From Phyllobacterium myrsinacearum (GTDB lineage: Bacteria > Pseudomonadota > Alphaproteobacteria > Rhizobiales > Rhizobiaceae): 64,000 nucleotides of DNA. The stretch spans positions 682,001 through 746,000 of the forward strand of contig NZ_PVBT01000001.1 of the NCBI RefSeq assembly GCF_002980555.1, in the 5' to 3' direction. This document shows, piece by piece, positions 1 to 64,000 of this stretch (the stretch's first letter is position 1; each line of letters begins with the position of its first letter). The notes under the pieces are model-generated. The model was not told the DNA's origin, did no database searches, and saw only the letters and a program-made list of their open reading frames with translations. The translations under genes and the position numbers were made by a program.

Positions 1-687
1 GTGCTGCTGGGCGCGCTGGTTGCCGCATGCGGCATGAGTTTCGTGGTGCCGCGCATCGGCAAGCCGCGCCGCCTGTCGCCGCTGTCGGATATCGACATGG
101 CCGATGCGGGCAGGGCGCTGCGCCGTCCGGCCTTCGTCACCTTCCTGATCGCCACGGGGATCACCCAGGCAAGCCACGCCTATGGTTACAGTTTTTCGGC
201 CATCTACTGGAAGTCCATCGGCATTGAGGAGACGGTGATCGGGGCGCTGTGGTCCATCGCCGTGGTGGCCGAGGTGATCATGTTCACCTGCTTTCGCCGG
301 GTATTCGGACGCCTGCATCCGGCACGCGTGCTGATGATCGGCTCAGCCGTCGCCATATTCCGCTGGACGGTCTTCCCGCTGATCGTGCCGGCAGGTCTCG
401 GCGTCGCCGGCTTTTTCGTCGTGCAGAGCCTGCACGCCTTCTCGTTCGCCCTGTCTTTCCTCGGCATGCAGAAAATGATCGCCATGACCATTCCCGAGGA
501 GAAGGGTGGAACGGCGCAGGGCATATCCACCTTCTTCATCGGCACGTCGCTGGCCATCATCACCATGGTGTCCGGACCGCTGTACAGCGCCACCGGCATC
601 TATGGCTTCTATGCCATGGTGGTGCTGGCGGCGGCCGGACTTGTTCTTGCCAATGTGTCGCTGAAGCTGGAGCAGCGCGAGCGCTAG
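1..687 (+). CDS. MFS transporter, HcaT-like (5' end cut by window edge)
   Basis: This is the C-terminal 228 residues of a major facilitator superfamily permease; the frame is already open at base 1, so the true start lies outside the window. What remains is about six hydrophobic helices separated by short basic loops. The segment around GITQASHAYGYSF followed by IGALWSIAVVAEV resembles the 3-phenylpropionate-type (HcaT/MFS_1-like) branch. Substrate cannot be told from sequence. Its stop codon overlaps the last bases of the convergent dipeptide epimerase gene (4 bp overlap at 684-687). Confidence 0.82.
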   Translation: MLLGALVAACGMSFVVPRIGKPRRLSPLSDIDMADAGRALRRPAFVTFLIATGITQASHAYGYSFSAIYWKSIGIEETVIGALWSIAVVAEVIMFTCFRRVFGRLHPARVLMIGSAVAIFRWTVFPLIVPAGLGVAGFFVVQSLHAFSFALSFLGMQKMIAMTIPEEKGGTAQGISTFFIGTSLAIITMVSGPLYSATGIYGFYAMVVLAAAGLVLANVSLKLEQRER

Positions 688-1667
688 CCCCAAAGCTCCG
701 ATTGCGGCGGCGACACGTGGCTGCCCTCAAAGACGAGGCCGGGCTGGCGGTCCTCTTTCAGGATCAGCGGGCCGTCGAGATCGACGAAGTCGGCATCCTG
801 TGCCACGAGCATAGCCGGCGCCATGGCCAGGGACGTGCCCACCATGCAGCCGACCATGATGCCGAACCCGAGTTCGCGCGCCCGTTTCTGCATGCGCAGG
901 GCTTCGGTCAGCCCGCCTGTCTTGTCGAGCTTGATGTTGATGCTGTCATAGCGGCCGAGAAGGGTGTGCAGATCGTCCGTACCGTGGGCGCTCTCGTCGG
1001 CACACAGGGGGACGGGGTGCGGGATTGCCGAGAGAATGCCGTCCTTGCCAGCCGGAAGCGGCTGTTCGATGAGCACGACCCCGGCCTTTGCGGCGGCCAG
1101 CATGTGCCGGACGATATTTTCGTCGGTCCAGCCCTCATTGGCGTCGAGAATGATGCGGCTGTCGGGCGCGGCTTGCGCCACGGCCCATATGCGTTCCTCG
1201 TCATCCTCGCCGCCGACCTTGACCTTGATGACCGGACGGCCGGACAGGGCACGGGCCGAGGCAGCCATGGTTTGCGCATCGCCGAAGGAAACGGTCACGG
1301 CCGTGGTCAGGGCTTTGAGCGGCGGCAAACCGACGAGATCGGCAACACGCCGGCCGGCCCGTCTGGCTTCGAGATCCCAGAGGGCGCAATCGACGGCATT
1401 GCGGGCAGCACCAGCGCCAATCAGGCCGGCAATGTCAGCGCGCGTTGCACCGGCGGCAAGTGCACTGCGCAGTTTTTCAATTTCGGCACAGACGGAATCG
1501 AGACTTTCGCCATAGCGGGCATAGGGAACGCATTCGCCGCGCCCGGTATATGGTCCGTCGCGCAGGGTACAAACCACCACGGCTGCTTCCGTCTTGGAAC
1601 CCCGCGAGATGGTGAACGTTCCGGCAATGGGCCAGCGTTCAACGGTAATCTCCATATTAACAGTCAT
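684..1667 (-). CDS. Dipeptide epimerase (L-Ala-D/L-Glu epimerase type, enolase superfamily)
   Basis: A 327-residue enolase-superfamily enzyme of the muconate-lactonizing subgroup. Visible active-site blocks in order: the Lys pair KVKVG, metal ligands DANEGW, EQPLP and CADES, and the second-base block KLDKTGG. This combination matches the AE-epimerase family that epimerises L-Ala-D-Glu released from murein, so a role in peptidoglycan recycling or dipeptide use is likely. The start ATG is preceded by AAGG at a spacing of 8; that AAGG straddles the boundary of the palindromic element at 1678-1953, which lies only 10 bp upstream. The gene converges on the MFS gene. Confidence 0.85.
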   Translation of the reverse strand: MTVNMEITVERWPIAGTFTISRGSKTEAAVVVCTLRDGPYTGRGECVPYARYGESLDSVCAEIEKLRSALAAGATRADIAGLIGAGAARNAVDCALWDLEARRAGRRVADLVGLPPLKALTTAVTVSFGDAQTMAASARALSGRPVIKVKVGGEDDEERIWAVAQAAPDSRIILDANEGWTDENIVRHMLAAAKAGVVLIEQPLPAGKDGILSAIPHPVPLCADESAHGTDDLHTLLGRYDSINIKLDKTGGLTEALRMQKRARELGFGIMVGCMVGTSLAMAPAMLVAQDADFVDLDGPLILKEDRQPGLVFEGSHVSPPQSELWG

Positions 1668-2126
1668 TATGTGCGCCTTAGAGCCTTTCCTGCTTAAATA
1701 GAATCGTTCTGCCGGAGGGAATTTGGTTCAAGGTCGAGGGGTTTGGCGAGACCGATGCCTTTCCATCGGGCGAAGCCGAAGCCCGATGGGATTGGGCCAA
1801 ATTCACCCGGCCCTCCGGGTTTCCGGCTGGCGGACACCCACTTTGTCAGGCAGCGTCGTCCGATGGGTAAACATCGGCCTCGCTGCCTTCCGCGTGGATT
1901 GTCTCGCCATCCGGGAAACAGAACTGGTTCTATTTAAGCAGGAAAGGCTCTAATTGCTACAGTGACATCAAGTCAGAGACTCGATATGTGTGGGGATGTT
2001 GACTGATAGAGCAAACAATTCAAGTGCTTCTAAGGCTACGGGACGTCATGCGGAGCACGCGTGGATGGTGCCAGCGGTTAAGAAGCCTTATGTACTGATT
2101 TTCAGATCCAGGGACGCCCGAGGCGA
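1668..2126. other. 459-bp gene-free interval between epimerase and mlaF
   Basis: The first 285 bases are almost entirely the palindromic element at 1678-1953. The remaining 173 bases up to mlaF hold no gene I recognise. A 44-codon reading frame beginning ATG at 1996 ends in TGA at 2128-2130, overlapping the mlaF start as ATGA, but its sequence matches nothing I know. A permease (MlaE) gene would be expected here and is not visible. Confidence 0.6.
1678..1953 (+). repeat. Structured palindromic element, copy 1
   Basis: A 276-bp element closed by 26-bp perfect inverted arms (1678-1703 and 1928-1953) that begin TTAGAGCC and end GGCTCTAA. Inside are nested stems: 1712-1719 with 1811-1818, 1719-1726 with 1797-1804, hairpin 1763-1771/1781-1789 (CCATCGGGC), 1819-1824 with 1914-1919, and a two-step hairpin 1848-1855/1881-1888 plus 1860-1865/1872-1877. 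The core is nearly identical to copy 2 (54235-54592), and its right half matches copy 3 (56885-57157, opposite orientation), yet the arms differ between copies. No convincing protein is encoded. Confidence 0.9.
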
Positions 2127-2999
2127 ATGAATTCGACAGACAACGGCAAGAGCAGAGAGCAGGAGCCCGGCGATATCATCCTTTCGGTCAAGGATGTCAG
2201 CGTGTCCTTCGGCCGTTCATCGGTGCTGGAGCACCTGAATCTCGATGTTTATCGCGGCGAGATACTGGGATTTGTCGGTGCATCGGGGACAGGCAAGTCT
2301 GTCCTCATGCGGACGATCCTCGGTCTCAATCAGAAACAGCACGGCAATATCAGCATTTTCGGCCATGACATCGACCGTGCGACGGAACAGGAAAAACTCA
2401 GCGTCGACATGCGCATGGGCGTTCTGTTTCAGCACGGCGCCCTGTTCTCGTCGCTGACGGTTCTCGAAAACATCCAGGTGCCGATGCGCGAATATCTCGA
2501 CATTCCGCACAGCCTGATGGACGAACTGGCGCGCCTCAAGATCGATCTCGTTGGATTGAAACCGGATACGGCCGAAAAATTTCCGTCGGAACTGTCCGGC
2601 GGCATGATCAAGCGTGCAGCGCTCGCCCGCGCTTTGTCGCTTGATCCGGACATCGTCTTTCTCGACGAGCCGACATCGGGGCTCGATCCCATCGGCGCCG
2701 CCGATTTCGATGAACTCATCGCAAATCTGCGCGATACGATGGGTTTGACCGTCTATATGGTCACGCACGATCTCGATAGCCTGTTCGCCGTTTGCGACCG
2801 AATCGCGGTATTGGGTAAGAAAAGGGTTCTTGTGGAAGGAACCATCGACGACATGCTGACGTTTGATGACCCGTGGGTTCAGGAATATTTTCATGGCAAG
2901 CGCGCGCGCCAGATCGTGCCGAACGGCAGCAGCAGGCGAAAGTCTGATCGCATGCAAAGCGCCCGGCAATCCGGGCCGTTGCTGAAGGAACAGGGTTAG
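2127..2999 (+). CDS. mlaF: ABC transporter ATP-binding protein, MlaF family
   Basis: A 290-residue ABC ATPase of the MCE/Mla lipid transport type. Walker A GASGTGKS is at residues 51-58, signature LSGGM at 156-160, Walker B IVFLDE at about 176-181, and an H-loop in VTHDLD near 213. The MlaFEDB complex moves phospholipids between inner and outer membranes; MlaF supplies ATP hydrolysis on the cytoplasmic side. It is followed after 12 bp by the MCE-domain gene, so the two are surely cotranscribed. The cognate permease MlaE, which normally precedes mlaF, is absent from this window. A basic C-terminal tail of about 30 residues (GSSRRKSDR) follows the domain. Confidence 0.9.
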   Translation: MNSTDNGKSREQEPGDIILSVKDVSVSFGRSSVLEHLNLDVYRGEILGFVGASGTGKSVLMRTILGLNQKQHGNISIFGHDIDRATEQEKLSVDMRMGVLFQHGALFSSLTVLENIQVPMREYLDIPHSLMDELARLKIDLVGLKPDTAEKFPSELSGGMIKRAALARALSLDPDIVFLDEPTSGLDPIGAADFDELIANLRDTMGLTVYMVTHDLDSLFAVCDRIAVLGKKRVLVEGTIDDMLTFDDPWVQEYFHGKRARQIVPNGSSRRKSDRMQSARQSGPLLKEQG

Positions 3000-3011
3000 G
3001 TGGAATAATCG

Positions 3012-4004
3012 ATGGAGACCAAAGCCAACTACGTTCTGGTCGGGATTTTCACGCTTGCGGTTTGCGTCGCGGCGTTCGTCTTCGTGTACTGGATCGCCCG
3101 CTATGGCGACAGGCAGGAAATGACGACGCTGGAAATCCGTATTGCCGGTTCGGTTACCGGCCTGGCCGAGGGCAGCCAGGTGCTGTTCAACGGCATCAAG
3201 GTGGGCACCGTGCGGCGCCTGAATATCGACAAGACCAATCCCGACGCGGTGATCGCCACCGCGGAAATCGACAGCACGACACCGATCACCCGCTCGACCC
3301 AGGCAACGCTCGGCTTTACCGGCCTGACCGGTCTGGCTTTCGTGGAGCTTAAGGGCGGCAAGGTCTATGAACCCAATCTGCTTGAAGAGGCCGACAAGGA
3401 TGGCGCTGTCGCGCGTATCGACGCCGATCCGTCGGTGGTCAACAACCTTCTGCAGAAGGCGCAGGACATTCTCGAACGCGTCAACACGGCGATGAGCTCG
3501 ATCGAAAGTTTCATCACCGAAGTGAAGGGGCCGCTGGTCGATACGGTCAACAACACCAAGAAGTTCACCGATGCGCTGGCCAAGAACTCCGATGTGATCG
3601 ACAAGTTCAGCCAGAGCGCCGAGGACGTGCAGTCGGTGGTGCGCGAGGCGCGTGAAATGATGACGCGGCTGAATGCCGCTTCGGCCCGGGTCGACGGCGT
3701 CCTGGCCAAGGTCGACAATCTGGTGTCCGATGGTGATGGCAGCGTTGTGGCCGAAGCGCGCAACACGCTCAAATCCTATCGCGCGGTTGCAGACAATCTC
3801 AACACCAAGCTTGGCCCGATCACGGACAACCTCAACCGCTTTTCCGGGCAGGGCTTGCGCGATGTGCAGGCGCTGGTCACCGAGAGCCGCCAGTCGGTCC
3901 AGCGCATCGAGCGGGCGATCAGCGATCTTGAAAAGAATCCGCAGCGGGTGATTTTCGGCGGCAGCGGCAATGTGCCGGAGTATGACGGCCGCACGCGCCG
4001 TTGA
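3012..4004 (+). CDS. mlaD: MlaD/MCE family substrate-binding protein
   Basis: A 330-residue membrane-anchored MCE protein. An N-terminal transmembrane helix (about residues 7-27, VLVGIFTLAVCVAAFVFVYW) precedes the MCE beta-barrel domain at about 38-115, recognisable by GSVTGLAEGSQVLFNGIKVG and TLGFTGLTGLAFVEL. The rest, about 120-315, is a long alpha-helical region of heptad-like composition rich in Asn, Ser and Val, the usual periplasmic needle extension. MCE hexamers bind and channel phospholipids. The start ATG has AGGTGGA upstream at a good spacing. It is third in the order ATPase, MCE, lipoprotein. Confidence 0.9.
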   Translation: METKANYVLVGIFTLAVCVAAFVFVYWIARYGDRQEMTTLEIRIAGSVTGLAEGSQVLFNGIKVGTVRRLNIDKTNPDAVIATAEIDSTTPITRSTQATLGFTGLTGLAFVELKGGKVYEPNLLEEADKDGAVARIDADPSVVNNLLQKAQDILERVNTAMSSIESFITEVKGPLVDTVNNTKKFTDALAKNSDVIDKFSQSAEDVQSVVREAREMMTRLNAASARVDGVLAKVDNLVSDGDGSVVAEARNTLKSYRAVADNLNTKLGPITDNLNRFSGQGLRDVQALVTESRQSVQRIERAISDLEKNPQRVIFGGSGNVPEYDGRTRR

Positions 4005-4041
4005 CTTTGGCGATGCTGCATCGCATGAAGGTTAATGAATC

Positions 4042-4662
4042 GTGAAGCTTTGCGTGACAGGGATGAGAGCATTGGTGAATTCAAGAACGACAATTGCCGC
4101 TCTGCTGATGGCTTTGTCCGTTTCCGCCTGCGCCGGAACCAAGAAGCTTGATACATTCGATCTTTCCGGCCCGTCCCTGTCCGAGACTTCATCCAGAAAA
4201 CATGGCAGCCGCCAGATTCTGATCGCCGCGCCATCGGCCCTCAAAGCGCTTGACGGCGAGAATGTTGTTGTCCGCTCCGGACCGAATGCCATTTCGTTCC
4301 TGAAGGGCGCGCAGTGGTCCGACCGCCTGCCGAACATCGTGCAGACGCGGCTGGTGCAGGCATTTGAGAGTTCGGGCCGCTTCGGCGGCGTCGGCCGTCC
4401 CGGCGAAGGCCTTGCCATCGATTATCAGGTGATCAGCAATATCCGCACGTTCGATATCGATGCCTCGGGCAAGGAAACGGCCGTCGTCGAGATCGCCATC
4501 AAGATCCTCAATGACAAGAACGGCACGGTGCGCGCGACCCATGTGTTCCGCTCGACATCACCGGTCAGCGGCCAGGGCAATGCGGCCTATGTCACCGCCC
4601 TGAACCATGCGTTTGACAGCGCCGCAGGCGATATCGTCACCTGGACGCTGTCGGTCATCTAA
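4042..4662 (+). CDS. ABC-type transport auxiliary lipoprotein (PqiC/LptE-like)
   Basis: A 206-residue lipoprotein with an N-terminal signal ending in the lipobox VSAC (Cys at about residue 30). The body matches the auxiliary outer-membrane lipoprotein that accompanies MCE transporters in alphaproteobacteria (PqiC/DUF330-like fold), including the LIAAPSALKALDGE and GRLVQAFESSGRFGGV-type blocks. It probably forms the outer-membrane end of the lipid transport route. The GTG start at 4042 has GAAGG upstream; an in-frame ATG at 4063 would give a shorter signal and cannot be excluded. It ends 9 bp before the convergent rhodanese gene. Confidence 0.8.
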   Translation: MKLCVTGMRALVNSRTTIAALLMALSVSACAGTKKLDTFDLSGPSLSETSSRKHGSRQILIAAPSALKALDGENVVVRSGPNAISFLKGAQWSDRLPNIVQTRLVQAFESSGRFGGVGRPGEGLAIDYQVISNIRTFDIDASGKETAVVEIAIKILNDKNGTVRATHVFRSTSPVSGQGNAAYVTALNHAFDSAAGDIVTWTLSVI

Positions 4663-4671
4663 CCCAGAAAC

Positions 4672-5097
4672 TCAGGCGACCTTTCTGAGTTCGCCCGCTG
4701 CCGGACCGGTGGCGAAGGGGAGTTCCTCGTCGGCCCAGCCGGTAATGCCGCCAATCATGATCTTGACCGGACGTCCCAGCCTTGCAAGTTTCAGCGCGGC
4801 CTGATCGGCGCCATTGCAGTGGGGGCCGGCGCAATAGGCGACGAACAGCGTATCGTTGGGCCATGCGGCCATGCGCTCGGCGGTGATCTCGCGATGCGGC
4901 AGATGTATGGCTCCCGGCACGTGACGGCGTTCATAGGCCGCCGGTGTTCCCACCACGTGCAGGAGCACAAAGTCCTGTTCGCCCGCCTTCAGCGATGCGG
5001 CGACGTCGGCACAATCGGTCTCAAGCGCGAGACGCCGGGAAAAATGCTCGATGACAGTCTGTGGTGCTGCAGCCGGGGTTTCGGTAACATAGCTCAT
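4672..5097 (-). CDS. Rhodanese-like domain protein
   Basis: A 141-residue single-domain rhodanese. The ATG at 5097 has a strong AGGAGAG upstream; an upstream extension in the same frame lacks one and was not used. Landmarks are RRHVPGAIHLPHREI, the active-site loop beginning at Cys in YCAGPHCNGAD, and the C-terminal GGITGWADE. The loop has two Cys and does not carry the CRSGxR pattern of classical sulfurtransferases, so the exact substrate is open. It is transcribed divergently from the FtrA-type regulator with an 85-bp gap, an arrangement that suggests control by that regulator. Confidence 0.85.
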   Translation of the reverse strand: MSYVTETPAAAPQTVIEHFSRRLALETDCADVAASLKAGEQDFVLLHVVGTPAAYERRHVPGAIHLPHREITAERMAAWPNDTLFVAYCAGPHCNGADQAALKLARLGRPVKIMIGGITGWADEELPFATGPAAGELRKVA

Positions 5098-5153
5098 GGG
5101 GCTCTCCTGTGTTGACGCGCAATTCGTAAGACACGCGACAAGGCACTGGTAGT

Positions 5154-5167
5154 TGGCAAGATTGCCA
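5154..5167. promoter_or_regulatory. Candidate operator between rhodanese and ftrA
   Basis: TGGCAAGATTGCCA is an inverted repeat with 6-bp arms and a 2-bp centre, lying 16 bp before the ftrA ATG in the divergent gap. A position this close to the start would suit autorepression. Purely inferred from sequence. Confidence 0.3.
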
Positions 5168-5182
5168 TATATCGTCGATATC

Positions 5183-6184
5183 ATGTCAAACGCATCCTTC
5201 ACCCCCCGCCTTGATAATCCGCTTGTTGTCGCCGTTGCCTATGACGGGCTCTGTACGTTCGAGTTCGGCCTGGTCGTCGAAATGTTCGGGCTGCCGCGCC
5301 CGGAAATGGGCGATGACTGGTACAGGTTTGCCGTGGCCAGCATCGAGGTGGGCGAGCTGCGCGCTACGGGCGGCGTGCGCATTCTGGCGGATGGCGGGCT
5401 TGACCTGTTCGAACAGGCGGGCACCATCATCATGCCGGGCTGGCGCGGCGTCGAGCATGCAGTGCCGGACGCTTTGGCACAGGCCCTTCGGCGGGCGCAT
5501 GCCAATGGCGCACGGATTCTCTCCATCTGCTCCGGCGTGTTCGTTCTGGCCGCCGCCGGTCTCCTGGCTGGGCGCAGGGCGACGACGCACTGGCGCTATG
5601 CCGATCTCCTGGCGGAGCGCTATCCGGATATCGCGGTTGAGCCCAACGTGCTTTACGTGGATGAGGGCAGTGTGCTGACCTCTGCCGGGAGCGCGGCGGG
5701 CATTGATCTCTGCCTGCATCTGATCCGCCGGGATTTTGGTACCGAGGCCGCCAACAAGGTGGCGCGCCGGCTGGTGGTGGCGCCGCACCGCGAGGGCGGG
5801 CAGGCGCAGTTCGTCGAACGGGCCGTGCCGCCGCCACATGAGGGGATAAGGCTGTCGCCGCTGCTCGAGCGGATGCGCACCGAGCTCAGGCATGATTTTT
5901 CCATTGCAACGCTGGCCAAGGCGGCGGGCATGAGCTCGCGCACGTTTCTGCGCCGCTTCGAGGCCGCAACTGGCACGACGCCGGCCAAATGGCTGCTGTC
6001 GGAACGGCTGGCCAAGGCACGGGAACTGCTTGAGCAGTCGGTGCTTTCAGTCGAGACCATCGCCGAGACCACCGGGTTCGGTACGGCTGCCACGCTGCGG
6101 CATCATTTCCGCCAGCAGCTGGCAACGACGCCCACCGCCTACCGCGAGATGTTCGGCAGGGAGAAGGCGTTGCGGACGGCGTGA
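5183..6184 (+). CDS. ftrA: GlxA/FtrA-family transcriptional regulator (DJ-1/PfpI plus AraC HTH)
   Basis: A 333-residue regulator with an N-terminal DJ-1/PfpI amidotransferase-like domain (about residues 10-190, PLVVAVAYDGLCTFEFG to the nucleophile-elbow ILSICSGVF) and a C-terminal AraC/XylS double helix-turn-helix (about 225-325, IATLAKAAGMSSRTFLRRF and the ETTGFGTAATLRHHFRQQ second helix pair). FtrA-like proteins pair with rhodanese genes, as here. ATG 5183 was preferred over an in-frame TTG at 5153 because it fits the usual family start. The ligand is unknown. Confidence 0.85.
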   Translation: MSNASFTPRLDNPLVVAVAYDGLCTFEFGLVVEMFGLPRPEMGDDWYRFAVASIEVGELRATGGVRILADGGLDLFEQAGTIIMPGWRGVEHAVPDALAQALRRAHANGARILSICSGVFVLAAAGLLAGRRATTHWRYADLLAERYPDIAVEPNVLYVDEGSVLTSAGSAAGIDLCLHLIRRDFGTEAANKVARRLVVAPHREGGQAQFVERAVPPPHEGIRLSPLLERMRTELRHDFSIATLAKAAGMSSRTFLRRFEAATGTTPAKWLLSERLAKARELLEQSVLSVETIAETTGFGTAATLRHHFRQQLATTPTAYREMFGREKALRTA

Positions 6185-6213
6185 GGACCACGGCACGGAA
6201 CATCGTGCGTGGT

Positions 6214-7755
6214 TCACGTACCTATTTCAGGCTCGCCGAACCATCGCGCCGCTGCCTGCGCAAGTTCCTCCAAATCAGAAGCGGTCTCACCGGCCCAGGC
6301 GACGATGCCGTCGGGACGGACAAGCACGGCGCGCAAGCCAAGCCTGTTTCTGGCATCATGTGCGAGATAGCCGATCCGGCCGCCCCAGCGGCGTGCCAGC
6401 GCCTGAAGCGGTGCCGTGGCGTCAAAGTCCAGGAGAAGGCCTTTCCCGCTTCCAAGATGCCCGCCGAGGAACGTCCCGTCGGCCAGCTCGAAGTCGGGTG
6501 CGCTGCGGCCGGCCAGCGGGTGGCTGCCGCCAAGATCATAGCGGAGCGACACGCCCCAGACGCGTTCGGCGAAGTAGGTTGCACCATCGCGCGTGTCGAT
6601 GAGATCGCGGATAATGGCTTCGAGCGCACGGGAACTGCGGCTTGGCCGCATGAGCGCGACCTGGGCGCGCGACCAGTCAAGCACCTGCGCTCCAACCGGA
6701 TGCCGTTCGCTCTCATAAGTGTCGAGCAGGCCGGATGGCGCGGTACCACGGATTGTTGATGCGAGCTTCCATCCCAGGTTCATCGCATCGCCAAGCCCGA
6801 GATTCAGCCCCTGTCCGCCGAGGGGGGAATGGATGTGCGCGGCGTCACCGGCGAGCAGCACCCGTCCATTGCGGTAGGCGGCGGCCTGACAGGCGCGGTC
6901 CGTCCACGTGGTGGCAAGCGTGAGTGCCGTTAATGTGACGCTGGTGCCGGAGATGCGGCGCAGCACCGCCTGCACATGGTCGAGCGTGATCGGCCGGGTC
7001 CGGTGGCAGGCGCCGCCGTCGAAATCGACCATCGCGATGGTTCCGGGCTTCTGGTAGGTGTACATGCCCGCCGGCGTATAGTGCCGGCCGGGGCTGAGCA
7101 TGTCCGGATCGGTCAGCTCGACCTCAACGGAATAGCCGGTGAATTCCGGATCGGTGCCGGTAAATGTAAAACCTCCAGCCTTGCGCACGGTGCTGCGCCC
7201 GCCATCGCAGCCGACGAGCCAGCGTCCGTGAAAGGCGGCACCGCCGGCATGAACGGTCACGCTATCATCCGACTGCTCGAAACGCTCCACGCCGAGGCCG
7301 CGCCTGATCTCGGCGCCCATCGCGTCAGCACGGGCGGCAAGGACGGATTCCACCTGCTGCATGGTGGTGGCCAAATTGGTGGCGGCTGGGCCGGGCAGGC
7401 GATAGGGCCATTTTGAGGCGTCGATAGCGTCCTGGAAAAACTGGATGCCGGCGAAATGGCCGCCCGGCCGGCGGGGCTGTTGCATCCAATGCGCTGCAGC
7501 CGGTGTCCTGTTGCCGTCCGATTGAACTTTTTGCGGGGCCGAGACATCATCCAGCAGCCCGCGACGATAGAAGGCTTCGACGGTGGGGGCGGAAAGGCCA
7601 CGCATGCCGAACGGCAGCCCCTTCAAGGGGGAGTGCGGGTTTTCGGCTTGCTCCAGCACCAGCACGGAGAGACCGGCGAGGCGCAGCTCGCAGGCGAGAA
7701 GCAGGCCGACTGGGCCTGCACCGGCAATCACAACATCATAAATCCTGGGGGGCAT
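6214..7755 (-). CDS. FAD-dependent aromatic monooxygenase (PheA/TfdB-like)
   Basis: A 513-residue class A flavoprotein hydroxylase. The N-terminal dinucleotide fold GAGPVGLLLACELRLAG is at residues 11-27, the DG motif is in VGCDGGRSTVRK, and the ribityl-binding GD motif is in LLAGDAAHIHSPLGGQGLN, at about two thirds of the chain. The C-terminal 120 residues form the thioredoxin-like domain typical of this branch (VRPDGIVAWAG). NAD(P)H-driven hydroxylation of a phenolic or polyketide-like compound, including drugs such as rifamycins, is typical; the substrate is not predictable. It faces ftrA tail to tail with a 29-bp gap. Confidence 0.85.
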   Translation of the reverse strand: MPPRIYDVVIAGAGPVGLLLACELRLAGLSVLVLEQAENPHSPLKGLPFGMRGLSAPTVEAFYRRGLLDDVSAPQKVQSDGNRTPAAAHWMQQPRRPGGHFAGIQFFQDAIDASKWPYRLPGPAATNLATTMQQVESVLAARADAMGAEIRRGLGVERFEQSDDSVTVHAGGAAFHGRWLVGCDGGRSTVRKAGGFTFTGTDPEFTGYSVEVELTDPDMLSPGRHYTPAGMYTYQKPGTIAMVDFDGGACHRTRPITLDHVQAVLRRISGTSVTLTALTLATTWTDRACQAAAYRNGRVLLAGDAAHIHSPLGGQGLNLGLGDAMNLGWKLASTIRGTAPSGLLDTYESERHPVGAQVLDWSRAQVALMRPSRSSRALEAIIRDLIDTRDGATYFAERVWGVSLRYDLGGSHPLAGRSAPDFELADGTFLGGHLGSGKGLLLDFDATAPLQALARRWGGRIGYLAHDARNRLGLRAVLVRPDGIVAWAGETASDLEELAQAAARWFGEPEIGT

Positions 7756-8055
7756 GAACTACTCCTTTGTGGTCGTTCGACCGGAGCGGTTCATCGTTTT
7801 GCGAACCACACGGACGAACATAAACGCTTGGACAGCGTTGGCTGTTCGTCGAGGGGAACACATGCGCGAGGCAGGGACAGAGCTTCCGTTTCCGAAAGGA
7901 CTTGGGCTTACCAAACCAAGTCTGCCTTTTCCGACGCGGGAACTATAGCGCTGGAGCCGCCAGCACGCAACGGGAGATAACCCATCTGCCGCTGATATAC
8001 CGGCAACAAAAAACGCGGCCCGAGGCCGCGTTTTTCAGTTCTCAAGACACCACCT
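7756..8055. other. Intergenic interval upstream of the monooxygenase
   Basis: This 300-bp stretch separates the start of the monooxygenase gene from the end of the GPR-like gene. It holds short palindromes near the monooxygenase start (GGTCGTTCGACC at about 7773-7784), possibly an operator, and the terminator at 8008-8036. I see no gene; short open frames have no family resemblance. Confidence 0.5.
8008..8036. terminator. Bidirectional intrinsic terminator
   Basis: A 10-bp stem AAACGCGGCC / GGCCGCGTTT with a CGA loop and A/T runs on both sides, 20 bp beyond the stop of the GPR-like gene, for which it serves on the minus strand. Confidence 0.85.
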
Positions 8056-11000
8056 TTAGCGCAGGCGGTTACTCGCATGGGCCAGCATGGTGTAGACCTT
8101 GCCGGTATCCGACGTCAGGTAATTCTGGGTCAGGACATTGTCGCGATCATTGCGGGCAACGTCTTCCAGCAGGCGTTCGAAGTCGTCCATGTAGCGGTCG
8201 ACGGCACGGCGGAATTCGCTGTCTGCCTGATATTTGCGCTTGATCTCGTCAAATGTCTGCTGACCCTTCAGCGTGTAGAGACGGCGGGTGAACACATTGC
8301 GTTCGCCGGCGCGGTAGCGCTGCCACAGTTCAACCGAAGCCTCGTGGTCGATGGCACGGGTGATATCGACCGAAAGCGAGTTCAGCGATTCAACCACCTG
8401 ACCGGGCGAGCGGGCTTCCGGCGCCTTGGCCTTGGGGGCGGCTGGAGTCTCGTCGCTGGACGCGCGGCGGAGCAGATCCGAAACCCAGCCATTGCCCTGC
8501 TTGGGCTGTTCCGGGTTACCGCGCACGTCGAGGCTGCCGCGCATGGCCGGAGCCGGGGCGGCGGGTGCCGGAGCAACGGCGCGCGGTGCTGCAACCGGTT
8601 CGCTGCGCTGTGGCTGCGGGGCCGGTGCAACGGCTGCTGCCGCACGGGCAGCAGGAGCAGGGGCACGGGCCGCGCGGGCTTCGCCGACATCGGTCAGGCG
8701 TCCGGATTTCTGCACGATCTCAGACAGTTCCTTCAGCGCATTGATCTGCTCGGAGACAGCCTTGCGCATCTGCGCAGTCGACTGCTTGGCTTCTTCCGGC
8801 ATGTCCATGACGCCGCGCTGCAGTTCCGAACGGGTCTCTTCGAGTTCCGCGCGGATGGCAGCCGAGGAGCGGCGGATTTCGTCCGTCGCATTGGCGAACT
8901 TCTGCGATGCCTGTTCGACAACTTCCGCGATGGAATTGCGGATCTGTTCGGTTGTCTGCGTGGCGCGGCCTTCGGCCCGGTCAAAGGCGGAGGAGACGAG
9001 GGATTCGAACGACCGCATGGTCTTTTCGATGCTCTCGGATTTCTCCACCAGGCCGGTTGCCAGGTTCTGCAGGGCCGCCTGACGTTCATCGAAGGTCGAA
9101 GCAAGGTTCGACTGCGACGAATTGATCAGTTCGGATGCGGCGCCCAGCATCTTGCCATGGTCGTCAAAACGCTTGGCGATGGAGGCAATGTCGACAAGTG
9201 TCGTGTTCGACAGCTGCGAGAGCTTGCCGATATTGCCGTCGATCAGGCGCGTGGAGGACTCGAAGGATTCGGCAGCGCGCGTCGCGTTTTCGGCAAAGGC
9301 GGTTGTCGTATCCAGCAGGCGGCCGTCGATGTCGCCAAGGTTCTTGGTGGCCATGTCGATCAGCTCGCCCAGCTTCGCATTGGAAGAGGAGAGGCGGTCG
9401 ATCAGGTTGCTGACGTCGTCGGTGAGGCCTGCCTTGGCTTCCTGAACCGCGGTGATGGTTTCCGCGGTGCGGCTGGCGATGGCATTGATCAGGGCCGCAT
9501 TTTCAACGCGCAGGCGTTCCGTCGCCGCCGTGGTGGCTTCGACGAGCTGCGAGGCGAGCGTACGCCCATTATCGGCAAGGCTCTCGACGAGCGGCTGCGC
9601 CGTGTTGTCGAGGATGCTGATGATCTCCTGCGAGCGGGCTGCCAGCACTTCGTTGAGTTCGCGGGTGCTTTCGGCCAGTTTGGAGGCGGTGGAATCCGTG
9701 GCCGCGGTGAAGCGGGCTTCCAGTGCTTCCAGATTGGCGGCAGCTTCCGTTGCCCGCTGACCAAGACGCTTTTCGGTTTCGGCCAGGCTTTCATTCATGC
9801 GCTGGCTGAATGCCTCGCCATGACCGTCGAGCGCTTCACCGGCCTTCTGCGCTTCACCGGTAAGGGTGGAAGCGGCCTCGGTGATCTTGTCGCGCAGGGT
9901 GCGGGCAACGACCGAGGCGCTCTGTTCAAGCGACTTGCGGACATTGTCGACACCCATGGCAAGGGCGCTCTGCATGGTGGTCGTGCGTTCGTCGATGGTA
10001 CCGCCATGGGTTTCAAACGCCTTGGCGAGAACTTCGGCGCTGTCCTGCAGAACGGCCTGCAGGGCGACGGTGCGGTCGCTGATGGCACTCGCCTGACCGT
10101 CAAGGGTCTGGCCAAGCGTTGCATTGCCATGTTCCATCGCTGCCCGAATGCCGCTGATGCGGTCGTCGAGTACGCTGGCATGGGTGTTGAGGGTTTCGCC
10201 AATGCGGGCATCACTGTCGGCGAGGCTGGCTGCGATGGCCGCAGCCCGCTCGTCAATGGTGCTGACATGGGCGGCGAGCGTATCGCTGATGCCGGCATTG
10301 CTGTTGGCAAGCGTTGCCTGGATGGCTGCGGCGCGCTCGTCGAGCGTGTTGACATGCGAGGCAAGCGTGCTGCCGATCTTGGCTGTGCTGTTGGCAAGCG
10401 TCGATGTGATCGTCGCAGCCCGTTCATCAATCGCGCCGGCATGCGAGGCGAGTGTGTCACCGATCTGCGCATTGCTGTTCGAAAGCGCTGCCGTGATCGC
10501 GGCTGCCCGTTCGTCAATCGCATTGACGTGCGAGGCAAGCGTGTCGCCGAACTGGGCGTTGCTGTCGTTGAGCGTTGCCCGGATTCCGGCAGCGCGTTCG
10601 TCGATGGCCGTCACATGCGAGGTGAGCACATTGCCGATCTGGGCATTGCTGCTGTCGAGAACGGAGCGGATGCCTGCGGTGCGGTCGTCGATCACCGTTG
10701 CATGGTCGGCGAGGGTCCGGCCGATCTGCGCATGGGTGTTCTCAAGCGCTGCCTGGATGGCCGCCGTGCGTTCATCCAATGCCGAGGCATGGGAGGAAAG
10801 CGTGTTGCCGATGCGTGTATCGCTGTTGGCAAGCGCCTGTTCGATGCCGGCCGTGCGGTCCTCAATGGCGCTGGCATGGGACGCCAGAACATTGCTGATG
10901 CGCTCGTCACTGCTGGTCAGGGCGCTTTCAATGCGGCTTGTGCGGCCATCAACGGATTCAATGAAGCCGCTGAGCGTGCCGTCGATGCGCGCACCGCTGT

Positions 11001-13287
11001 TGAGCAGCGTCGACTGGATTTCCGCGTTGCGGGCGTCGATAGCCTGCGTGTGGGCGGCCAGCGTGTCGCCAAGCTTGGCATCGCTGCCAGCCAGAGCCAG
11101 CTGGATGTCCTGATTGCGTTCATCGAGGCTCTTGGCATGATGGTCCAGAGTCTGGGCAATCTTGGCATGCGTGTCGACAAAGGCGGCGCGCATACCGGAT
11201 GTGCGGTCATCCATGATCTTGGCATGGGCTTCGAGTGTCTGGCCGATGCGGGCATCGCCAGCCAGGATAGCCGCCTCGACGCCGGCACTGCGGGCATCGA
11301 TGCTGCGCACATGTTCGTCCAGGGTCTGGCGGATCTTCTCATCCGTATCGGAGAACGCGGCGTGCATGCCCGATGTACGGTCCTCGATGGCCTTGGCATG
11401 GGAATCGAGCGTCGCGCCGATGCGGGCATCATTGTCAGCCAGTGCCACACGCAGACCGGAGGTGCGGTCATCGAGCGATGCGGCATGACCGTCAATGATC
11501 TGGCCAATGGCTGCCGTGCTCGTTTCAAGAACGGAGCGCAGGTTCGACGTATGATCGCCAAGCTGTCCGGCCTGATCGCGAATGATCGAGGCGGCCCGTT
11601 CCGTTTCACCGGAAAGGGTTGCAGCGAGGGCTTCGCGGCTTTCGGCCAGCTTGTCGGCAAAGAGCGCCGTATTGGTGGACAGAAGGCTTCCGACCGATTC
11701 GGAAAGGCTCGACAGGTCGTTGCCGATCTTCGCCTTCGTCTCGTCGACGATGCCGTCAATCGAAGCGCGGCCGTCAGTAAAGGTCTTGGCGATGTCGCGG
11801 GTACGCTCGATCAACTGTTCATTGATCTGGCGGGCGCGGGCTTCAAGCGCCGAATTCAGGCGTTCGGTGCTGGCATCCAGCGACTGGGCGCGGGTTTCGA
11901 ATTCAGCAAGCAGGGAACGGCCGCGCTCGTTGATTGTCGTGTCGAGCCCGGCGAGACGCGTATCGAATTCGCCGACCAGGGTCTGGGTGGCGTTGCCCAG
12001 CAGCGACAGCATGCTGTTGGTGCGGCCATCGAGCGTATCGGCCAGCTTCATCGTTACCGAATCGGTCTGTTCCGAGAGTGCTGCAATCCGCATTTCCAGA
12101 AGATTTGCAAAGGCTTCGCCCGACGTGGTGATCTTGGCCGAGATGTCGTCGGAGCGCGAGCCGATCGAGTCGGCGATGGTCTGGCCGCTCTGGGTCAGGC
12201 GATCGATGAGTGTATCGCCGGACTGGCTGATTGACATGGTCAAGTTGGTCGAGGCGCTGAGCAGGTTGTCACGCAGCGAATCGCCAGCCAGGGACAATTC
12301 ATCCTTCAGCTGTTCATGCGCGCTGGAGATCGATGCGCGAACCCGTTCGGCATGGCCGATGACCGATTCGCGTTCGCCGCCGAGGCGGTCGACCAGCGTG
12401 CGGATGCGGTGTTCATTGTCCGTATAGACGCGTTCGAGCTGATTGACCTCGGTCTGAACAAGCGTTTCCAGTTCGACGGCACGGGCGAGCGTGCGTTCAA
12501 CACCTTCGCTCATCGCGGCGACTTCACGGCGAACGGCCTGGCCCAGCGAGGCCACGCGGTCGGACGACAGCATTTCCGGCTCGGAAAGGCGCATGGCGGC
12601 TTCGGCCATGGAGCGGGCGGCATACTGCATTTCTTGCGCGCGGCGTACCATCAGGGCAAAGGCCCAGAACAGCATGACCGGAACGATGATCGCCACGGCG
12701 AGGGCAATCGCATAGGGCGCAGCGGCAAAATCTGCGAAGGAGCGAATCGACCACAGGGACGAGCCGTAGAGTGCCTGACCAAGTGCAAGAACACCGGCGG
12801 CCCAGAGCACGCTGACAATGGCGGTGACCAGCCCGTAGGAGCGCGGCGCCTGGTTGGAAGCCGTCGAGCGGGCCGATTTGGTGCTCTGCAGCAAATCGTC
12901 ATTTGCCGGCTTGAATGTCTGCGGCGGCACGGCGGGCGCCTTTGGCGGCGCGGGCGGTGCGGCGGGAATCGGGTTGGCAGCCTGAATCTGCGGCTTGGGT
13001 GCCGGCAGCGGAATCGTGTTCTCCGCGGCAAGGCTTTCCTTGATTTCCACGGGCTTTACGGGTTCCGGAACAACCGGCGCATTGTGCTTTTCTGCCGCCA
13101 GTTCCTGCGCTGCCTGGGAAATCTGCGCTTCGAGATCGTTGAAAGAGATCAGATCGTCATCGACTGGCGAAAGATCCATATCCATGCCGAGTGTCGACTC
13201 ATCGAAATCAATTTCTAGAGCCTTTTCAAGAGCTTCACCAAGTTCATCCTCGGCTTTCGCTACTTTGTTCTTCGGGGCTGTGGCCAT
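8056..13287 (-). CDS. Giant coiled-coil membrane protein, Growth Pole Ring (GPR)-like, apolipoprotein A/E-type repeats
   Basis: 1743 residues from an ATG with GAGG at a spacing of 5. An acidic, proline-rich cytoplasmic head (1-150) is followed by two transmembrane helices (about 152-174 and 190-213). Most of the rest is helical and poor in proline. Between bases 9928 and 11493 lie 18 consecutive repeats of exactly 29 residues (consensus near SHAxAIDERAAxIxAxLxNS, then xAxIGxTL). The C-terminus has an Ala/Pro-rich linker and a folded block of about 130 residues ending DTGKVYTMLAHASNRLR. Size, topology and apolipoprotein-like helices match the GPR protein that organises polar growth in Agrobacterium. 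Orthology is inferred from architecture, not a search. Confidence 0.75.
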   Translation of the reverse strand: MATAPKNKVAKAEDELGEALEKALEIDFDESTLGMDMDLSPVDDDLISFNDLEAQISQAAQELAAEKHNAPVVPEPVKPVEIKESLAAENTIPLPAPKPQIQAANPIPAAPPAPPKAPAVPPQTFKPANDDLLQSTKSARSTASNQAPRSYGLVTAIVSVLWAAGVLALGQALYGSSLWSIRSFADFAAAPYAIALAVAIIVPVMLFWAFALMVRRAQEMQYAARSMAEAAMRLSEPEMLSSDRVASLGQAVRREVAAMSEGVERTLARAVELETLVQTEVNQLERVYTDNEHRIRTLVDRLGGERESVIGHAERVRASISSAHEQLKDELSLAGDSLRDNLLSASTNLTMSISQSGDTLIDRLTQSGQTIADSIGSRSDDISAKITTSGEAFANLLEMRIAALSEQTDSVTMKLADTLDGRTNSMLSLLGNATQTLVGEFDTRLAGLDTTINERGRSLLAEFETRAQSLDASTERLNSALEARARQINEQLIERTRDIAKTFTDGRASIDGIVDETKAKIGNDLSSLSESVGSLLSTNTALFADKLAESREALAATLSGETERAASIIRDQAGQLGDHTSNLRSVLETSTAAIGQIIDGHAASLDDRTSGLRVALADNDARIGATLDSHAKAIEDRTSGMHAAFSDTDEKIRQTLDEHVRSIDARSAGVEAAILAGDARIGQTLEAHAKIMDDRTSGMRAAFVDTHAKIAQTLDHHAKSLDERNQDIQLALAGSDAKLGDTLAAHTQAIDARNAEIQSTLLNSGARIDGTLSGFIESVDGRTSRIESALTSSDERISNVLASHASAIEDRTAGIEQALANSDTRIGNTLSSHASALDERTAAIQAALENTHAQIGRTLADHATVIDDRTAGIRSVLDSSNAQIGNVLTSHVTAIDERAAGIRATLNDSNAQFGDTLASHVNAIDERAAAITAALSNSNAQIGDTLASHAGAIDERAATITSTLANSTAKIGSTLASHVNTLDERAAAIQATLANSNAGISDTLAAHVSTIDERAAAIAASLADSDARIGETLNTHASVLDDRISGIRAAMEHGNATLGQTLDGQASAISDRTVALQAVLQDSAEVLAKAFETHGGTIDERTTTMQSALAMGVDNVRKSLEQSASVVARTLRDKITEAASTLTGEAQKAGEALDGHGEAFSQRMNESLAETEKRLGQRATEAAANLEALEARFTAATDSTASKLAESTRELNEVLAARSQEIISILDNTAQPLVESLADNGRTLASQLVEATTAATERLRVENAALINAIASRTAETITAVQEAKAGLTDDVSNLIDRLSSSNAKLGELIDMATKNLGDIDGRLLDTTTAFAENATRAAESFESSTRLIDGNIGKLSQLSNTTLVDIASIAKRFDDHGKMLGAASELINSSQSNLASTFDERQAALQNLATGLVEKSESIEKTMRSFESLVSSAFDRAEGRATQTTEQIRNSIAEVVEQASQKFANATDEIRRSSAAIRAELEETRSELQRGVMDMPEEAKQSTAQMRKAVSEQINALKELSEIVQKSGRLTDVGEARAARAPAPAARAAAAVAPAPQPQRSEPVAAPRAVAPAPAAPAPAMRGSLDVRGNPEQPKQGNGWVSDLLRRASSDETPAAPKAKAPEARSPGQVVESLNSLSVDITRAIDHEASVELWQRYRAGERNVFTRRLYTLKGQQTFDEIKRKYQADSEFRRAVDRYMDDFERLLEDVARNDRDNVLTQNYLTSDTGKVYTMLAHASNRLR
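9928..11493 (-). repeat. Eighteen 87-bp tandem coding repeats
   Basis: Within the GPR-like gene, the encoded chain repeats every 29 residues without a single gap for 18 units (1566 bp). Repeats 8-16 are most alike. The periodicity of 29 is close to four heptads plus one residue, which suits a long amphipathic helix. DNA identity between units is moderate, so the array is old, with some local homogenisation. Confidence 0.85.
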
Positions 13288-13588
13288 GTTTACCTCGCAA
13301 TATTGGGCAGTGACCACATGTGGAGTCGACCGCGCCATACTCTTTACGCCTTAAGTCTATCGTACTGGCACATGGATTGGAAAGAAACAATGGATTCGGG
13401 AAATGCTTAAAAGTTTAAACACAAGGTTAATTTTTTTGGCCCGAACCAAATTTTGCCGGAATGCCTGAATTAACCCTTCGTTCACCACATCCGGCCAATT
13501 CGGGGGGTAGCGGCCATGCTTTAACCCAGAATGCCCGGCATTTGATTAAACTTGTGCATTCATTCGAGTCTGAGTTCAGGAGAGTATC
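13288..13588. promoter_or_regulatory. Divergent promoter region of the GPR-like and Hpt-like genes
   Basis: A 301-bp gap, AT-rich in its centre, with seven TTAA tetramers between about 13352 and 13554, including TTAACC at two places. CtrA recognises paired TTAA half-sites, but I find no pair at the canonical 7-bp spacing (one pair is at 8). No small gene is evident. Confidence 0.4.
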
Positions 13589-13963
13589 ATGGCACTGCCA
13601 CAACAAGCGTCAATGGCTTTTGCGCTGCCGGGCGGCGAAACGTCCAAACCATCGCGCAAACGGCCGATCGATCTTGTGCATCTTACCCGCGAGACATTCG
13701 GCAACCGCGCACTCGAGACCGAAATCCTCAGCCTGTTCTCCCGCCAGATTTCGGGAATCGTCAACCGGCTGAGCCAGGCCAATGCCGATGAACGGGTCCG
13801 TCTCGCCAAATCGCTCAAGGGTTCGGCGCGCGCCGTCGGTGCCTTCCGCGTCGCTGATCTGGCCGAATCGATCGAACGGTCGCCCGGCAACACGAAGCTG
13901 CTCAGCGAACTTCATCCCGAAATCGACGATGTGCGCGACTATATAGCCGCGATCACGCGTTAG
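13589..13963 (+). CDS. Hpt-domain-like protein lacking the phospho-acceptor histidine
   Basis: A 124-residue protein with the four-helix Hpt pattern: RPIDLVHLTRETFGNRALETE, a helix LFSRQISGIVNRL, then LAKSLKGSARAVGAFRVADLAE. In active Hpt proteins the last block reads LAHxLKGSA with a phosphorylatable His; here that position is Lys (codon AAA at about 13808). It starts with ATG after AGGAG. It may act as a docking decoy or structural partner in a phosphorelay instead of a transmitter. It is monocistronic and divergent from the GPR-like gene. Confidence 0.75.
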   Translation: MALPQQASMAFALPGGETSKPSRKRPIDLVHLTRETFGNRALETEILSLFSRQISGIVNRLSQANADERVRLAKSLKGSARAVGAFRVADLAESIERSPGNTKLLSELHPEIDDVRDYIAAITR

Positions 13964-14070
13964 GGCCTCGGCCTGGGGACAGGCCCACCAGGCTGCGTCA
14001 GGGAGTGCAATTGACTTCCCTGTCCAAATCCCTATCTCAGCGGTAACTTTTCTGCTTGGGGCTTTTTTTC

Positions 14071-14391
14071 ATGGCAAAGATCACGTTTGTCACTTTCGAT
14101 GGCGTCCGGATGGATACGGAAGCCGAGAACGGCTCGACCGTGATGGAGAGCGCCATCCGCAATGCCGTGCCGGGCATCGACGCGGAATGCGGCGGTGCCT
14201 GTGCCTGCGCAACCTGCCATGTCTATGTCGATGATGCCTGGAAGGACGCGGCTGGCGAGCCGGAAGCCATGGAAGAAGACATGCTCGACTTCGCCTATGA
14301 TGTGCGTCCGAGCTCGCGCCTGTCCTGCCAGATTCGCGTTTCCGATGAGCTGGACGGCCTTGTCGTCCATGTTCCGGAGCGCCAGGCGTAA
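14071..14391 (+). CDS. [2Fe-2S] ferredoxin, adrenodoxin type
   Basis: A 106-residue plant/vertebrate-type ferredoxin. Cluster ligands are the Cys in [14 protein letters not shown] (C-x5-C-x2-C) and the fourth in RLSCQIRV near residue 87. The acidic segment [10 protein letters not shown] is characteristic of adrenodoxin-like proteins that serve Fe-S assembly or cytochrome P450 systems. ATG 14071 follows a T-rich tract without a strong ribosome binding site; a TTG 15 bp upstream is in frame but unlikely. The next gene encodes a ferredoxin-NADP reductase, a likely electron donor. Confidence 0.9.
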
Positions 14392-14458
14392 GATTTAGCC
14401 TGATATTTTCTCACCGACCGATTAGAAATGCTCCATTCCAGACCGCTTGCCGGTGTGA

Positions 14459-15517
<1,059 letters not shown>

Positions 15518-15532
15518 ACAATGAATGGGTGA

Positions 15533-15552
15533 ACCGGCGCATCCGCGCCGGT
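15533..15552. terminator. Hairpin between convergent genes
   Basis: A perfect 8-bp stem ACCGGCGC / GCGCCGGT with an ATCC loop sits in the 39-bp gap between the reductase gene and the DUF922 gene. The T-run on the plus strand begins about 10 bases further on, so it is only a possible terminator. Confidence 0.35.
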
Positions 15553-15556
15553 CACA

Positions 15557-16177
15557 CTATCCCTTTTTGTTCTCCATCTCGCGCTGGATGCGGAATATGA
15601 GCAGCCGTTCGAAGCGGCGCTCAAAATTCTTTCCCTCCACGCGGTCAAACTGAATCTGCGCGGCGTCCTGCTCTTTCATCAGCTTGACCATGAGCTTGGC
15701 CGCATCGGCTTTCATTTCCTCGCAATTGCTGCGCCATGGCAGGGCTTTCATCGCCCGCTCCATCTCGAATGCGGCGGTGCGGGCAATGACGATATGGCTT
15801 TCCTCATGACGTTTGATATCGGCCGACAGCGTGTCCCAGATCAGGGCGAGATCGGGCTTGGCCGACGCGCGCTGTTTCCAGCGCGGCAGATGGACCCGGG
15901 CGTGAATGGTGATATTTGCCTCGACAACCCGGCAGCTCTTGCCGTCGGACCCGTATTTGACCTTGGTGTTGAACCGCATCTGCGTTGCGCCGGGATGGCG
16001 GGGCCCGGTCTTGTGCAGCTGCGGCCCGCGCCGGCTCAATTCGCGATCAAGATCGGCGGCCGTTCTGCCGTTCAGGGTGAAATACTCATAATTGCGCAGG
16101 ACGACGGCCGCATTGGCGCTTTCGGTTGCGAGCAGACATGCGAGTGCGAGAGCCGCCGTTCTGACGATCGTTTTCAT
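15557..16177 (-). CDS. DUF922 family secreted zinc-protease-like protein
   Basis: 206 residues from ATG 16177, with a Sec signal peptide (KTIVRTAALALACLLA, cleavage near ANA-AVV). The central motif RHEESHIVIA contains HExxH, the zinc-binding signature seen in DUF922, placed about 125 residues in. A C-terminal basic helix ends with KNFERRFERLLIF. Periplasmic metallopeptidase activity is inferred, not established for the family. The gene is divergent from folP. Confidence 0.75.
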   Translation of the reverse strand: MKTIVRTAALALACLLATESANAAVVLRNYEYFTLNGRTAADLDRELSRRGPQLHKTGPRHPGATQMRFNTKVKYGSDGKSCRVVEANITIHARVHLPRWKQRASAKPDLALIWDTLSADIKRHEESHIVIARTAAFEMERAMKALPWRSNCEEMKADAAKLMVKLMKEQDAAQIQFDRVEGKNFERRFERLLIFRIQREMENKKG

Positions 16178-16316
16178 GGGGACTGATCCTTCATTTCGGC
16201 CAAAGCCTGCCTGCAGTACGAACACTCTAGCGCCAAAAACGTTGCGGATGAATTGACGCGGCGAGCGTTCTGTTCAAAAACAACGGCAGCATTCCGGCAT
16301 TGAAAGGAGCATCCCT

Positions 16317-17156
16317 ATGCAAAGAGAGTGGCGTCTGGCGCATGGGCGATCCCTGATCCTCGGACCGGAGGCCGTCATCATGGGTGTCCTCAACGTCACG
16401 CCGGATTCGTTTTCCGATGGCGGCGTACATCTGGCGCCGGACAAGGCAATCGAGGGGGCGCGGGCGATGATCGCCGAGGGGGCTCACATCATCGATGTCG
16501 GCGGCGAGTCGACCCGGCCCGGCGCAACCCGGGTCGATGCCAGGACCGAACAGGCGCGGGTGCTTCCGGTGATTGAAGCCCTGGCCGGGCAAACCGATGT
16601 GCTCATTTCCGTCGATACCTACCGCGAGGAAACGGCGCGGCTTGCCGTTGCCGCCGGAGCGCATATCGTCAATGACGTCTGGGGGGTGCAGCGCGAACCG
16701 GCGATCGCCGATCTTGCGGCGCAGACCGGGGCCGGGCTTGTCATCATGCACACGGGCCGCGAGCGTGAGCGCGATCCCGATGTCATCGTCGATCAATTTG
16801 CTTTCCTCAACCGGTCACTGGAGATCGCCAGGCTGGCGGGCGTGGCGCGCGAGCAGATCGTGCTCGATCCGGGATTCGGCTTTGCCAAGGAAACCGAAGA
16901 AAACCTAGCCCTGATGCGCCGGTTCGCCGAGCTGCAGGCTTTTGGCTATCCTTTCCTGGCGGGAACGTCACGCAAGCGGTTCCTCGGCGCGGTGACAGGG
17001 CGCGATGCGGATCAGCGCGATGTGGTCACGGCCGCAACATCGGCGATCCTGCGGCTGGCCGGCGCGGACGTGTTTCGCGTGCACGACATCGGGATGAACC
17101 GGGATGCGCTGGCCATTGCCGATGCCATGCTCGAAACCCGGGGTGCGAAGGCATGA
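16317..17156 (+). CDS. folP: Dihydropteroate synthase
   Basis: 279 residues. Catalyses condensation of 6-hydroxymethyl-7,8-dihydropterin pyrophosphate with p-aminobenzoate, the sulfonamide target. Diagnostic blocks: MGVLNVTPDSFSDGG, IDVGGESTRPGA, and C-terminal RVHDIGMNRDAL. AAGGAG stands 8 bases before the ATG. It overlaps folK by 4 bp (ATGA), implying translational coupling. Dihydroneopterin aldolase (folB), often between these two genes in related bacteria, is not present here. Confidence 0.95.
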   Translation: MQREWRLAHGRSLILGPEAVIMGVLNVTPDSFSDGGVHLAPDKAIEGARAMIAEGAHIIDVGGESTRPGATRVDARTEQARVLPVIEALAGQTDVLISVDTYREETARLAVAAGAHIVNDVWGVQREPAIADLAAQTGAGLVIMHTGRERERDPDVIVDQFAFLNRSLEIARLAGVAREQIVLDPGFGFAKETEENLALMRRFAELQAFGYPFLAGTSRKRFLGAVTGRDADQRDVVTAATSAILRLAGADVFRVHDIGMNRDALAIADAMLETRGAKA

Positions 17157-17677
17157 GCCTCATGCGCAAAGCGTGGCTCGGACTCGGCGGCAATATTGGC
17201 GATCCCGTGCAGTCGATGGCGGAGGCCCTGCAGGCTCTCGGCCGCCGCGATGATACGCAGGTCATTGCCGTTTCGCCGGTTTACCGGACGCCGCCCTGGG
17301 GCAAAACCGATCAGGCGTGGTTTCACAATGCCTGTGCGCAAGTCGAAACATCGCTTGAACCGGAAGCTTTGCTGGCGGCCACGCTGGATATCGAGCGCCT
17401 GATGAAACGTGAGCGCATCGAACGCTGGGGACCGCGCATCATCGATATCGACCTTTTGGCCTATGAGGGCAGGGAGCGGTTTGAAAGCCAGACGCTGACA
17501 TTGCCGCATCCGCGCATGACGGAGCGGGCCTTTGTGCTGGTGCCGCTCAGCGATATCGCACCGGACCTTGTGGTGAACGGAAAAAGCATTGCCGGGTGGG
17601 CTGCCTTGTGTGACCGTTCCGGCATAGAAAAAGCCCGCGCGGAGGCGGGCTGGTGGCGCGAGAACCGGCCGGATTGA
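17153..17677 (+). CDS. folK: 2-amino-4-hydroxy-6-hydroxymethyldihydropteridine pyrophosphokinase
   Basis: 174 residues. It pyrophosphorylates 6-hydroxymethyldihydropterin, making the substrate of the neighbouring FolP. Landmarks: WLGLGGNIGDPVQSM, SPVYRTPPWGKTDQAWFHNAC and ERWGPRIIDIDLLAY. It is coupled to folP by an ATGA overlap and abuts the next, convergent gene with no gap. Its last 50 bases double as the intrinsic terminator of that convergent gene. Confidence 0.95.
   Translation: MSLMRKAWLGLGGNIGDPVQSMAEALQALGRRDDTQVIAVSPVYRTPPWGKTDQAWFHNACAQVETSLEPEALLAATLDIERLMKRERIERWGPRIIDIDLLAYEGRERFESQTLTLPHPRMTERAFVLVPLSDIAPDLVVNGKSIAGWAALCDRSGIEKARAEAGWWRENRPD
17627..17651 (-). terminator. Intrinsic terminator embedded in the folK 3' end
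   Basis: Read on the minus strand: AGCCCGC, a 6-base loop, GCGGGCT, then TTTTC. It lies 27 bases beyond the stop of the 17678-18220 gene but within folK codons. Confidence 0.7.
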
Positions 17678-18220
17678 TCAGTTCTTGGCGATGCTGCCGA
17701 CGGCGGTGTTGTCCACGCGCTTCAGGGTCATGCCGACAACCGGAATCAGCGTATCTTCCAGCCGCACCGATATGGTGACGTTCAGCGTGTTGTCGCCGGT
17801 GAACTTGGCCAGCATTGCGCCGGTCAGCTGTTTGCGCGTGATATTGAGGACGACCCGGTCACCGGCAACGCTGCCGCCGGTGATATCAAGACCCTTGCCT
17901 GCTGCACCGTCAAGGAATGTGCCCTTATAGGTGCCGCCGTTGCGGGCAATGGTTGCCTTCATCGGCTGGTTGAAAATACCGACGCGGCAACTGCCGTCCA
18001 GTGTCATCCCTGCGGTTTCATCGGGGGTTGAGCCGTCAAGCGTGCAGGTGAACTTCGTACCCTTGTACTTGCCGGCCACAATCTCGCCGGGGCCAACCCA
18101 TTGGCCTTCGACGGTCTGAAAGAACTCGGCGTCCTTGTCTTTATCCTTGGCTTGTGCGGAAAACGCGAAGAGCGCGCAGGCGAACAAAGATATGGTAGCG
18201 GCAGCTGCGCGTGTTTTCAT
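17678..18220 (-). CDS. Conserved periplasmic protein of unknown function
   Basis: 180 residues with a clear signal peptide (about 1-24, ending SAQA-KDKDKD). The mature part is a beta-rich sequence with many Gly/Thr, two Cys (CTLDG and GSCRVG) about 20 residues apart that could form a disulfide, and no catalytic motif that I recognise. It looks like a lipocalin-sized secreted domain, but that is only an impression. It is single-gene, convergent with folK, and carries its own terminator. Confidence 0.65.
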   Translation of the reverse strand: MKTRAAAATISLFACALFAFSAQAKDKDKDAEFFQTVEGQWVGPGEIVAGKYKGTKFTCTLDGSTPDETAGMTLDGSCRVGIFNQPMKATIARNGGTYKGTFLDGAAGKGLDITGGSVAGDRVVLNITRKQLTGAMLAKFTGDNTLNVTISVRLEDTLIPVVGMTLKRVDNTAVGSIAKN

Positions 18221-18326
18221 TCGGATTACTCAACACAAATCATTGAAATGACGATGACCGATCATCGGTTGGAATGGTTAACGGATGGTTGCCATTCCTG
18301 CCGAAATTGCAACCCTGTCCACAGGA

Positions 18327-19412
18327 TTATTCTTTTTTCCCGCCGCCGATACGGGCAAGATCCCCAATAAAATCACCGATGCCCGGCCGTTTTTCCGCAT
18401 TGAAGGGAAACGGGCGAACCAGATCCATCGCGGAAATACCGATGCGCGCGGTCATCAGGCCGTTGATGACGCCTTCGCCCAGACGCGCGGAGAGTTTTGC
18501 CGCGAGCCCATGGCCGACAAGCTGCTGGACGATGCTGTCGCCCATGGCGACGGTGCCGGTGACGGCGAGATGGGCGATCACATTGCGGGTCAGTTTGAGG
18601 AAACCCAATGTGCCGGGCCGCCCGCCATAAAGCTCCGACAGGCGGCGGATCAGCCGGGCCGACTCGAAAATCACGTAGCCGATATCGACGAGGGCGCGCG
18701 GACTGACGGCGGTGACGACCGAAACGCGCTTTGCAGCGGCAAGGATGAGCTCGCGCGCCTGCCGGTCGAGTGGGCGCAGCAATTCGGTTTCGGTCAGGCG
18801 GATGAGATCGCGCCCGTCGATCACGTCGTCGCGCAGATCATGCAGCAGGGCACGGCCCTTGGCGGTCGCCGGCATGGTTTCGGCGATGGTGACGAGCCTC
18901 GCCACGGCGGCCTTGGCCTGCCGCGCATCATTGTCGGCCACTGCCTTGGCGGCTTCATCGCGCAGCGATTGCACCGATGTAAGGCGGCGCAGGGCGAGAG
19001 TTTCACGAATGATAATGGCCAGAAGCGAGAGAGCGGCAACGATGCCGACGGCAAGTGCTACCCAGCCAAGCCAGGGCGCACGCTCGAACAAGGTGCGGAT
19101 GAGATTGTCGGCCCATAGTCCAATGGCGAGCGACACCAGTACGCCGAGGGCGCCGGTCAGCACGGACGCAAAGGAGAAGCGCTTTTTGCGCGGTTGGGCG
19201 GGCGGCGGGGTCAAGGCGTCGAGTTCGCCTGCCGTTGAAGCATCGAGGTCGAACACATCAACCGGTGCCGGTGTGATCACCGCGGCATCCCTGATTGCCG
19301 TGGGCCTGCGGGGTTCGGCAGATTTGCGCGCCGTTTCTGCCCCGGCGCGCACGGCTGTCTCGGGCGGGGTCATGCGGAAGGCTGCGGGTTTGCGAGGGTT
19401 GCTGTCGGTCAT
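18327..19412 (-). CDS. YcjF/TIGR01620 family inner-membrane protein
   Basis: 361 residues. A basic, Pro-rich N-terminal tail (1-75) precedes two membrane helices (about 83-105 and 116-138, FASVLTGALGVLVSLAIGLW and WVALAVGIVAALSLLAII). The soluble remainder carries the DUF697 region (VSPRALVDIGYVIFESARLIRRLSELYGGRPG). Its ATG overlaps the ycjX-type stop by 4 bp, matching the ycjX-ycjF pairing of many proteobacteria. The pair is stress-associated in enterobacteria; the molecular role is not known. Confidence 0.85.
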   Translation of the reverse strand: MTDSNPRKPAAFRMTPPETAVRAGAETARKSAEPRRPTAIRDAAVITPAPVDVFDLDASTAGELDALTPPPAQPRKKRFSFASVLTGALGVLVSLAIGLWADNLIRTLFERAPWLGWVALAVGIVAALSLLAIIIRETLALRRLTSVQSLRDEAAKAVADNDARQAKAAVARLVTIAETMPATAKGRALLHDLRDDVIDGRDLIRLTETELLRPLDRQARELILAAAKRVSVVTAVSPRALVDIGYVIFESARLIRRLSELYGGRPGTLGFLKLTRNVIAHLAVTGTVAMGDSIVQQLVGHGLAAKLSARLGEGVINGLMTARIGISAMDLVRPFPFNAEKRPGIGDFIGDLARIGGGKKE

Positions 19413-20872
19413 GCGAGGCGGTCTCCGATCAGGAACTGAAGCGCACGGTCAAGCCGGATATGCGGCAGCGAGAGTGTAAACCCTTCCGCAGTCTTTTCGA
19501 GTGCGGGCGGGCGGAAGCGGACGAAGCGAATGGCCGGATCCTCAGAAACTGATTCCGGGCCTTCAAAAATAGAATCCGTTTTTGCCGGCAAGTCCCCGGG
19601 AAATATGGCTGTTTCGGTCTTGCCGTCGAAGCGTTCGCCATCGATCGTTTCGCCCTTGAGCGGCGTTCCGACGATCACGGGCAGGACTTCCTTGCCCTGG
19701 GTGACGGTTGCCTCGCGCGTGGTGCGCACCGCCGCCATGGCTAGGACGTCCACGTTTGCGCCGGAAAAATCGGCGCGGCTCACCGCGCGATCCACCAGGC
19801 GGCGGACGATGGCCTGCAGCCGGTCATGGCTTTCATGGTGCAGGTGATCGGCCTTGGTTGCGGCAATCAGGATGCGGCTGATGCGCCGCTGGACGAGGCC
19901 GGTGAGGAAATTGGTGCTGCCGGGACGAAAGCAGGAGAGGATTTCCGTCAGGGCGCGCTCAAGATCGGCAATGGCGGACGGCCCGGCATTCATCGCCTGC
20001 ATGGCGTCGACCAGCACGATCTGCCGGTCGAGCCGGGCGATGTGCTCGCGGAAAAACGGTTTGACCACGTGGGTCTTGTAGGCCTCGTAGCGGCGCTCCA
20101 TCATGGCGGCCAGCGAGCCGGGGCGGAATTTGCCGGATGTGAGATTGGGCAGGGGCGCGAAGGTGAGGGCGGGTGAGCCGTCGAGGTCGCCGGGCATGAG
20201 AAAACGGCCCGGCGGCAGCGTCGAGAGCGCCCGTTCATCCGCCTTGCCGGCCCTGAGATAGCCGGTGAAAATCCGGGCGAGCCGCTGCGCCGTGACCTCA
20301 TCGGCCTGCACATCGGCATCAATGCCATCGGCCGCGGCAAGCCATTCGCCAGCCAGCTCGCGGCGGCTCTCGAGGCGCGCCAGCTCGAAGGAATCGCTGG
20401 AGAACTCGGCATAGGATTTGTTGAGGAGCGGCAGATCGAGCAGCCATTCGCCGGGATAGTCGACAATATCGAGGGAAAGCTTGCCGCCGGAAAACATGCG
20501 GTTCCACATGGACGCGGATTCATACTCGATGGTCAGCCGCAGCTCCGAAATGGCCCGGGTGGAATCCGGCCAGATGCGGTCCTCGATGAGTGCCTTGAGG
20601 TGATCCTCATACTGGAAACGCGGCACGGCATCGTCCGGCTGTTCCTCCAGATAGGCCTTGGCGATGCGGCCTGATTTCTGCGCCTCGAACATCGGCAGTC
20701 TGCCGCCATGGATGAGGTTGTGCACCAGCGCAGTGATGAAAACGGTTTTGCCTGCCCGGGAAAGACCGGTCACCCCGAGCCTGAGCGAGGGCGAGACCAG
20801 TCCTGCAGTACGATCCGCCAGGGTATCGAGGGCGATCTTTGCTTCGTCCGTCAGTGTTGTCAGTGTTCCCAA
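19409..20872 (-). CDS. YcjX-family P-loop NTPase
   Basis: 487 residues. The P-loop GLSRAGKTVFITALVHNL is at about residues 35-52, followed by family blocks RFQYEDHLKALIED, DIVDYPGEWLLDLPLL and LIAATKADHLHHESHD (a GTPase-like NKxD equivalent). The start is TTG at 20872, supported by AGGA at a spacing of 8; no better ATG is available. It forms a coupled pair with the downstream membrane protein. A 12-bp tandem repeat lies in its upstream region. Confidence 0.85.
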   Translation of the reverse strand: MGTLTTLTDEAKIALDTLADRTAGLVSPSLRLGVTGLSRAGKTVFITALVHNLIHGGRLPMFEAQKSGRIAKAYLEEQPDDAVPRFQYEDHLKALIEDRIWPDSTRAISELRLTIEYESASMWNRMFSGGKLSLDIVDYPGEWLLDLPLLNKSYAEFSSDSFELARLESRRELAGEWLAAADGIDADVQADEVTAQRLARIFTGYLRAGKADERALSTLPPGRFLMPGDLDGSPALTFAPLPNLTSGKFRPGSLAAMMERRYEAYKTHVVKPFFREHIARLDRQIVLVDAMQAMNAGPSAIADLERALTEILSCFRPGSTNFLTGLVQRRISRILIAATKADHLHHESHDRLQAIVRRLVDRAVSRADFSGANVDVLAMAAVRTTREATVTQGKEVLPVIVGTPLKGETIDGERFDGKTETAIFPGDLPAKTDSIFEGPESVSEDPAIRFVRFRPPALEKTAEGFTLSLPHIRLDRALQFLIGDRLA

Positions 20873-20918
20873 GTCAATCGTCCTGCGCTTTCGCCCCGTT
20901 CACGGCCTGAATCAAGCC

Positions 20919-20953
20919 GGATATTGGCCCGGATATAGGCCCGGATATAGGGG
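20919..20953. repeat. Short 12-bp tandem repeat upstream of the ycjX-type gene
   Basis: GGATATTGGCCC, GGATATAGGCCC and a third partial GGATATAGGGG follow each other without spacers, 47 bp before the TTG start. Confidence 0.8.
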
Positions 20954-20985
20954 TGACACGTCTAATGACAAGAAGTTGGCTTTTT

Positions 20986-21501
20986 TCAGAGATGCTCGGA
21001 AGGCGAGAGGAACGTGCTCAGCGTCCCGGTTCCATGGCGGATTTCCGCCAGAGGGCCGGCAAAATCAATGACGGCGAGCCCGGCGGTGGGAAAACCGGCT
21101 GCAAAGGTGGGGTGAGCGGGCGGGTCGCCGCGCCCGGCGAGGGCAATGGCCACATCCTCCATCATCGGGTTGTGGCCGACCAGCATGACGGAATGGGCAT
21201 TTTCATGCTCAAGACCCGCCATGCGGATGGCCGTGAGATAGTTGTCGGCGCTGCCGGAATAGAGTTTTTCCAGATCTTCCTGAATGAAGGGAGGCTGCAG
21301 GGCGATATGCTCCAGCGTTTGGCGCGCCCGAACCGCGGTTGAACAGAGGATGATGTCCGGCCGCAGCCCGAACCGCTTCATCTCCTCGCCCAGAACGGTT
21401 GCCGATTGAATCCCGGCGGAATCCAGTGTCCGGTCAAAGTCTTTCTGCCCCGGAGACGGCCAGACTGCTTTGGCATGGCGGAGTAAATAGACCTGGCTCA
21501 T
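20986..21501 (-). CDS. sixA: SixA-type histidine phosphatase
   Basis: 171 residues from ATG 21501. The histidine-phosphatase superfamily signature YLLRHAKAVW is at the N-terminus with the catalytic His, TAVRARQT follows, and the second His is in MLVGHNPMMEDVAIALAG. SixA proteins remove phosphate from phosphohistidine in phosphorelay or PTS proteins. It is monocistronic. The upstream-extended reading frame lacks a ribosome binding site and is not used. Confidence 0.85.
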   Translation of the reverse strand: MSQVYLLRHAKAVWPSPGQKDFDRTLDSAGIQSATVLGEEMKRFGLRPDIILCSTAVRARQTLEHIALQPPFIQEDLEKLYSGSADNYLTAIRMAGLEHENAHSVMLVGHNPMMEDVAIALAGRGDPPAHPTFAAGFPTAGLAVIDFAGPLAEIRHGTGTLSTFLSPSEHL

Positions 21502-21873
21502 ATCTAAACTCCAACACGTTTTGGTTCTTTCAGGACACAATGAATGGATAAACCTCTGCGGCAAATGACGCAATTCTCAAATAATTGTGCAAAACCGGCC
21601 TGTCCTATTTATGAGCGGCCTGCATTTCTGTGAGGCATTGGATAAACAGCCTCCGTGGGGACGGGCGGCCAAAATTGAAATTTTGCCGCTTTTTGGGCTG
21701 GAATATCGCATTTTGTGGAATGCCGGCCGGTATTTGACGGATTGTTTGCCGATTATTTAAGCAAAATCGCTTTGTTCGAATCCCTGAATGGCCTGTCGTT
21801 TTGCAGTTGTGCGGCTTTGTGACACGACCTATATAGGCCTCCTCGCGTCTCTTAGGTGCAGGGTGATTCAAAG
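21502..21873. other. AT-rich interval between sixA and dksA
   Basis: 372 bp between divergently transcribed genes, lower in GC than its surroundings. It contains the dksA promoter candidate described separately and an A/T-rich tract (AAAATTGAAATTTTG around 21670). I see no RNA gene and no credible ORF. Confidence 0.5.
21807..21835 (+). promoter_or_regulatory. Candidate dksA promoter
   Basis: TTGTGC and TATATA separated by 17 bp, 39 bp upstream of the dksA ATG. Confidence 0.4.
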
Positions 21874-22290
21874 ATGAATAAACTTATCGATCTTGACTAT
21901 AAGCCCACGGATGACGAGCCTTTCATGAGTGATCGGCAGAAATCCTATTTTCGTGAAAAACTAATCAACTGGAAGAACGACATTCTGCGGGAGGCGCGTG
22001 AAACGCTTGAAGTCCTGCAGCAGGAGAATGCGAACCTGCCAGATATCGCTGATCGTGCATCGTCGGAAACGGACCGTGCGATCGAGTTGCGTGCGCGTGA
22101 CCGGCAGCGCAAGCTGATTTCAAAGATCGATGCAGCCTTGCAGCGCATCGATGACGGAACATACGGGTTTTGCGAGGAGACCGGTGATCCGATCAGCTTG
22201 AAGCGTCTGGACGCACGGCCGATTGCTACACTTTCCATCGAAGCGCAGGAACGTCACGAGCGCCGCGAGAAAGTCTATAAGGACGATTGA
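21874..22290 (+). CDS. dksA: RNA polymerase-binding transcription factor DksA, cysteine-poor type
   Basis: 138 residues. DksA enters the RNA polymerase secondary channel and, with ppGpp, retunes rRNA and amino-acid promoters. The coiled-coil with the tip region DIADRASSETDRA is intact. The zinc-finger region reads YGFCEETGDPISLKRLDARPIA and TLSIEAQERHERR: only the first of the four classical cysteines remains. Cys-poor DksA forms occur in other alphaproteobacteria and fold without zinc. A bidirectional terminator follows. Confidence 0.93.
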   Translation: MNKLIDLDYKPTDDEPFMSDRQKSYFREKLINWKNDILREARETLEVLQQENANLPDIADRASSETDRAIELRARDRQRKLISKIDAALQRIDDGTYGFCEETGDPISLKRLDARPIATLSIEAQERHERREKVYKDD

Positions 22291-22310
22291 TGCGATCTTG
22301 ATGAAACCAA

Positions 22311-22341
22311 TAAAAAGCCCGGATCAATCCGGGCTTTTTGT
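22311..22341. terminator. Bidirectional terminator between dksA and the FliO-like gene
   Basis: Stem AAAAAGCCCGGA / TCCGGGCTTTTT with a TCAA loop. It serves both convergent genes. Confidence 0.88.
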
Positions 22342-22364
22342 TTGAGGGTGCATTGACCGCGGGG

Positions 22365-23444
22365 TCAGCGTTTCTCCGGCTTTGAAAGATCGCCGAGCAG
22401 GCGCTCCATTTCATCCTCGATGCTGCCGGCCTCCTTGCGCACTTCCTTATCGGGCGTGATGTGGAGTTCGCCTTCCAGATCGGTTTCGAAAGCATCGCCG
22501 AAATCAAGATCCGCCAGATTGATCTCCGCTTCGGCTGGCTTGGCTGGCCCGAGTATGTCCAGAGAGGATTCTTCGTGAGCGGGTTTTAGGCCTTCACTCT
22601 GTACGGCGAACGGGAACGCCGCTGCCGTCGTGGTTCTGGTTTCCACGGGCGCCCTGGTTTCAGGGCGCGGGTCCTCGAAGTGGGGCAGGGCGTCTATGTG
22701 CGGTTCACTGCGCTGGGTCGAGCCAAAGGAGGGAGAGGCTGTCCGCTGCCAGCCATTGTCGCGGTGCGGCGCATCGAGACTGGGTGCATCGGCCTGCGGC
22801 TGCGCGGCGGCGGGCGGCGTGGCAACGGCATCGGGCGTGCTGGTAATCGGCGGGATGGGTGCCATGGGCGGAATGGGTGGCAGCGGGGTTGCCGCCGCAA
22901 CGGGGCGCTGTGGTTCGGGCTGCACCGTCTCGCGCTGCGGCGCAGCGGCTTGAACCGGAGCGGCCGGGCGAACCTGGACGGGCGGTGTTGCAGGCTGCGC
23001 CGGAGCGGCGGGCCGGCTGAGTGGCGTGATGGGCGGTGAAACGCGGGCGGGAGCGACGGTTTGCGGGCGGGGTGCCTCGACCGGCCGTGGCTCGGTATCG
23101 GCCGGAGCGATGGTGGCAGCGGGTTCGACGCGCGACTGCGGCTTGGCAAACTGCCGGATGTTCTGCTCGATCACCAGATCGCTGGGACCGCCGATCAGGA
23201 TCAGATGTTCCACATCGTCGCGCCGCACCAGAACCAGGCGGCGGCGGTTGTCGACAGCGGCAGCATCGGTCACCGACAGGCGGACCTGGCGGTTGCGCCC
23301 GCCCGCGACGAAGGTGCCGCCGGTGACACGGCGCAGGACGGCAAAGACGAGCAGCAGAAGGACAATGACCAGTGCGAAAAGAAGGATGAACCCGACAATC
23401 GGGGCAGCGGTTTCGCCGACGACAGCGACCAGCCAATTATGCAT
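22365..23444 (-). CDS. FliO/MopB-domain membrane protein
   Basis: 359 residues. A membrane helix (about 14-37, APIVGFILLFALVIVLLLLV) is followed by a FliO-like domain (RLSVTDAAAVDNRRRLVLVR, VEHLILIGGPSDLVIEQNI) up to about residue 92. Then comes a disordered Pro/Ala/Gln-rich stretch of about 190 residues and an acidic tail (INLADLDFGDAFETDLEGEL). FliO helps assemble the flagellar export gate, but no flagellar gene is near, so this stand-alone copy may serve another envelope role. AAGGAGAG precedes the ATG. Confidence 0.75.
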   Translation of the reverse strand: MHNWLVAVVGETAAPIVGFILLFALVIVLLLLVFAVLRRVTGGTFVAGGRNRQVRLSVTDAAAVDNRRRLVLVRRDDVEHLILIGGPSDLVIEQNIRQFAKPQSRVEPAATIAPADTEPRPVEAPRPQTVAPARVSPPITPLSRPAAPAQPATPPVQVRPAAPVQAAAPQRETVQPEPQRPVAAATPLPPIPPMAPIPPITSTPDAVATPPAAAQPQADAPSLDAPHRDNGWQRTASPSFGSTQRSEPHIDALPHFEDPRPETRAPVETRTTTAAAFPFAVQSEGLKPAHEESSLDILGPAKPAEAEINLADLDFGDAFETDLEGELHITPDKEVRKEAGSIEDEMERLLGDLSKPEKR

Positions 23445-23772
23445 GACGAACTCTCCTTTACATTCTCCGGGCGAAAACGCACGTCCCCCGACATGGAACC
23501 CGGAGATGCGACACTAGTGCGAGCTTTTGCCTGCTGCAACCCTGATGCATGGTCTGGCCTGTGGCTATCGGCTGGTCCTGCCGATCTTGTGCCGCAATTG
23601 CCGTGCGAAACCGTGGAATAATGGCTGGTTCTGCACGCTTGGGGTTTATACGGCATCAAAGATATGATCCAAACGATTCGGAACCAGCATTGGTCATACG
23701 GACCTCAGCCGGTTCAAAATATTGTGGCCTGCCCGGGCAGAATCCGCGATGAAAAGAAGGGGTTTGAGACGG
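23445..23772. promoter_or_regulatory. Divergent promoter region of the FliO-like gene and cckA
   Basis: A 328-bp gap with inverted repeats CTCCGGG/CCCGGAG (23464 and 23500) and ATCGGC/GCCGAT near 23567-23585. One GANTC site (GATTC at about 23678), the CcrM methylation target, lies upstream of cckA. No small gene is evident. Confidence 0.4.
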
Positions 23773-26361
23773 ATGTCTCAAGAGACGAACAACGATCTTT
23801 ATCCAGAACCGATCATTGCCAACACAAAGTCGACGAGGGCGGCCTTGCGTCTTGTCATTCTCGGCATTGTGCTCGTCGGCGTTTCCATCCTTTATTTCAT
23901 CTACCGCGATCAGCTGGGGCAGCAGTTCCTGTTGGGATTGCTCGGCACGCTGGCGATGACCGGCGTGTTCTATCTCTTCGGTTCAGCCATCAATGTCATC
24001 CAGTTCACACCGCGTGGCACCAGCGATGAGCTGACGCGCGCCTTTGTCGATACGTTTCCCGAGGGTACGGTTGTTGCCGATCAGAAAGGGCGCATTGTCT
24101 ACGCCAATCGCGCCTATGCCCAGCTGACGGGCGTGACCAATTCCAGCGATGTGCGGGCGATCGAGCACATCCTTTCCAGCGAAAGCGCCGCTTCCGACCC
24201 GATCTACCGCCTGGCCAATGCGGTGCGGGACGGGATTTCCGGCCAGGAAGAACTGCGTCTGTCACGCCCGCTCGATCCGGCCCGCGAGCCGATCCCGACC
24301 TGGTACCGCGTGAAAGCCCGCGCCGTTGCGGGTATTCCGGGGCAGACAGCGCCGGTTTTCGCCTGGCAGATCGCCGATATTTCCGCCGAGCGCGCCGAGC
24401 AGGAGCGCTACTTCCAGGATATTCAGGAGGCCATCGATCATCTCGATCATGCTCCGGCGGGTTTCTTCTCCGCTGATCCCGACGGGCGCATCATCTATAT
24501 CAATGCGACGCTGGCCGAATGGCTCGGCATTGACCTGACCAAGTTTACGCCGGGTTCCATGACCGTCCGCGATATCGTTGCGGGCAATGGCATGGCGCTG
24601 ATCAATGCGGTGAAGACAGAGCCGGGCACCAGCCGCAACACGGTGATCGACCTCGATCTGGCCAAGGCGAATGGCCAGAGCCTCGCCGTGCGCTTCTATC
24701 ACCGCGTGCAGGCACAGCGCGACGGCAAGCGCGGCCCGACCCGGACAATCGTGCTCAACCGCGCCGAGGGCGAAGACAATTCCGCCGCGCTGCGCGCCGC
24801 CGAAGTGCGGTTCACCCGCTTTTTCAATTCGGCATCCATGGCGATTGCCGCCGTCGATGCTTCAGGCAAGATCCTGCGCACCAATGCGCGCTTCCTCGGC
24901 CTGTTTTCGCCCGTGGTGGACCGCGATGCCATCGACCGGCGCGCGCCGCTCGAAACCGTCGTGCACGAGCGCGACAGGGAAGCTTTCGACCGGGCGCTGG
25001 CCGCAGCCTTTGCCGGCAAGGCGGAGATTTCGCCCGTCGATACGGTCATTCCCGGCCATGAGGAGCGCCATCTGCGCTTCTATATCAGTCCGGTCTTCGA
25101 TGCCGGTTCGGAAGAGGGCGCCGAGGAGGCTGCCATCGTTTCCGTCGTGGAGACCACCGAACAGAAGGCGCTTGAAGCCACCATGGCGCAGAGCCAGAAG
25201 ATGCAGGCCGTCGGCCAGCTTGCGGGTGGTATCGCCCACGACTTCAACAATGTGCTGACGGCGATCATCATGTCGTCCGACCTTCTGCTCACCAATCACC
25301 GGGCGTCCGACCCGTCCTTTGCCGACATCATGAACATCAAGCAGAACGCCAACCGCGCGGCATCGCTGGTGCGGCAGCTCCTGGCATTCTCGCGCCGCCA
25401 GACTTTGCGGCCGGAAGTGCTTGACCTGACCGATGTCATTGCCGATGTGCGCATGCTGCTGACACGGCTTGCGGGGACGCAGGTCAACCTCAAGATCGAG
25501 CACGGCCGTGACCTGTGGCCGGTGCGCGCCGATCTTGGCCAGTTCGAGCAGGTGGTGGTCAATCTCACCGTCAATGCGCGCGATGCCATGCCCGAAGGCG
25601 GCGATCTGACCATCCGCACCCGCAATATCGGCGAGAGCGAAAGCGCCGCGCTGAACTACCGCGATCTCCTGCCGGGCGACTATGTGCTGGTCGAGGTGCA
25701 GGACAGCGGCACCGGCATGCCGCCCGAGGTCATCGAGAAGATTTTCGAACCGTTCTTCACCACCAAGGAAGTCGGCAAGGGCACCGGTCTCGGTCTCTCC
25801 ATGGTCTATGGCATCATCAAGCAGACCGGCGGTTCGATCCATTGCGAATCCGAGCTTGGCAAGGGCACCACATTCCGTATCTTCCTGCCGCGCCATGTGG
25901 AGGCACCGGTCCTCAACGCGGCGGGCGAAGTGGTTGCGGTTGAAGCGCCGAAGAAGGAAAAGAAGGTCGAGAAGGCCACCGATCTTTCCGGCTCCGCAAC
26001 GGTTCTCCTCGTCGAGGACGAGGACGCGGTGCGCATGGGCGGTGTCCGGGCGCTGCAATCGCGCGGCTACACGGTGCACGAGGCTTCCAGCGGCGTCGAA
26101 GCGCTTGAAGTGATGAAGGAACTGGACGGCAAGGTCGATATCATCGTGTCCGACGTTGTCATGCCGGAGATGGACGGCCCGACGCTGCTGCGCGAACTGC
26201 GCAAGGAATACGGGGATATCAAGTTCATCTTCGTGTCCGGCTATGCGGAAGACGCCTTTGCCCGCAACCTGCCGGAAGATGCCAAGTTCGGCTTCCTGCC
26301 AAAACCCTTCTCGCTGAAGCAGTTGGCGACATCGGTCAAGGACATGCTGGAAAGCGAATAG
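23773..26361 (+). CDS. cckA: Cell-cycle hybrid histidine kinase CckA
   Basis: 862 residues. Two membrane helices (about 24-44 and 52-71), PAS-type sensing domains (about 90-200, 225-345 and 365-460), a HisKA domain with phosphorylatable His489 in [14 protein letters not shown], an ATPase domain ([23 protein letters not shown]) and a C-terminal receiver with Asp794 in [11 protein letters not shown]. CckA drives phosphate through ChpT to CtrA and CpdR. Start ATG 23773 has AAGGGG upstream; ATG 23749 in the same frame is an alternative. It is monocistronic. Confidence 0.93.
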
Positions 26362-26447
26362 AAGCGCCCTTGATACTTCGGGCGTTTTCGAAGCATTCTT
26401 GCCGCGGATAGGCCAGTATCGGCCCTGAACAGCCACGGAAGAGCGCC

Positions 26448-27143
26448 ATGTCGAACACTGCCAGATTTGCTGAAATCGCCGCGCTGGCCGGAGATCCCGG
26501 CCGCGCCAGCATGCTGACCGGCCTGATGGATGGCCGGGCGCTGACAGCGGGGGAACTGGCACAGCTTGCCGGGATTACGGCCCAGACGGCCAGCAGCCAT
26601 CTCACACGCATGACGGAGGCCGGACTTCTGCAGGTGGAAAAGCAGGGCAGGCACCGCTATCACCGGCTGGCATCGCCGGCAGTTGCGCAGATGATCGAAA
26701 GCATCATGCAGATTGCCGCGCCTGCCGCGGGCGGCAAGACGGTGCGCACCGGGCCGCGCGACGCGGCATTAAGGGCGGGGCGCACCTGCTATGACCATCT
26801 GGCGGGTAAGCTGGGCGTGTCGATCACCGATGCGCTCGTCGGGGCCGGGCATCTGGAACTCGGACTCGATGCGGGCGAACTGACGGATAGCGGCCTGTCG
26901 CTCTTTGACAGGCTGGGCATGGATGTCGGTGCGATCCACCAGAAGAAGGGCCGTGTCCTGTGCCGCCCCTGCCTTGACTGGAGCGAACGGCGCCCGCATC
27001 TGGCCGGTGCCATCGGCGCCGCATTGTGCAGCCACTGCTTCGACAAGGGCTGGATCCGGCGCGTCGAAGGCACGCGCGCCGTATCCGTGACGCCGAACGG
27101 CCGGAGGCATCTGCGTGAGTCCCTCGGCGTCAACCTGATGTAG
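26448..27143 (+). CDS. ArsR-type winged-helix transcriptional regulator
   Basis: 231 residues, about twice the usual ArsR length. The N-terminal winged helix (ALTAGELAQLAGITAQTASS, LTRMTEAGLLQVEKQGRHRYHRL) occupies about residues 10-85. The C-terminal 140 residues contain Cys at CYDH, LCRPCLDWSERRPHL and LCSHCF, a pattern that could bind metal or sense thiol reagents, and end NGRRHLRESLGVNLM. This long form is known in proteobacteria as an ArsR/HTH_20 regulator of unknown ligand. It is convergent with the SDR gene and has GGAAGAG upstream of the ATG. Confidence 0.8.
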   Translation: MSNTARFAEIAALAGDPGRASMLTGLMDGRALTAGELAQLAGITAQTASSHLTRMTEAGLLQVEKQGRHRYHRLASPAVAQMIESIMQIAAPAAGGKTVRTGPRDAALRAGRTCYDHLAGKLGVSITDALVGAGHLELGLDAGELTDSGLSLFDRLGMDVGAIHQKKGRVLCRPCLDWSERRPHLAGAIGAALCSHCFDKGWIRRVEGTRAVSVTPNGRRHLRESLGVNLM

Positions 27144-27151
27144 AAGAATGT

Positions 27152-27865
27152 CTAGACGTGCTTGGTGATCCCGCCATCCACGCGAATGTTCTGCCCGGTG
27201 ATGTAGCCCGCATCGTCCGACAGCAGGAACGCGGTTGTCTTGGCGATCTCGTTCATGGTGCCGAGGCGCTTCATCGGGATGCCGCTCTCGGTGCCCGGCT
27301 TGTGATCGAGGCTGTCGATAAAGCCTGGCAGCACCGCATTCATGCGGATATTGTCGGCGGCGTAGCGATCGGCGTAGAGTTTTGTATAGGCGCCGACGGC
27401 GGCGCGATAGGCGCAGGACACCGGAAAGACGAGACTTGGCTCGAAGGCGGCAAAGGTGGTGATATTCACCCAGGCGCCTTTGCCTTGTTTGAGCATATAG
27501 GGCGTGACGAGCCGCGCCATGCGCACAACACTCAAGACCATCAGGTCATTGCCGAGCGCCCACTTCTCGTCGGTGATGTCGATGAGGTCCCCCTTCGGCG
27601 GGTGGCCGGTGTGGTTGACCACGGCGTCGATGCGCCCATAGGCTTCCGCTGTCCTGGCGACCAGCGTTTCCAGGTCCTTGGCCTCTCCAGCCGAACCCTT
27701 GATGCCGATCGCGCCCAATTCCGCTGCCAGCTCGATGGCGCTGCCGGAAGGTGACATCAGCCCGAGCTTGTAGCCTCTGGCATGCAGCTCGCGGGCGATG
27801 CCTGCGCCCATGCCGCGTCCGCCGCCGGTGATGATTGCTACGGGTGATTGTGAGGTCTCAGTCAT
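27152..27865 (-). CDS. SDR-family oxidoreductase with altered catalytic motif
   Basis: 237 residues from ATG 27865 (AGGATT upstream). The Rossmann start IITGGGRGMGAGIARELHARG binds NAD(P). The segment expected to hold YxxxK reads PVSCAYRAAVGAYTKLYADR; aligned on the following helix, the Tyr and Lys positions are Ser and Arg, though a nearby Tyr remains. The C-terminal RMNAVLPGFIDS and TGQNIRVDGGI are typical of classical SDRs. It may be an atypical or inactive reductase. It is convergent with the ArsR-type gene (8-bp gap). Confidence 0.8.
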   Translation of the reverse strand: MTETSQSPVAIITGGGRGMGAGIARELHARGYKLGLMSPSGSAIELAAELGAIGIKGSAGEAKDLETLVARTAEAYGRIDAVVNHTGHPPKGDLIDITDEKWALGNDLMVLSVVRMARLVTPYMLKQGKGAWVNITTFAAFEPSLVFPVSCAYRAAVGAYTKLYADRYAADNIRMNAVLPGFIDSLDHKPGTESGIPMKRLGTMNEIAKTTAFLLSDDAGYITGQNIRVDGGITKHV

Positions 27866-28186
27866 GCGAAATCCTGTCGGTGTCGTTCGGGTGCGACGGA
27901 GCATGTTGGAATAAGACCGGCGGCGCAAACGAATTCCGCCCGGCATATCGGTCAAAATTTTTGAACAGGGTCAGGTTTTGAATCAAAAACTCTCTTGAAA
28001 TCACTGATCGCGTGGTGAAAGATAGCGGCATGACCCGTCGTTCGAATATCGTGATGCTGTACACCGCACTCCTTCTCAGGGGTGGTGGAGAGCTATTGCG
28101 CTGACGCCGACGCGATCCTTCACCAGACCCTGCCAGGAGGCGAGCAGGGTCTGACCTTCGCTCTCCTCGAACAAATGGAGAGCCAG

Positions 28187-28711
28187 ATGCAAGACCAGCC
28201 CTTATCACCATCCCGCGACGGCGCGTTTTCGATCCGGGCGGCGCGCGTTGCCGATTTTGAACAGATCAACGCAATGACCAATTTACCCGGCTTTCGCGCC
28301 GGTACGCTGCGCTTGCCCTTTCAGAGTGCGGAGCAGACCCGCAAATGGCTCGAGAACCTGGGTGCGGGGACGACAAGCATCGTTGCCGAGATCGATCAAC
28401 AGGTCGTCGGCCATGCGGGTCTGCATCGCGCCGATGGCAGGCGGGCCCATAGCGCGCATCTCGGGCTCGGCGTGCACGATGATTTCACCGGGCGCGGCAT
28501 CGGCAAGGCGCTGCTGCTTGCTCTGATCGATGCGGCGGACAACTGGCTCAACATCCGGCGCCTGGAATTGATGGTGCATGCCGACAATGTCAAAGCCATC
28601 GGTCTCTACGAAAAATGCGGCTTTGAGCGGGAAGGCCTGCACCGGGATTATGCCTTCAAGAACGGGCGGTATGTCGATGCGCTGACAATGGCCAGGATAC
28701 AGCTGATTTAG
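28187..28711 (+). CDS. GNAT-family N-acetyltransferase
   Basis: 174 residues from ATG 28187 (GGAGA at a spacing of 5). The fold is shown by FSIRAARVADFEQIN, the acetyl-CoA loop LGVHDDFTGRGIGKALLLALI (Q/RxxGxG/A type) and the C-terminal DNVKAIGLYEKCGFEREG followed by VDALTMARIQL, the RimJ/L-like or PhnO-like arrangement. The acceptor substrate is unknown. An upstream extension to 28082 is in frame but has no ribosome binding site. Confidence 0.85.
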   Translation: MQDQPLSPSRDGAFSIRAARVADFEQINAMTNLPGFRAGTLRLPFQSAEQTRKWLENLGAGTTSIVAEIDQQVVGHAGLHRADGRRAHSAHLGLGVHDDFTGRGIGKALLLALIDAADNWLNIRRLELMVHADNVKAIGLYEKCGFEREGLHRDYAFKNGRYVDALTMARIQLI

Positions 28712-28781
28712 CCGGTTCTTTTCCATATTTTGCCGTATTCGATGCTATATTTCGCAGCATTTCCAACGGGGACCTGATTCC

Positions 28782-29441
28782 ATGATCAAGAAGTTTGCCA
28801 TCGGCTGTCTTGCCGCGACGTTTTTGGCCGGTTGCACCACGACCGATCCTTACACGGGCGAGCAAAAAATATCGAATACAGCAGGTGGCGCGGCGATCGG
28901 TGCAGCGGTTGGCGCACTGGGCGGTCTTGCGGTTGGCGGCGGCGGCAAATCCGGCCGCAATGCCGCGCTGATCGGTGCCGGTATCGGCGCGCTGGCCGGT
29001 GGCATGGCCGGCAATTACATGGACCGGCAGGAAGCGGAACTGCGTGCCCAATTGCAGGGAACGGGCGTGTCGGTGACGCGCAATGGCGATCAGATCATCC
29101 TGAACATGCCGTCGAACATCACGTTCGCCACGGACCAGGACGCGGTGAAGCCGCAGTTCTACGCAACGTTGAATTCAGTTGCAGTGGTGCTGCGCAAGTT
29201 CGACCGGAGCATTATCGATGTCTATGGCCATACGGACAATGTCGGCGGCCAAAAATACAATCAGCTCCTGTCCGAGCGCCGCGCGCTGTCGGTTTCGAAC
29301 TATCTGACGCAGCAGGGCATCGACAACCGGCGTTTCTCCGTTCGCGGCCTCGGCATGGACCGGCCGATTGCCTCCAACAATTCGGAAGCCGGCCGGTCGC
29401 AGAATCGCCGCGTCGAACTGCAGATTTCGCCGCTTACCTGA
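28782..29441 (+). CDS. OmpA-family outer-membrane lipoprotein with glycine zipper (YiaD-like)
   Basis: 219 residues. Lipobox LAGC near residue 19; a Gly-zipper segment (about 34-82, GGAAIGAAVGALGGLAVGGG and IGAGIGALAGGMAG) that may insert in a membrane; then an OmpA C-terminal peptidoglycan-binding domain (about 105-215) with DVYGHTDNVGGQKYNQLLSE and RGLGMDRPIASNNSEAGR, followed by SQNRRVEL. It anchors outer membrane to murein. Its end overlaps the convergent psuG stop by 8 bp. Confidence 0.9.
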   Translation: MIKKFAIGCLAATFLAGCTTTDPYTGEQKISNTAGGAAIGAAVGALGGLAVGGGGKSGRNAALIGAGIGALAGGMAGNYMDRQEAELRAQLQGTGVSVTRNGDQIILNMPSNITFATDQDAVKPQFYATLNSVAVVLRKFDRSIIDVYGHTDNVGGQKYNQLLSERRALSVSNYLTQQGIDNRRFSVRGLGMDRPIASNNSEAGRSQNRRVELQISPLT

Positions 29442-30363
29442 TATTGGCCAATGCAACGGCAATGCGCGCCGCAAGGCGTGCATTGTTTTCCACCAGGGCG
29501 ATATTGGCCTTCAGGCTTTCACCCTTGGTAATGTCGAGGATTTCCGACAGAAGATATGGCGTCACGGCCTTGCCCGTGATGCCATTTTTTGTGGCGCGCG
29601 CCAGCGCTTCGCGGATGTATCCGCCCATGATGCCGGCCGGAATTTCGCTTTCCAGCGGAATGGGGTTGGCGATCAGCATGCCGCCATTGACGCCGATGGC
29701 GCTGCGCGTTGCCTGGAATTTGGCAATGGCTTCGGGCGTGTCGAGGCGCAAGGGGGCCTTGAGATGCGACTGGCGCGACCAGAAGGCCGGCAGAATATCC
29801 GCCCCATGCACGACGACAGGTACGCCTTTGGTTTCAAGCACTTCCAGCGTCTTTTCAATATCCAGAATCGCCTTGGCACCCGCCGAAACGACGATGACCG
29901 GGGTGCGGCCCAGTTCTTCCAGATCGGCGGATATGTCGAAACTGGTCTCCGCGCCCATGTGCACGCCGCCAATGCCACCCGTGGCAAACACCTTGATGCC
30001 TGCCATGTGCGCGGCCAGCATGGTGGCGGCAACGGTGGTGCCGCCGGTGCGGCCTTCCGACAGCGCAAACGCCAGATCGGCGCGCGACAGCTTCATGGCG
30101 CCCTTGACCTGCGCCAGCGCCTCGCGTTCTTCAGCCGAAATGCCGATCTTCAGGCGGCCATCGATGATGGCGATGGTCGCCGGGACGGCGCCGCCATCGC
30201 GGATGATCGTCTCGACATCGGCGGCCATGCGGCTGTTGTCCGGATAGGGCATGCCGTGGGTGATGATCGTGCTTTCCAGAGCCACCACCGGCTGCCCGGC
30301 GGCAAGCGCTTTCTGCACCTCCGGTGCAATGTCGGTGAACGGGTTGAGGGCTGTTGTGGTCAT
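29434..30363 (-). CDS. psuG: Pseudouridine-5'-phosphate glycosidase
   Basis: 309 residues. Cleaves pseudouridine 5'-phosphate to uracil and ribose 5-phosphate. Family blocks: PVVALESTIITHGMPYPDN, GRTGGTTVAATMLAAHMAGI, ATGGIGGVH and VNGGMLIANPIP, which contain the Lys- and metal-site environment of the PsuG/IndA fold. AAAGGAAAG precedes the ATG. It follows the PfkB kinase gene by 32 bp; the kinase makes its substrate, so this is a two-gene pseudouridine catabolic operon. Confidence 0.93.
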   Translation of the reverse strand: MTTTALNPFTDIAPEVQKALAAGQPVVALESTIITHGMPYPDNSRMAADVETIIRDGGAVPATIAIIDGRLKIGISAEEREALAQVKGAMKLSRADLAFALSEGRTGGTTVAATMLAAHMAGIKVFATGGIGGVHMGAETSFDISADLEELGRTPVIVVSAGAKAILDIEKTLEVLETKGVPVVVHGADILPAFWSRQSHLKAPLRLDTPEAIAKFQATRSAIGVNGGMLIANPIPLESEIPAGIMGGYIREALARATKNGITGKAVTPYLLSEILDITKGESLKANIALVENNARLAARIAVALANIR

Positions 30364-30395
30364 GGTTCTTTCCTTTGTCATGTCTGGCCGTTGGC

Positions 30396-31346
30396 TCAGG
30401 CGAGCGGCATGGCTGCCGGTATGGCCGCAAGTGCCGCGTCGAAAATCCTGGATGTGAAGACCGGCGTTGCCGAATGGGTTTGCAGCGTCAGCGCCGAGGC
30501 GGCAAAGCCTTCGCGCACGGCGTCCGTGAGGGGCAGGCCGCGCATCAGCGCCGATATGGTGCCGCCCGCCAGCGCATCACCCGCACCGGTGACGTCGGCA
30601 ATGCCGCTCAGTTCGGGCGGCAAAAGGGAAAATGCGCCTGCGCTCGAATAGGCCAGCGCAGCCTGGCCGCCATTGCTGACAACGGCCGCCTGCAGCCCCT
30701 CCGCCATCAATGCGCGGTGCAGAGCGGGCAGGCTGGCATCGGCGCCGAGCCCCGTCAGCGCGAAGGCTTCGCGCCGGTTGAGGAACAGGCAGGCGAGATT
30801 GCCGAGCACCGGCCGCAGACGCACGGCCTTGGCCGGGGAAATCGCCAGCGCATAGAGCGGCTTGCCGCCAGCCAGCTCCGCCAGTTTTTGCAACGCTTCG
30901 GATGGCAGGTTGGCATCGCCGAAAACCGCATCGGCCGCTTCAATCGAATCGCGCACCTTGCGCCGCCTGAGCTGCCGGGGCAGGGCGAGTTCATACAGCG
31001 CCATGTCGGCAATGGCCGCAACCACGTCACCCTGTTCATCGAGAATCGCCGTATAGCTCGGCGTTGCCCGGTCGATGAACACGGCGGAACTGTCCGTGAT
31101 TCCGGCGGCCTCAAAGGCCGCGCCGATGACATCGCCAACCCGGTCGCCGCCGCGCACCGACAGCATTTCAGCCCGTACGCCGCGCCGCACGGCAAGGCGC
31201 AGTGCATTGAAGACGCCGCCGCCGGGCTCTTCGCGCATGATGCCGGGGTTGGACGCGCCGGGAATGAAGGGAACGCTGCTCTGGCCGCGCCGGTCCATAT
31301 GGGCGCCGCCGACAGCAAACAGCAGCGGTGTGTAATCCTGAGTCAT
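30396..31346 (-). CDS. psuK: PfkB-family kinase, probable pseudouridine kinase
   Basis: 316 residues of ribokinase fold. The N-terminal FAVGGAHMDRRGQ and the C-terminal anion-hole/catalytic motif DVTGAGDALAGGTISAL (base Asp) are clear. Function as pseudouridine kinase is inferred from the position directly upstream of psuG and the HMDR-type start common to that branch. The ribosome binding site is weak. Confidence 0.85.
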   Translation of the reverse strand: MTQDYTPLLFAVGGAHMDRRGQSSVPFIPGASNPGIMREEPGGGVFNALRLAVRRGVRAEMLSVRGGDRVGDVIGAAFEAAGITDSSAVFIDRATPSYTAILDEQGDVVAAIADMALYELALPRQLRRRKVRDSIEAADAVFGDANLPSEALQKLAELAGGKPLYALAISPAKAVRLRPVLGNLACLFLNRREAFALTGLGADASLPALHRALMAEGLQAAVVSNGGQAALAYSSAGAFSLLPPELSGIADVTGAGDALAGGTISALMRGLPLTDAVREGFAASALTLQTHSATPVFTSRIFDAALAAIPAAMPLA

Positions 31347-31664
31347 GGTTGGTGGCTTTTGCTGAACAAAATGATCGGTTGCAAGACACTTGGTCTTTTT
31401 CTTCTCTAGATTGCCTGCGGCCCTGACGCAATCGCCGCAACGATTCGAATCCGGCGGCCGCCGTTTTCCCGTTCCCGCTGTCCAGGCACGAGGAACATGT
31501 GGACAAGCGCAAACGGGTCAACTCCGGAACATTTTAAGAACATTTTTGTGTTATTGTTGCTTTTCAATGGCTTGTGCATATTGCCAAATGAGAACAAAAC
31601 AGATACAAATATCTTCAAAGGCCGGAGCATCCGGGCTTCATGGATAGCACAGGGGTAGTGTAAC
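31347..31664. promoter_or_regulatory. Intergenic region upstream of recA
   Basis: 318 bp between the divergent psuK and recA genes. It contains the SOS box described separately. I see no other gene; the short frames here have no family resemblance. Confidence 0.6.
31527..31541. promoter_or_regulatory. SOS box (LexA site) of recA
   Basis: GAACATTTTAAGAAC, the complement of the alphaproteobacterial LexA consensus GTTC-N7-GTTC, 123 bp upstream of the recA ATG. Confidence 0.85.
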
Positions 31665-32759
31665 ATGGCTCAAAATTCTTTGCGGTTAGTTGAGGGTAAT
31701 TCGGTGGATAAAACGAAAGCGCTGGATGCGGCATTGTCACAGATCGAGAGAGCCTTTGGTAAGGGTTCGATCATGCGGCTTGGACGCAATGAGCAGGTGG
31801 TGGAAATTGAGACGGTGTCGACCGGCTCGCTTTCCCTGGATATAGCCCTCGGCGTCGGCGGTCTGCCGAAAGGCCGTATTGTCGAGATTTACGGGCCGGA
31901 AAGCTCCGGTAAGACAACCCTGGCGCTGCATACGATTGCCGAAGCCCAGAAGAAGGGCGGCATCTGCGCCTTTGTCGACGCCGAGCATGCGCTGGACCCG
32001 GTCTATGCCCGCAAGCTGGGCGTGGATCTGGAGAACCTTCTGATCTCGCAGCCCGATACCGGCGAACAGGCGCTGGAGATCACCGATACGCTGGTCCGGT
32101 CCGGTGCGATCGATGTTCTGGTGGTCGATTCCGTTGCTGCCTTGACCCCGCGTGCGGAAATCGAAGGCGAGATGGGCGATTCTCTCCCCGGCCTGCAGGC
32201 CCGCTTGATGAGCCAGGCGCTGCGCAAGCTGACCGCATCCATCTCCCGCTCCAATTGCATGGTCATCTTCATCAACCAGATCCGCATGAAGATCGGCGTG
32301 ATGTTCGGTTCACCTGAAACCACGACGGGCGGCAATGCGCTGAAATTCTATGCTTCGGTGCGCCTCGACATCCGCCGCATCGGTGCGCTGAAGGAGCGTG
32401 ACGAGGTGGTCGGTAACCAGACCCGCGTCAAGGTGGTCAAGAACAAGCTGGCGCCGCCCTTCAAGCAGGTCGAATTCGACATCATGTATGGCGAAGGCGT
32501 TTCCAAGACGGGCGAGCTGGTCGATCTGGGCGTCAAGGCGGGTATCGTCGAAAAGTCCGGTTCGTGGTTCTCCTACAACTCCCAGCGTCTGGGGCAGGGC
32601 CGCGACAACGCGAAACTGTTCCTCAGGGACAATCCGGAAGTCGCCAATGAAATTGAGCTGGTTCTGCGCCAGAATGCCGGTCTGATTGCCGAGCAGATGC
32701 TGGACAAGGGCCCGGACGATATCGAGGACAATGACGGACCCGAGGCCGCCGAAGGCTGA
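31665..32759 (+). CDS. recA: Recombinase A
   Basis: 364 residues. Strand exchange and LexA coprotease. Walker A GPESSGKT at residues 77-84, Walker [12 protein letters not shown]2 region [20 protein letters not shown]. The N-terminal sequence and the acidic C-terminus ([14 protein letters not shown]) resemble Brucellaceae/Phyllobacteriaceae RecA. AGGGG lies upstream of the ATG. An SOS box and a strong downstream terminator mark it as a single transcription unit. Confidence 0.98.
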
Positions 32760-32797
32760 TCTCCTAAGGGCGGACCGTTCCGGTCTGCGCTTCATCA

Positions 32798-32832
32798 CCC
32801 GCATCCGGCTGCCGGATGCGGGTTTTTCTTTT
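32798..32832 (+). terminator. recA intrinsic terminator
   Basis: An 11-bp stem CCCGCATCCGG / CCGGATGCGGG with a CTG loop and TTTTTCTTTT after it. Confidence 0.92.
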
Positions 32833-32879
32833 AAAATGCTCTCACGCTGTAAGACCGTCTTTCATATTGGGGCTAACTT

Positions 32880-32946
32880 CCCTCATGCTGAGCTTGTCGA
32901 AGCACGCACAACCGCTCTGCGTGCTTCGACAAGCTCGGTATGAGGG
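32880..32946. repeat. REP-like inverted repeat
   Basis: Two 29-bp arms (32880-32908 and 32918-32946) complementary at 27 positions, loop CAACCGCTC. The arm core GAGCTTGTCGAAGCACGCA is of the type widely dispersed between genes in alphaproteobacteria. Confidence 0.85.
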
Positions 32947-33110
32947 AGAGTGCGCGTATTCGAAGGCTGTGCTGTTCATAAGCAAGGCCCATTATCACAG
33001 GGATTTTCTGGACAGGCCGCGGTCGCATCGCTACAAGCGTTGCGTTCCGCCCTTTGTTGCAGAAAGGGCCTATTTCGCTTTGGTTAGAGACAAGTCAGAA
33101 GGCAATGCAC

Positions 33111-35768
<2,658 letters not shown>

Positions 35769-35926
35769 GATAAGCATTGTATTTCCGGCCGCGGGTGATG
35801 CGGCCGGAAATGCCGCCTGCTCATACTAATTGCGGAGTGGGCAAGAGATTGATTTTCCGGTATTTTTGCTACGTTTTGGTTTTCATTTTCAAAAGTTGTT
35901 TTTAGTCATTCATTTCGAGAACTATC

Positions 35927-36481
35927 GTGAAGACAATACCGGTTCTTCTGTTCGCCGCGATGCTGCTTGTTTCCTGCCAGACCTCGACGGTCGTCAAGGA
36001 TGTTCATATGCGCAGCGACACGGCCTTTGGGCCTGATGTCCTGGCCTATCTGGATTTGTTCATGTCGCTGAACGCGCAGCCCTACTATTCGACCACCGTG
36101 GGATACGGTTTCAAGACGTTTTATACCGGCCCGCGCAAGAGCCATTTTTCCGAGGCCTGGAGCTATGGCCGGCAGATGCAGTTCGAAAAGGGGGTCAGCA
36201 GACGGGGAGCCTGTTTCTTTCGGCCCTGCCTGCCCACCCGCGAGGAAACCGGCGTGGTGGCCATGGATGAGGCGGATTTTGTTGCCGCTGCGACGAAAGG
36301 GCTCGACTTCGAACTCGCGGGCAAGGCGGGGAAAATTGTCGGCAGGATTCCGGCCCATGCCTTTCGCAGGGTGTTGGATCTCAAATCGAGCATGAAACTG
36401 CCGCCCGCTGCCGCAAACAAAGCGCCAGTGGTAAAAGCGCCGGCGCCTGCCGAAGACGACGGCATTGCAGACGACGAATAG
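35927..36481 (+). CDS. Putative lipoprotein of unknown function
   Basis: 184 residues from GTG 35927. N-terminal signal with lipobox LVSC (Cys about residue 17). The body includes TTVGYGFKTFYTGPRKSHF, two Cys in GACFFRPC and a C-terminal Ala/Pro/Asp-rich tail. I do not recognise the family. It lies alone between alaS and the convergent icd. Confidence 0.6.
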   Translation: MKTIPVLLFAAMLLVSCQTSTVVKDVHMRSDTAFGPDVLAYLDLFMSLNAQPYYSTTVGYGFKTFYTGPRKSHFSEAWSYGRQMQFEKGVSRRGACFFRPCLPTREETGVVAMDEADFVAAATKGLDFELAGKAGKIVGRIPAHAFRRVLDLKSSMKLPPAAANKAPVVKAPAPAEDDGIADDE

Positions 36482-36566
36482 TGCCCGCAGACCCCGGCTT
36501 GCGGTATCGCCGGAGCATAAGCCGGGTCAATGAGGAGGGACCGGCGTGAAAGCCAGCCGGTCAAAG

Positions 36567-36591
36567 AAAAGCCCCGGCGAACCGGGGCTTG
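36567..36591 (-). terminator. icd intrinsic terminator
   Basis: Minus-strand reading AAGCCCCGG, loop TTCG, CCGGGGCTT then TTCTTTG. About 55 bp beyond the icd stop. Confidence 0.8.
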
Positions 36592-36646
36592 TCTTATACG
36601 GTGGGGCGATGCCCGATCAGGCAGTCCCGCGATCAGGTGGCCCTGA

Positions 36647-37861
36647 TCAGGCGCCCATGGCCTTGCTCAGGTTTTCGTCGATCTTGTCGAGGAAACCCGT
36701 GGTGGACAGCCAGGGCTGGTCGGGACCGATCAGCAGTGCCAGATCCTTGGTCATGTAACCGGCTTCGACCGTGTCGACGCAGACCTTTTCCAGCGTGTTG
36801 GCAAAGCGGTCGAGTTCGGTGTTGCCGTCCAGCTTGGCGCGATGGGCAAGGCCACGCGTCCAGGCAAAGATCGAGGCGATGGAGTTGGTCGAGGTTTCCT
36901 CGCCCTTCTGGTGCTGGCGGTAGTGGCGTGTCACCGTGCCGTGGGCGGCTTCCGCTTCCACCGTCTGGCCATCCGGGGTCATCAGCACAGAGGTCATCAG
37001 GCCGAGCGAGCCAAAGCCCTGCGCCACGATATCGGACTGCACGTCGCCGTCATAGTTCTTGCAGGCCCAGACATAGCCGCCGGACCATTTCAGCGCCGAG
37101 GCGACCATGTCGTCGATCAGGCGATGTTCGTAGGTGATCTTCTTCTCGGCGAACTTGTCCTTGAATTCGGCGTCGAATACTTCCTGGAAGATGTCCTTGA
37201 AGCGGCCGTCATAGGCCTTGAGGATGGTGTTCTTGGTTGAGAGATAGCAGGGAACGCCGCGGTTATAGGCATAGTTGAGCGAGGCGCGGGCAAAGTCGCG
37301 GATGGAATCATCCAGATTGTACATGGCCATGGCCACGCCGGCGCTCGGCGCATCATAGACGTCATGTTCGATGGTCTTGCCGTCTTCGCCGACAAACTTG
37401 ATCGACAGTTTGCCCTTGCCGGGGAAGCGGAAATCGGTGGCGCGGTACTGGTCGCCGAAGGCATGGCGGCCGACGATGATCGGCTGGGTCCAGCCTGGAA
37501 CCAGACGGGGAACGTTCTTGGCAATGATCGGTTCGCGGAAGATGACGCCGCCGAGAATGTTGCGGATGGTGCCGTTGGGCGACTTCCACATCTTCTTGAG
37601 GCCGAATTCCTCAACGCGCTGCTCGTCCGGGGTGATGGTCGCGCATTTGACGCCAACGCCATACTGCTTGATTGCATTGGCCGCGTCGATGGTCACCTGA
37701 TCGTCGGTCGCATCGCGATGTTCGATGCCCAGATCGTAATATTTCAGGTCGATGTCGAGATAGGGATGGATCAGCTTGTCTTTGATGTGCTGCCAGATGA
37801 TGCGGGTCATCTCGTCGCCGTCAAGTTCGACAACCGGGTTTGCAACCTTGATCTTTGCCAT
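36647..37861 (-). CDS. icd: NADP-dependent isocitrate dehydrogenase (eukaryote-like homodimeric type)
   Basis: 404 residues. Oxidative decarboxylation of isocitrate in the TCA cycle. N-terminal [20 protein letters not shown], substrate-binding [19 protein letters not shown], metal and cofactor site [20 protein letters not shown], and C-terminal [20 protein letters not shown]. Length and sequence are of the type II IDH shared with eukaryotes and alphaproteobacteria. GAGG precedes the ATG. Confidence 0.96.
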
Positions 37862-38075
37862 GAATAATCAGCCTCTTTATTACTGGTCTGGGAATGCCAG
37901 CATCGGTTTTCATTGAGGGTTCGCGCCCCTATAGCACTCGCAAACCAGAACGCAAAGACTGGCTTTAAGTGTTTAATCGCAATCTTGGCGGAATATGAAC
38001 CGGGCACAGGCCCGATGCACGATTGCCCGCTGAAAAAACGCGTTGTATGAGGGCGGCATTCACAATGGATTGATC

Positions 38076-38945
38076 ATGGCAGGTACAGACAGACAGCGCA
38101 CACTCATTGCCGAAGGGCCGGCGATCATTCTGGTCGAGCCGCAATTGCCGGAGAATATCGGCATGGTGGCGCGGGCCATGGCCAATTTCGGGCTGGCGGA
38201 ACTGCGCCTCGTCAAGCCGCGCGAGGAATTTCCCAACGACAAGGCGCGCTCCGCCGCAAGCCGGGCCGATCACATCATCGATGCGGCAAAGGTCTACGAC
38301 GATCTGCCGTCGGCTATCGAGGATCTGCATTTCGTCTACGCGACGACGGCGCGGGAACGCGATGCGTTCAAGCAGGTGCGCGGACCCGTCGAAGCGGGCC
38401 AGACGCTGCGCCAGCGCTTCAACCGGGGCGAGAAAACCGGGATTCTTTTCGGCCGCGAGCGTTTCGGCCTCAATAATGACGAAGTCAGCCTCGCCGATGA
38501 GCTGGTGACATTTCCGGTCAATCCGGCATTCTCGTCGCTGAACATCGCACAGGCGGTTTTGCTCATGTCCTATGAGTGGATGAAGTCCGGGTTGGAGAAG
38601 GAGACGGACACGGCTTTCCGCGGTCCCGAACTGGAACCCGCGCCGAAGGAACAGCTGCAGGGCTTTTTCAATCATCTGGAGGATGCCTTGCAGGCGCGCG
38701 GCTATTTCCGCCCCATGGCGCGCAAAGAGATCATGGTCAACAATCTGCGCGGCGTTCTGACCCGCGCGGGCTTTTCCGACTCTGAACTGAGGCTGTTGCG
38801 CGGCGTGGTTGTTTCGCTGGACTATTTCAGCCCGAAGACGCCGCGCGGCTCCGGTGCACCGGAAGGGCGCAAGCGGGAAAAACCGGCGCCTGACAAAACG
38901 GCGGCCAAGCCAGCGGGACGCGAGGACATACCAGGCGATGAATGA
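38076..38945 (+). CDS. tRNA/rRNA 2'-O-methyltransferase, TrmJ-like SPOUT
   Basis: 289 residues from ATG 38076. SPOUT knot motifs: [20 protein letters not shown] (motif 1), [20 protein letters not shown] (motif 2) and [20 protein letters not shown] (motif 3). TrmJ methylates C32/U32 of tRNAs using SAM. A C-terminal helical region plus a disordered Lys/Pro-rich tail extend past the usual end. The last 8 bp overlap murI, so the two are translationally linked. Confidence 0.88.
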
Positions 38946-39738
38946 CGCAGCGGACCGGCCGATCATTGCGTTTGACAGCGGCATTGGCGGCTTGACCGTC
39001 CTGCGCGAGGCGCGGGTCCTCATCCCGGACCGGCGTTTTGTCTATATCGCCGACGATGCCGGTTTTCCCTATGGCGACTGGGACGAAGAGCCGTTGCGCG
39101 CCCGCATTCTCGGCCTGTTCGAGGGCTTCATTGCCACATATGATCCGGAGATTGTCATTATTCCCTGCAATACGGCGTCGACGCTGGTGCTGGACGATCT
39201 GCGCCGGGCCTTTCCGGCGGTGCCCTTTGTCGGCACTGTTCCCGCCATCAAACCGGCGGCAGAGCGCACGTCGTCGGGCCTCATCACCGTTTTGGCAACG
39301 CCGGGCACCGTCAAGCGTGCCTATACGCGCGATCTCATCCAGTCTTTTGCCACGAAATGCCATGTGCGGCTCGTCGGCAGCCAGAACCTGGCGCGCATGG
39401 CGGAAGCGCATATCCGCGGCGACCACTTGGACGATGCGGCGATCGCGGCGGAAATTGCGCCCTGCTTTGTCGAAATGGATGGCAAGCGCACCGATATCGT
39501 TGTTCTGGCCTGCACGCATTATCCGTTTCTGGCCAATGTGTTCCGCCGTCTTGCCCCGTGGCCGGTGGACTGGCTCGATCCGGCCGAAGCGATTGCCCGC
39601 CGCGCCCTGTCGCTGCTCAAGCCCAACGGAGCGGGCAGCGAGCCGGAACATGGCGATGACATTGCCGTGTTCACTTCGGGCAATCCCGACTTTTCCACCC
39701 GGCGCCTGATGCAGGGTTTCGGGCTGGCCACCGTTTGA
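38938..39738 (+). CDS. murI: Glutamate racemase
   Basis: 266 residues. Makes D-glutamate for murein. N-terminal [19 protein letters not shown], first catalytic Cys in [12 protein letters not shown], second in [17 protein letters not shown] 38938 sits inside the 3' end of the TrmJ-like gene with AGG just upstream; the linked pair is convergent with the LLM oxidoreductase gene. Confidence 0.95.
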
Positions 39739-39777
39739 TCTTCAGTGACCGGCGGGACCGAAGCCCCGCCGTCGTGA

Positions 39778-40842
39778 CTATGCCAATGCCGTTTCTTCCG
39801 CCTTCACGGGCTGGCCAAGTTCCTTGCGGATGATCGGGGCAACCTTTGTGCCGAACAGTTCGATGGCTTTCAGCGTGTTTTTGTGCGGCAGGCTGCCCAG
39901 ATCGATCTGCAGCAGAAAACGGTCATGCTTGAAGTAGCTGTGCTGCAGCATGATCTTGTCGATGACCTCCTGCGGCGAGCCGACCAGAAGGGCACCGCGC
40001 GGGGTGCGGCCCGCTTCGAACTGCGCCCGGTTGCTTGGCGGCCAGCCGCGCTCACGGCCGATCTTGTTCATCACCACCTCATAGGACGGCCAGTAACCGT
40101 CCGCTGCGGCCTGCGATGTCTCGGCGACATAGCCATGCGAGTTGATGCTGACTTTCAGCGTTTCAGGCGCATGACCGGCCTTGGCCCCGGCTTCGCGGTA
40201 AAGATCGACCAGCGGTGCAAAGCGATGCGGTTCGCCGCCGATAATGGCTACAGCGAGCGGCAGGCCGAGCGTACCGGCGCGGATGACCGAGGCAGGGGTG
40301 CCGCCGACGGCAATCCATACGGGCAGCGGATTCTGCAGCGGCCGCGGATAAACGCCGAGATTGTTGATCGGCGCACGCAGATTGCCTTTCCAGGTCACGC
40401 GTTCGCTGGCGCGCAGTTTCAACAGGAGATCGAGCTTTTCGGTGAACAGCGCGTCGTAATCATTCAGGTCATAACCGAACAGGGGAAAGGACTCGATGAA
40501 TGAGCCGCGTCCCGCCATGATTTCCGCACGGCCCGAGGAAATCAGGTCGAGCGTCGCATATTCCTGGAACACGCGAACCGGATCCTCCGAGCTCAAAACC
40601 GTGACCGCGCTGGTCAGCCGGATGTTTTTGGTGCGCGCCGCCCCGGCGGCAAGAACCACGGCCGGCGTGGAAATGACGAAATCCGGGCGGTGATGCTCGC
40701 CGATGCCAAACACATCGAGGCCAACCTGATCGGCCAGTTCCATCTCTTCCAGAAGGTTCTGCATGCGCTGGTGCGCGTCGATGGCAACGCCGCTCGCCGG
40801 GTCTGGGCTCATGCCCGCAAATGTGTAGATGCCGAGTTCCAT
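39778..40842 (-). CDS. LLM-class flavin-dependent oxidoreductase
   Basis: 354 residues of the bacterial-luciferase-like fold. Blocks: [60 protein letters not shown]-type segment, [20 protein letters not shown], and C-terminal [20 protein letters not shown]. It uses FMNH2 supplied by a separate reductase or F420-like chemistry; the substrate is unknown. ATG 40842 has AAGG at a spacing of 8; ATG 40857 is an in-frame alternative. It is followed upstream on this strand by a reductase gene with a probable HxlR regulator. Confidence 0.85.
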
Positions 40843-40980
40843 GATCTTCACCTTCATGTCCTGTGTTGCTGTCTAGGTAAGCGCGGGCTGGCGGCTTGTG
40901 AAGAACGCACATTCGGGTTGCCGAGGCACCAAAAGGAAACCGCCCCGGATGGGGCGGCTGTGTCGTCAGGCCATCGGATA

Positions 40981-41622
40981 TCAGTATCCGACGGTGAAGC
41001 GCTGCCGGATGTGCTTGCCTGCTTCGGCTTCATCAAGAATGGCGACGGCAAGATCAGCCACGCTGATGGTGCTGTGGCCCTCGGCGTTGAATATGGGATT
41101 GTCCTTGCCAAGCCGGTAGGTGCCGGTGCGCGCGCCCGGCACGAGGGCGAACGGCGGAGAGACAAAGCTCCAGTCCAGACTATTTTCCGTCTTCAGGTCG
41201 TTGAGCGCCTGACGGGCGCCGAGGGCACCTTCGCGATATTCGGCAGGAAAATCAGGGCCATCGACAAATTGCTTGCCTTCCTGATTCAACAGGCTGCCGG
41301 CGCCGCCAATGACGATCAGGCGCTTGACGCCTGCCTGCTTGGCCGCCTCCGTGATTGCCTTGCTCGCCTTGACATGAATGGCCTGAATATCAGGTTCGCC
41401 CCAGCCCGGATTATAGGCAGAGAGTACAATGTCATGACCTTTCAGCTTTTCAGTGAGGTCGGCGGCATCGAGCACATCCGCCTTGACTGCCTTGACGCCT
41501 TCGCGCTGTTCCACCTTGCCGGGATTGCGAACGAGAGCTGTCACGCTATGGCCGCGTGAGACGGCTTCCTGCAGAAGTTCCTTGCCAACGAAGCCGGTGG
41601 CGCCGATCAGTGCGATTTTCAT
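40981..41622 (-). CDS. NAD(P)-dependent oxidoreductase, atypical SDR (YwnB/NmrA-like)
   Basis: 213 residues. Nucleotide-binding KIALIGATGFVGKELLQEAV, then ALVRNPGKVE, DIVLSAYNPGW and IVIGGAGSLLN, matching the NAD(P)H-binding family without a YxxxK catalytic motif. AGGAAA lies upstream of ATG 41622. It diverges from an HxlR-family regulator across 150 bp, the usual arrangement for thiol- or quinone-responsive reductases; the regulator probably controls it. Confidence 0.85.
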   Translation of the reverse strand: MKIALIGATGFVGKELLQEAVSRGHSVTALVRNPGKVEQREGVKAVKADVLDAADLTEKLKGHDIVLSAYNPGWGEPDIQAIHVKASKAITEAAKQAGVKRLIVIGGAGSLLNQEGKQFVDGPDFPAEYREGALGARQALNDLKTENSLDWSFVSPPFALVPGARTGTYRLGKDNPIFNAEGHSTISVADLAVAILDEAEAGKHIRQRFTVGY

Positions 41623-41662
41623 TTTTCGATTTCCTATATGCTTGGGCACGGTTTGTTTTCTA

Positions 41663-41677
41663 GTTACTATTAATAAC
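41663..41677. promoter_or_regulatory. Candidate HxlR operator
   Basis: GTTACTATTAATAAC, a 15-bp palindrome with one mismatched pair, in the divergent gap between the reductase and the HxlR gene. This AT-rich GTTA/TAAC form is the kind of site HxlR/MarR-type winged helices bind. Confidence 0.5.
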
Positions 41678-41772
41678 CATCTATGCTAGAAGTGGCGTCC
41701 TGTGAAGAACGCACTTTTTCCGTTTCAGGGAACACTGAGGTAACCGGCCCGGAAACACTGGAGATCTATCCG

Positions 41773-42189
41773 ATGAGTATACATGCCAAACCCGATGGCG
41801 ACGTGCCGCTGCTGTCAACCTCGGCCGCGATGGTCACTGACGGTGCAGGCAGTTGCCCGATGCGGGAAGTGCTCGATATTGTCGGCGACAGCTGGAGCCT
41901 TCTGGTGATCATCAACCTTCAGGGCGGTCCGCGCCGCTTCAACGTGCTGCGCCGCATGGTGGAGGGGATTTCGCAGCGCATGCTGACGGTCACGCTGCGT
42001 TCGCTGGAGCGTGACGGTCTGGTATCGCGTACCGTCAAGCCGGCATCGCCGCCGGAAGTCACCTATGCGCTGACCCCGATTGGCCATTCGATTGCCGTTC
42101 CCATCGGTGCCTTGGGCGAGTGGGCGGTGAAGAACCGCGATCATTTGCGGCAAGCCCGCACGGTTTTCGACGAGGCGCAGCAGAGCTGA
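41773..42189 (+). CDS. HxlR-family winged-helix transcriptional regulator
   Basis: 138 residues. Pattern CPMREVLDIVGDSWSLLVII, then RRFNVLRRMVEGISQRMLTV, then LRSLERDGLVSRTVKP and VTYALTPIGHS, diagnostic of HxlR. The conserved Cys near residue 27 (AGSCPMRE) is the position that senses oxidants or electrophiles in several members. It is divergent from the NAD(P)-dependent reductase, its likely target. Confidence 0.92.
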   Translation: MSIHAKPDGDVPLLSTSAAMVTDGAGSCPMREVLDIVGDSWSLLVIINLQGGPRRFNVLRRMVEGISQRMLTVTLRSLERDGLVSRTVKPASPPEVTYALTPIGHSIAVPIGALGEWAVKNRDHLRQARTVFDEAQQS

Positions 42190-42255
42190 GCATTCCGGAA
42201 CACTCCCGCATCACACGCGTTGTTTCCCTGTAGGAAATTGACAGGGAGACAGACA

Positions 42256-42447
42256 ATGCCTGCAAAATCCCAGGCGCAGCAGAAGGCTGCAGGGGCCGCC
42301 TTGTCGGCCAAGCGCGGCAAAACCCGGAAAAGCCAGCTCAAGGGCGCATCGAAGAGCATGTATGAATCGATGAGCGAAAAGCAGCTCGAAGACTTTGCCG
42401 AGACGGACCGCAAAGGCCTGCCGCAGAAGGTCCAGCCAAAGAAGTAA
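42256..42447 (+). CDS. DUF3008 family small basic protein
   Basis: 63 residues, Lys-rich and probably disordered at the ends: PAKSQAQQKAAGAALSAKRG, then LKGASKSMYESMSEKQLEDF. Strong AGGGAGA upstream of the ATG. The family is common in Rhizobiales and has no assigned function; composition suggests nucleic-acid contact or stress protection. Confidence 0.85.
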   Translation: MPAKSQAQQKAAGAALSAKRGKTRKSQLKGASKSMYESMSEKQLEDFAETDRKGLPQKVQPKK

Positions 42448-42467
42448 ACCGCAAGGCGTGCACGCCA

Positions 42468-43364
42468 TTACTGGCAGATGCGCGCCTTGCATGCCTTGCC
42501 GTGGCAGCCAAGATCAAGATGCATATTGCCCTGATGCGCGGCATCGCCCTCCGGTCCGATGACGGTCATGAACCGCTCGCAGCTGGTCTTGTGAATGGAG
42601 CGCCAGAAGTCCCGTTCTTCCGGCGTGCCATTCCAGCCGGAGCCGAGCTGCGTGGTTTTGCCGTTGGTGAATTTGAATGACATGATATCCAGCGCATTGG
42701 CAAAAGCGTGTTCCGATACGCGGCCCTTATTGCCGTTGTTGACCTTGCGGCACTGATAGTCGGATCCCGTTGCAATGGTTTCGATCCCGGCGCCAAAGGA
42801 TTTTTGCGCGGCTTTCTCCACATCGCCGATCCATTCGGCGAGCGTTCCGGCCATGGTGCAATTGGTGGTGATGGGCGCGGCAAATTTTACAGGATTCTCC
42901 TTGCCGATCGCAGTGATCTTGAGGGGCGAGCGTTCGCCGCAGGTGCCTTCGGCAAGCGGCGGGACGATTTCACCCTGGACATCGCCGTTCATCAGCGCCG
43001 GACAGGCATTCTGGTACACCCGGTTGGGCGATGTTGCGGGATCGGCTTTCTCCGCCGTGTCCTCATCATCCGGCTTTGAATCCGTTTTCGCGTCCGCTGG
43101 ACGATCCGGGCCAAACTGTTCCGCAGGTTTCACCGCGGGTTTTTCCTCCGGCTTGGGCGTTTCCGGTGCAGCTTCACCATCGGGCTTGGCAAGTGGAATG
43201 GGCGGTGTGATTGGAAGTGCGGGGCGGCTGGCCGCATTGTGATGCCGCCGCTGGCGTGCATCGGCACTGTCAGCCGATCCGAGCAAAGCTGTTGTTGCAA
43301 AACATGCGGTGAGGGATAAAAGGACGAATGTCGAGCAGCGCGACTGCTGTAAGGATAGGGTCAT
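42468..43364 (-). CDS. Extensin-family secreted protein
   Basis: 298 residues. Signal peptide (1-36, TACFATTALLGSADSADA), a long disordered Pro/Lys/Glu-rich linker (about 40-115), and a C-terminal extensin-like domain with Cys pairs: QNACPALMNGDVQGEIVPPL, GTCGERSPL, SDYQCRKVNNGNKGRVSEHA, and final GNMHLDLGCHGKACKARICQ. The SEHAFANALDI block resembles the His/Asp region of VanY/LAS-type metallopeptidase-like domains. AGGAG precedes the ATG. Confidence 0.85.
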   Translation of the reverse strand: MTLSLQQSRCSTFVLLSLTACFATTALLGSADSADARQRRHHNAASRPALPITPPIPLAKPDGEAAPETPKPEEKPAVKPAEQFGPDRPADAKTDSKPDDEDTAEKADPATSPNRVYQNACPALMNGDVQGEIVPPLAEGTCGERSPLKITAIGKENPVKFAAPITTNCTMAGTLAEWIGDVEKAAQKSFGAGIETIATGSDYQCRKVNNGNKGRVSEHAFANALDIMSFKFTNGKTTQLGSGWNGTPEERDFWRSIHKTSCERFMTVIGPEGDAAHQGNMHLDLGCHGKACKARICQ

Positions 43365-43658
43365 TTCCGGCTCTACTCCTGTTAAGCGTCTAGCCTAACG
43401 CCTGATGCGCCGGATCGGTTTCAAACTTTATGAACCCGTGAAATGCGCCGTCTCGCTTGACATCACGAAACCTTCACACTAGAAGCCACCCAGCGCAGGG
43501 CTCAACAGCTCTGCGTTTCATTTGACGTGTCCCGTGAGTGATTTCGCAAAGCGTGCGTGAATCATTCTGTCAGTCTTCAAAAACAGGAGGCAGAGGAGGG
43601 CGCGTTTCCTTGAATCGAGGCGCAAGCTTCGATTTGTGTTTGGTTGAAAGGAAATGCG

Positions 43659-44276
43659 ATGAGCAAGCGCGAATCGTCCAAGTATAAAATTGATCGCCGT
43701 ATGGGCGAAAACATCTGGGGCCGTCCGAAGTCCCCGGTGAACCGTCGTGAATATGGTCCTGGCCAGCACGGTCAGCGCCGCAAGAGCAAGCTTTCCGATT
43801 TCGGCGTACAGCTGCGCGCCAAGCAGAAGCTCAAGGGCTTCTACGGCGACATCTCGGAAAAGCAGTTCCGCAAGACCTATGAAGAAGCCGCCCGCCGCAA
43901 GGGCGATACCGGCGAACAGCTGATCGGCCTGCTCGAGTCGCGCCTGGATGCAGTGGTGTACCGCGCCAAGTTCGTTCCGACGATCTTTGCTGCGCGCCAG
44001 TTCGTCAACCATGGCCACGTCAACGTCAACGGCCGCCGCGTCAACATCCAGTCCTACATCTGCAAGGCAGGTGACGTGATTGAAGTGCGCGAAAAGTCGA
44101 AGCAGCTCGTGATCGTTCTGGAAGCCGTTCAGCTTGCTGAGCGCGATGTTCCTGAATATCTCGAAGTGGATCACAACAAGATGGTTGCCAAGTACACCCG
44201 CGTTCCGGCCTTCTCCGATGTGCCTTACGCCGTACAGATGGAACCGAACCTGGTTGTCGAATTCTATTCGCGTTAA
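43659..44276 (+). CDS. rpsD: 30S ribosomal protein S4
   Basis: 205 residues. N-terminal [21 protein letters not shown]4 RNA-binding domain ([20 protein letters not shown], then [20 protein letters not shown]). The zinc-finger cysteines of some S4 proteins are absent. AAAGGAA precedes ATG 43659. It is a single gene here, outside the alpha operon, with its own terminator. Confidence 0.98.
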
Positions 44277-44294
44277 TCAGTTCTGAGTACAGGA

Positions 44295-44329
44295 AAAGCC
44301 GCCCCGAGAAATCCGGGCGGCTTTTTTTG
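44295..44329 (+). terminator. rpsD intrinsic terminator
   Basis: Stem AAGCCGCCC / GGGCGGCTT followed by TTTTTTTGTC, 19 bp beyond the rpsD stop. Confidence 0.9.
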
Positions 44330-44352
44330 TCTTATCCCTTGCCGGAGCGCAC

Positions 44353-45282
44353 ATGACCGATCTTCAGGATGTCGTCGACAGTGTCTATCAGGATCTAGCC
44401 AGCCGCATCGGCGAGGGCAAGCTGGCGGACTATATCCCTGAGCTGGCCACGGTCGATCCGAAACAGTTCGGGCTCGCCCTGTGCACCGTCGATGGACAGG
44501 TGCATACATCAGGCGATGCGGACACGTCCTTTTCCATCCAGAGCATTTCGAAGGTTTTCACGCTGACGCTGGCGCTCGGCAAGATCGGCGACGGGTTGTG
44601 GAAGCGCGTTGGCCGTGAGCCCTCCGGCAATGCCTTTAATTCCATTGTCCAGCTCGAACAGGAGAAGGGCAAGCCGCGTAACCCGTTCATCAATGCCGGA
44701 GCGATTGCGGTGGCCGATGTCGTGCTGGCCGGGCACCTGCCGAAGGAGGCAATCGGCGAAATCGTTCAGTTCATCCGGTATCTCGCCGATGATGAAACCA
44801 TCGCCATCGACCACGACGTGGCGCGGTCGGAGACCAATACGGGTTATCGCAATGTGGCGCTGGCCAATTTCATGCGCTCCTTCGGCAATCTCAACCACCC
44901 GGCCGAACACGTGCTTGGCGTCTACTTCCACCACTGCGCCATCGCCATGTCCTGCCGGCAACTGGCACATGCGGGACTTTATCTGGCCTCGGCGGGCCGC
45001 AATCCGCTGAGCGGCGGCAGTGTGGTGTCATCCGGCCGGGCACGGCGCATTAACGCGTTGATGCTGATGTGCGGCCACTACGATGGCTCGGGCGATTTCG
45101 CCTATCGTGTCGGCCTGCCGGGCAAAAGCGGCGTTGGCGGCGGTATTCTCGCCATCGCTCCCGGCAAGGCGTCTATTGCCGCCTGGTCGCCTGGTCTGAA
45201 CGAAAACGGCAATTCGCTGCTCGGTTCGGCTGCGCTGGAACTGCTGGCGCAAAGGACGGGCTGGTCGGTGTTCGGGCAGTAG
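44353..45282 (+). CDS. glsA: Glutaminase A
   Basis: 309 residues. Hydrolyses glutamine to glutamate and ammonia. Serine beta-lactamase-like fold with the Ser-x-x-Lys pair in [17 protein letters not shown], then [46 protein letters not shown] and [24 protein letters not shown] lies upstream of the ATG. Single gene; may support acid resistance or nitrogen recycling. Confidence 0.95.
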
Positions 45283-45291
45283 GATGGTTTT

Positions 45292-45450
45292 CACCCCCCT
45301 CTGTCCTGCCGGACATCTCCCCCACAAGGGGGGAGATCACATCGGCATTGGGGATATCGCGTTATTTTCAGCGTTGAAGATTAACTGAAACAATTGTGAA
45401 AGCTGATCTCCCCCTTGTGGGGGAGATGGGTGGCAACCCAGAGGGGGGTG
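45292..45450. repeat. Inverted-repeat (MITE-like) element between glsA and ttcA
   Basis: 159 bp with near-identical 47-48-bp inverted arms (45292-45339, 45404-45450). Each arm contains its own small hairpins: TGTCC-TGCC-GGACA at 45302-45315 in the left arm against TGGGT-GGCA-ACCCA at 45427-45440 in the right, and an ATCTCCCCC/GGGGGAGAT hairpin in both. No coding capacity. It sits 67 bp upstream of ttcA. Confidence 0.88.
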
Positions 45451-45517
45451 GTTGAGTCGCAATCATCCCTTGCCTTCGCTTTCAAGCCAAGGCAATGAAG
45501 GCGCCAGAGGTGTTACC

Positions 45518-46381
45518 ATGACCATTCACGATCAGGAATTGACCGATGCCGCCGGTTGCCACCCGATGTTTCTCGGGGTGCCGTCCAATGTCGAGTTCAA
45601 CAAGCTGCGCAAGCGCCTGTTGCGTAATACGCGGCAGGCCATCGACGATTTTGCCATGGTCAAGCCCGGCGAGCGCTGGTTGATCGGGCTTTCCGGCGGC
45701 AAGGACTCCTATGGGCTCCTGGCGCTGCTGCTCGATCTGAAATGGCGCGGCCTGCTGCCGGTGGAATTGCTGGCCTGCAATCTTGATCAGGGGCAGCCGA
45801 ACTTTCCCAAGCATATCCTGCCGGATTTCCTGAAAAAGAACGGCATTGAGCACCGCATCGAATACAAGGACACCTATTCGATCGTCACGGACAAGGTGCA
45901 GGAAAACCAGACCTATTGCTCGCTTTGTTCGCGGCTGCGGCGCGGCCATCTCTACCGCGTGGCGCGGGAAGAGGGCTGTTCGGCGCTGGTGCTTGGCCAT
46001 CACCGCGAGGATATTCTCGAAACCTTCTTCATGAACCTGTTCCACGGCGGCAGGCTGGCAGCGATGCCGCCCAAGCTCCTGAACGATGAGGGGGATGTTA
46101 TGGTGCTGCGGCCGCTCAGCTACTGCGCCGAGGACGATCTGGAAAAATTTGCCGCCGCGATGCGGTTTCCCATCATCCCCTGCGATCTCTGCGGCAGTCA
46201 GGACGGGCTGCAGCGCAACATGATGAAGGCGATGCTGACCGATATCGAAAAGCGCATGCCGGGCCGCAAGGAAATCATGATCCGCGCGCTTGCCAATACG
46301 CGTCCAAGCCATCTTCTCGACCGGAATATTTTTGATTTCACCGGTCTTGTCACACACGGAGCCGAAGCCAGTGCAGTTTAA
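45518..46381 (+). CDS. ttcA: tRNA 2-thiocytidine(32) synthetase
   Basis: 287 residues. Thiolates C32 in a subset of tRNAs. PP-loop [16 protein letters not shown] binds ATP; the Cys pairs [11 protein letters not shown] and [11 protein letters not shown] hold the [4Fe-4S] cluster; [15 protein letters not shown] follows. GAGGTG lies before ATG 45518; an upstream extension through the repeat is in frame but is not used. Its stop overlaps the next gene by 11 bp. Confidence 0.94.
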
Positions 46382-47198
46382 TGACAACGACATCGATTGG
46401 TTGAGTGATCTGCTTGCTGCCGTTGCGGTTCAGGAAATCATGCCGCGCTTTCGCCAGCTTGGCACAGGCGATATCAAGCAGAAGACCTCGGCGCTCGATC
46501 TGGTGACGGAAGCCGACACCAGCGCTGAACGGGTGATCACGGCGCGGCTGCGCGAGCGCTATCCCGATGCATTCGTGCTGGGGGAGGAAGCCTGCGAACT
46601 CGATGCATCGCTGCTCGGCAAGCTGAAGGACGCGCCGCTGGCTTTTATCATCGACCCGGTGGATGGCACCTATAATTTTGCCACGGGCGTGCCGCTGTTC
46701 GGCGTGATGCTTGCGGTCGTGGTCAATGGCGAGACGGTGGCCGGGATCATTCACGATCCCGTCGGCAAGGACTGGATCATCGGCGTCAAAGGGGCGGGAA
46801 GCCACATCCGCTCGGCCTTCAACGTCAGGCAGAAAGTATCTGTCGCACCGCCTGCAGCGGTCAGCGAGATGCTGGGGGCGATTTCATGGCAGTTTTTGGC
46901 CGATCCCCTGCGCTCGACCCTTGCGCGCAACCACGCCAAGTGCAAGGCATCGTTCGGTTTCCGCTGCGCCGCGCATGAATACCGCCTGATTGCCTCGGGC
47001 AATGCGCACTTCGCCGTCTTCAACAAGCTGATGCCATGGGATCATCTGGCCGGCGTTCTCATCCACCGGGAAGCGGGCGGCCATGCGGCCCGCTTCGATG
47101 GTTCTGCCTATCTTCCCAGGCATCTGGACGGTGGCCTGCTGATTGCGCCTGATAAGGCGAACTGGCAGGATTTGCGCCGGACGCTTTGGTCTGAATAA
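46371..47198 (+). CDS. Inositol-monophosphatase-family protein
   Basis: 275 residues from GTG 46371 (GGAG at a spacing of 10). Motif A is in FVLGEEACE and [18 protein letters not shown]; the second metal Asp is in [17 protein letters not shown]. Lithium-sensitive Mg2+-dependent phosphatase family; the substrate may be myo-inositol 1-phosphate, PAP or another small sugar phosphate. The 11-bp overlap with ttcA suggests translational coupling of the two genes, although no functional link is known. Confidence 0.88.
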
Positions 47199-47224
47199 TC
47201 CGCGGGCTTAAACCCGCGGATTAT
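47195..47224. terminator. Palindrome covering both ends of convergent genes
   Basis: A perfect 12-bp inverted repeat, arms ATAATCCGCGGG and CCCGCGGATTAT around CTTAAA. It includes the stop codons of the IMPase-like gene and of the MFS gene. Likely bidirectional termination or RNA 3'-end protection. Confidence 0.55.
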
Positions 47225-48455
47225 GGGGATGGAAGAGCTTGCCCTTCTCGGCAATCAGCACGAACATCAGTCCGATCACCGAAACGACGAAGAAGCCCAT
47301 GACCAGCGGCAGGGTCGTCCCGTCATAGGACTGGCCGATGATGGCGCCGATGGCGCCGCCGCCCGCCGTCCCCATGAAACCCAGCACCGAAGACGCCGTG
47401 CCGGCGACATGGCCGAGCGGCTCCATGGCAAGCGCATTGAAGTTCGAACCGATCCAGCCGAACTGGAACATCGCCATGGCGAAGAGCAGGAGGTAGATCG
47501 GGAACGGTGTCGGATGCGGACCGAATATGGTCAAGAGCAGCCAGGCCGTATTGATCGTCAGGAAGCCCATGAGCGCGCCATGCGACAGGCGGCGCATGCC
47601 GAACCGGCCAACGAAACGCGAGTTCACGAAGGACGAAAACGCCATCATGATCGCGATGGATGAAAACGCCACCGGGAACCAGATGCCGAGATCATAGATG
47701 CCGATATAGATCTGCTGGGCCGAATTGATGAAGCCGAACAGTGATCCAAACAGGAAGGCGCTGGCCAGCGTATAGCAAAGCGCCACCCGGTTGGTCAGAA
47801 CGATCTTGAAGCCTTGCGCTACCGATGCCAGCGTAAACGGACGCCGGTCGGCGGGATCGAAGGTTTCCGGCAGGCGGAAATACATCCAGACGGTCACAGC
47901 CGCCGCCACGACGGCCATGAACATGAAGATCAGGTGCCAGTCGCCGAACAGCATCACGGCCTGGCCCGTGCCCGGTGCGATGACGGGTACGATCATGAAG
48001 ACCATCATGATAAGCGACATGACTTCCGCCATCTGCCGCCCGCCATAGACGTCGCGGACGATGGAAATGGTGATGACGCGGGTGGCGGCCGAACCGATGC
48101 CCTGAATCAGGCGGAAGAGGAGCAGGGAGGCAAAGCTTGGCACGAAGGCTGCGCTGGCTGCGGCGATGACGTAGACAACCAGGCCGAACAGAAGCGGCTT
48201 GCGCCGGCCGAAGCGATCGGAAAGCGGGCCATAGAACAGCTGCGATACCGAGAAGCCGAGCAGATAGGCTGAAATCACATATTGCCGGTGGTTTTCATTC
48301 GTCACACCAAGGCTCGCGCCGATCTGCTGCAAGCCGGGCAGCATGATGTCGATGGCAAGCGCGTTGATCGCCATGAGCATGGCCATCATGCCGATGAATT
48401 CGACCTTGCCCATGCCCATGAGGCGTGGTGCGGACGTTTGTGTGGTGGTATCCAT
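47208..48455 (-). CDS. Bcr/CflA-family multidrug MFS transporter
   Basis: 415 residues from ATG 48455; twelve predicted helices. N-terminal NALAIDIMLPGLQQIGASLG and the MFS loop FYGPLSDRFGRRKPLLFG are diagnostic of the Bcr/CflA drug-H+ antiporter branch (family DHA1). Later RVITISIVRDVYGGRQMAEV. Expected to export drugs or dipeptides. It follows grxD on this strand but is separated from it by a terminator. Confidence 0.88.
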   Translation of the reverse strand: MDTTTQTSAPRLMGMGKVEFIGMMAMLMAINALAIDIMLPGLQQIGASLGVTNENHRQYVISAYLLGFSVSQLFYGPLSDRFGRRKPLLFGLVVYVIAAASAAFVPSFASLLLFRLIQGIGSAATRVITISIVRDVYGGRQMAEVMSLIMMVFMIVPVIAPGTGQAVMLFGDWHLIFMFMAVVAAAVTVWMYFRLPETFDPADRRPFTLASVAQGFKIVLTNRVALCYTLASAFLFGSLFGFINSAQQIYIGIYDLGIWFPVAFSSIAIMMAFSSFVNSRFVGRFGMRRLSHGALMGFLTINTAWLLLTIFGPHPTPFPIYLLLFAMAMFQFGWIGSNFNALAMEPLGHVAGTASSVLGFMGTAGGGAIGAIIGQSYDGTTLPLVMGFFVVSVIGLMFVLIAEKGKLFHPHNPRV

Positions 48456-48469
48456 TGTGAGACCTGCAA

Positions 48470-48504
48470 AACAAAGACAAAGGCGCTGGAACAGCCAGCG
48501 CCTT
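48470..48504 (-). terminator. grxD intrinsic terminator
   Basis: Minus strand: AAGGCGCTGG, loop CTGTT, CCAGCGCCTT, then TGTCTTTGTTTTG. Lies between grxD and the MFS gene. Confidence 0.82.
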
Positions 48505-48553
48505 GAGAAAATGATTCCGGATTGCCCCGGAACCGATTGAAACTGTTGCGTAG

Positions 48554-48886
48554 TCAGGCCGCCTTGGTGGCGATGCCCTTTTCGCTGAGCAGGGTTTGCA
48601 ACTCGCCTGCCTGGAACATTTCGCGGATGATGTCGCAACCGCCGACGAATTCGCCCTTCACATAAAGCTGAGGGATGGTCGGCCAGTTGGAATAATCCTT
48701 GATACCCTGACGCAGTTCATTGGATGTCAGAATATTCACGCCCTTGTAGTCGACGCCGATGTAGTCAAGAATTTGCACGACCTGGCCTGAAAAGCCGCAC
48801 TGCGGAAAGCCCGGCGTACCCTTCATGAAAAGGACGACGTCGTTGCTCTTGACCTCATTGTCGATAAATTCATTGATACCGCTCAT
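48554..48886 (-). CDS. grxD: Monothiol glutaredoxin (Grx4 family)
   Basis: 110 residues. CGFS active-site motif in [22 protein letters not shown] before it, [20 protein letters not shown] after. Carrier of [2Fe-2S] clusters with glutathione, usually together with BolA; the bolA gene lies close (49819-50052) on the same strand, separated here by an oppositely oriented glycosidase gene. AAGG lies upstream of the ATG. Confidence 0.97.
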
Positions 48887-48992
48887 TTCGGCAACCTTTC
48901 ATACCAGATGACAACGAATCGTCATCAATGGTCCAAATTGATCTCGTTTAAACAAATAGCGCTTCAAATCTGGCAAAACAAGGCTGGTCACT

Positions 48993-49805
48993 GTGTCATC
49001 TCGTATCATTATAGCGGTCAGCGTCGTCGTTCTGGCAATTTTGGGAGGAATTTTCTGGTTCATGCGCCCGGCACCCCCACCCAAGCCTGCACCCAATCCG
49101 CCGGTCAACATCTCCGATGGCGATCTGCCCGATGTCTGCCGGAAGATGACATTCGAGGATGTCGATTCCATCGTCTGCGAGATCGATCTGCGCTCGCACC
49201 GCATCGATCTGGTGCGTACGGGCAAGGATGGCGAGCCCTATGGATCGCTGAAGACGTTCATGGAATCCCGGCTCCTGGACATACGCCCGATCCTGGCGAT
49301 GAATGCGGGCATGTATGAAAAGGACCTTTCTCCGGTCGGCCTCTATGTCGAGGACGGCAAGGAGACGTCGGAACTGCAGACCGATGACGGCGAAGGCAAT
49401 TTCTACATGAAGCCGAATGGGGTTTTCTTTATCGGGAAGGACGGTTCCGCCGGGATTCTGGAAACAGCGGCGTTTGATGCTGCCAAGCCCGACGTCCGCA
49501 TCGCCACCCAATCGGGGCCAATGCTGGTCATCAACGGCCAGGTTCATCCGCGGTTCGAGCCGAACGGAACATCACGCCTGATCCGCAATGCCGTCGGCGT
49601 GCGCGACGCCCATACGGTCGTCCTGGCCATATCCATCGAGCCGGTGAGCTTGGGAAGTTTTGCCCGCCTGTTCAGGGACGGGCTGAATTGCGCCAACGCG
49701 CTCTTTCTCGACGGGACGATCTCGGCACTTGCCAACAACCGCAAGACCCTGATTGGCGGGGTCGACCCCGTGGGGCCGATTCTCGCCGTGTTCGCAAAGA
49801 AGTGA
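48993..49805 (+). CDS. Phosphodiester glycosidase family protein (NAGPA/DUF2233)
   Basis: 270 residues from GTG 48993. An N-terminal membrane anchor or signal (about 5-24, IIAVSVVVLAILGGIFW) leads to a Pro-rich linker and the NAGPA domain: IRPILAMNAGMYEKDLSP, YMKPNGVFFIG, ATQSGPMLVINGQVHP and NCANALFLDGTISAL. The family includes uncovering-enzyme-like hydrolases of GlcNAc phosphodiesters, so a cell-surface role is likely. It is inserted between grxD and bolA on the opposite strand. Confidence 0.88.
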   Translation: MSSRIIIAVSVVVLAILGGIFWFMRPAPPPKPAPNPPVNISDGDLPDVCRKMTFEDVDSIVCEIDLRSHRIDLVRTGKDGEPYGSLKTFMESRLLDIRPILAMNAGMYEKDLSPVGLYVEDGKETSELQTDDGEGNFYMKPNGVFFIGKDGSAGILETAAFDAAKPDVRIATQSGPMLVINGQVHPRFEPNGTSRLIRNAVGVRDAHTVVLAISIEPVSLGSFARLFRDGLNCANALFLDGTISALANNRKTLIGGVDPVGPILAVFAKK

Positions 49806-49818
49806 TTACTGGAAGTGA

Positions 49819-50052
49819 TTACTCTGGGGCGCTGGTCTGCAGGGCAAGGGCGTGCAGGACGCCGCCCATATTGCCCTTGAGTGCATCATAGACCATCTGG
49901 TGCTGCTGAACGCGCGACTTGCCGCGAAAACTCTCGGCGACGACTTCCGCGGCATAATGATCACCATCGCCGGCCAGGTCACGAATGGTCACCTGCGCGT
50001 CAGGAATGGCGTCCTTGATCATTTTCTCGATGTCGTGCGCGTCCATAGCCAT
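49819..50052 (-). CDS. bolA: BolA-family protein
   Basis: 77 residues. KDAIPDAQVTIRDLAGDGDH, VAESFRGKSRVQQHQMVYDA and the C-terminal GGVLHALALQT, with the conserved His in QQHQMVY that can ligate a [2Fe-2S] cluster with CGFS glutaredoxins. Starts 43 bp downstream of purL on the same strand. It belongs to the purL-bolA-grxD cluster typical of alphaproteobacteria. Confidence 0.94.
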   Translation of the reverse strand: MAMDAHDIEKMIKDAIPDAQVTIRDLAGDGDHYAAEVVAESFRGKSRVQQHQMVYDALKGNMGGVLHALALQTSAPE

Positions 50053-50095
50053 GTTCTGTCTCCCAAACTTTCGCCTGTCCTTTACCGGGACAGGA

Positions 50096-52327
50096 TCATG
50101 CAGCCTGTGTTTCTTCGCCGTCCTGACCGCTCATATAGTCAGGGAACCACGATTCGTGTGCTTTTGTCAGGTCTGCTACTGATATGGAGGCGAGGCCCTC
50201 GATCGTCAACGTGTTGCCGCCGACAGTGCCCAGCTTGCGGAACGGAACGCCCGATCCTTCAGCGTTGAGCGTGACGAAGTTGGCCATATCCGGGGCAACG
50301 GCAATGAGATAACGCGCCTGATCCTCGCCGAAAAGCACCGCATGGGCCGGGCCTTCGCCAATATTGACGTTGGCGCCCTTGGCCGCAGCCATGCACATCT
50401 CCGCGAGTGCAATGCCAAGGCCGCCGTCAGACAAATCATGGCAGGCGGTGACCTGACCATTGCGGATGGCCGAGCGGACAAAATTGCCGTTGCGCTTTTC
50501 GATGTTGAGGTCAACCGGCGGGGGCGGGCCATCGGCACGGCCATGCAGGTCGCGCAAGTAGACCGACTGGCCGAGATGGGTGCCGTCACCGCCGATGAGG
50601 ATCAGCACGTCACGCTCATGCATGCCGCCGATCTTGGCTGTCTTCGACCAGTCAGGAATGAGGCCGACACCGGCAATGGTGGGTGTGGGCAGGATGGCCT
50701 GGCCGTTGGTCTCATTGTAGAGCGATACGTTGCCGGAAACGATGGGGAAGGCAAGCGCGCGGCAGGCATCGCCGATGCCGCCAATGGCCTTCACCAGCTG
50801 TCCCATGATTTCAGGACGCTCCGGATTGCCGAAATTGAGATTGTCGGTGGCGGCGAGCGGTTCTGCGCCCACAGCCGTCAGGTTGCGCCAGCATTCGGCA
50901 ACAGCCTGCTTGCCGCCCTCATAGGGGTCGGCTTCGCAGTAGCGCGGCGTGACGTCGGACGAGAAGGCAAGCGCCTTGCTGCGGTGGCCTTCGACACGCA
51001 CGACACCGGCATCGCCGCCGGGAACCTGCAGCGAATTGCCCTGAATCAGCGTGTCATATTGTTCGTAGACCCAGCGGCGCGACGACAGATCGGGCGAACC
51101 GATCAGCTTCAGCAGTGCGGCGCCGTAATCATCGACATCGGGAACGCTGGCAGCGGGTAGCGGTGCATGCTTGCCGGGTTCCATCCACGGTCGGTCATAT
51201 TCCGGCGCCTGGTCACCAAGGTCCTTGATCGGCAGATTGGCGACTTCCTCGCCCTGATGGATGACGCGGAAGCGCAGATCATCGGTTGTGTAACCGACGA
51301 TAGCAAAATCCAGGCCCCATTTCTTGAAGATCGCCTGGGCTTCCGCTTCCTTTTCCGGGCGCAGAACCATGAGCATGCGCTCCTGGCTTTCCGACAGCAT
51401 CATTTCATAGGCGGTCATGCGCTCTTCGCGCACCGGCACGTCATCAAGGTTCAGCCGGATGCCGAGATTGCCCTTGGCGCCCATTTCCACGGCGGAGCAG
51501 GTGAGGCCTGCGGCGCCCATGTCCTGAATGGCGATGACGGCACCCGATGCCATCAGTTCCAGCGAGGCTTCAAGCAGGCATTTTTCCGTGAAGGGATCGC
51601 CGACCTGAACGGTCGGGCGCTTCTCTTCGATCGATTCGTCGAATTCAGCCGATGCCATCGTGGCGCCGCCGACGCCATCGCGGCCGGTCTTGGCGCCGAG
51701 ATAGACAACGGGAAGGCCGACGCCCTTGGCTTCGGACAGGAAGATCGCATTGGTCTTGGCAAGGCCGGCGGCAAAAGCATTGACGAGAATATTGCCATTG
51801 TAGCGGGCGTCGAAATTGACTTCCCCGCCGACGGTGGGAACGCCGAAGGAATTGCCGTAGCCGCCGACACCTTCAACCACACCCGATACGAGGTGGCGCG
51901 TCTTCGGATGCGACGGCGCGCCGAAGCGCAGTGCATTCATGGCTGCAATCGGCCGGGCGCCCATGGTGAACACATCGCGCAGAATGCCGCCGACACCGGT
52001 CGCCGCACCCTGATAGGGCTCGATATAGGACGGGTGGTTGTGGCTCTCCATCTTGAAGACAACGCAGTCGCCATCGCCGATATCGACAACACCGGCATTT
52101 TCGCCGGGACCCTGAATGACCTGCGGTCCTGTTGTCGGCAGGGTACGCAGCCACTTCTTCGAGGATTTGTAGGAGCAATGCTCGTTCCACATGGCCGAGA
52201 AGATGCCGAGCTCGGTAAAGCTGGGTTCACGTCCGATCAGGTCGAGAATGCGTTGATATTCGTCCGGCTTGAGCCCGTGCGAAGCAACGAGTTCCGGCGT
52301 GATCTGGATTGTGTTGGAGAGAGCCAT
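50096..52327 (-). CDS. purL: Phosphoribosylformylglycinamidine synthase subunit PurL
   Basis: 743 residues, the small-type PurL that works with PurS and PurQ. N-terminal [23 protein letters not shown] site [57 protein letters not shown]-terminal [20 protein letters not shown]. Converts FGAR to FGAM with ammonia from PurQ. ATG 52327 matches the usual start; an extension to 52381 exists. It is separated from purQ and purS by an accessory insert of about 3.7 kb. Confidence 0.96.
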
Positions 52328-52476
52328 CGGTAATACCAATTCCATTGCGCTTTTCTTGGGTTCTCTTAGAGCAATTTGCACGGGGAATACACCATCTAAC
52401 GCGGAAAAATTGTCGCTTGCCGCGTTTCGTCAACAGGTGGTGTCCAGCGGTGAAACGGTATGGGTGCTGCTGCTCC

Positions 52477-53898
52477 TCAGGAATAGCTGTCATAGCTCGC
52501 ATTGTCGGTTTCCATCAACCGGCGCAGGATGGACAGGCCATTTTCCACTTCACGTAGCGTTCCGGGCACCGAATAGCCGAACCGCACCCGGTGAAAGGTC
52601 TTTTCCGTCCGTCCCGGCTTGAATTCGTCCTCGTCGTCAATGAGGACGCCCTCATTGAGCGCGGCGCTCTTGAAGGTGGCGGACAGCCATGGTTCCGGCA
52701 GTTTTACCCAGATGAATGGTGAATAGGGATGCGAATTGAGGTCGAAACCGGCAAAGATCGATCGCGCCAGTGTTTCCCGCCGGGCGGTTTCCTCCCGCAC
52801 CTTGACCCGGATGGCGTCGGCCTCGCCGGAATTGACCAGTTGCGCGCCGAGTTCCGCCATGAGGAACGGCATGCCGCCGGTGACCATCTTATGGGCCGTC
52901 AGCACGCGCGATGCCAGATGCGGCGGGCAGGCGGCCCAGCCGCCGCGCACGCCGGCAGCGACGGATTTCGACAGGCCGCCAATGTGGAAGGTCCGCTCCG
53001 GCGCCAGTTCGGCAAACTTGACGTGGTCAAGACAGAGGAGCGAGCCGTAAATCTCGTCCTCGATGATCCAGACATTGTAGCGCCGGGCAATCTCGACAAT
53101 GGCGCGGCGATGTTCCTCGGACATGGTCGTCGCCGTCGGATTCTGCAGCGACGGCATCAGAAATACGAGTTTGGGGTGCTGCTGGGCGCAGAGCCGTTCA
53201 AAATCGTCCGGTGTTGCGCTGCCGTTCTCGGTGTTCATGATGATGCTGCGCCGCCCCATCAGATTGACGCTGCGCGCGGCGGAGCAATAGGTCAAATCCT
53301 CGAAGGCAATGCGGTCGCCCGGCGTGGTAACCGCGGCGATAATGGCCAGAATGGCGGAATGGGCGCCGAGCGTCGGTACGATCGAGGCGGCGTCGGGCCG
53401 CCATTCCGCCGAACCGAGCCAGCGGCTTCCCGCCAATTGCCATGACGGGGGCAGGGTGCGGGAATAGCTGGCAATTTCGCCGGGATAGGACTGGGTGATA
53501 TCCCGCAGGAAACGGTCCATCATGGCCGATTGCTCGACATCAATCGCCGCCGTGCTGTCGAGACGGATATTGCCGGGCGCAATGATGGCGCTGCGCGTGC
53601 CGCCGAAGGGTTCGGAATGCTGGGCGGGCGGAAGCTCGATCAGCTTCGTCTCCTTGTGATCAATCACATAGGTGCCGCGGCCCACTTCGCCGCTGACAAG
53701 CCCGCGCTCGCGGATGAGATTGTACGCCCTGCCGACCGTACCGATTGTCACCCCGATATCGAAGGCGAGATTGCGCTGCGGAGGCAATTTGGTGCCGGGT
53801 GCAAGCACGCCTTGCGCAATATCCGATTCAATCCGCTCCGCCAGCTGCAGATAAAGCGGGCCTTTGCCGTGTTTCAGTTCTGGAAGCCAATTTGTCAT
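52477..53898 (-). CDS. MocR-type regulator: GntR winged helix fused to PLP aminotransferase-like domain
   Basis: 473 residues from ATG 53898. Winged helix (about 10-80, PLYLQLAERIESDIAQGVLA, GTVGRAYNLIRERGLVSGEV) then a fold-type I aminotransferase domain (about 115-465) including TLGAHSAILAIIAAV, FLMPSLQNPTATTMS, EDEIYGSLL and the PLP-Lys region IGGLSKSVAAGVRGGW. MocR/PdxR regulators sense PLP or amine ligands. It diverges from a DUF1127 gene; direct repeats in the shared gap look like its operator. Confidence 0.9.
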   Translation of the reverse strand: MTNWLPELKHGKGPLYLQLAERIESDIAQGVLAPGTKLPPQRNLAFDIGVTIGTVGRAYNLIRERGLVSGEVGRGTYVIDHKETKLIELPPAQHSEPFGGTRSAIIAPGNIRLDSTAAIDVEQSAMMDRFLRDITQSYPGEIASYSRTLPPSWQLAGSRWLGSAEWRPDAASIVPTLGAHSAILAIIAAVTTPGDRIAFEDLTYCSAARSVNLMGRRSIIMNTENGSATPDDFERLCAQQHPKLVFLMPSLQNPTATTMSEEHRRAIVEIARRYNVWIIEDEIYGSLLCLDHVKFAELAPERTFHIGGLSKSVAAGVRGGWAACPPHLASRVLTAHKMVTGGMPFLMAELGAQLVNSGEADAIRVKVREETARRETLARSIFAGFDLNSHPYSPFIWVKLPEPWLSATFKSAALNEGVLIDDEDEFKPGRTEKTFHRVRFGYSVPGTLREVENGLSILRRLMETDNASYDSYS

Positions 53899-53901
53899 GG
53901 T

Positions 53902-53970
53902 GACAATTATGTATATTGCGATTCCAATTGAGTCAATCCAAGACAATTGGCAGTGCAATTCGAGTCAATT
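53902..53970. promoter_or_regulatory. Candidate MocR operator repeats
   Basis: CAATTGAGTCAAT at 53925-53937 and CAATTCGAGTCAAT at 53956-53969, about three helical turns apart, plus an inverted CCAATTG/CAATTGG pair (53924-53930, 53944-53950). All lie in the gap between the MocR-type gene and the DUF1127 gene. Confidence 0.4.
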
Positions 53971-53991
53971 CGGCTCGATAGGATGGATGTT

Positions 53992-54237
53992 ATGGGTACA
54001 ATTGATGCAATTGAAAGAGAATGCTCCGATGTAGTGCGCGCACGCCGCGACGTGCCAACAGGCGTATTGGGTCACAATCCGACGGCGTTCCGCCGCATGA
54101 TGGAATGGTTGTCCGTGGCTGCGCGAAAGCACAACACGCGCATTCATCTGAGTGAGCTTTCCGCTGAACAGCTGAAGGACATCGGAATGACGCCGTTTGA
54201 CGCGTTGCGTGAGTCACGCCGTTTCTTCTGGGATTAG
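53992..54237 (+). CDS. DUF1127 (YjiS-like) small protein 1
   Basis: 81 residues from ATG 53992 (AGGATGG at a spacing of about 7). The DUF1127 helix pair is at the C-terminus: RKHNTRIHLSELSAEQLKDI, then GMTPFDALRESRRFFWD. DUF1127 proteins are Arg-rich, can bind RNA or act as translational modulators in some alphaproteobacteria. Its TAG stop is the first TAG of palindromic element copy 2, so the element begins exactly at the end of the coding region. It is divergent from the MocR-type gene. Confidence 0.85.
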   Translation: MGTIDAIERECSDVVRARRDVPTGVLGHNPTAFRRMMEWLSVAARKHNTRIHLSELSAEQLKDIGMTPFDALRESRRFFWD

Positions 54238-54592
54238 AGCGGTTTGCGACCATATTGAATCGTTCTGCCGGAGGGAATTTGGTTCAAGGTCGAGGGGTTT
54301 GGCGAGACCGATGCCTTTCCATCGGGCGAAGCCGAAGCCCGATGGCATTGGGCCAAATTCACCCGGCCCTCCGGTCGAACCGCATTTCTGCCGAAATGCG
54401 GATAATTCGACCGGCAAGTATGAAAGCTTGTTGGTTTGCGCAGCAAACCAACGGCTGGGTTTCCGGCTGGCGGACACCCACTTTGTCAGGCAGCTTCGTC
54501 CGATGGGTAAACATTGGCCTCGCTACCTTCCGCGTGGATTGTCTCGCCATCCGGGAAACAGAACTGATCCAATATGGCCGCAAACCGCTCTA
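54235..54592 (+). repeat. Structured palindromic element, copy 2 (enlarged)
   Basis: 358 bp. Arms 54235-54260 and 54567-54592 pair at 24 of 26 positions and differ from those of copy 1 except for the outer TAGAGC/GCTCTA. The core 54261-54375 is almost the same as in copy 1. Unlike copy 1 it carries an extra module at about 54373-54456: an outer stem GGTCGAA/TTCGACC (54373-54379, 54406-54412) around the hairpin CCGCATTTC/GAAATGCGG (54380-54388, 54393-54401), and a second hairpin TTGGTTTGC/GCAAACCAA (54431-54439, 54443-54451). The remainder parallels the right lobe of copy 1. Confidence 0.9.
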
Positions 54593-54759
54593 GGGCAGGA
54601 CCGAAGCGCTCAGCGGCAGCGCCGCGGACAATGGCAGGCCGGTGCGAACGGCCTTGCCCGCCGCGATCAGGTCCGCTGATACCCGCCCTCAGTAAAATTG
54701 AATGAATTTTTTGTAATTTACATATATATTACATATTCAATCGTTTCAGGGAGGCGCAT
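54593..54759 (+). promoter_or_regulatory. Promoter region of the second DUF1127 gene
   Basis: The 522-bp gap 54238-54759 consists of element copy 2 followed by this stretch. Its last 70 bases are very AT-rich, with TTGAAT, an ATATAT box 18 bp later, and an inverted repeat GTAAT-N10-ATTAC. I see no other gene. Confidence 0.4.
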
Positions 54760-54981
54760 ATGGGTACGACTTTTGTAGAACCTAACCGTCCCGCTATCCG
54801 GGGGCTGACCTATGCTTCACAGCCGGACTTCCTGTCACAATTTGCCGGGTGGGTGGAAAGCGCCCTGATGAAACGGCGCACGCGGCTTCAGCTCGGCAAG
54901 CTGAGCGACGAAGGGCTCAAGGATCTTGCCTTGACCCGCGACCATGTTGAGGCCGATCTCGACCGCTATCTGTCACTGTGA
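54760..54981 (+). CDS. DUF1127 (YjiS-like) small protein 2
   Basis: 73 residues. The DUF1127 core KRRTRLQLGKLSDEGLKDLA, then LTRDHVEADLDRYLSL, is at residues about 39-73. The N-terminal half is unrelated to protein 1. Strong AGGGAGG precedes ATG 54760. It is a separate unit with its own AT-rich promoter region; the repeat element lies between it and the first DUF1127 gene. Confidence 0.85.
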   Translation: MGTTFVEPNRPAIRGLTYASQPDFLSQFAGWVESALMKRRTRLQLGKLSDEGLKDLALTRDHVEADLDRYLSL

Positions 54982-55026
54982 CGGCTGCAAGCCGGTGCAT
55001 ACCGCACCGGCTTCCGTTGTCATTCT

Positions 55027-55443
55027 TCAGCCGCGCGCGGTGCAGGATGGTTGTCCTGCCGCCCAGCGGCGTATGTCGGATTCAATGCGATTTCCCATGG
55101 AATGTCCCATCAGCGGGCCAAAGGCCTCGACCTTGGCCGGGTTGCCTTCCGCATGAACGACCAGCAGCGGACGGCCGCCGGGATTGCCGGCTGGAACGAC
55201 GAGGATGCGCGGCCGGCCGGAATAGGAATTCAGCTCCGGCGCGAGATGATAGGGCTTGAAAGCCGAATCCTTCGACTTGAACCAGCAATTGTTGGCGGCA
55301 AGGGCCACCCTCTCCATGGTGGCGAGGGCAGCCTTGTCCGAACCGAAGGCCAGGGAACCGGGCCCCGGTTTGCTGGGTGATTGGCATCCGGCAAGCGCCA
55401 CGAGCGAAATCATCATGGCCATGCCAATCGTCTGCTTTTTCAT
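55027..55443 (-). CDS. Small lipoprotein of unknown function
   Basis: 138 residues. Signal with lipobox LAGC (Cys about residue 20). The body has LAANNCWFKSKDSAFKPYHL and PRILVVPAGNPGGRPLLVVH, ending RRWAAGQPSCTARG; the two internal Cys may pair. GGAGATAG precedes ATG 55443. I do not recognise the family. It lies next to the GST gene on the same strand, 32 bp downstream of it. Confidence 0.65.
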   Translation of the reverse strand: MKKQTIGMAMMISLVALAGCQSPSKPGPGSLAFGSDKAALATMERVALAANNCWFKSKDSAFKPYHLAPELNSYSGRPRILVVPAGNPGGRPLLVVHAEGNPAKVEAFGPLMGHSMGNRIESDIRRWAAGQPSCTARG

Positions 55444-55475
55444 CCAGCTATCTCCAATGATACAAGGGCGGTTGA

Positions 55476-56135
55476 TCAGCTTGCCTCAAGTTCCCCGAGG
55501 AACACTTTCAAGGCATCCGTCATCTCGAACCAGACCAGCGATAGCACCGGATCCTGAACAATGAGTTGCTCATAGGCGTCGAATTTCGGAAAAGGTTCGA
55601 GCAGGCGCGAGCGGCGCGTCATCACCCGGAAATGGTTGAACAGGAAGCGGATGGGCGTCAGCCAGGCATCGGCCATGGTCATCTGCTTGCCCAGCGCATA
55701 GGGGCCATCTCCCATGCGGTGTTCGATTTCACGCAAACCGGCTTCCAGCTTGGCAAACAGTTTGGTGATCCGTGCGTCGTCCTTGGATTTGGTGTGAACG
55801 AGCTCGAAAAGCTCCATGACGGGAACGAGGATTTCCAGTTCGGCGATACGGGCGGCCATGCGCACCACGGCGCGGTCACGCGAATCTGCCGGCAACAGGA
55901 CCGGCTCGGGAAAATGCTCTTCGAGATATTCGGAGATCACCGTCGCTTCGATGATGGTCAGGCCCGAGCCTGTAATCAGCACCGGAATACGGTTGAACGG
56001 GGAAATGCTGCGGAACTCTTCGGGTATCGGAAAACCCGGCGGCGGCGCTACGACCTTGATGGGGGCCTTCTTGTAGTAGGCGATGCAACGAACAATCGAG
56101 GAGTAGGGGGAGAGCGGCCGCGAATACAGTTTCAT
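55476..56135 (-). CDS. Glutathione S-transferase family protein
   Basis: 219 residues from ATG 56135 with an excellent GGAGG. Thioredoxin-like N-domain KLYSRPLSPYSSIVRCIAYY with a Ser-rich active site and no catalytic Cys, GSGLTIIEATVISEYLEE, then the helical C-domain TMADAWLTPIRFLFNHFRVM. Substrate unknown. Downstream of purQ on the same strand (77-bp gap). Confidence 0.85.
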   Translation of the reverse strand: MKLYSRPLSPYSSIVRCIAYYKKAPIKVVAPPPGFPIPEEFRSISPFNRIPVLITGSGLTIIEATVISEYLEEHFPEPVLLPADSRDRAVVRMAARIAELEILVPVMELFELVHTKSKDDARITKLFAKLEAGLREIEHRMGDGPYALGKQMTMADAWLTPIRFLFNHFRVMTRRSRLLEPFPKFDAYEQLIVQDPVLSLVWFEMTDALKVFLGELEAS

Positions 56136-56212
56136 TCTCAATTCCTCCGTTTGAGTGCTGTTCCAGCCCATGGCGGGCCGGAACAGCATGGCTCAAGCGT
56201 ATAGAATTTTAC

Positions 56213-56881
56213 TCAGGCGGCAATCCCAAGAATGCCCGCAAACAGGGCGCGGCCATCCGAGCCGCCATGGGCCGCTTCAATCAGGTTCTCCGGATGCGGC
56301 ATCATACCGAGAACATTGCCTTTTTCGCTGATGATACCGGCGATGTCATTCATGGCGCCGTTCGGATTTGTGCCTTCCGCATAGCGGAAAACCACCTGGC
56401 CTTCGCCCTCGATGCGGGCCAAAGTCGTTTCGTCAGCGAAGAAATTGCCGTCATGGTGCGCAACCGGGCAGCGGACGATCTGGCCATGCGAATAACCGCG
56501 GGTGAAGGCGGTATTGGCATTGGTCACTTCCAGCTTCACTTCGCGGCAGACAAATTTCAGCGACGCATTGCGCATCAGGGCACCGGGCAGGAGGCCCGCT
56601 TCCTGCAAGATCTGGAAGCCGTTGCACACGCCCATGACCACGACGCCCTTGTCGGCCTTTTCGCGGATCGCCTGCATGACGGGCATGCGCGCGGCAATGG
56701 CGCCGCACCGCAGATAGTCGCCATAGGAGAACCCGCCGGGAATGACGATCAGGTCGACATCGGGGATTTCCGTATCCGTCTGCCAGACCGTTTGGGGCGC
56801 CTGGCCGGAGATTTTCGTCAGCGCCGCAATCATGTCACGGTCGCGGTTGAGGCCCGGGAGAAGAACGACAGCTGATTTCAT
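56213..56881 (-). CDS. purQ: Phosphoribosylformylglycinamidine synthase subunit PurQ
   Basis: 222 residues. Glutaminase subunit of the FGAM synthase. [34 protein letters not shown], the nucleophile Cys in [20 protein letters not shown], and C-terminal His-Glu in [11 protein letters not shown]. The ATG is 3 bp inside from palindromic element copy 3; the expected ribosome binding site would fall within the element's AAAGGGCTC. An upstream in-frame extension simply reads through the element and is not used. Confidence 0.96.
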
Positions 56882-56884
56882 CGA

Positions 56885-57157
56885 TAGAGCCCTTTCTGGC
56901 CATATTGGCCGTATTCTGTTTCTCGGATGGCGCGGCAATCCGCGCGGAAGGTGGTGAGGCCGATGTGGTTCATCGGACGAAGGCGCCTGACAAAGCGGGT
57001 GTCCGCCAGCCGGAAACCCGAAGGGACGGGGCCTGTTGCGCCAATTCCTGCGCAAAGCCACTCGCCCGCACGCAGAGTGCGGGTCTTCCTGTCTTTGCTT
57101 GATCTTGTCGCAACATGCCTCCGTCAGAATAGGCCAATATGGTCAGAAAGGGCTCTA
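56885..57157 (-). repeat. Structured palindromic element, copy 3, inside the purS-purQ gap
   Basis: 273 bp in the opposite orientation to copies 1 and 2. Arms 56885-56910 and 57132-57157 pair at 25 of 26 positions. The half next to purQ aligns with the right lobe of copy 1, including CCGATG/CATCGG. The half next to purS has different sequence but equivalent stems: TGTTGCG/CGCAACA (57034-57040, 57109-57115), GCAAAG/CTTTGC (57052-57057, 57093-57098) and hairpin CCCGCAC/GTGCGGG (57065-57071, 57077-57083). Its outer TAG is the purS stop codon. Confidence 0.9.
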
Positions 57158-57394
57158 TACAAGCTCCACCGCGTAATCTTCGATGACGGTATTGGCGAGC
57201 AGCTTTTCGCACATCGCCTTGACGTTGGCTTCGGCAACGGCGCGGTCCTTGGTGTCGATCTCCACATCAAAGATCTTGCCCTGGCGTACGGATGCAACGC
57301 CATCGAAACCAAGACTGCCCAGCGCGCCGACAATTGCCTTGCCCTGCGGGTCAAGAACGCCATTCTTCAAGGTTACAGTGACACGTGCCTTCAT
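57155..57394 (-). CDS. purS: Phosphoribosylformylglycinamidine synthase subunit PurS
   Basis: 79 residues. KARVTVTLKNGVLDPQGKAI, ALGSLGFDGVASVRQGKIFD, CEKLLANTVIEDYAVEL. Structural link between PurL and PurQ in the FGAM synthase complex. GGAG lies upstream of the ATG. Its TAG stop codon lies at the end of element copy 3, which separates it from purQ. It follows purC by 33 bp. Confidence 0.95.
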   Translation of the reverse strand: MKARVTVTLKNGVLDPQGKAIVGALGSLGFDGVASVRQGKIFDVEIDTKDRAVAEANVKAMCEKLLANTVIEDYAVELV

Positions 57395-57427
57395 CGATCG
57401 TCTTCTCCGAGATTGTTCAATCAGCGA

Positions 57428-58192
57428 TTATTTAACGAGAACCGGCCCGGTCGGCCGCAACTGTTCATTTTCATTCATGATGCCCAGACGGCGGGCGACT
57501 TCCTGATAGGCCTCGATCAGACCGCCCATATCGCGGCGGAAACGGTCCTTATCAAGTTTTTCGCTGGTCTGGCTGTCCCACAGGCGGGCGGAATCAGGGG
57601 AAAACTCGTCGGCGACGACAATGCGCATCATGTCGCCTTCCCACAAACGGCCGCATTCGATCTTGAAATCGACGAGCTGGATACCGACGCCGAGGAACAG
57701 GCCGCTGAGGAAGTCGTTGACGCGGATGGCCAGCGCCATGATGTCATCGATTTCCTGCGGCGCAGCCCAGCCAAAGGCCGTGATGTGCTCTTCAGAGACC
57801 ATCGGATCGTCCAGAACGTCGTTTTTGTAGTAAAATTCGATGATCGAGCGCGGCAGAACCGTGCCCTCTTCGATTCCAAGACGTTTTGCCAGCGAACCCG
57901 CCGCAATGTTGCGGACGACCACCTGCAGGGGAATGATTTCGACTTCCTTGATCAGCTGCTCACGCATGTTGAGGCGGCGGATGAAGTGCGTCGGAATACC
58001 CATGCGGTTGAGCTGGGTGAAAATGTACTCGGAAATCCGGTTGTTCAAAACACCTTTGCCATCAATGACTTCGTGCTTCTTTGGATGCAGCACGGTGGTG
58101 TCGTCTTTGAAATGTTGGACAAGTGTTCCTGGCTCGGGTCCTTCGTAAAGGATTTTGGCTTTGCCTTCGTAGACACGGCGGCGACGGTTCAT
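57428..58192 (-). CDS. purC: Phosphoribosylaminoimidazole-succinocarboxamide synthase
   Basis: 254 residues. SAICAR synthetase. N-terminal [60 protein letters not shown], and [20 protein letters not shown]. Length is typical of the bacterial type. First gene of the purC-purS-purQ unit, divergent from the DUF1476 gene. Confidence 0.96.
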
Positions 58193-58504
58193 TGCAGGTC
58201 TCTGGTATTGGAGTTATCGGTCGGCCTTGGTCACAGCCATCATGTTGGCGCGCTAACTATCGTAAAAGCAAGCATTCTACAATGATACTTTATGTAGGTC
58301 CCCGGAATTATGGGTTATATGGGCTTTTTACGACAATGTGACCCATGTTTGACTGAAGTGGTTCATTTCAGACTTCCGATTTCGTGCAGAATGGTTATAT
58401 GAACCTAAGAAGCCATGCCAATCAGGGGCTTGCCCTAAAATTGCCAAGACCCGGGGGGCATCGTTCACCGGAATGACCAATTCATTTTGCGGGAGCAAGA
58501 GAGG
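58193..58504. promoter_or_regulatory. Divergent region between purC and the DUF1476 gene
   Basis: 312 bp. AT-rich parts around 58270-58340, including ATGATACTTTATG and TTATGGGTTATATGGG, presumably contain the promoters of both genes. No RNA gene or PurR-type palindrome is evident to me. Confidence 0.45.
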
Positions 58505-58822
58505 ATGACAATGGAAGATCGCGAAAATGCCTTTGAAAGCAAATATGCGCACGACGCGGAAGTTCGCTTTCGGGCAGAGGCACGGCGCAACAAGCTGATT
58601 GGCCTTTGGGCAGCGGAAAAGCTGGGCAAGACCGGCGAAGATGCGGAAGCCTATGCGCTTGAAGTCATCAAGGCGGATTTCCAGGAAGCCGGTGACGACG
58701 ACGTTTTCCGCAAGATCCGCGCCGATTTCGATGCGGCAGGTGTCGATAAATCCGACCACCGCATCCGCCGGACCATGGATGAAATGCTGGAAGAAGCCAT
58801 CCGCCAGATCCAGGGATCCTGA
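58505..58822 (+). CDS. ATP synthase inhibitor zeta subunit (DUF1476)
   Basis: 105 residues. DRENAFESKYAHDAEVRFRA followed by EARRNKLIGLWAAEKLGKTG and RTMDEMLEEAIRQIQ. The family includes the alphaproteobacterial zeta subunit that blocks ATP hydrolysis by the F1FO enzyme through its N-terminal helix. Start at ATG 58505 matches family convention (MTxEDRENAFE); ATG 58511 has an equally good ribosome binding site. It neighbours purC as in many relatives and is followed by a terminator. Confidence 0.9.
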   Translation: MTMEDRENAFESKYAHDAEVRFRAEARRNKLIGLWAAEKLGKTGEDAEAYALEVIKADFQEAGDDDVFRKIRADFDAAGVDKSDHRIRRTMDEMLEEAIRQIQGS

Positions 58823-58842
58823 TCTGTCCTGATCGGTCTTCG

Positions 58843-58874
58843 TAAAAACCGCCCTTCCGGGGCGGTTTTTTGTT
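58843..58874 (+). terminator. DUF1476 gene terminator
   Basis: Stem AAAACCGCC / GGCGGTTTT with loop CTTCCGG and a following TTTTGTTG. Confidence 0.88.
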
Positions 58875-58944
58875 GGTGCATCCTGGCCGTTTTTGCTTCA
58901 CTCAGAGCTGAGTCGGCCATCAGCAACAATTTCCGGGAGAGATC

Positions 58945-59709
58945 ATGTCGCTAGCGTCACGTCTGAAGGCGGGAGAAACGGTTTTTTCCGCCTGGTGCAA
59001 CCTGCCTCATACGCTGGTCATGGAAACCCTGTGCCGGACGGATTTCACCGCCTTCATGCTCGACATGCAGCATGGCCCGTTCGATACGCAATCGGTTCTG
59101 CAGAGCGTCGGTATCATCCAGAGCGCAGGCAAGCACACGGTGGTGCGCATTCCCGTCGACCGGTTCGACATGGCAAGCCGGGCGCTGGATTTTGGCGCCG
59201 AGGGCATTATCGCGCCGATGATCAATTCAGTGGAGGATGCGCGGCGGTTTGCAGCGTCGATGAAATATCCGCCTGTTGGCGAGCGGTCGTGGGGGCAGTT
59301 GCGCGGCCGTCCGGCAAGCTATGGCGCGGGCGGTTCCGGCGGGTATCTGACCGAAGTCAATGCCAAGACGCTGGCTTTCGCGATGATCGAGACCCGTGCC
59401 GCCTTTACCGCGCTGGACGGCATTCTGGCTGTCGACGGCATTGACGGCGTCTTTGTCGGCCCCGCGGATTTTTCCATCGGCTGGAGCAACGGGGCTGAGG
59501 TGGATGCCGGAACGCAGGCGATCATCGAACCGCTGCGGGAAATCGCGGCCAAGGCGCACGCCGCAGGCAAGCTCTGCGGCATCTACGCGCCCAATGCGGA
59601 GCTTGCAAAGCGGTTCACCGGTCTCGGTTTCACCTATGTTCCCGTTTCCGTCGACACGGCCTATCTGCAGCTCGGTGTGCAGACATTGCTGGCAGCTATT
59701 CAATCATAG
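58945..59709 (+). CDS. HpcH/HpaI-family aldolase
   Basis: 254 residues. Metal-dependent class II pyruvate aldolase of the 2-keto-3-deoxy acid type. DFTAFMLDMQHGPFDTQSVL, RIPVDRFDMASRALDFGAEG, PMINSVEDARRFAASMKYPP, ERSWGQLRG, IETRAAFTALDGILAVDGID, VFVGPADFSIGWSN; Glu and Asp of the metal site are in the last two blocks. Substrates range from homoprotocatechuate to sugar-acid derivatives. GGGAGAG precedes the ATG. Its end overlaps the convergent hydrolase by 6 bp. Confidence 0.9.
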   Translation: MSLASRLKAGETVFSAWCNLPHTLVMETLCRTDFTAFMLDMQHGPFDTQSVLQSVGIIQSAGKHTVVRIPVDRFDMASRALDFGAEGIIAPMINSVEDARRFAASMKYPPVGERSWGQLRGRPASYGAGGSGGYLTEVNAKTLAFAMIETRAAFTALDGILAVDGIDGVFVGPADFSIGWSNGAEVDAGTQAIIEPLREIAAKAHAAGKLCGIYAPNAELAKRFTGLGFTYVPVSVDTAYLQLGVQTLLAAIQS

Positions 59710-60261
59710 TTGCGAAAGGAACTTTGCAAACACCATCGTGCCTTCCGGCCAGGGTCCATGGCCGGATTCGGAATTGAGGTGGCCCGATTCACCGGCGTCG
59801 ATGAACAGGGATCCCCAGGCAGCGGCCAGGTCTTCTGCGACAGCATATTCACAATAGTGATCATTGCGGCTGGCAACGACGATGGATGGAAATGTGAACG
59901 GCTCACGCGGGTAGGGGCCGAATGTCATCAGGTGCTTTGGCCGGATTTTCGGGTTCGACACATCAGGCGGCGTGACCAGAAATGCGCCTTTGATCTTGCT
60001 GCCGATCTGCGGCAAGGCGTGCACAAAGGTCGGCACCCCCAGCGAATGCGCGACGACGACAACCGGGCGGGTGGCTTCGTTGACGGATTTGACCACCTCG
60101 GCCACCCAGTCCGCGAGGACGGGTTTTGACCATTCCTTCTGCTCGACGCGCCGTGCCGTCGACAGCTTGGCCTCCCAGCGTGTCTGCCAGTGATCGGGAC
60201 CGGAATTGGTATAACCGGGAATGATGAGGATATCTGCGTCTTGGACTTTCATGCTCCCCAT
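59704..60261 (-). CDS. RBBP9/YdeN-family serine hydrolase
   Basis: 185 residues, small alpha/beta hydrolase. ILIIPGYTNSGPDHWQTRWE at the N-terminus, nucleophile elbow VVVVAHSLGVPTFVHAL (AHSLG), and later PSIVVASRNDHYCEY with the Asp and GESGHLNSESGHGPWPEG with the His. Function unknown beyond esterase-like activity. ATG 60261 and ATG 60252 are both possible. Tail overlap with the aldolase gene. Confidence 0.85.
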   Translation of the reverse strand: MGSMKVQDADILIIPGYTNSGPDHWQTRWEAKLSTARRVEQKEWSKPVLADWVAEVVKSVNEATRPVVVVAHSLGVPTFVHALPQIGSKIKGAFLVTPPDVSNPKIRPKHLMTFGPYPREPFTFPSIVVASRNDHYCEYAVAEDLAAAWGSLFIDAGESGHLNSESGHGPWPEGTMVFAKFLSQL

Positions 60262-60320
60262 TTAGGAAAAATATGCCGGGATCGCAACGGCGCAAAGTTG
60301 TAAACAATCCGGATTTGATG

Positions 60321-60337
60321 GTTCACGAATGGTGAAC
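60321..60337. promoter_or_regulatory. Inverted repeat upstream of the VOC gene
   Basis: GTTCAC-GAATG-GTGAAC, 6-bp arms and a 5-bp centre, in the 166-bp gap between the divergent hydrolase and VOC genes. Possible operator for one or both. Confidence 0.35.
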
Positions 60338-60427
60338 ATGCTGTTCGCCGCTGCATGGCTTGTATCCGTTGACGTAACGGCCGACTTTAGATGCGATATA
60401 TTAACAGGTGGATCGCCGGGAGTGCAC

Positions 60428-61327
60428 ATGAAGGTCACACGCAGAGATGTTGTCGGCGGTGCCGGTATGCTTGCCTTTCAGGCGATTGCGGGATCAGCCC
60501 GCGCGGAGACAGATATGAGCAGCATTCCCTTTGCAGCGACGGCCCCGACCCATGTGTCAAAAGTTGGCATCAAGGCGAAGGACGCCGATCAGCTGTCGAA
60601 ATATTACAGCGAGGTTGTCGGCTTGCGGGAACTCTCCCGCAAAGGCCAGACAATTGTCCTTGGCGCAGGCGAGGTGCCTTTGCTCGAGATTGAGCAGGCG
60701 GCGGCGATCCGTGCCGACGATCCGCGCAGTGCCGGGCTTTATCACACGGCTTTTCTGCTGCCGCGCCGGGTCGATCTTGCCCGTTGGGCGCGGCGCGCCA
60801 TTGACCAGCGCACGCCGATTGTCGGTGCATCGGACCATATTGTCAGCGAGGCCATCTATCTGACGGACCCGGAAGGCAATGGCATCGAGATTTATGCCGA
60901 CCGCCCGCATGAGAACTGGAAATGGAACGGTTCATCGGTCGAGATGGGCACCGCTGCACTGGATGTCGGCAATCTGCTTGGCGAGCTAAAGCCGGATACG
61001 GCGGAATGGAATGGTGCGCCGGATGGCGCCATGGTCGGTCATCTGCATCTGCGGGTCGGCAATGCCGGGGATGCGGAGGCGTGGTGGCACCGGGAGCTCG
61101 GCATGCAGACCGTCGCCGGTTTCGGCGGCAGCGCCGTGTTCCTGTCAACCGGCGGCTACCATCACCATGTTGCCGCCAATTCCTGGCAGAGCCGGGGCGC
61201 TGGCAAGCGGGACAATGACCGTTCCGGTCTTGCCTGGGCCGAATTCGTGTCGAGCGATGCCCGGGACGAGCGGGAAATCGTCGATCCCTGGGGCAATGTC
61301 ATGCGCATCGTGCCGGCAAAGGCCTGA
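60428..61327 (+). CDS. VOC-family (glyoxalase/extradiol dioxygenase-like) protein with Tat signal
   Basis: 299 residues from ATG 60428 (GGGAG upstream). The N-terminus KVTRRDVVGGAGMLAFQAIA, with the twin Arg, hydrophobic core and ARA cleavage site, is a Tat signal. Two betaalphabeta halves follow: VSKVGIKAKDADQLSKYYSE to IYLTDPEGNGIEIYADRP, then GHLHLRVGNAGDAEAWWHRE to DPWGNVMRIV, the catechol 2,3-dioxygenase CatE-like layout. Metal ligands are likely His in SKVGIK/GHLHL and Glu in GIEIY. If exported, it would be a periplasmic VOC enzyme, which is unusual. An internal ATG at 60515 would give the usual cytoplasmic size. Confidence 0.8.
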   Translation: MKVTRRDVVGGAGMLAFQAIAGSARAETDMSSIPFAATAPTHVSKVGIKAKDADQLSKYYSEVVGLRELSRKGQTIVLGAGEVPLLEIEQAAAIRADDPRSAGLYHTAFLLPRRVDLARWARRAIDQRTPIVGASDHIVSEAIYLTDPEGNGIEIYADRPHENWKWNGSSVEMGTAALDVGNLLGELKPDTAEWNGAPDGAMVGHLHLRVGNAGDAEAWWHRELGMQTVAGFGGSAVFLSTGGYHHHVAANSWQSRGAGKRDNDRSGLAWAEFVSSDARDEREIVDPWGNVMRIVPAKA

Positions 61328-61341
61328 CCGGCTTCTGCCAA

Positions 61342-61375
61342 TAAAAAGCCCGCGAAATCGCGGGCTTTTCTTTTG
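61342..61375. terminator. Bidirectional terminator between the VOC gene and purB
   Basis: Stem AAAAGCCCGCG / CGCGGGCTTTT with loop AAAT and T-rich tails on both strands. Confidence 0.92.
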
Positions 61376-61391
61376 GTCCACGGGGGAATGC

Positions 61392-62699
61392 TCAAGCTTC
61401 GCCGAACACGCGCTTGAAAATCGTGTCGACATGCTTGGTGTGATAGCCAAGGTCGAATTTCTCGCGGATGGTTTCTTCCGGCAGCGCGGCGCGGACATCC
61501 GCATCGGCCAGCAGTTCCTCGAGGAAATCCTTGCCCTGTTCCCAGACTTTCATCGCGTTGCGCTGGACGAGGCGGTAGGAATCCTCGCGAGACACACCGG
61601 CCTGCGTGAGGGCAAGCAGAACACGCTGGGAGTGGATCAGGCCACGGAACTTGTTCATGTTTTTCAACATGTTGTCCGGATAGATCAACAGCTTGTCGAT
61701 GACGCCGGTCATGCGGGCGAGGGCAAAATCAAGCGTGATCGTCGCGTCGGGGCCGATCATGCGCTCGACGGATGAATGCGAAATGTCGCGTTCGTGCCAG
61801 AGCGCCACATTTTCCATCGCAGGCAGGGCAAAGGCGCGCACCATGCGGGCAAGGCCGGTCATGTTTTCCGTCAGCACCGGATTGCGCTTGTGCGGCATGG
61901 CCGACGAACCCTTCTGGCCAGGGGAGAAATATTCCTCCGCTTCCAGGACTTCCGTGCGCTGCAGGTGGCGAATTTCAACGGAGAGGCGCTCGACCGACGA
62001 GGCGATGACGCCGAGCGTGGCAAAATACATGGCATGGCGGTCACGCGGGATGACCTGCGTGGAGACCGGCTCCGGCTCCATGCCCAGCGACTTGGCCACA
62101 TGTTCTTCGACATAGGGATCGATATTGGCGAAGGTGCCGACAGCGCCGGAAATGGCGCAGGTGGCGATCTCGGCGCGTGCGGCCACGAGGCGGGTGCGGC
62201 AGCGCTCGAATTCGGCATAGGCCTGTGCCAGCTTGACGCCGAACGTCGTCGGCTCGGCATGGATGCCGTGGCTGCGGCCGATGGTGACCGTGTCCTTGTG
62301 CTCGAAAGCGCGCTTCTTCAGGGCGGCGAGCAGCTTGTCGAGGTCGGCCAGCAGAATATCGCTGGCACGCATCAGCTGGACATTGAAGCACGTATCGAGC
62401 ACGTCAGACGAGGTCATGCCCTGATGCACGAAGCGCGCGTCGGGGCCGACGATCTCAGCCAGATGCGTCAGGAAGGCGATGACATCGTGCTTGGTCTCGC
62501 GCTCGATCTCGTCAATGCGGTCGATATCGAATGTCGCGGCCCCGCCCTTTTCCCAGATTGTCGCGGCGGCTTCCTTGGGAATGACGCCGAGTTCCGCCAG
62601 CGCATCGCAGGCATAGGCCTCGATTTCGAACCAGATGCGGAATTTCGTTTCCGGGGACCAGATGGCGACCATTTCGGGCCGCGAATAACGCGGGATCAT
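61392..62699 (-). CDS. purB: Adenylosuccinate lyase
   Basis: 435 residues. Cleaves SAICAR and adenylosuccinate to fumarate in purine synthesis. N-terminal RYSRPEMVAIWSPETKFRIW, VHQGMTSSDVLDTCFNVQLM, GRSHGIHAEPTTFGVKLAQA and the signature QKGSSAMPHKRNPVLTENMT. Full-length. It is monocistronic or downstream of the DUF2259 gene, after 112 bp. Confidence 0.96.
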   Translation of the reverse strand: MIPRYSRPEMVAIWSPETKFRIWFEIEAYACDALAELGVIPKEAAATIWEKGGAATFDIDRIDEIERETKHDVIAFLTHLAEIVGPDARFVHQGMTSSDVLDTCFNVQLMRASDILLADLDKLLAALKKRAFEHKDTVTIGRSHGIHAEPTTFGVKLAQAYAEFERCRTRLVAARAEIATCAISGAVGTFANIDPYVEEHVAKSLGMEPEPVSTQVIPRDRHAMYFATLGVIASSVERLSVEIRHLQRTEVLEAEEYFSPGQKGSSAMPHKRNPVLTENMTGLARMVRAFALPAMENVALWHERDISHSSVERMIGPDATITLDFALARMTGVIDKLLIYPDNMLKNMNKFRGLIHSQRVLLALTQAGVSREDSYRLVQRNAMKVWEQGKDFLEELLADADVRAALPEETIREKFDLGYHTKHVDTIFKRVFGEA

Positions 62700-62811
62700 T
62701 GTGTGTTCCTATAGGCAATCGGTGGGCGGATGAGTGTGAAACCTGCTCTAACAGACGAAGGCGCCGTACTCAACGCGCCATTTTCGGCCCGGCAGGGCAA
62801 ATGACCGGAAA

Positions 62812-63549
62812 TCAGCGTTGCGTGGTGACCGCCAGCCAGCGGTAATCGGGGCCTTCAAAGCCGATGGAACGGACAGCGATCAGAATGGCGAGGGCTGGTT
62901 TGCCATCCGAAAGGTAAAAGGTCTGGACGGCGCCGATGCTGTAGCCTTGCGGGCAGTTGCGGCTCGATGGGATGGATTTGTCTTCGTGCAGCGTCCTGAC
63001 ATCGGCTGATGTACCCTGCTGGATCGTCAGGCGAAATCCTTTGTACATCTCCGGTTCCGGGCATTTGTCCGGACGCGGGACATCGATTTCCTCAAGTTGC
63101 ACCGTCAGCGGCTCGTCCATGGGAGGGAAAACCGGACGCGGATTGAATGTCACCTTGAACTTGTCGGCCGACAGCTCGGTGATCGGGCTGGCTGCAACCG
63201 TATCACCTGCATTGGCGCGCAGTTCCGTATCGGCAAGCCCGGTCAGCCCCTGTGCATCGCGGCCGGCCTTTTCACGCGCTTCGGCAAGCGAGGCCTTTTC
63301 ATCGTCAAGGCGCACCCGGACCGGCGTCTTGGGAAGAAAGGCGTCGGTTGCCGTGTCGATGTAATAGCGGTTGGCGTAGGGAAAGCCGGAACCATCCTGC
63401 ACGCCGTATTCCTCGAAGGCAAAAACCTTGCCGTCTTTGGAAAAGCCAAGAATGTCGAGCTTTGCAACATCTCCTGCCCGTGCCGCCACTGGCGAAAAAC
63501 CCAGGACCAGAACGGCGAGGGCGGCGCGAAGCAGGAGGGAAAGGCGCAT
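62812..63549 (-). CDS. DUF2259 secreted protein
   Basis: 245 residues from ATG 63549. Signal peptide (about 1-24, AALAVLVLGFSPVAARA-G). Mature part starts VAKLDILGFSKDGKVFAFEE, with GVQDGSGFPYANRYYIDTAT, and ends VRSIGFEGPDYRWLAVTT, the DUF2259 pattern. Cys in DKCPEPEM and SRNCPQGY could pair. Role unknown. Its ATG overlaps the rpe stop (TGATG), so it is translationally coupled to rpe. Confidence 0.88.
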   Translation of the reverse strand: MRLSLLLRAALAVLVLGFSPVAARAGDVAKLDILGFSKDGKVFAFEEYGVQDGSGFPYANRYYIDTATDAFLPKTPVRVRLDDEKASLAEAREKAGRDAQGLTGLADTELRANAGDTVAASPITELSADKFKVTFNPRPVFPPMDEPLTVQLEEIDVPRPDKCPEPEMYKGFRLTIQQGTSADVRTLHEDKSIPSSRNCPQGYSIGAVQTFYLSDGKPALAILIAVRSIGFEGPDYRWLAVTTQR

Positions 63550-64000
63550 CACGAGCCCTTGACGGTTGCGTTGCGGATCAATTCGATATTGGCGCGGTAG
63601 CTTGCTTCCGATCCACCCTTGAACACGGCAGAACCGGCAACCAGCGCATTGGCGCCCGCCTGCGCCGCCAGACCGGCGGTATCGGCGGTGATCCCGCCAT
63701 CCACTTCCAGATCGATCGGGCGGTCGCCGATCATCGCCTTGACCTTGCGGATCTTGTCCAGGGTCTCGGAAATGAATTTCTGGCCGCCAAAGCCGGGGTT
63801 GACGGTCATGACCAATATAAGGTCGACGTCATTCAGCATGTATTCGATGGCGGATTCCGGCGTGCCTGGGTTGATGGCGATCCCGGCCTTTTTGCCCAGC
63901 GCACGGATGGCCTGCAGCGAGCGATGGGCGTGCGGTCCGGCTTCGGCATGGATGGTGATGATGTCTGAGCCCGCCTTGGCAAAGGCTTCGAGATAGGGAT
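63549..64000 (-). CDS. rpe: Ribulose-phosphate 3-epimerase (5' end cut by window edge)
   Basis: About 150 C-terminal residues; the frame stays open to base 64000, so the N-terminus lies outside. Visible: ITIHAEAGPHAHRSLQAIRA, GIAINPGTPESAIEYML, VDLILVMTVNPGFGGQKFIS, LEVDGGITADTAGLAAQAG and LVAGSAVFKG, the metal- and phosphate-binding parts of the TIM barrel. Interconverts ribulose 5-phosphate and xylulose 5-phosphate. Overlaps the DUF2259 gene by a TGATG. Confidence 0.95.
   Translation of the reverse strand, partial: PYLEAFAKAGSDIITIHAEAGPHAHRSLQAIRALGKKAGIAINPGTPESAIEYMLNDVDLILVMTVNPGFGGQKFISETLDKIRKVKAMIGDRPIDLEVDGGITADTAGLAAQAGANALVAGSAVFKGGSEASYRANIELIRNATVKGS

Follow-up and report, generated by a model that had tools for sequence, protein, structure and literature searches.

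A family of short palindromic elements in Phyllobacterium with diverse but mutually paired terminal arms

The three palindromic elements found in a Phyllobacterium myrsinacearum sequence of 64,000 nucleotides (the whole of this analysed stretch is called the window here) belong to one family, which is probably best described as a non-autonomous, MITE-like element of approximately 274 bp that is mobilised by IS630 transposases, is under a pairing constraint acting on DNA, carries old arm types and has cores subject to conversion. While its mobility is ordinary, the unusual feature of the family is that the terminal repeats are diverse and their pairing is nevertheless kept.

Element 1 (positions 1,679 to 1,952, plus strand, 274 bp) carries arms of type T1 and, like the two other elements, starts with TAGAGC and ends with GCTCTA. 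Its left arm (1,679 to 1,704) is complementary to its right arm (1,927 to 1,952), the flanking TA copies lie at 1,679–1,680 and 1,951–1,952, and the core, from TTCTGCCGGAGG to GAAACAGAA (1,707 to 1,923), contains two hairpins. This core is 2 to 5% away from several cores of the same genome bearing other arms. A gap of 11 bases separates the element from the ATG (first base 1,667) of a minus-strand gene of the MR_MLE family (684 to 1,667), and a promoter and terminator scan of positions 1,400 to 2,200 gave nothing useful. Element 2 (54,235 to 54,592, plus strand, 358 bp, arm type T2) contains an extra palindromic module (54,375 to 54,456) between both core hairpins, and the TAG at its left end (54,235 to 54,237) closes a short DUF1127 reading frame (53,947 to 54,237) as its in-frame stop. 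Inserts yielding the same core length are found in copies L037, L041 and L121; an extra palindromic module of approximately 84 bp between the core hairpins occurs in some copies from different genomes. Element 3 (56,885 to 57,157, minus strand, 273 bp, arm type T7) is located between purS and purQ, and the left half of its core differs. The TAG at its left end (57,155 to 57,157, minus strand) is the in-frame stop of purS (57,155 to 57,394, minus strand); with purC being upstream of purS, the element is probably transcribed. Short open reading frames overlap the elements. The arm pairing over 26 bp stated in the original prediction was reproduced exactly, with 26, 24 and 25 of 26 positions in elements 1, 2 and 3, respectively, the third being read on the minus strand.

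In the 5.4-Mb assembly of P. myrsinacearum, 13 copies are full and one is partial, with six further short matches to arms or ends. Element matches are present in all 21 Phyllobacterium genomes searched. In a sample of the bacterial family (the family sample), 59 out of 297 genomes, representing 34 out of 109 genera, have matches, some of these being short stretches only. Copies were drawn from 18 stretches of the P. myrsinacearum genome, 80 stretches from 18 other genomes of the genus and 26 named loci, resulting in 102 distinct full copies (103 in a second extraction). The 102 copies are, among the matches listed, those closest to element 1, supplemented by exact matches to the core pattern, and the set is biased towards element 1; as copies are kin, the cells and pairs counted in the following are not independent. 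Two candidates per genome were scored in the family sample. From this sample, 27 loci were taken, of which three lie at contig edges, one is below 19/24 paired positions and 23 reach at least 19/24, a pairing that is partly given by construction. Twenty further loci yielded a paired element in 12 cases and none in eight (threshold 17). The comparison set consists of 29 copies of 230–400 bp with a core match and at least 19/24 pairing, including L168 from Phyllobacterium, and 25 of its copies together with eight Phyllobacterium copies form the set of 33 sequences used for pair exchange. In some relatives, the layout is preserved although the interior has diverged strongly. Arm-only plasmid searches gave matches in two of three cases, and the four loci inspected were two full elements and two lone arms; Sinorhizobium plasmids carry elements of the same architecture (two of the four inspected arm matches). 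Lone T1-type arms with no paired partner within 600 bp were seen on a Phyllobacterium plasmid (L305, 901–935) and on pNGR234b (L303, 701–734).

The existence of a real family whose arms vary between copies yet pair within each of them was confirmed well beyond the three elements of the window. In 98 of the 102 copies, the 24-nt arms are in register and match at a mean of 21.8/24 positions, compared to 14.0/24 for shuffled right arms (sd 0.28, maximum 14.9, 2000 shuffles). For the inner 18 arm positions of these 98 copies, the values are 16.1 and 8.8, respectively. Watson–Crick pairs fill 2138 of their 2352 cells, and most inner positions use several bases. The offsets of the Phyllobacterium arms were picked for best pairing, and a search-matched control was run alongside: an equal offset search gave 21.6 for own arms (102 pairs) and 13.9 for arms of another type (331 cross pairs). 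Chance pairing is ruled out by the shuffled and the search-matched control. Only about six outer bases of the arms are conserved in sequence. Mismatches at positions 15 and 16, present in 29 and 27 of the 98 copies, are scattered over the arm types and form the majority only in T3, T5 and T7. No chimeric copy with unlike arms was recognised among 103 copies; 12 of them failed the formal test and were taken as near-ties, gaps or arm deletions. In many copies, the left arm often has GAATC or GAGTC at its base (positions 23–27), i.e., a GANTC site as methylated by CcrM.

At the clustering threshold used, the 102 to 103 sampled copies fall into 21 arm types, the three largest of which comprise 33 copies from 13 genomes, 22 copies from 13 genomes and 12 copies from 6 genomes. 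Seven shared insertions allowed arms and cores to be compared at one locus: changed sites amount to 8 of 251 in the arms and 120 of 1525 in the cores (p = 0.005), and one position was altered in both arms. Since the arms changed less than the cores, it can be concluded that the arms are conservative at a locus and that their diversity is old. The arm differences are thus mainly differences between old types, and in the copies examined both ends of a copy belong together as a pair. The only candidate for an arm swap in situ, the stop codon shared by L011 and L081, was rejected; two independent insertions are the simplest explanation, as near relatives of both (G003; G001, G004 and G010) show no core match there. 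Copies of T0 have a mismatch at position 9 in two orientations, with G in the left and A in the right arm in 22 copies (12 genomes) and the reverse in seven copies (five genomes). The reversed form could mean that the inner part was inverted when the two arms recombined with each other, a process that PMC3004938 reports for insertion sequences.

Pairing is kept in the core as well. With DNA parameters and G·T pairs disallowed, the median folding z was −8.9 for 21 folded copies out of 103 and −11.9 for all 29 copies of the comparison set. Within the 33 sequences, at least two Watson–Crick types, each in at least two sequences, occur at 22 of 32 pairs of the closing stem, 20 of 42 pairs of hairpin 1 and 16 of 29 pairs of hairpin 2. 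Pair exchange consequently reaches beyond the arms into both core hairpins and across genera, which, together with the kept pairing, bears out the proposal that the fold is under constraint. The element can be regarded as a closing stem with two hairpins, in which pairing is kept over all three while much of the sequence is free.

Core and arm type are nearly unlinked. The core of element 1 (T1) is 1.8% away from that of element 2 (T2), and 2.8% and 2.9% away from those of the T1 copies L010 and L011. Between genomes, cores differ by a median of 0.125 when the arm type is shared and of 0.129 when it is not; within genomes, the corresponding medians are 0.060 and 0.110. On the core tree, which is weakly resolved with 68 of 100 inner branches open, the number of changes in arm type is close to that of shuffled labels for T1 (19 vs. 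20.3), T2 (11 vs. 11.6) and T3 (8 vs. 7.8), and T0 is more clustered than expected by chance (23 vs. 28.3). Genomes cluster on this tree, with 48 changes compared to 68–71 in three shuffles. The core of element 1 differs by 0.018 from the nearest copy of its own genome and by 0.078 from its orthologue; among the orthologue pairs, this is the one case in which gene conversion is clearly supported, the others being not supportive. We infer that the unlinking is most simply explained by gene conversion inside the core that the copies share. Such conversion within a genome would stop at unlike arms and leave the arm pair unsplit.

Insertion takes place at the TA in the middle of YTAR, and this TA is duplicated. 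Of 21 genomes, three (G000, G003 and G014) have an element at the site of element 1, 16 have a cleanly empty site with only one TA, and two have a diverged site that lacks a core match. At the L011 site, which is a stop codon, G000 (T1) and G020 (T0) carry an element with the TA duplicated in each, while G008 and G016 contain a short remnant and the other 17 genomes are without a core match. Of 198 ends, 171 have C or T as the base next to TAGAGC on the outside. Among 88 ends that adjoin a frame of 80 or more open codons, counted on open frames rather than annotated genes, 54 have TAG in frame (p = 7e-8), corresponding to 43 of the 67 elements in this open-frame set. As the element ends start with GAGC, TAG remains after insertion into a TAA or a TAG stop; at L011, the stop is TAA in G003 and TAG in G000. 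The sites of L012 and L013 are empty in G003 as well, with AA instead of TA at L013. Hence, the lineage of P. myrsinacearum appears to have gained a T1 insertion (L011) and T2 insertions (L012, L013) where G003 is empty. The inner left arms of T1 and T2 agree at 8 of 18 bases.

Two sites show apparent repeated insertion at one TA. At the L011 site (L239–L259), two species have an element in the TA of one and the same stop codon, and at the element 1 site (L262–L282), G014 is filled while G008, G009 and G016, which are nearer by flank identity, are empty. The original prediction had held that the elements do not look like an ordinary MITE. This stands insofar as the terminal repeats are diverse with only about six outer bases conserved, but it does not hold for the insertion itself, which is MITE-like with regard to the TA duplication and the IS630 end tip.

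Transposases of the IS630 type are the likely mobilisers, because the TAGAGC tip and the YTA target side are common to both. DDE_3 matches were found in six of the 21 genomes of the genus, five of them over the cut-off, and 13 of the 17 loci have an inward-pointing TAGAGC beyond the match, at a distance of 108 to 139 bp. These 13 loci are L222, L223, L226 and ten contig-edge copies of G002 with different flanks, each preceded by C. In the G002 assembly, contigs are broken at CTAGAGC junctions by a single IS630 element present in ten or more copies (L227, L228, L231–L238). L223 is a complete IS630 copy of 1065 bp with TAGAGC at both ends, and its transposase is split into two open reading frames. 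Two loci were scanned, and one of these frames as well as the L222 frame were named IS630 over the curated cut-off. Judged from sequence, the IS630 transposases of the genus would likely mobilise the element in trans, from a source absent from the P. myrsinacearum assembly. This draft of 44 contigs gave no DDE_3 match (E 0.001), yet copies have inserted there since the split from G003, which speaks against IS630 as the driver. It also lacks a match to Y1 (Y1_Tnp, RAYT) and to DUF4096, the latter being present in nine of 21 genomes of the genus, where none of 25 DUF4096 loci is enclosed by an exact TAGAGC...GCTCTA pair. The ends of L223 agree well over the first ten bases only. With ends matching over such a short length, the long paired arm seems unneeded by this class of enzyme, and the pairing of the arms then needs another reason.

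An alternative explanation is that the ends are sequence-specific only: several IS630 lineages would each have an end sequence of their own that is copied by one arm type, and pairing would be a by-product of both ends fitting one enzyme. The inner ends do vary among the IS630 copies, and the arms matching them best are of different types: among 205 element arms, those of the CTTTCATG type came closest to the G002 end, at 16 of 22 inner positions, while an L222 end and the L226 end were closest to T4 (14) and T0 (14). However, only the G002 end clearly exceeds its control (shuffled maximum 14, 200 shuffles), whereas the five other ends, at 14/22, are level with or one above their shuffled maximum of 13 or 14. 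Neither the pair exchange in the two inner hairpins nor the poor match of the L223 ends past ten bases is accounted for in this way, so that we consider sequence-specific ends possible but rather unlikely. A further reading emphasises shape: a TAGAGC tip and a paired, nearly free stem would suffice, one IS630-type enzyme could move many arm types, the arms would drift as pairs and the cores would exchange freely. In this specific form, it is speculative. Selection on the fold could also be dispensed with altogether if, within a hairpin or cruciform, one arm served as template when its partner is repaired, a change then being either transferred or erased. At the consensus-paired positions of types T0 to T8, deviations in both arms (100) indeed exceed those in one arm (88); a few of the former have unlike bases, and transversions are included. 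The coupling is therefore strong but not absolute, and the earlier statement that the opposite arm changes each time needs to be qualified accordingly. Matched change in both arms was also seen in 5 of 30 pairs of copies that differ at one position, and the low rate of arm change at the shared insertions would fit as well. However, 23 of these 30 closest pairs changed in one arm, and the matched share rises with distance from 0.17 at one changed position to approximately 0.7, which looks like stepwise compensation. Moreover, the mismatch at position 9 is retained in 31 of 33 T0 copies. Blanket homogenisation of the arms was rejected as sole cause on this ground, and a blanket action of the template switching suggested originally is likewise at odds with the mismatches at positions 15 and 16. 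Arm homogenisation in place of selection is doubtful overall.

The preferred reading of a constraint on pairing leaves the choice between DNA and RNA, both of which had been put forward. If selection on the fold acted at the transcript level, be it for the stability or processing of the mRNA or for a role as small RNA, a stem formed by one strand should favour G·U; yet, G·T and A·C are equally common among single stem mismatches (142 and 158, p = 0.39), so RNA is not favoured. In the arms, A·C (94) is at least as common as G·T (69, p = 0.06), and in the cores the numbers are 64 and 73, respectively, for both sets. The location of element 3 between purS and purQ along the direction of transcription, the G·T excess in the cores of the comparison set (32 vs. 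15 A·C) and the slightly better folding of the plus strand in the Phyllobacterium cores (61 out of 103, p = 0.018) lean towards RNA, and excerpts of PMC2873474 describe REP elements and repeats of S. meliloti as transcribed. On the other hand, the strand difference in folding of the whole element gave p = 0.17, and no Rfam match above the gathering score was found in the window. An RNA element is improbable on this balance. The pairing constraint more likely acts on DNA rather than RNA, most likely through a hairpin, a cruciform or a need for two matching ends.

With regard to known systems, the element resembles IS630 transposons and the MITEs driven by them in its TA duplication, its short palindromic form and the TAGAGC tip shared with the IS630 copies of the genus, but differs from such MITEs by terminal repeats that are diverse yet paired and by two inner hairpins with pair exchange. 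As in MITEs in general, there is a TA target-site duplication, evident from the empty sites, and there are terminal inverted repeats, but these are not conserved in sequence. RUP of pneumococcus is an IS630-driven MITE. Parts of PMC2267715 give RUP by name and size and Bru-RS of Brucella with a size of 103–105 bp. REPINs, i.e., REP doublets mobilised by RAYT, are described in sections of PMC3116915 as having conserved ends and a variable paired stretch in which compensatory changes are common. The family is similar to them, as far as these sections go, as a short mobile hairpin with conserved ends and a variable stretch kept paired, but differs in its length of approximately 274 bp, its TA duplication, its GAGC ends and the missing Y1 transposase match in the P. 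myrsinacearum genome. Brucella IS711 duplicates TA in YTAR according to an excerpt of PMC2266754. Going by that excerpt, the IS711 type (IS5/IS427) is alike in target habit alone, the DUF4096 loci of the genus being without the enclosing terminal pair. Portions of PMC2573895 present the rhizobial RIMEs, Sm-repeats and A, B and C palindromes as well as Bru-RS as intergenic repeats with conserved secondary structure. From these partial descriptions, which rather than sequences were compared, they are intergenic structured repeats too, and the RIMEs and Sm-repeats may include relatives of the present family. No description of this family was found in the open-licence papers searched. It is probably new, although of a known kind in its mobility, the comparison with RIMEs, Sm-repeats and Bru-RS resting on descriptions.

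If pairing rather than sequence must be kept, the family constitutes a natural data set on the way in which a substrate is perceived by a DNA transposase, and, if pairing is what the ends keep, a case of terminal repeats that diversify while remaining matched. It offers dated insertions, insertion into stop codons that preserves the stop and what appears to be core exchange across arm types, all accessible in ordinary root bacteria. Even if the ends were plain IS630 ends, it would still be a new and unusually structured MITE family.

Short hairpins that keep the arms and have lost most of the core were observed in the P. myrsinacearum genome (L021, positions 1,252–1,305, as well as L022, L023, L025 and L026) and are possibly internal deletions. 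At L083 and L131, related flanks contain elements that are oppositely oriented and carry different arms.
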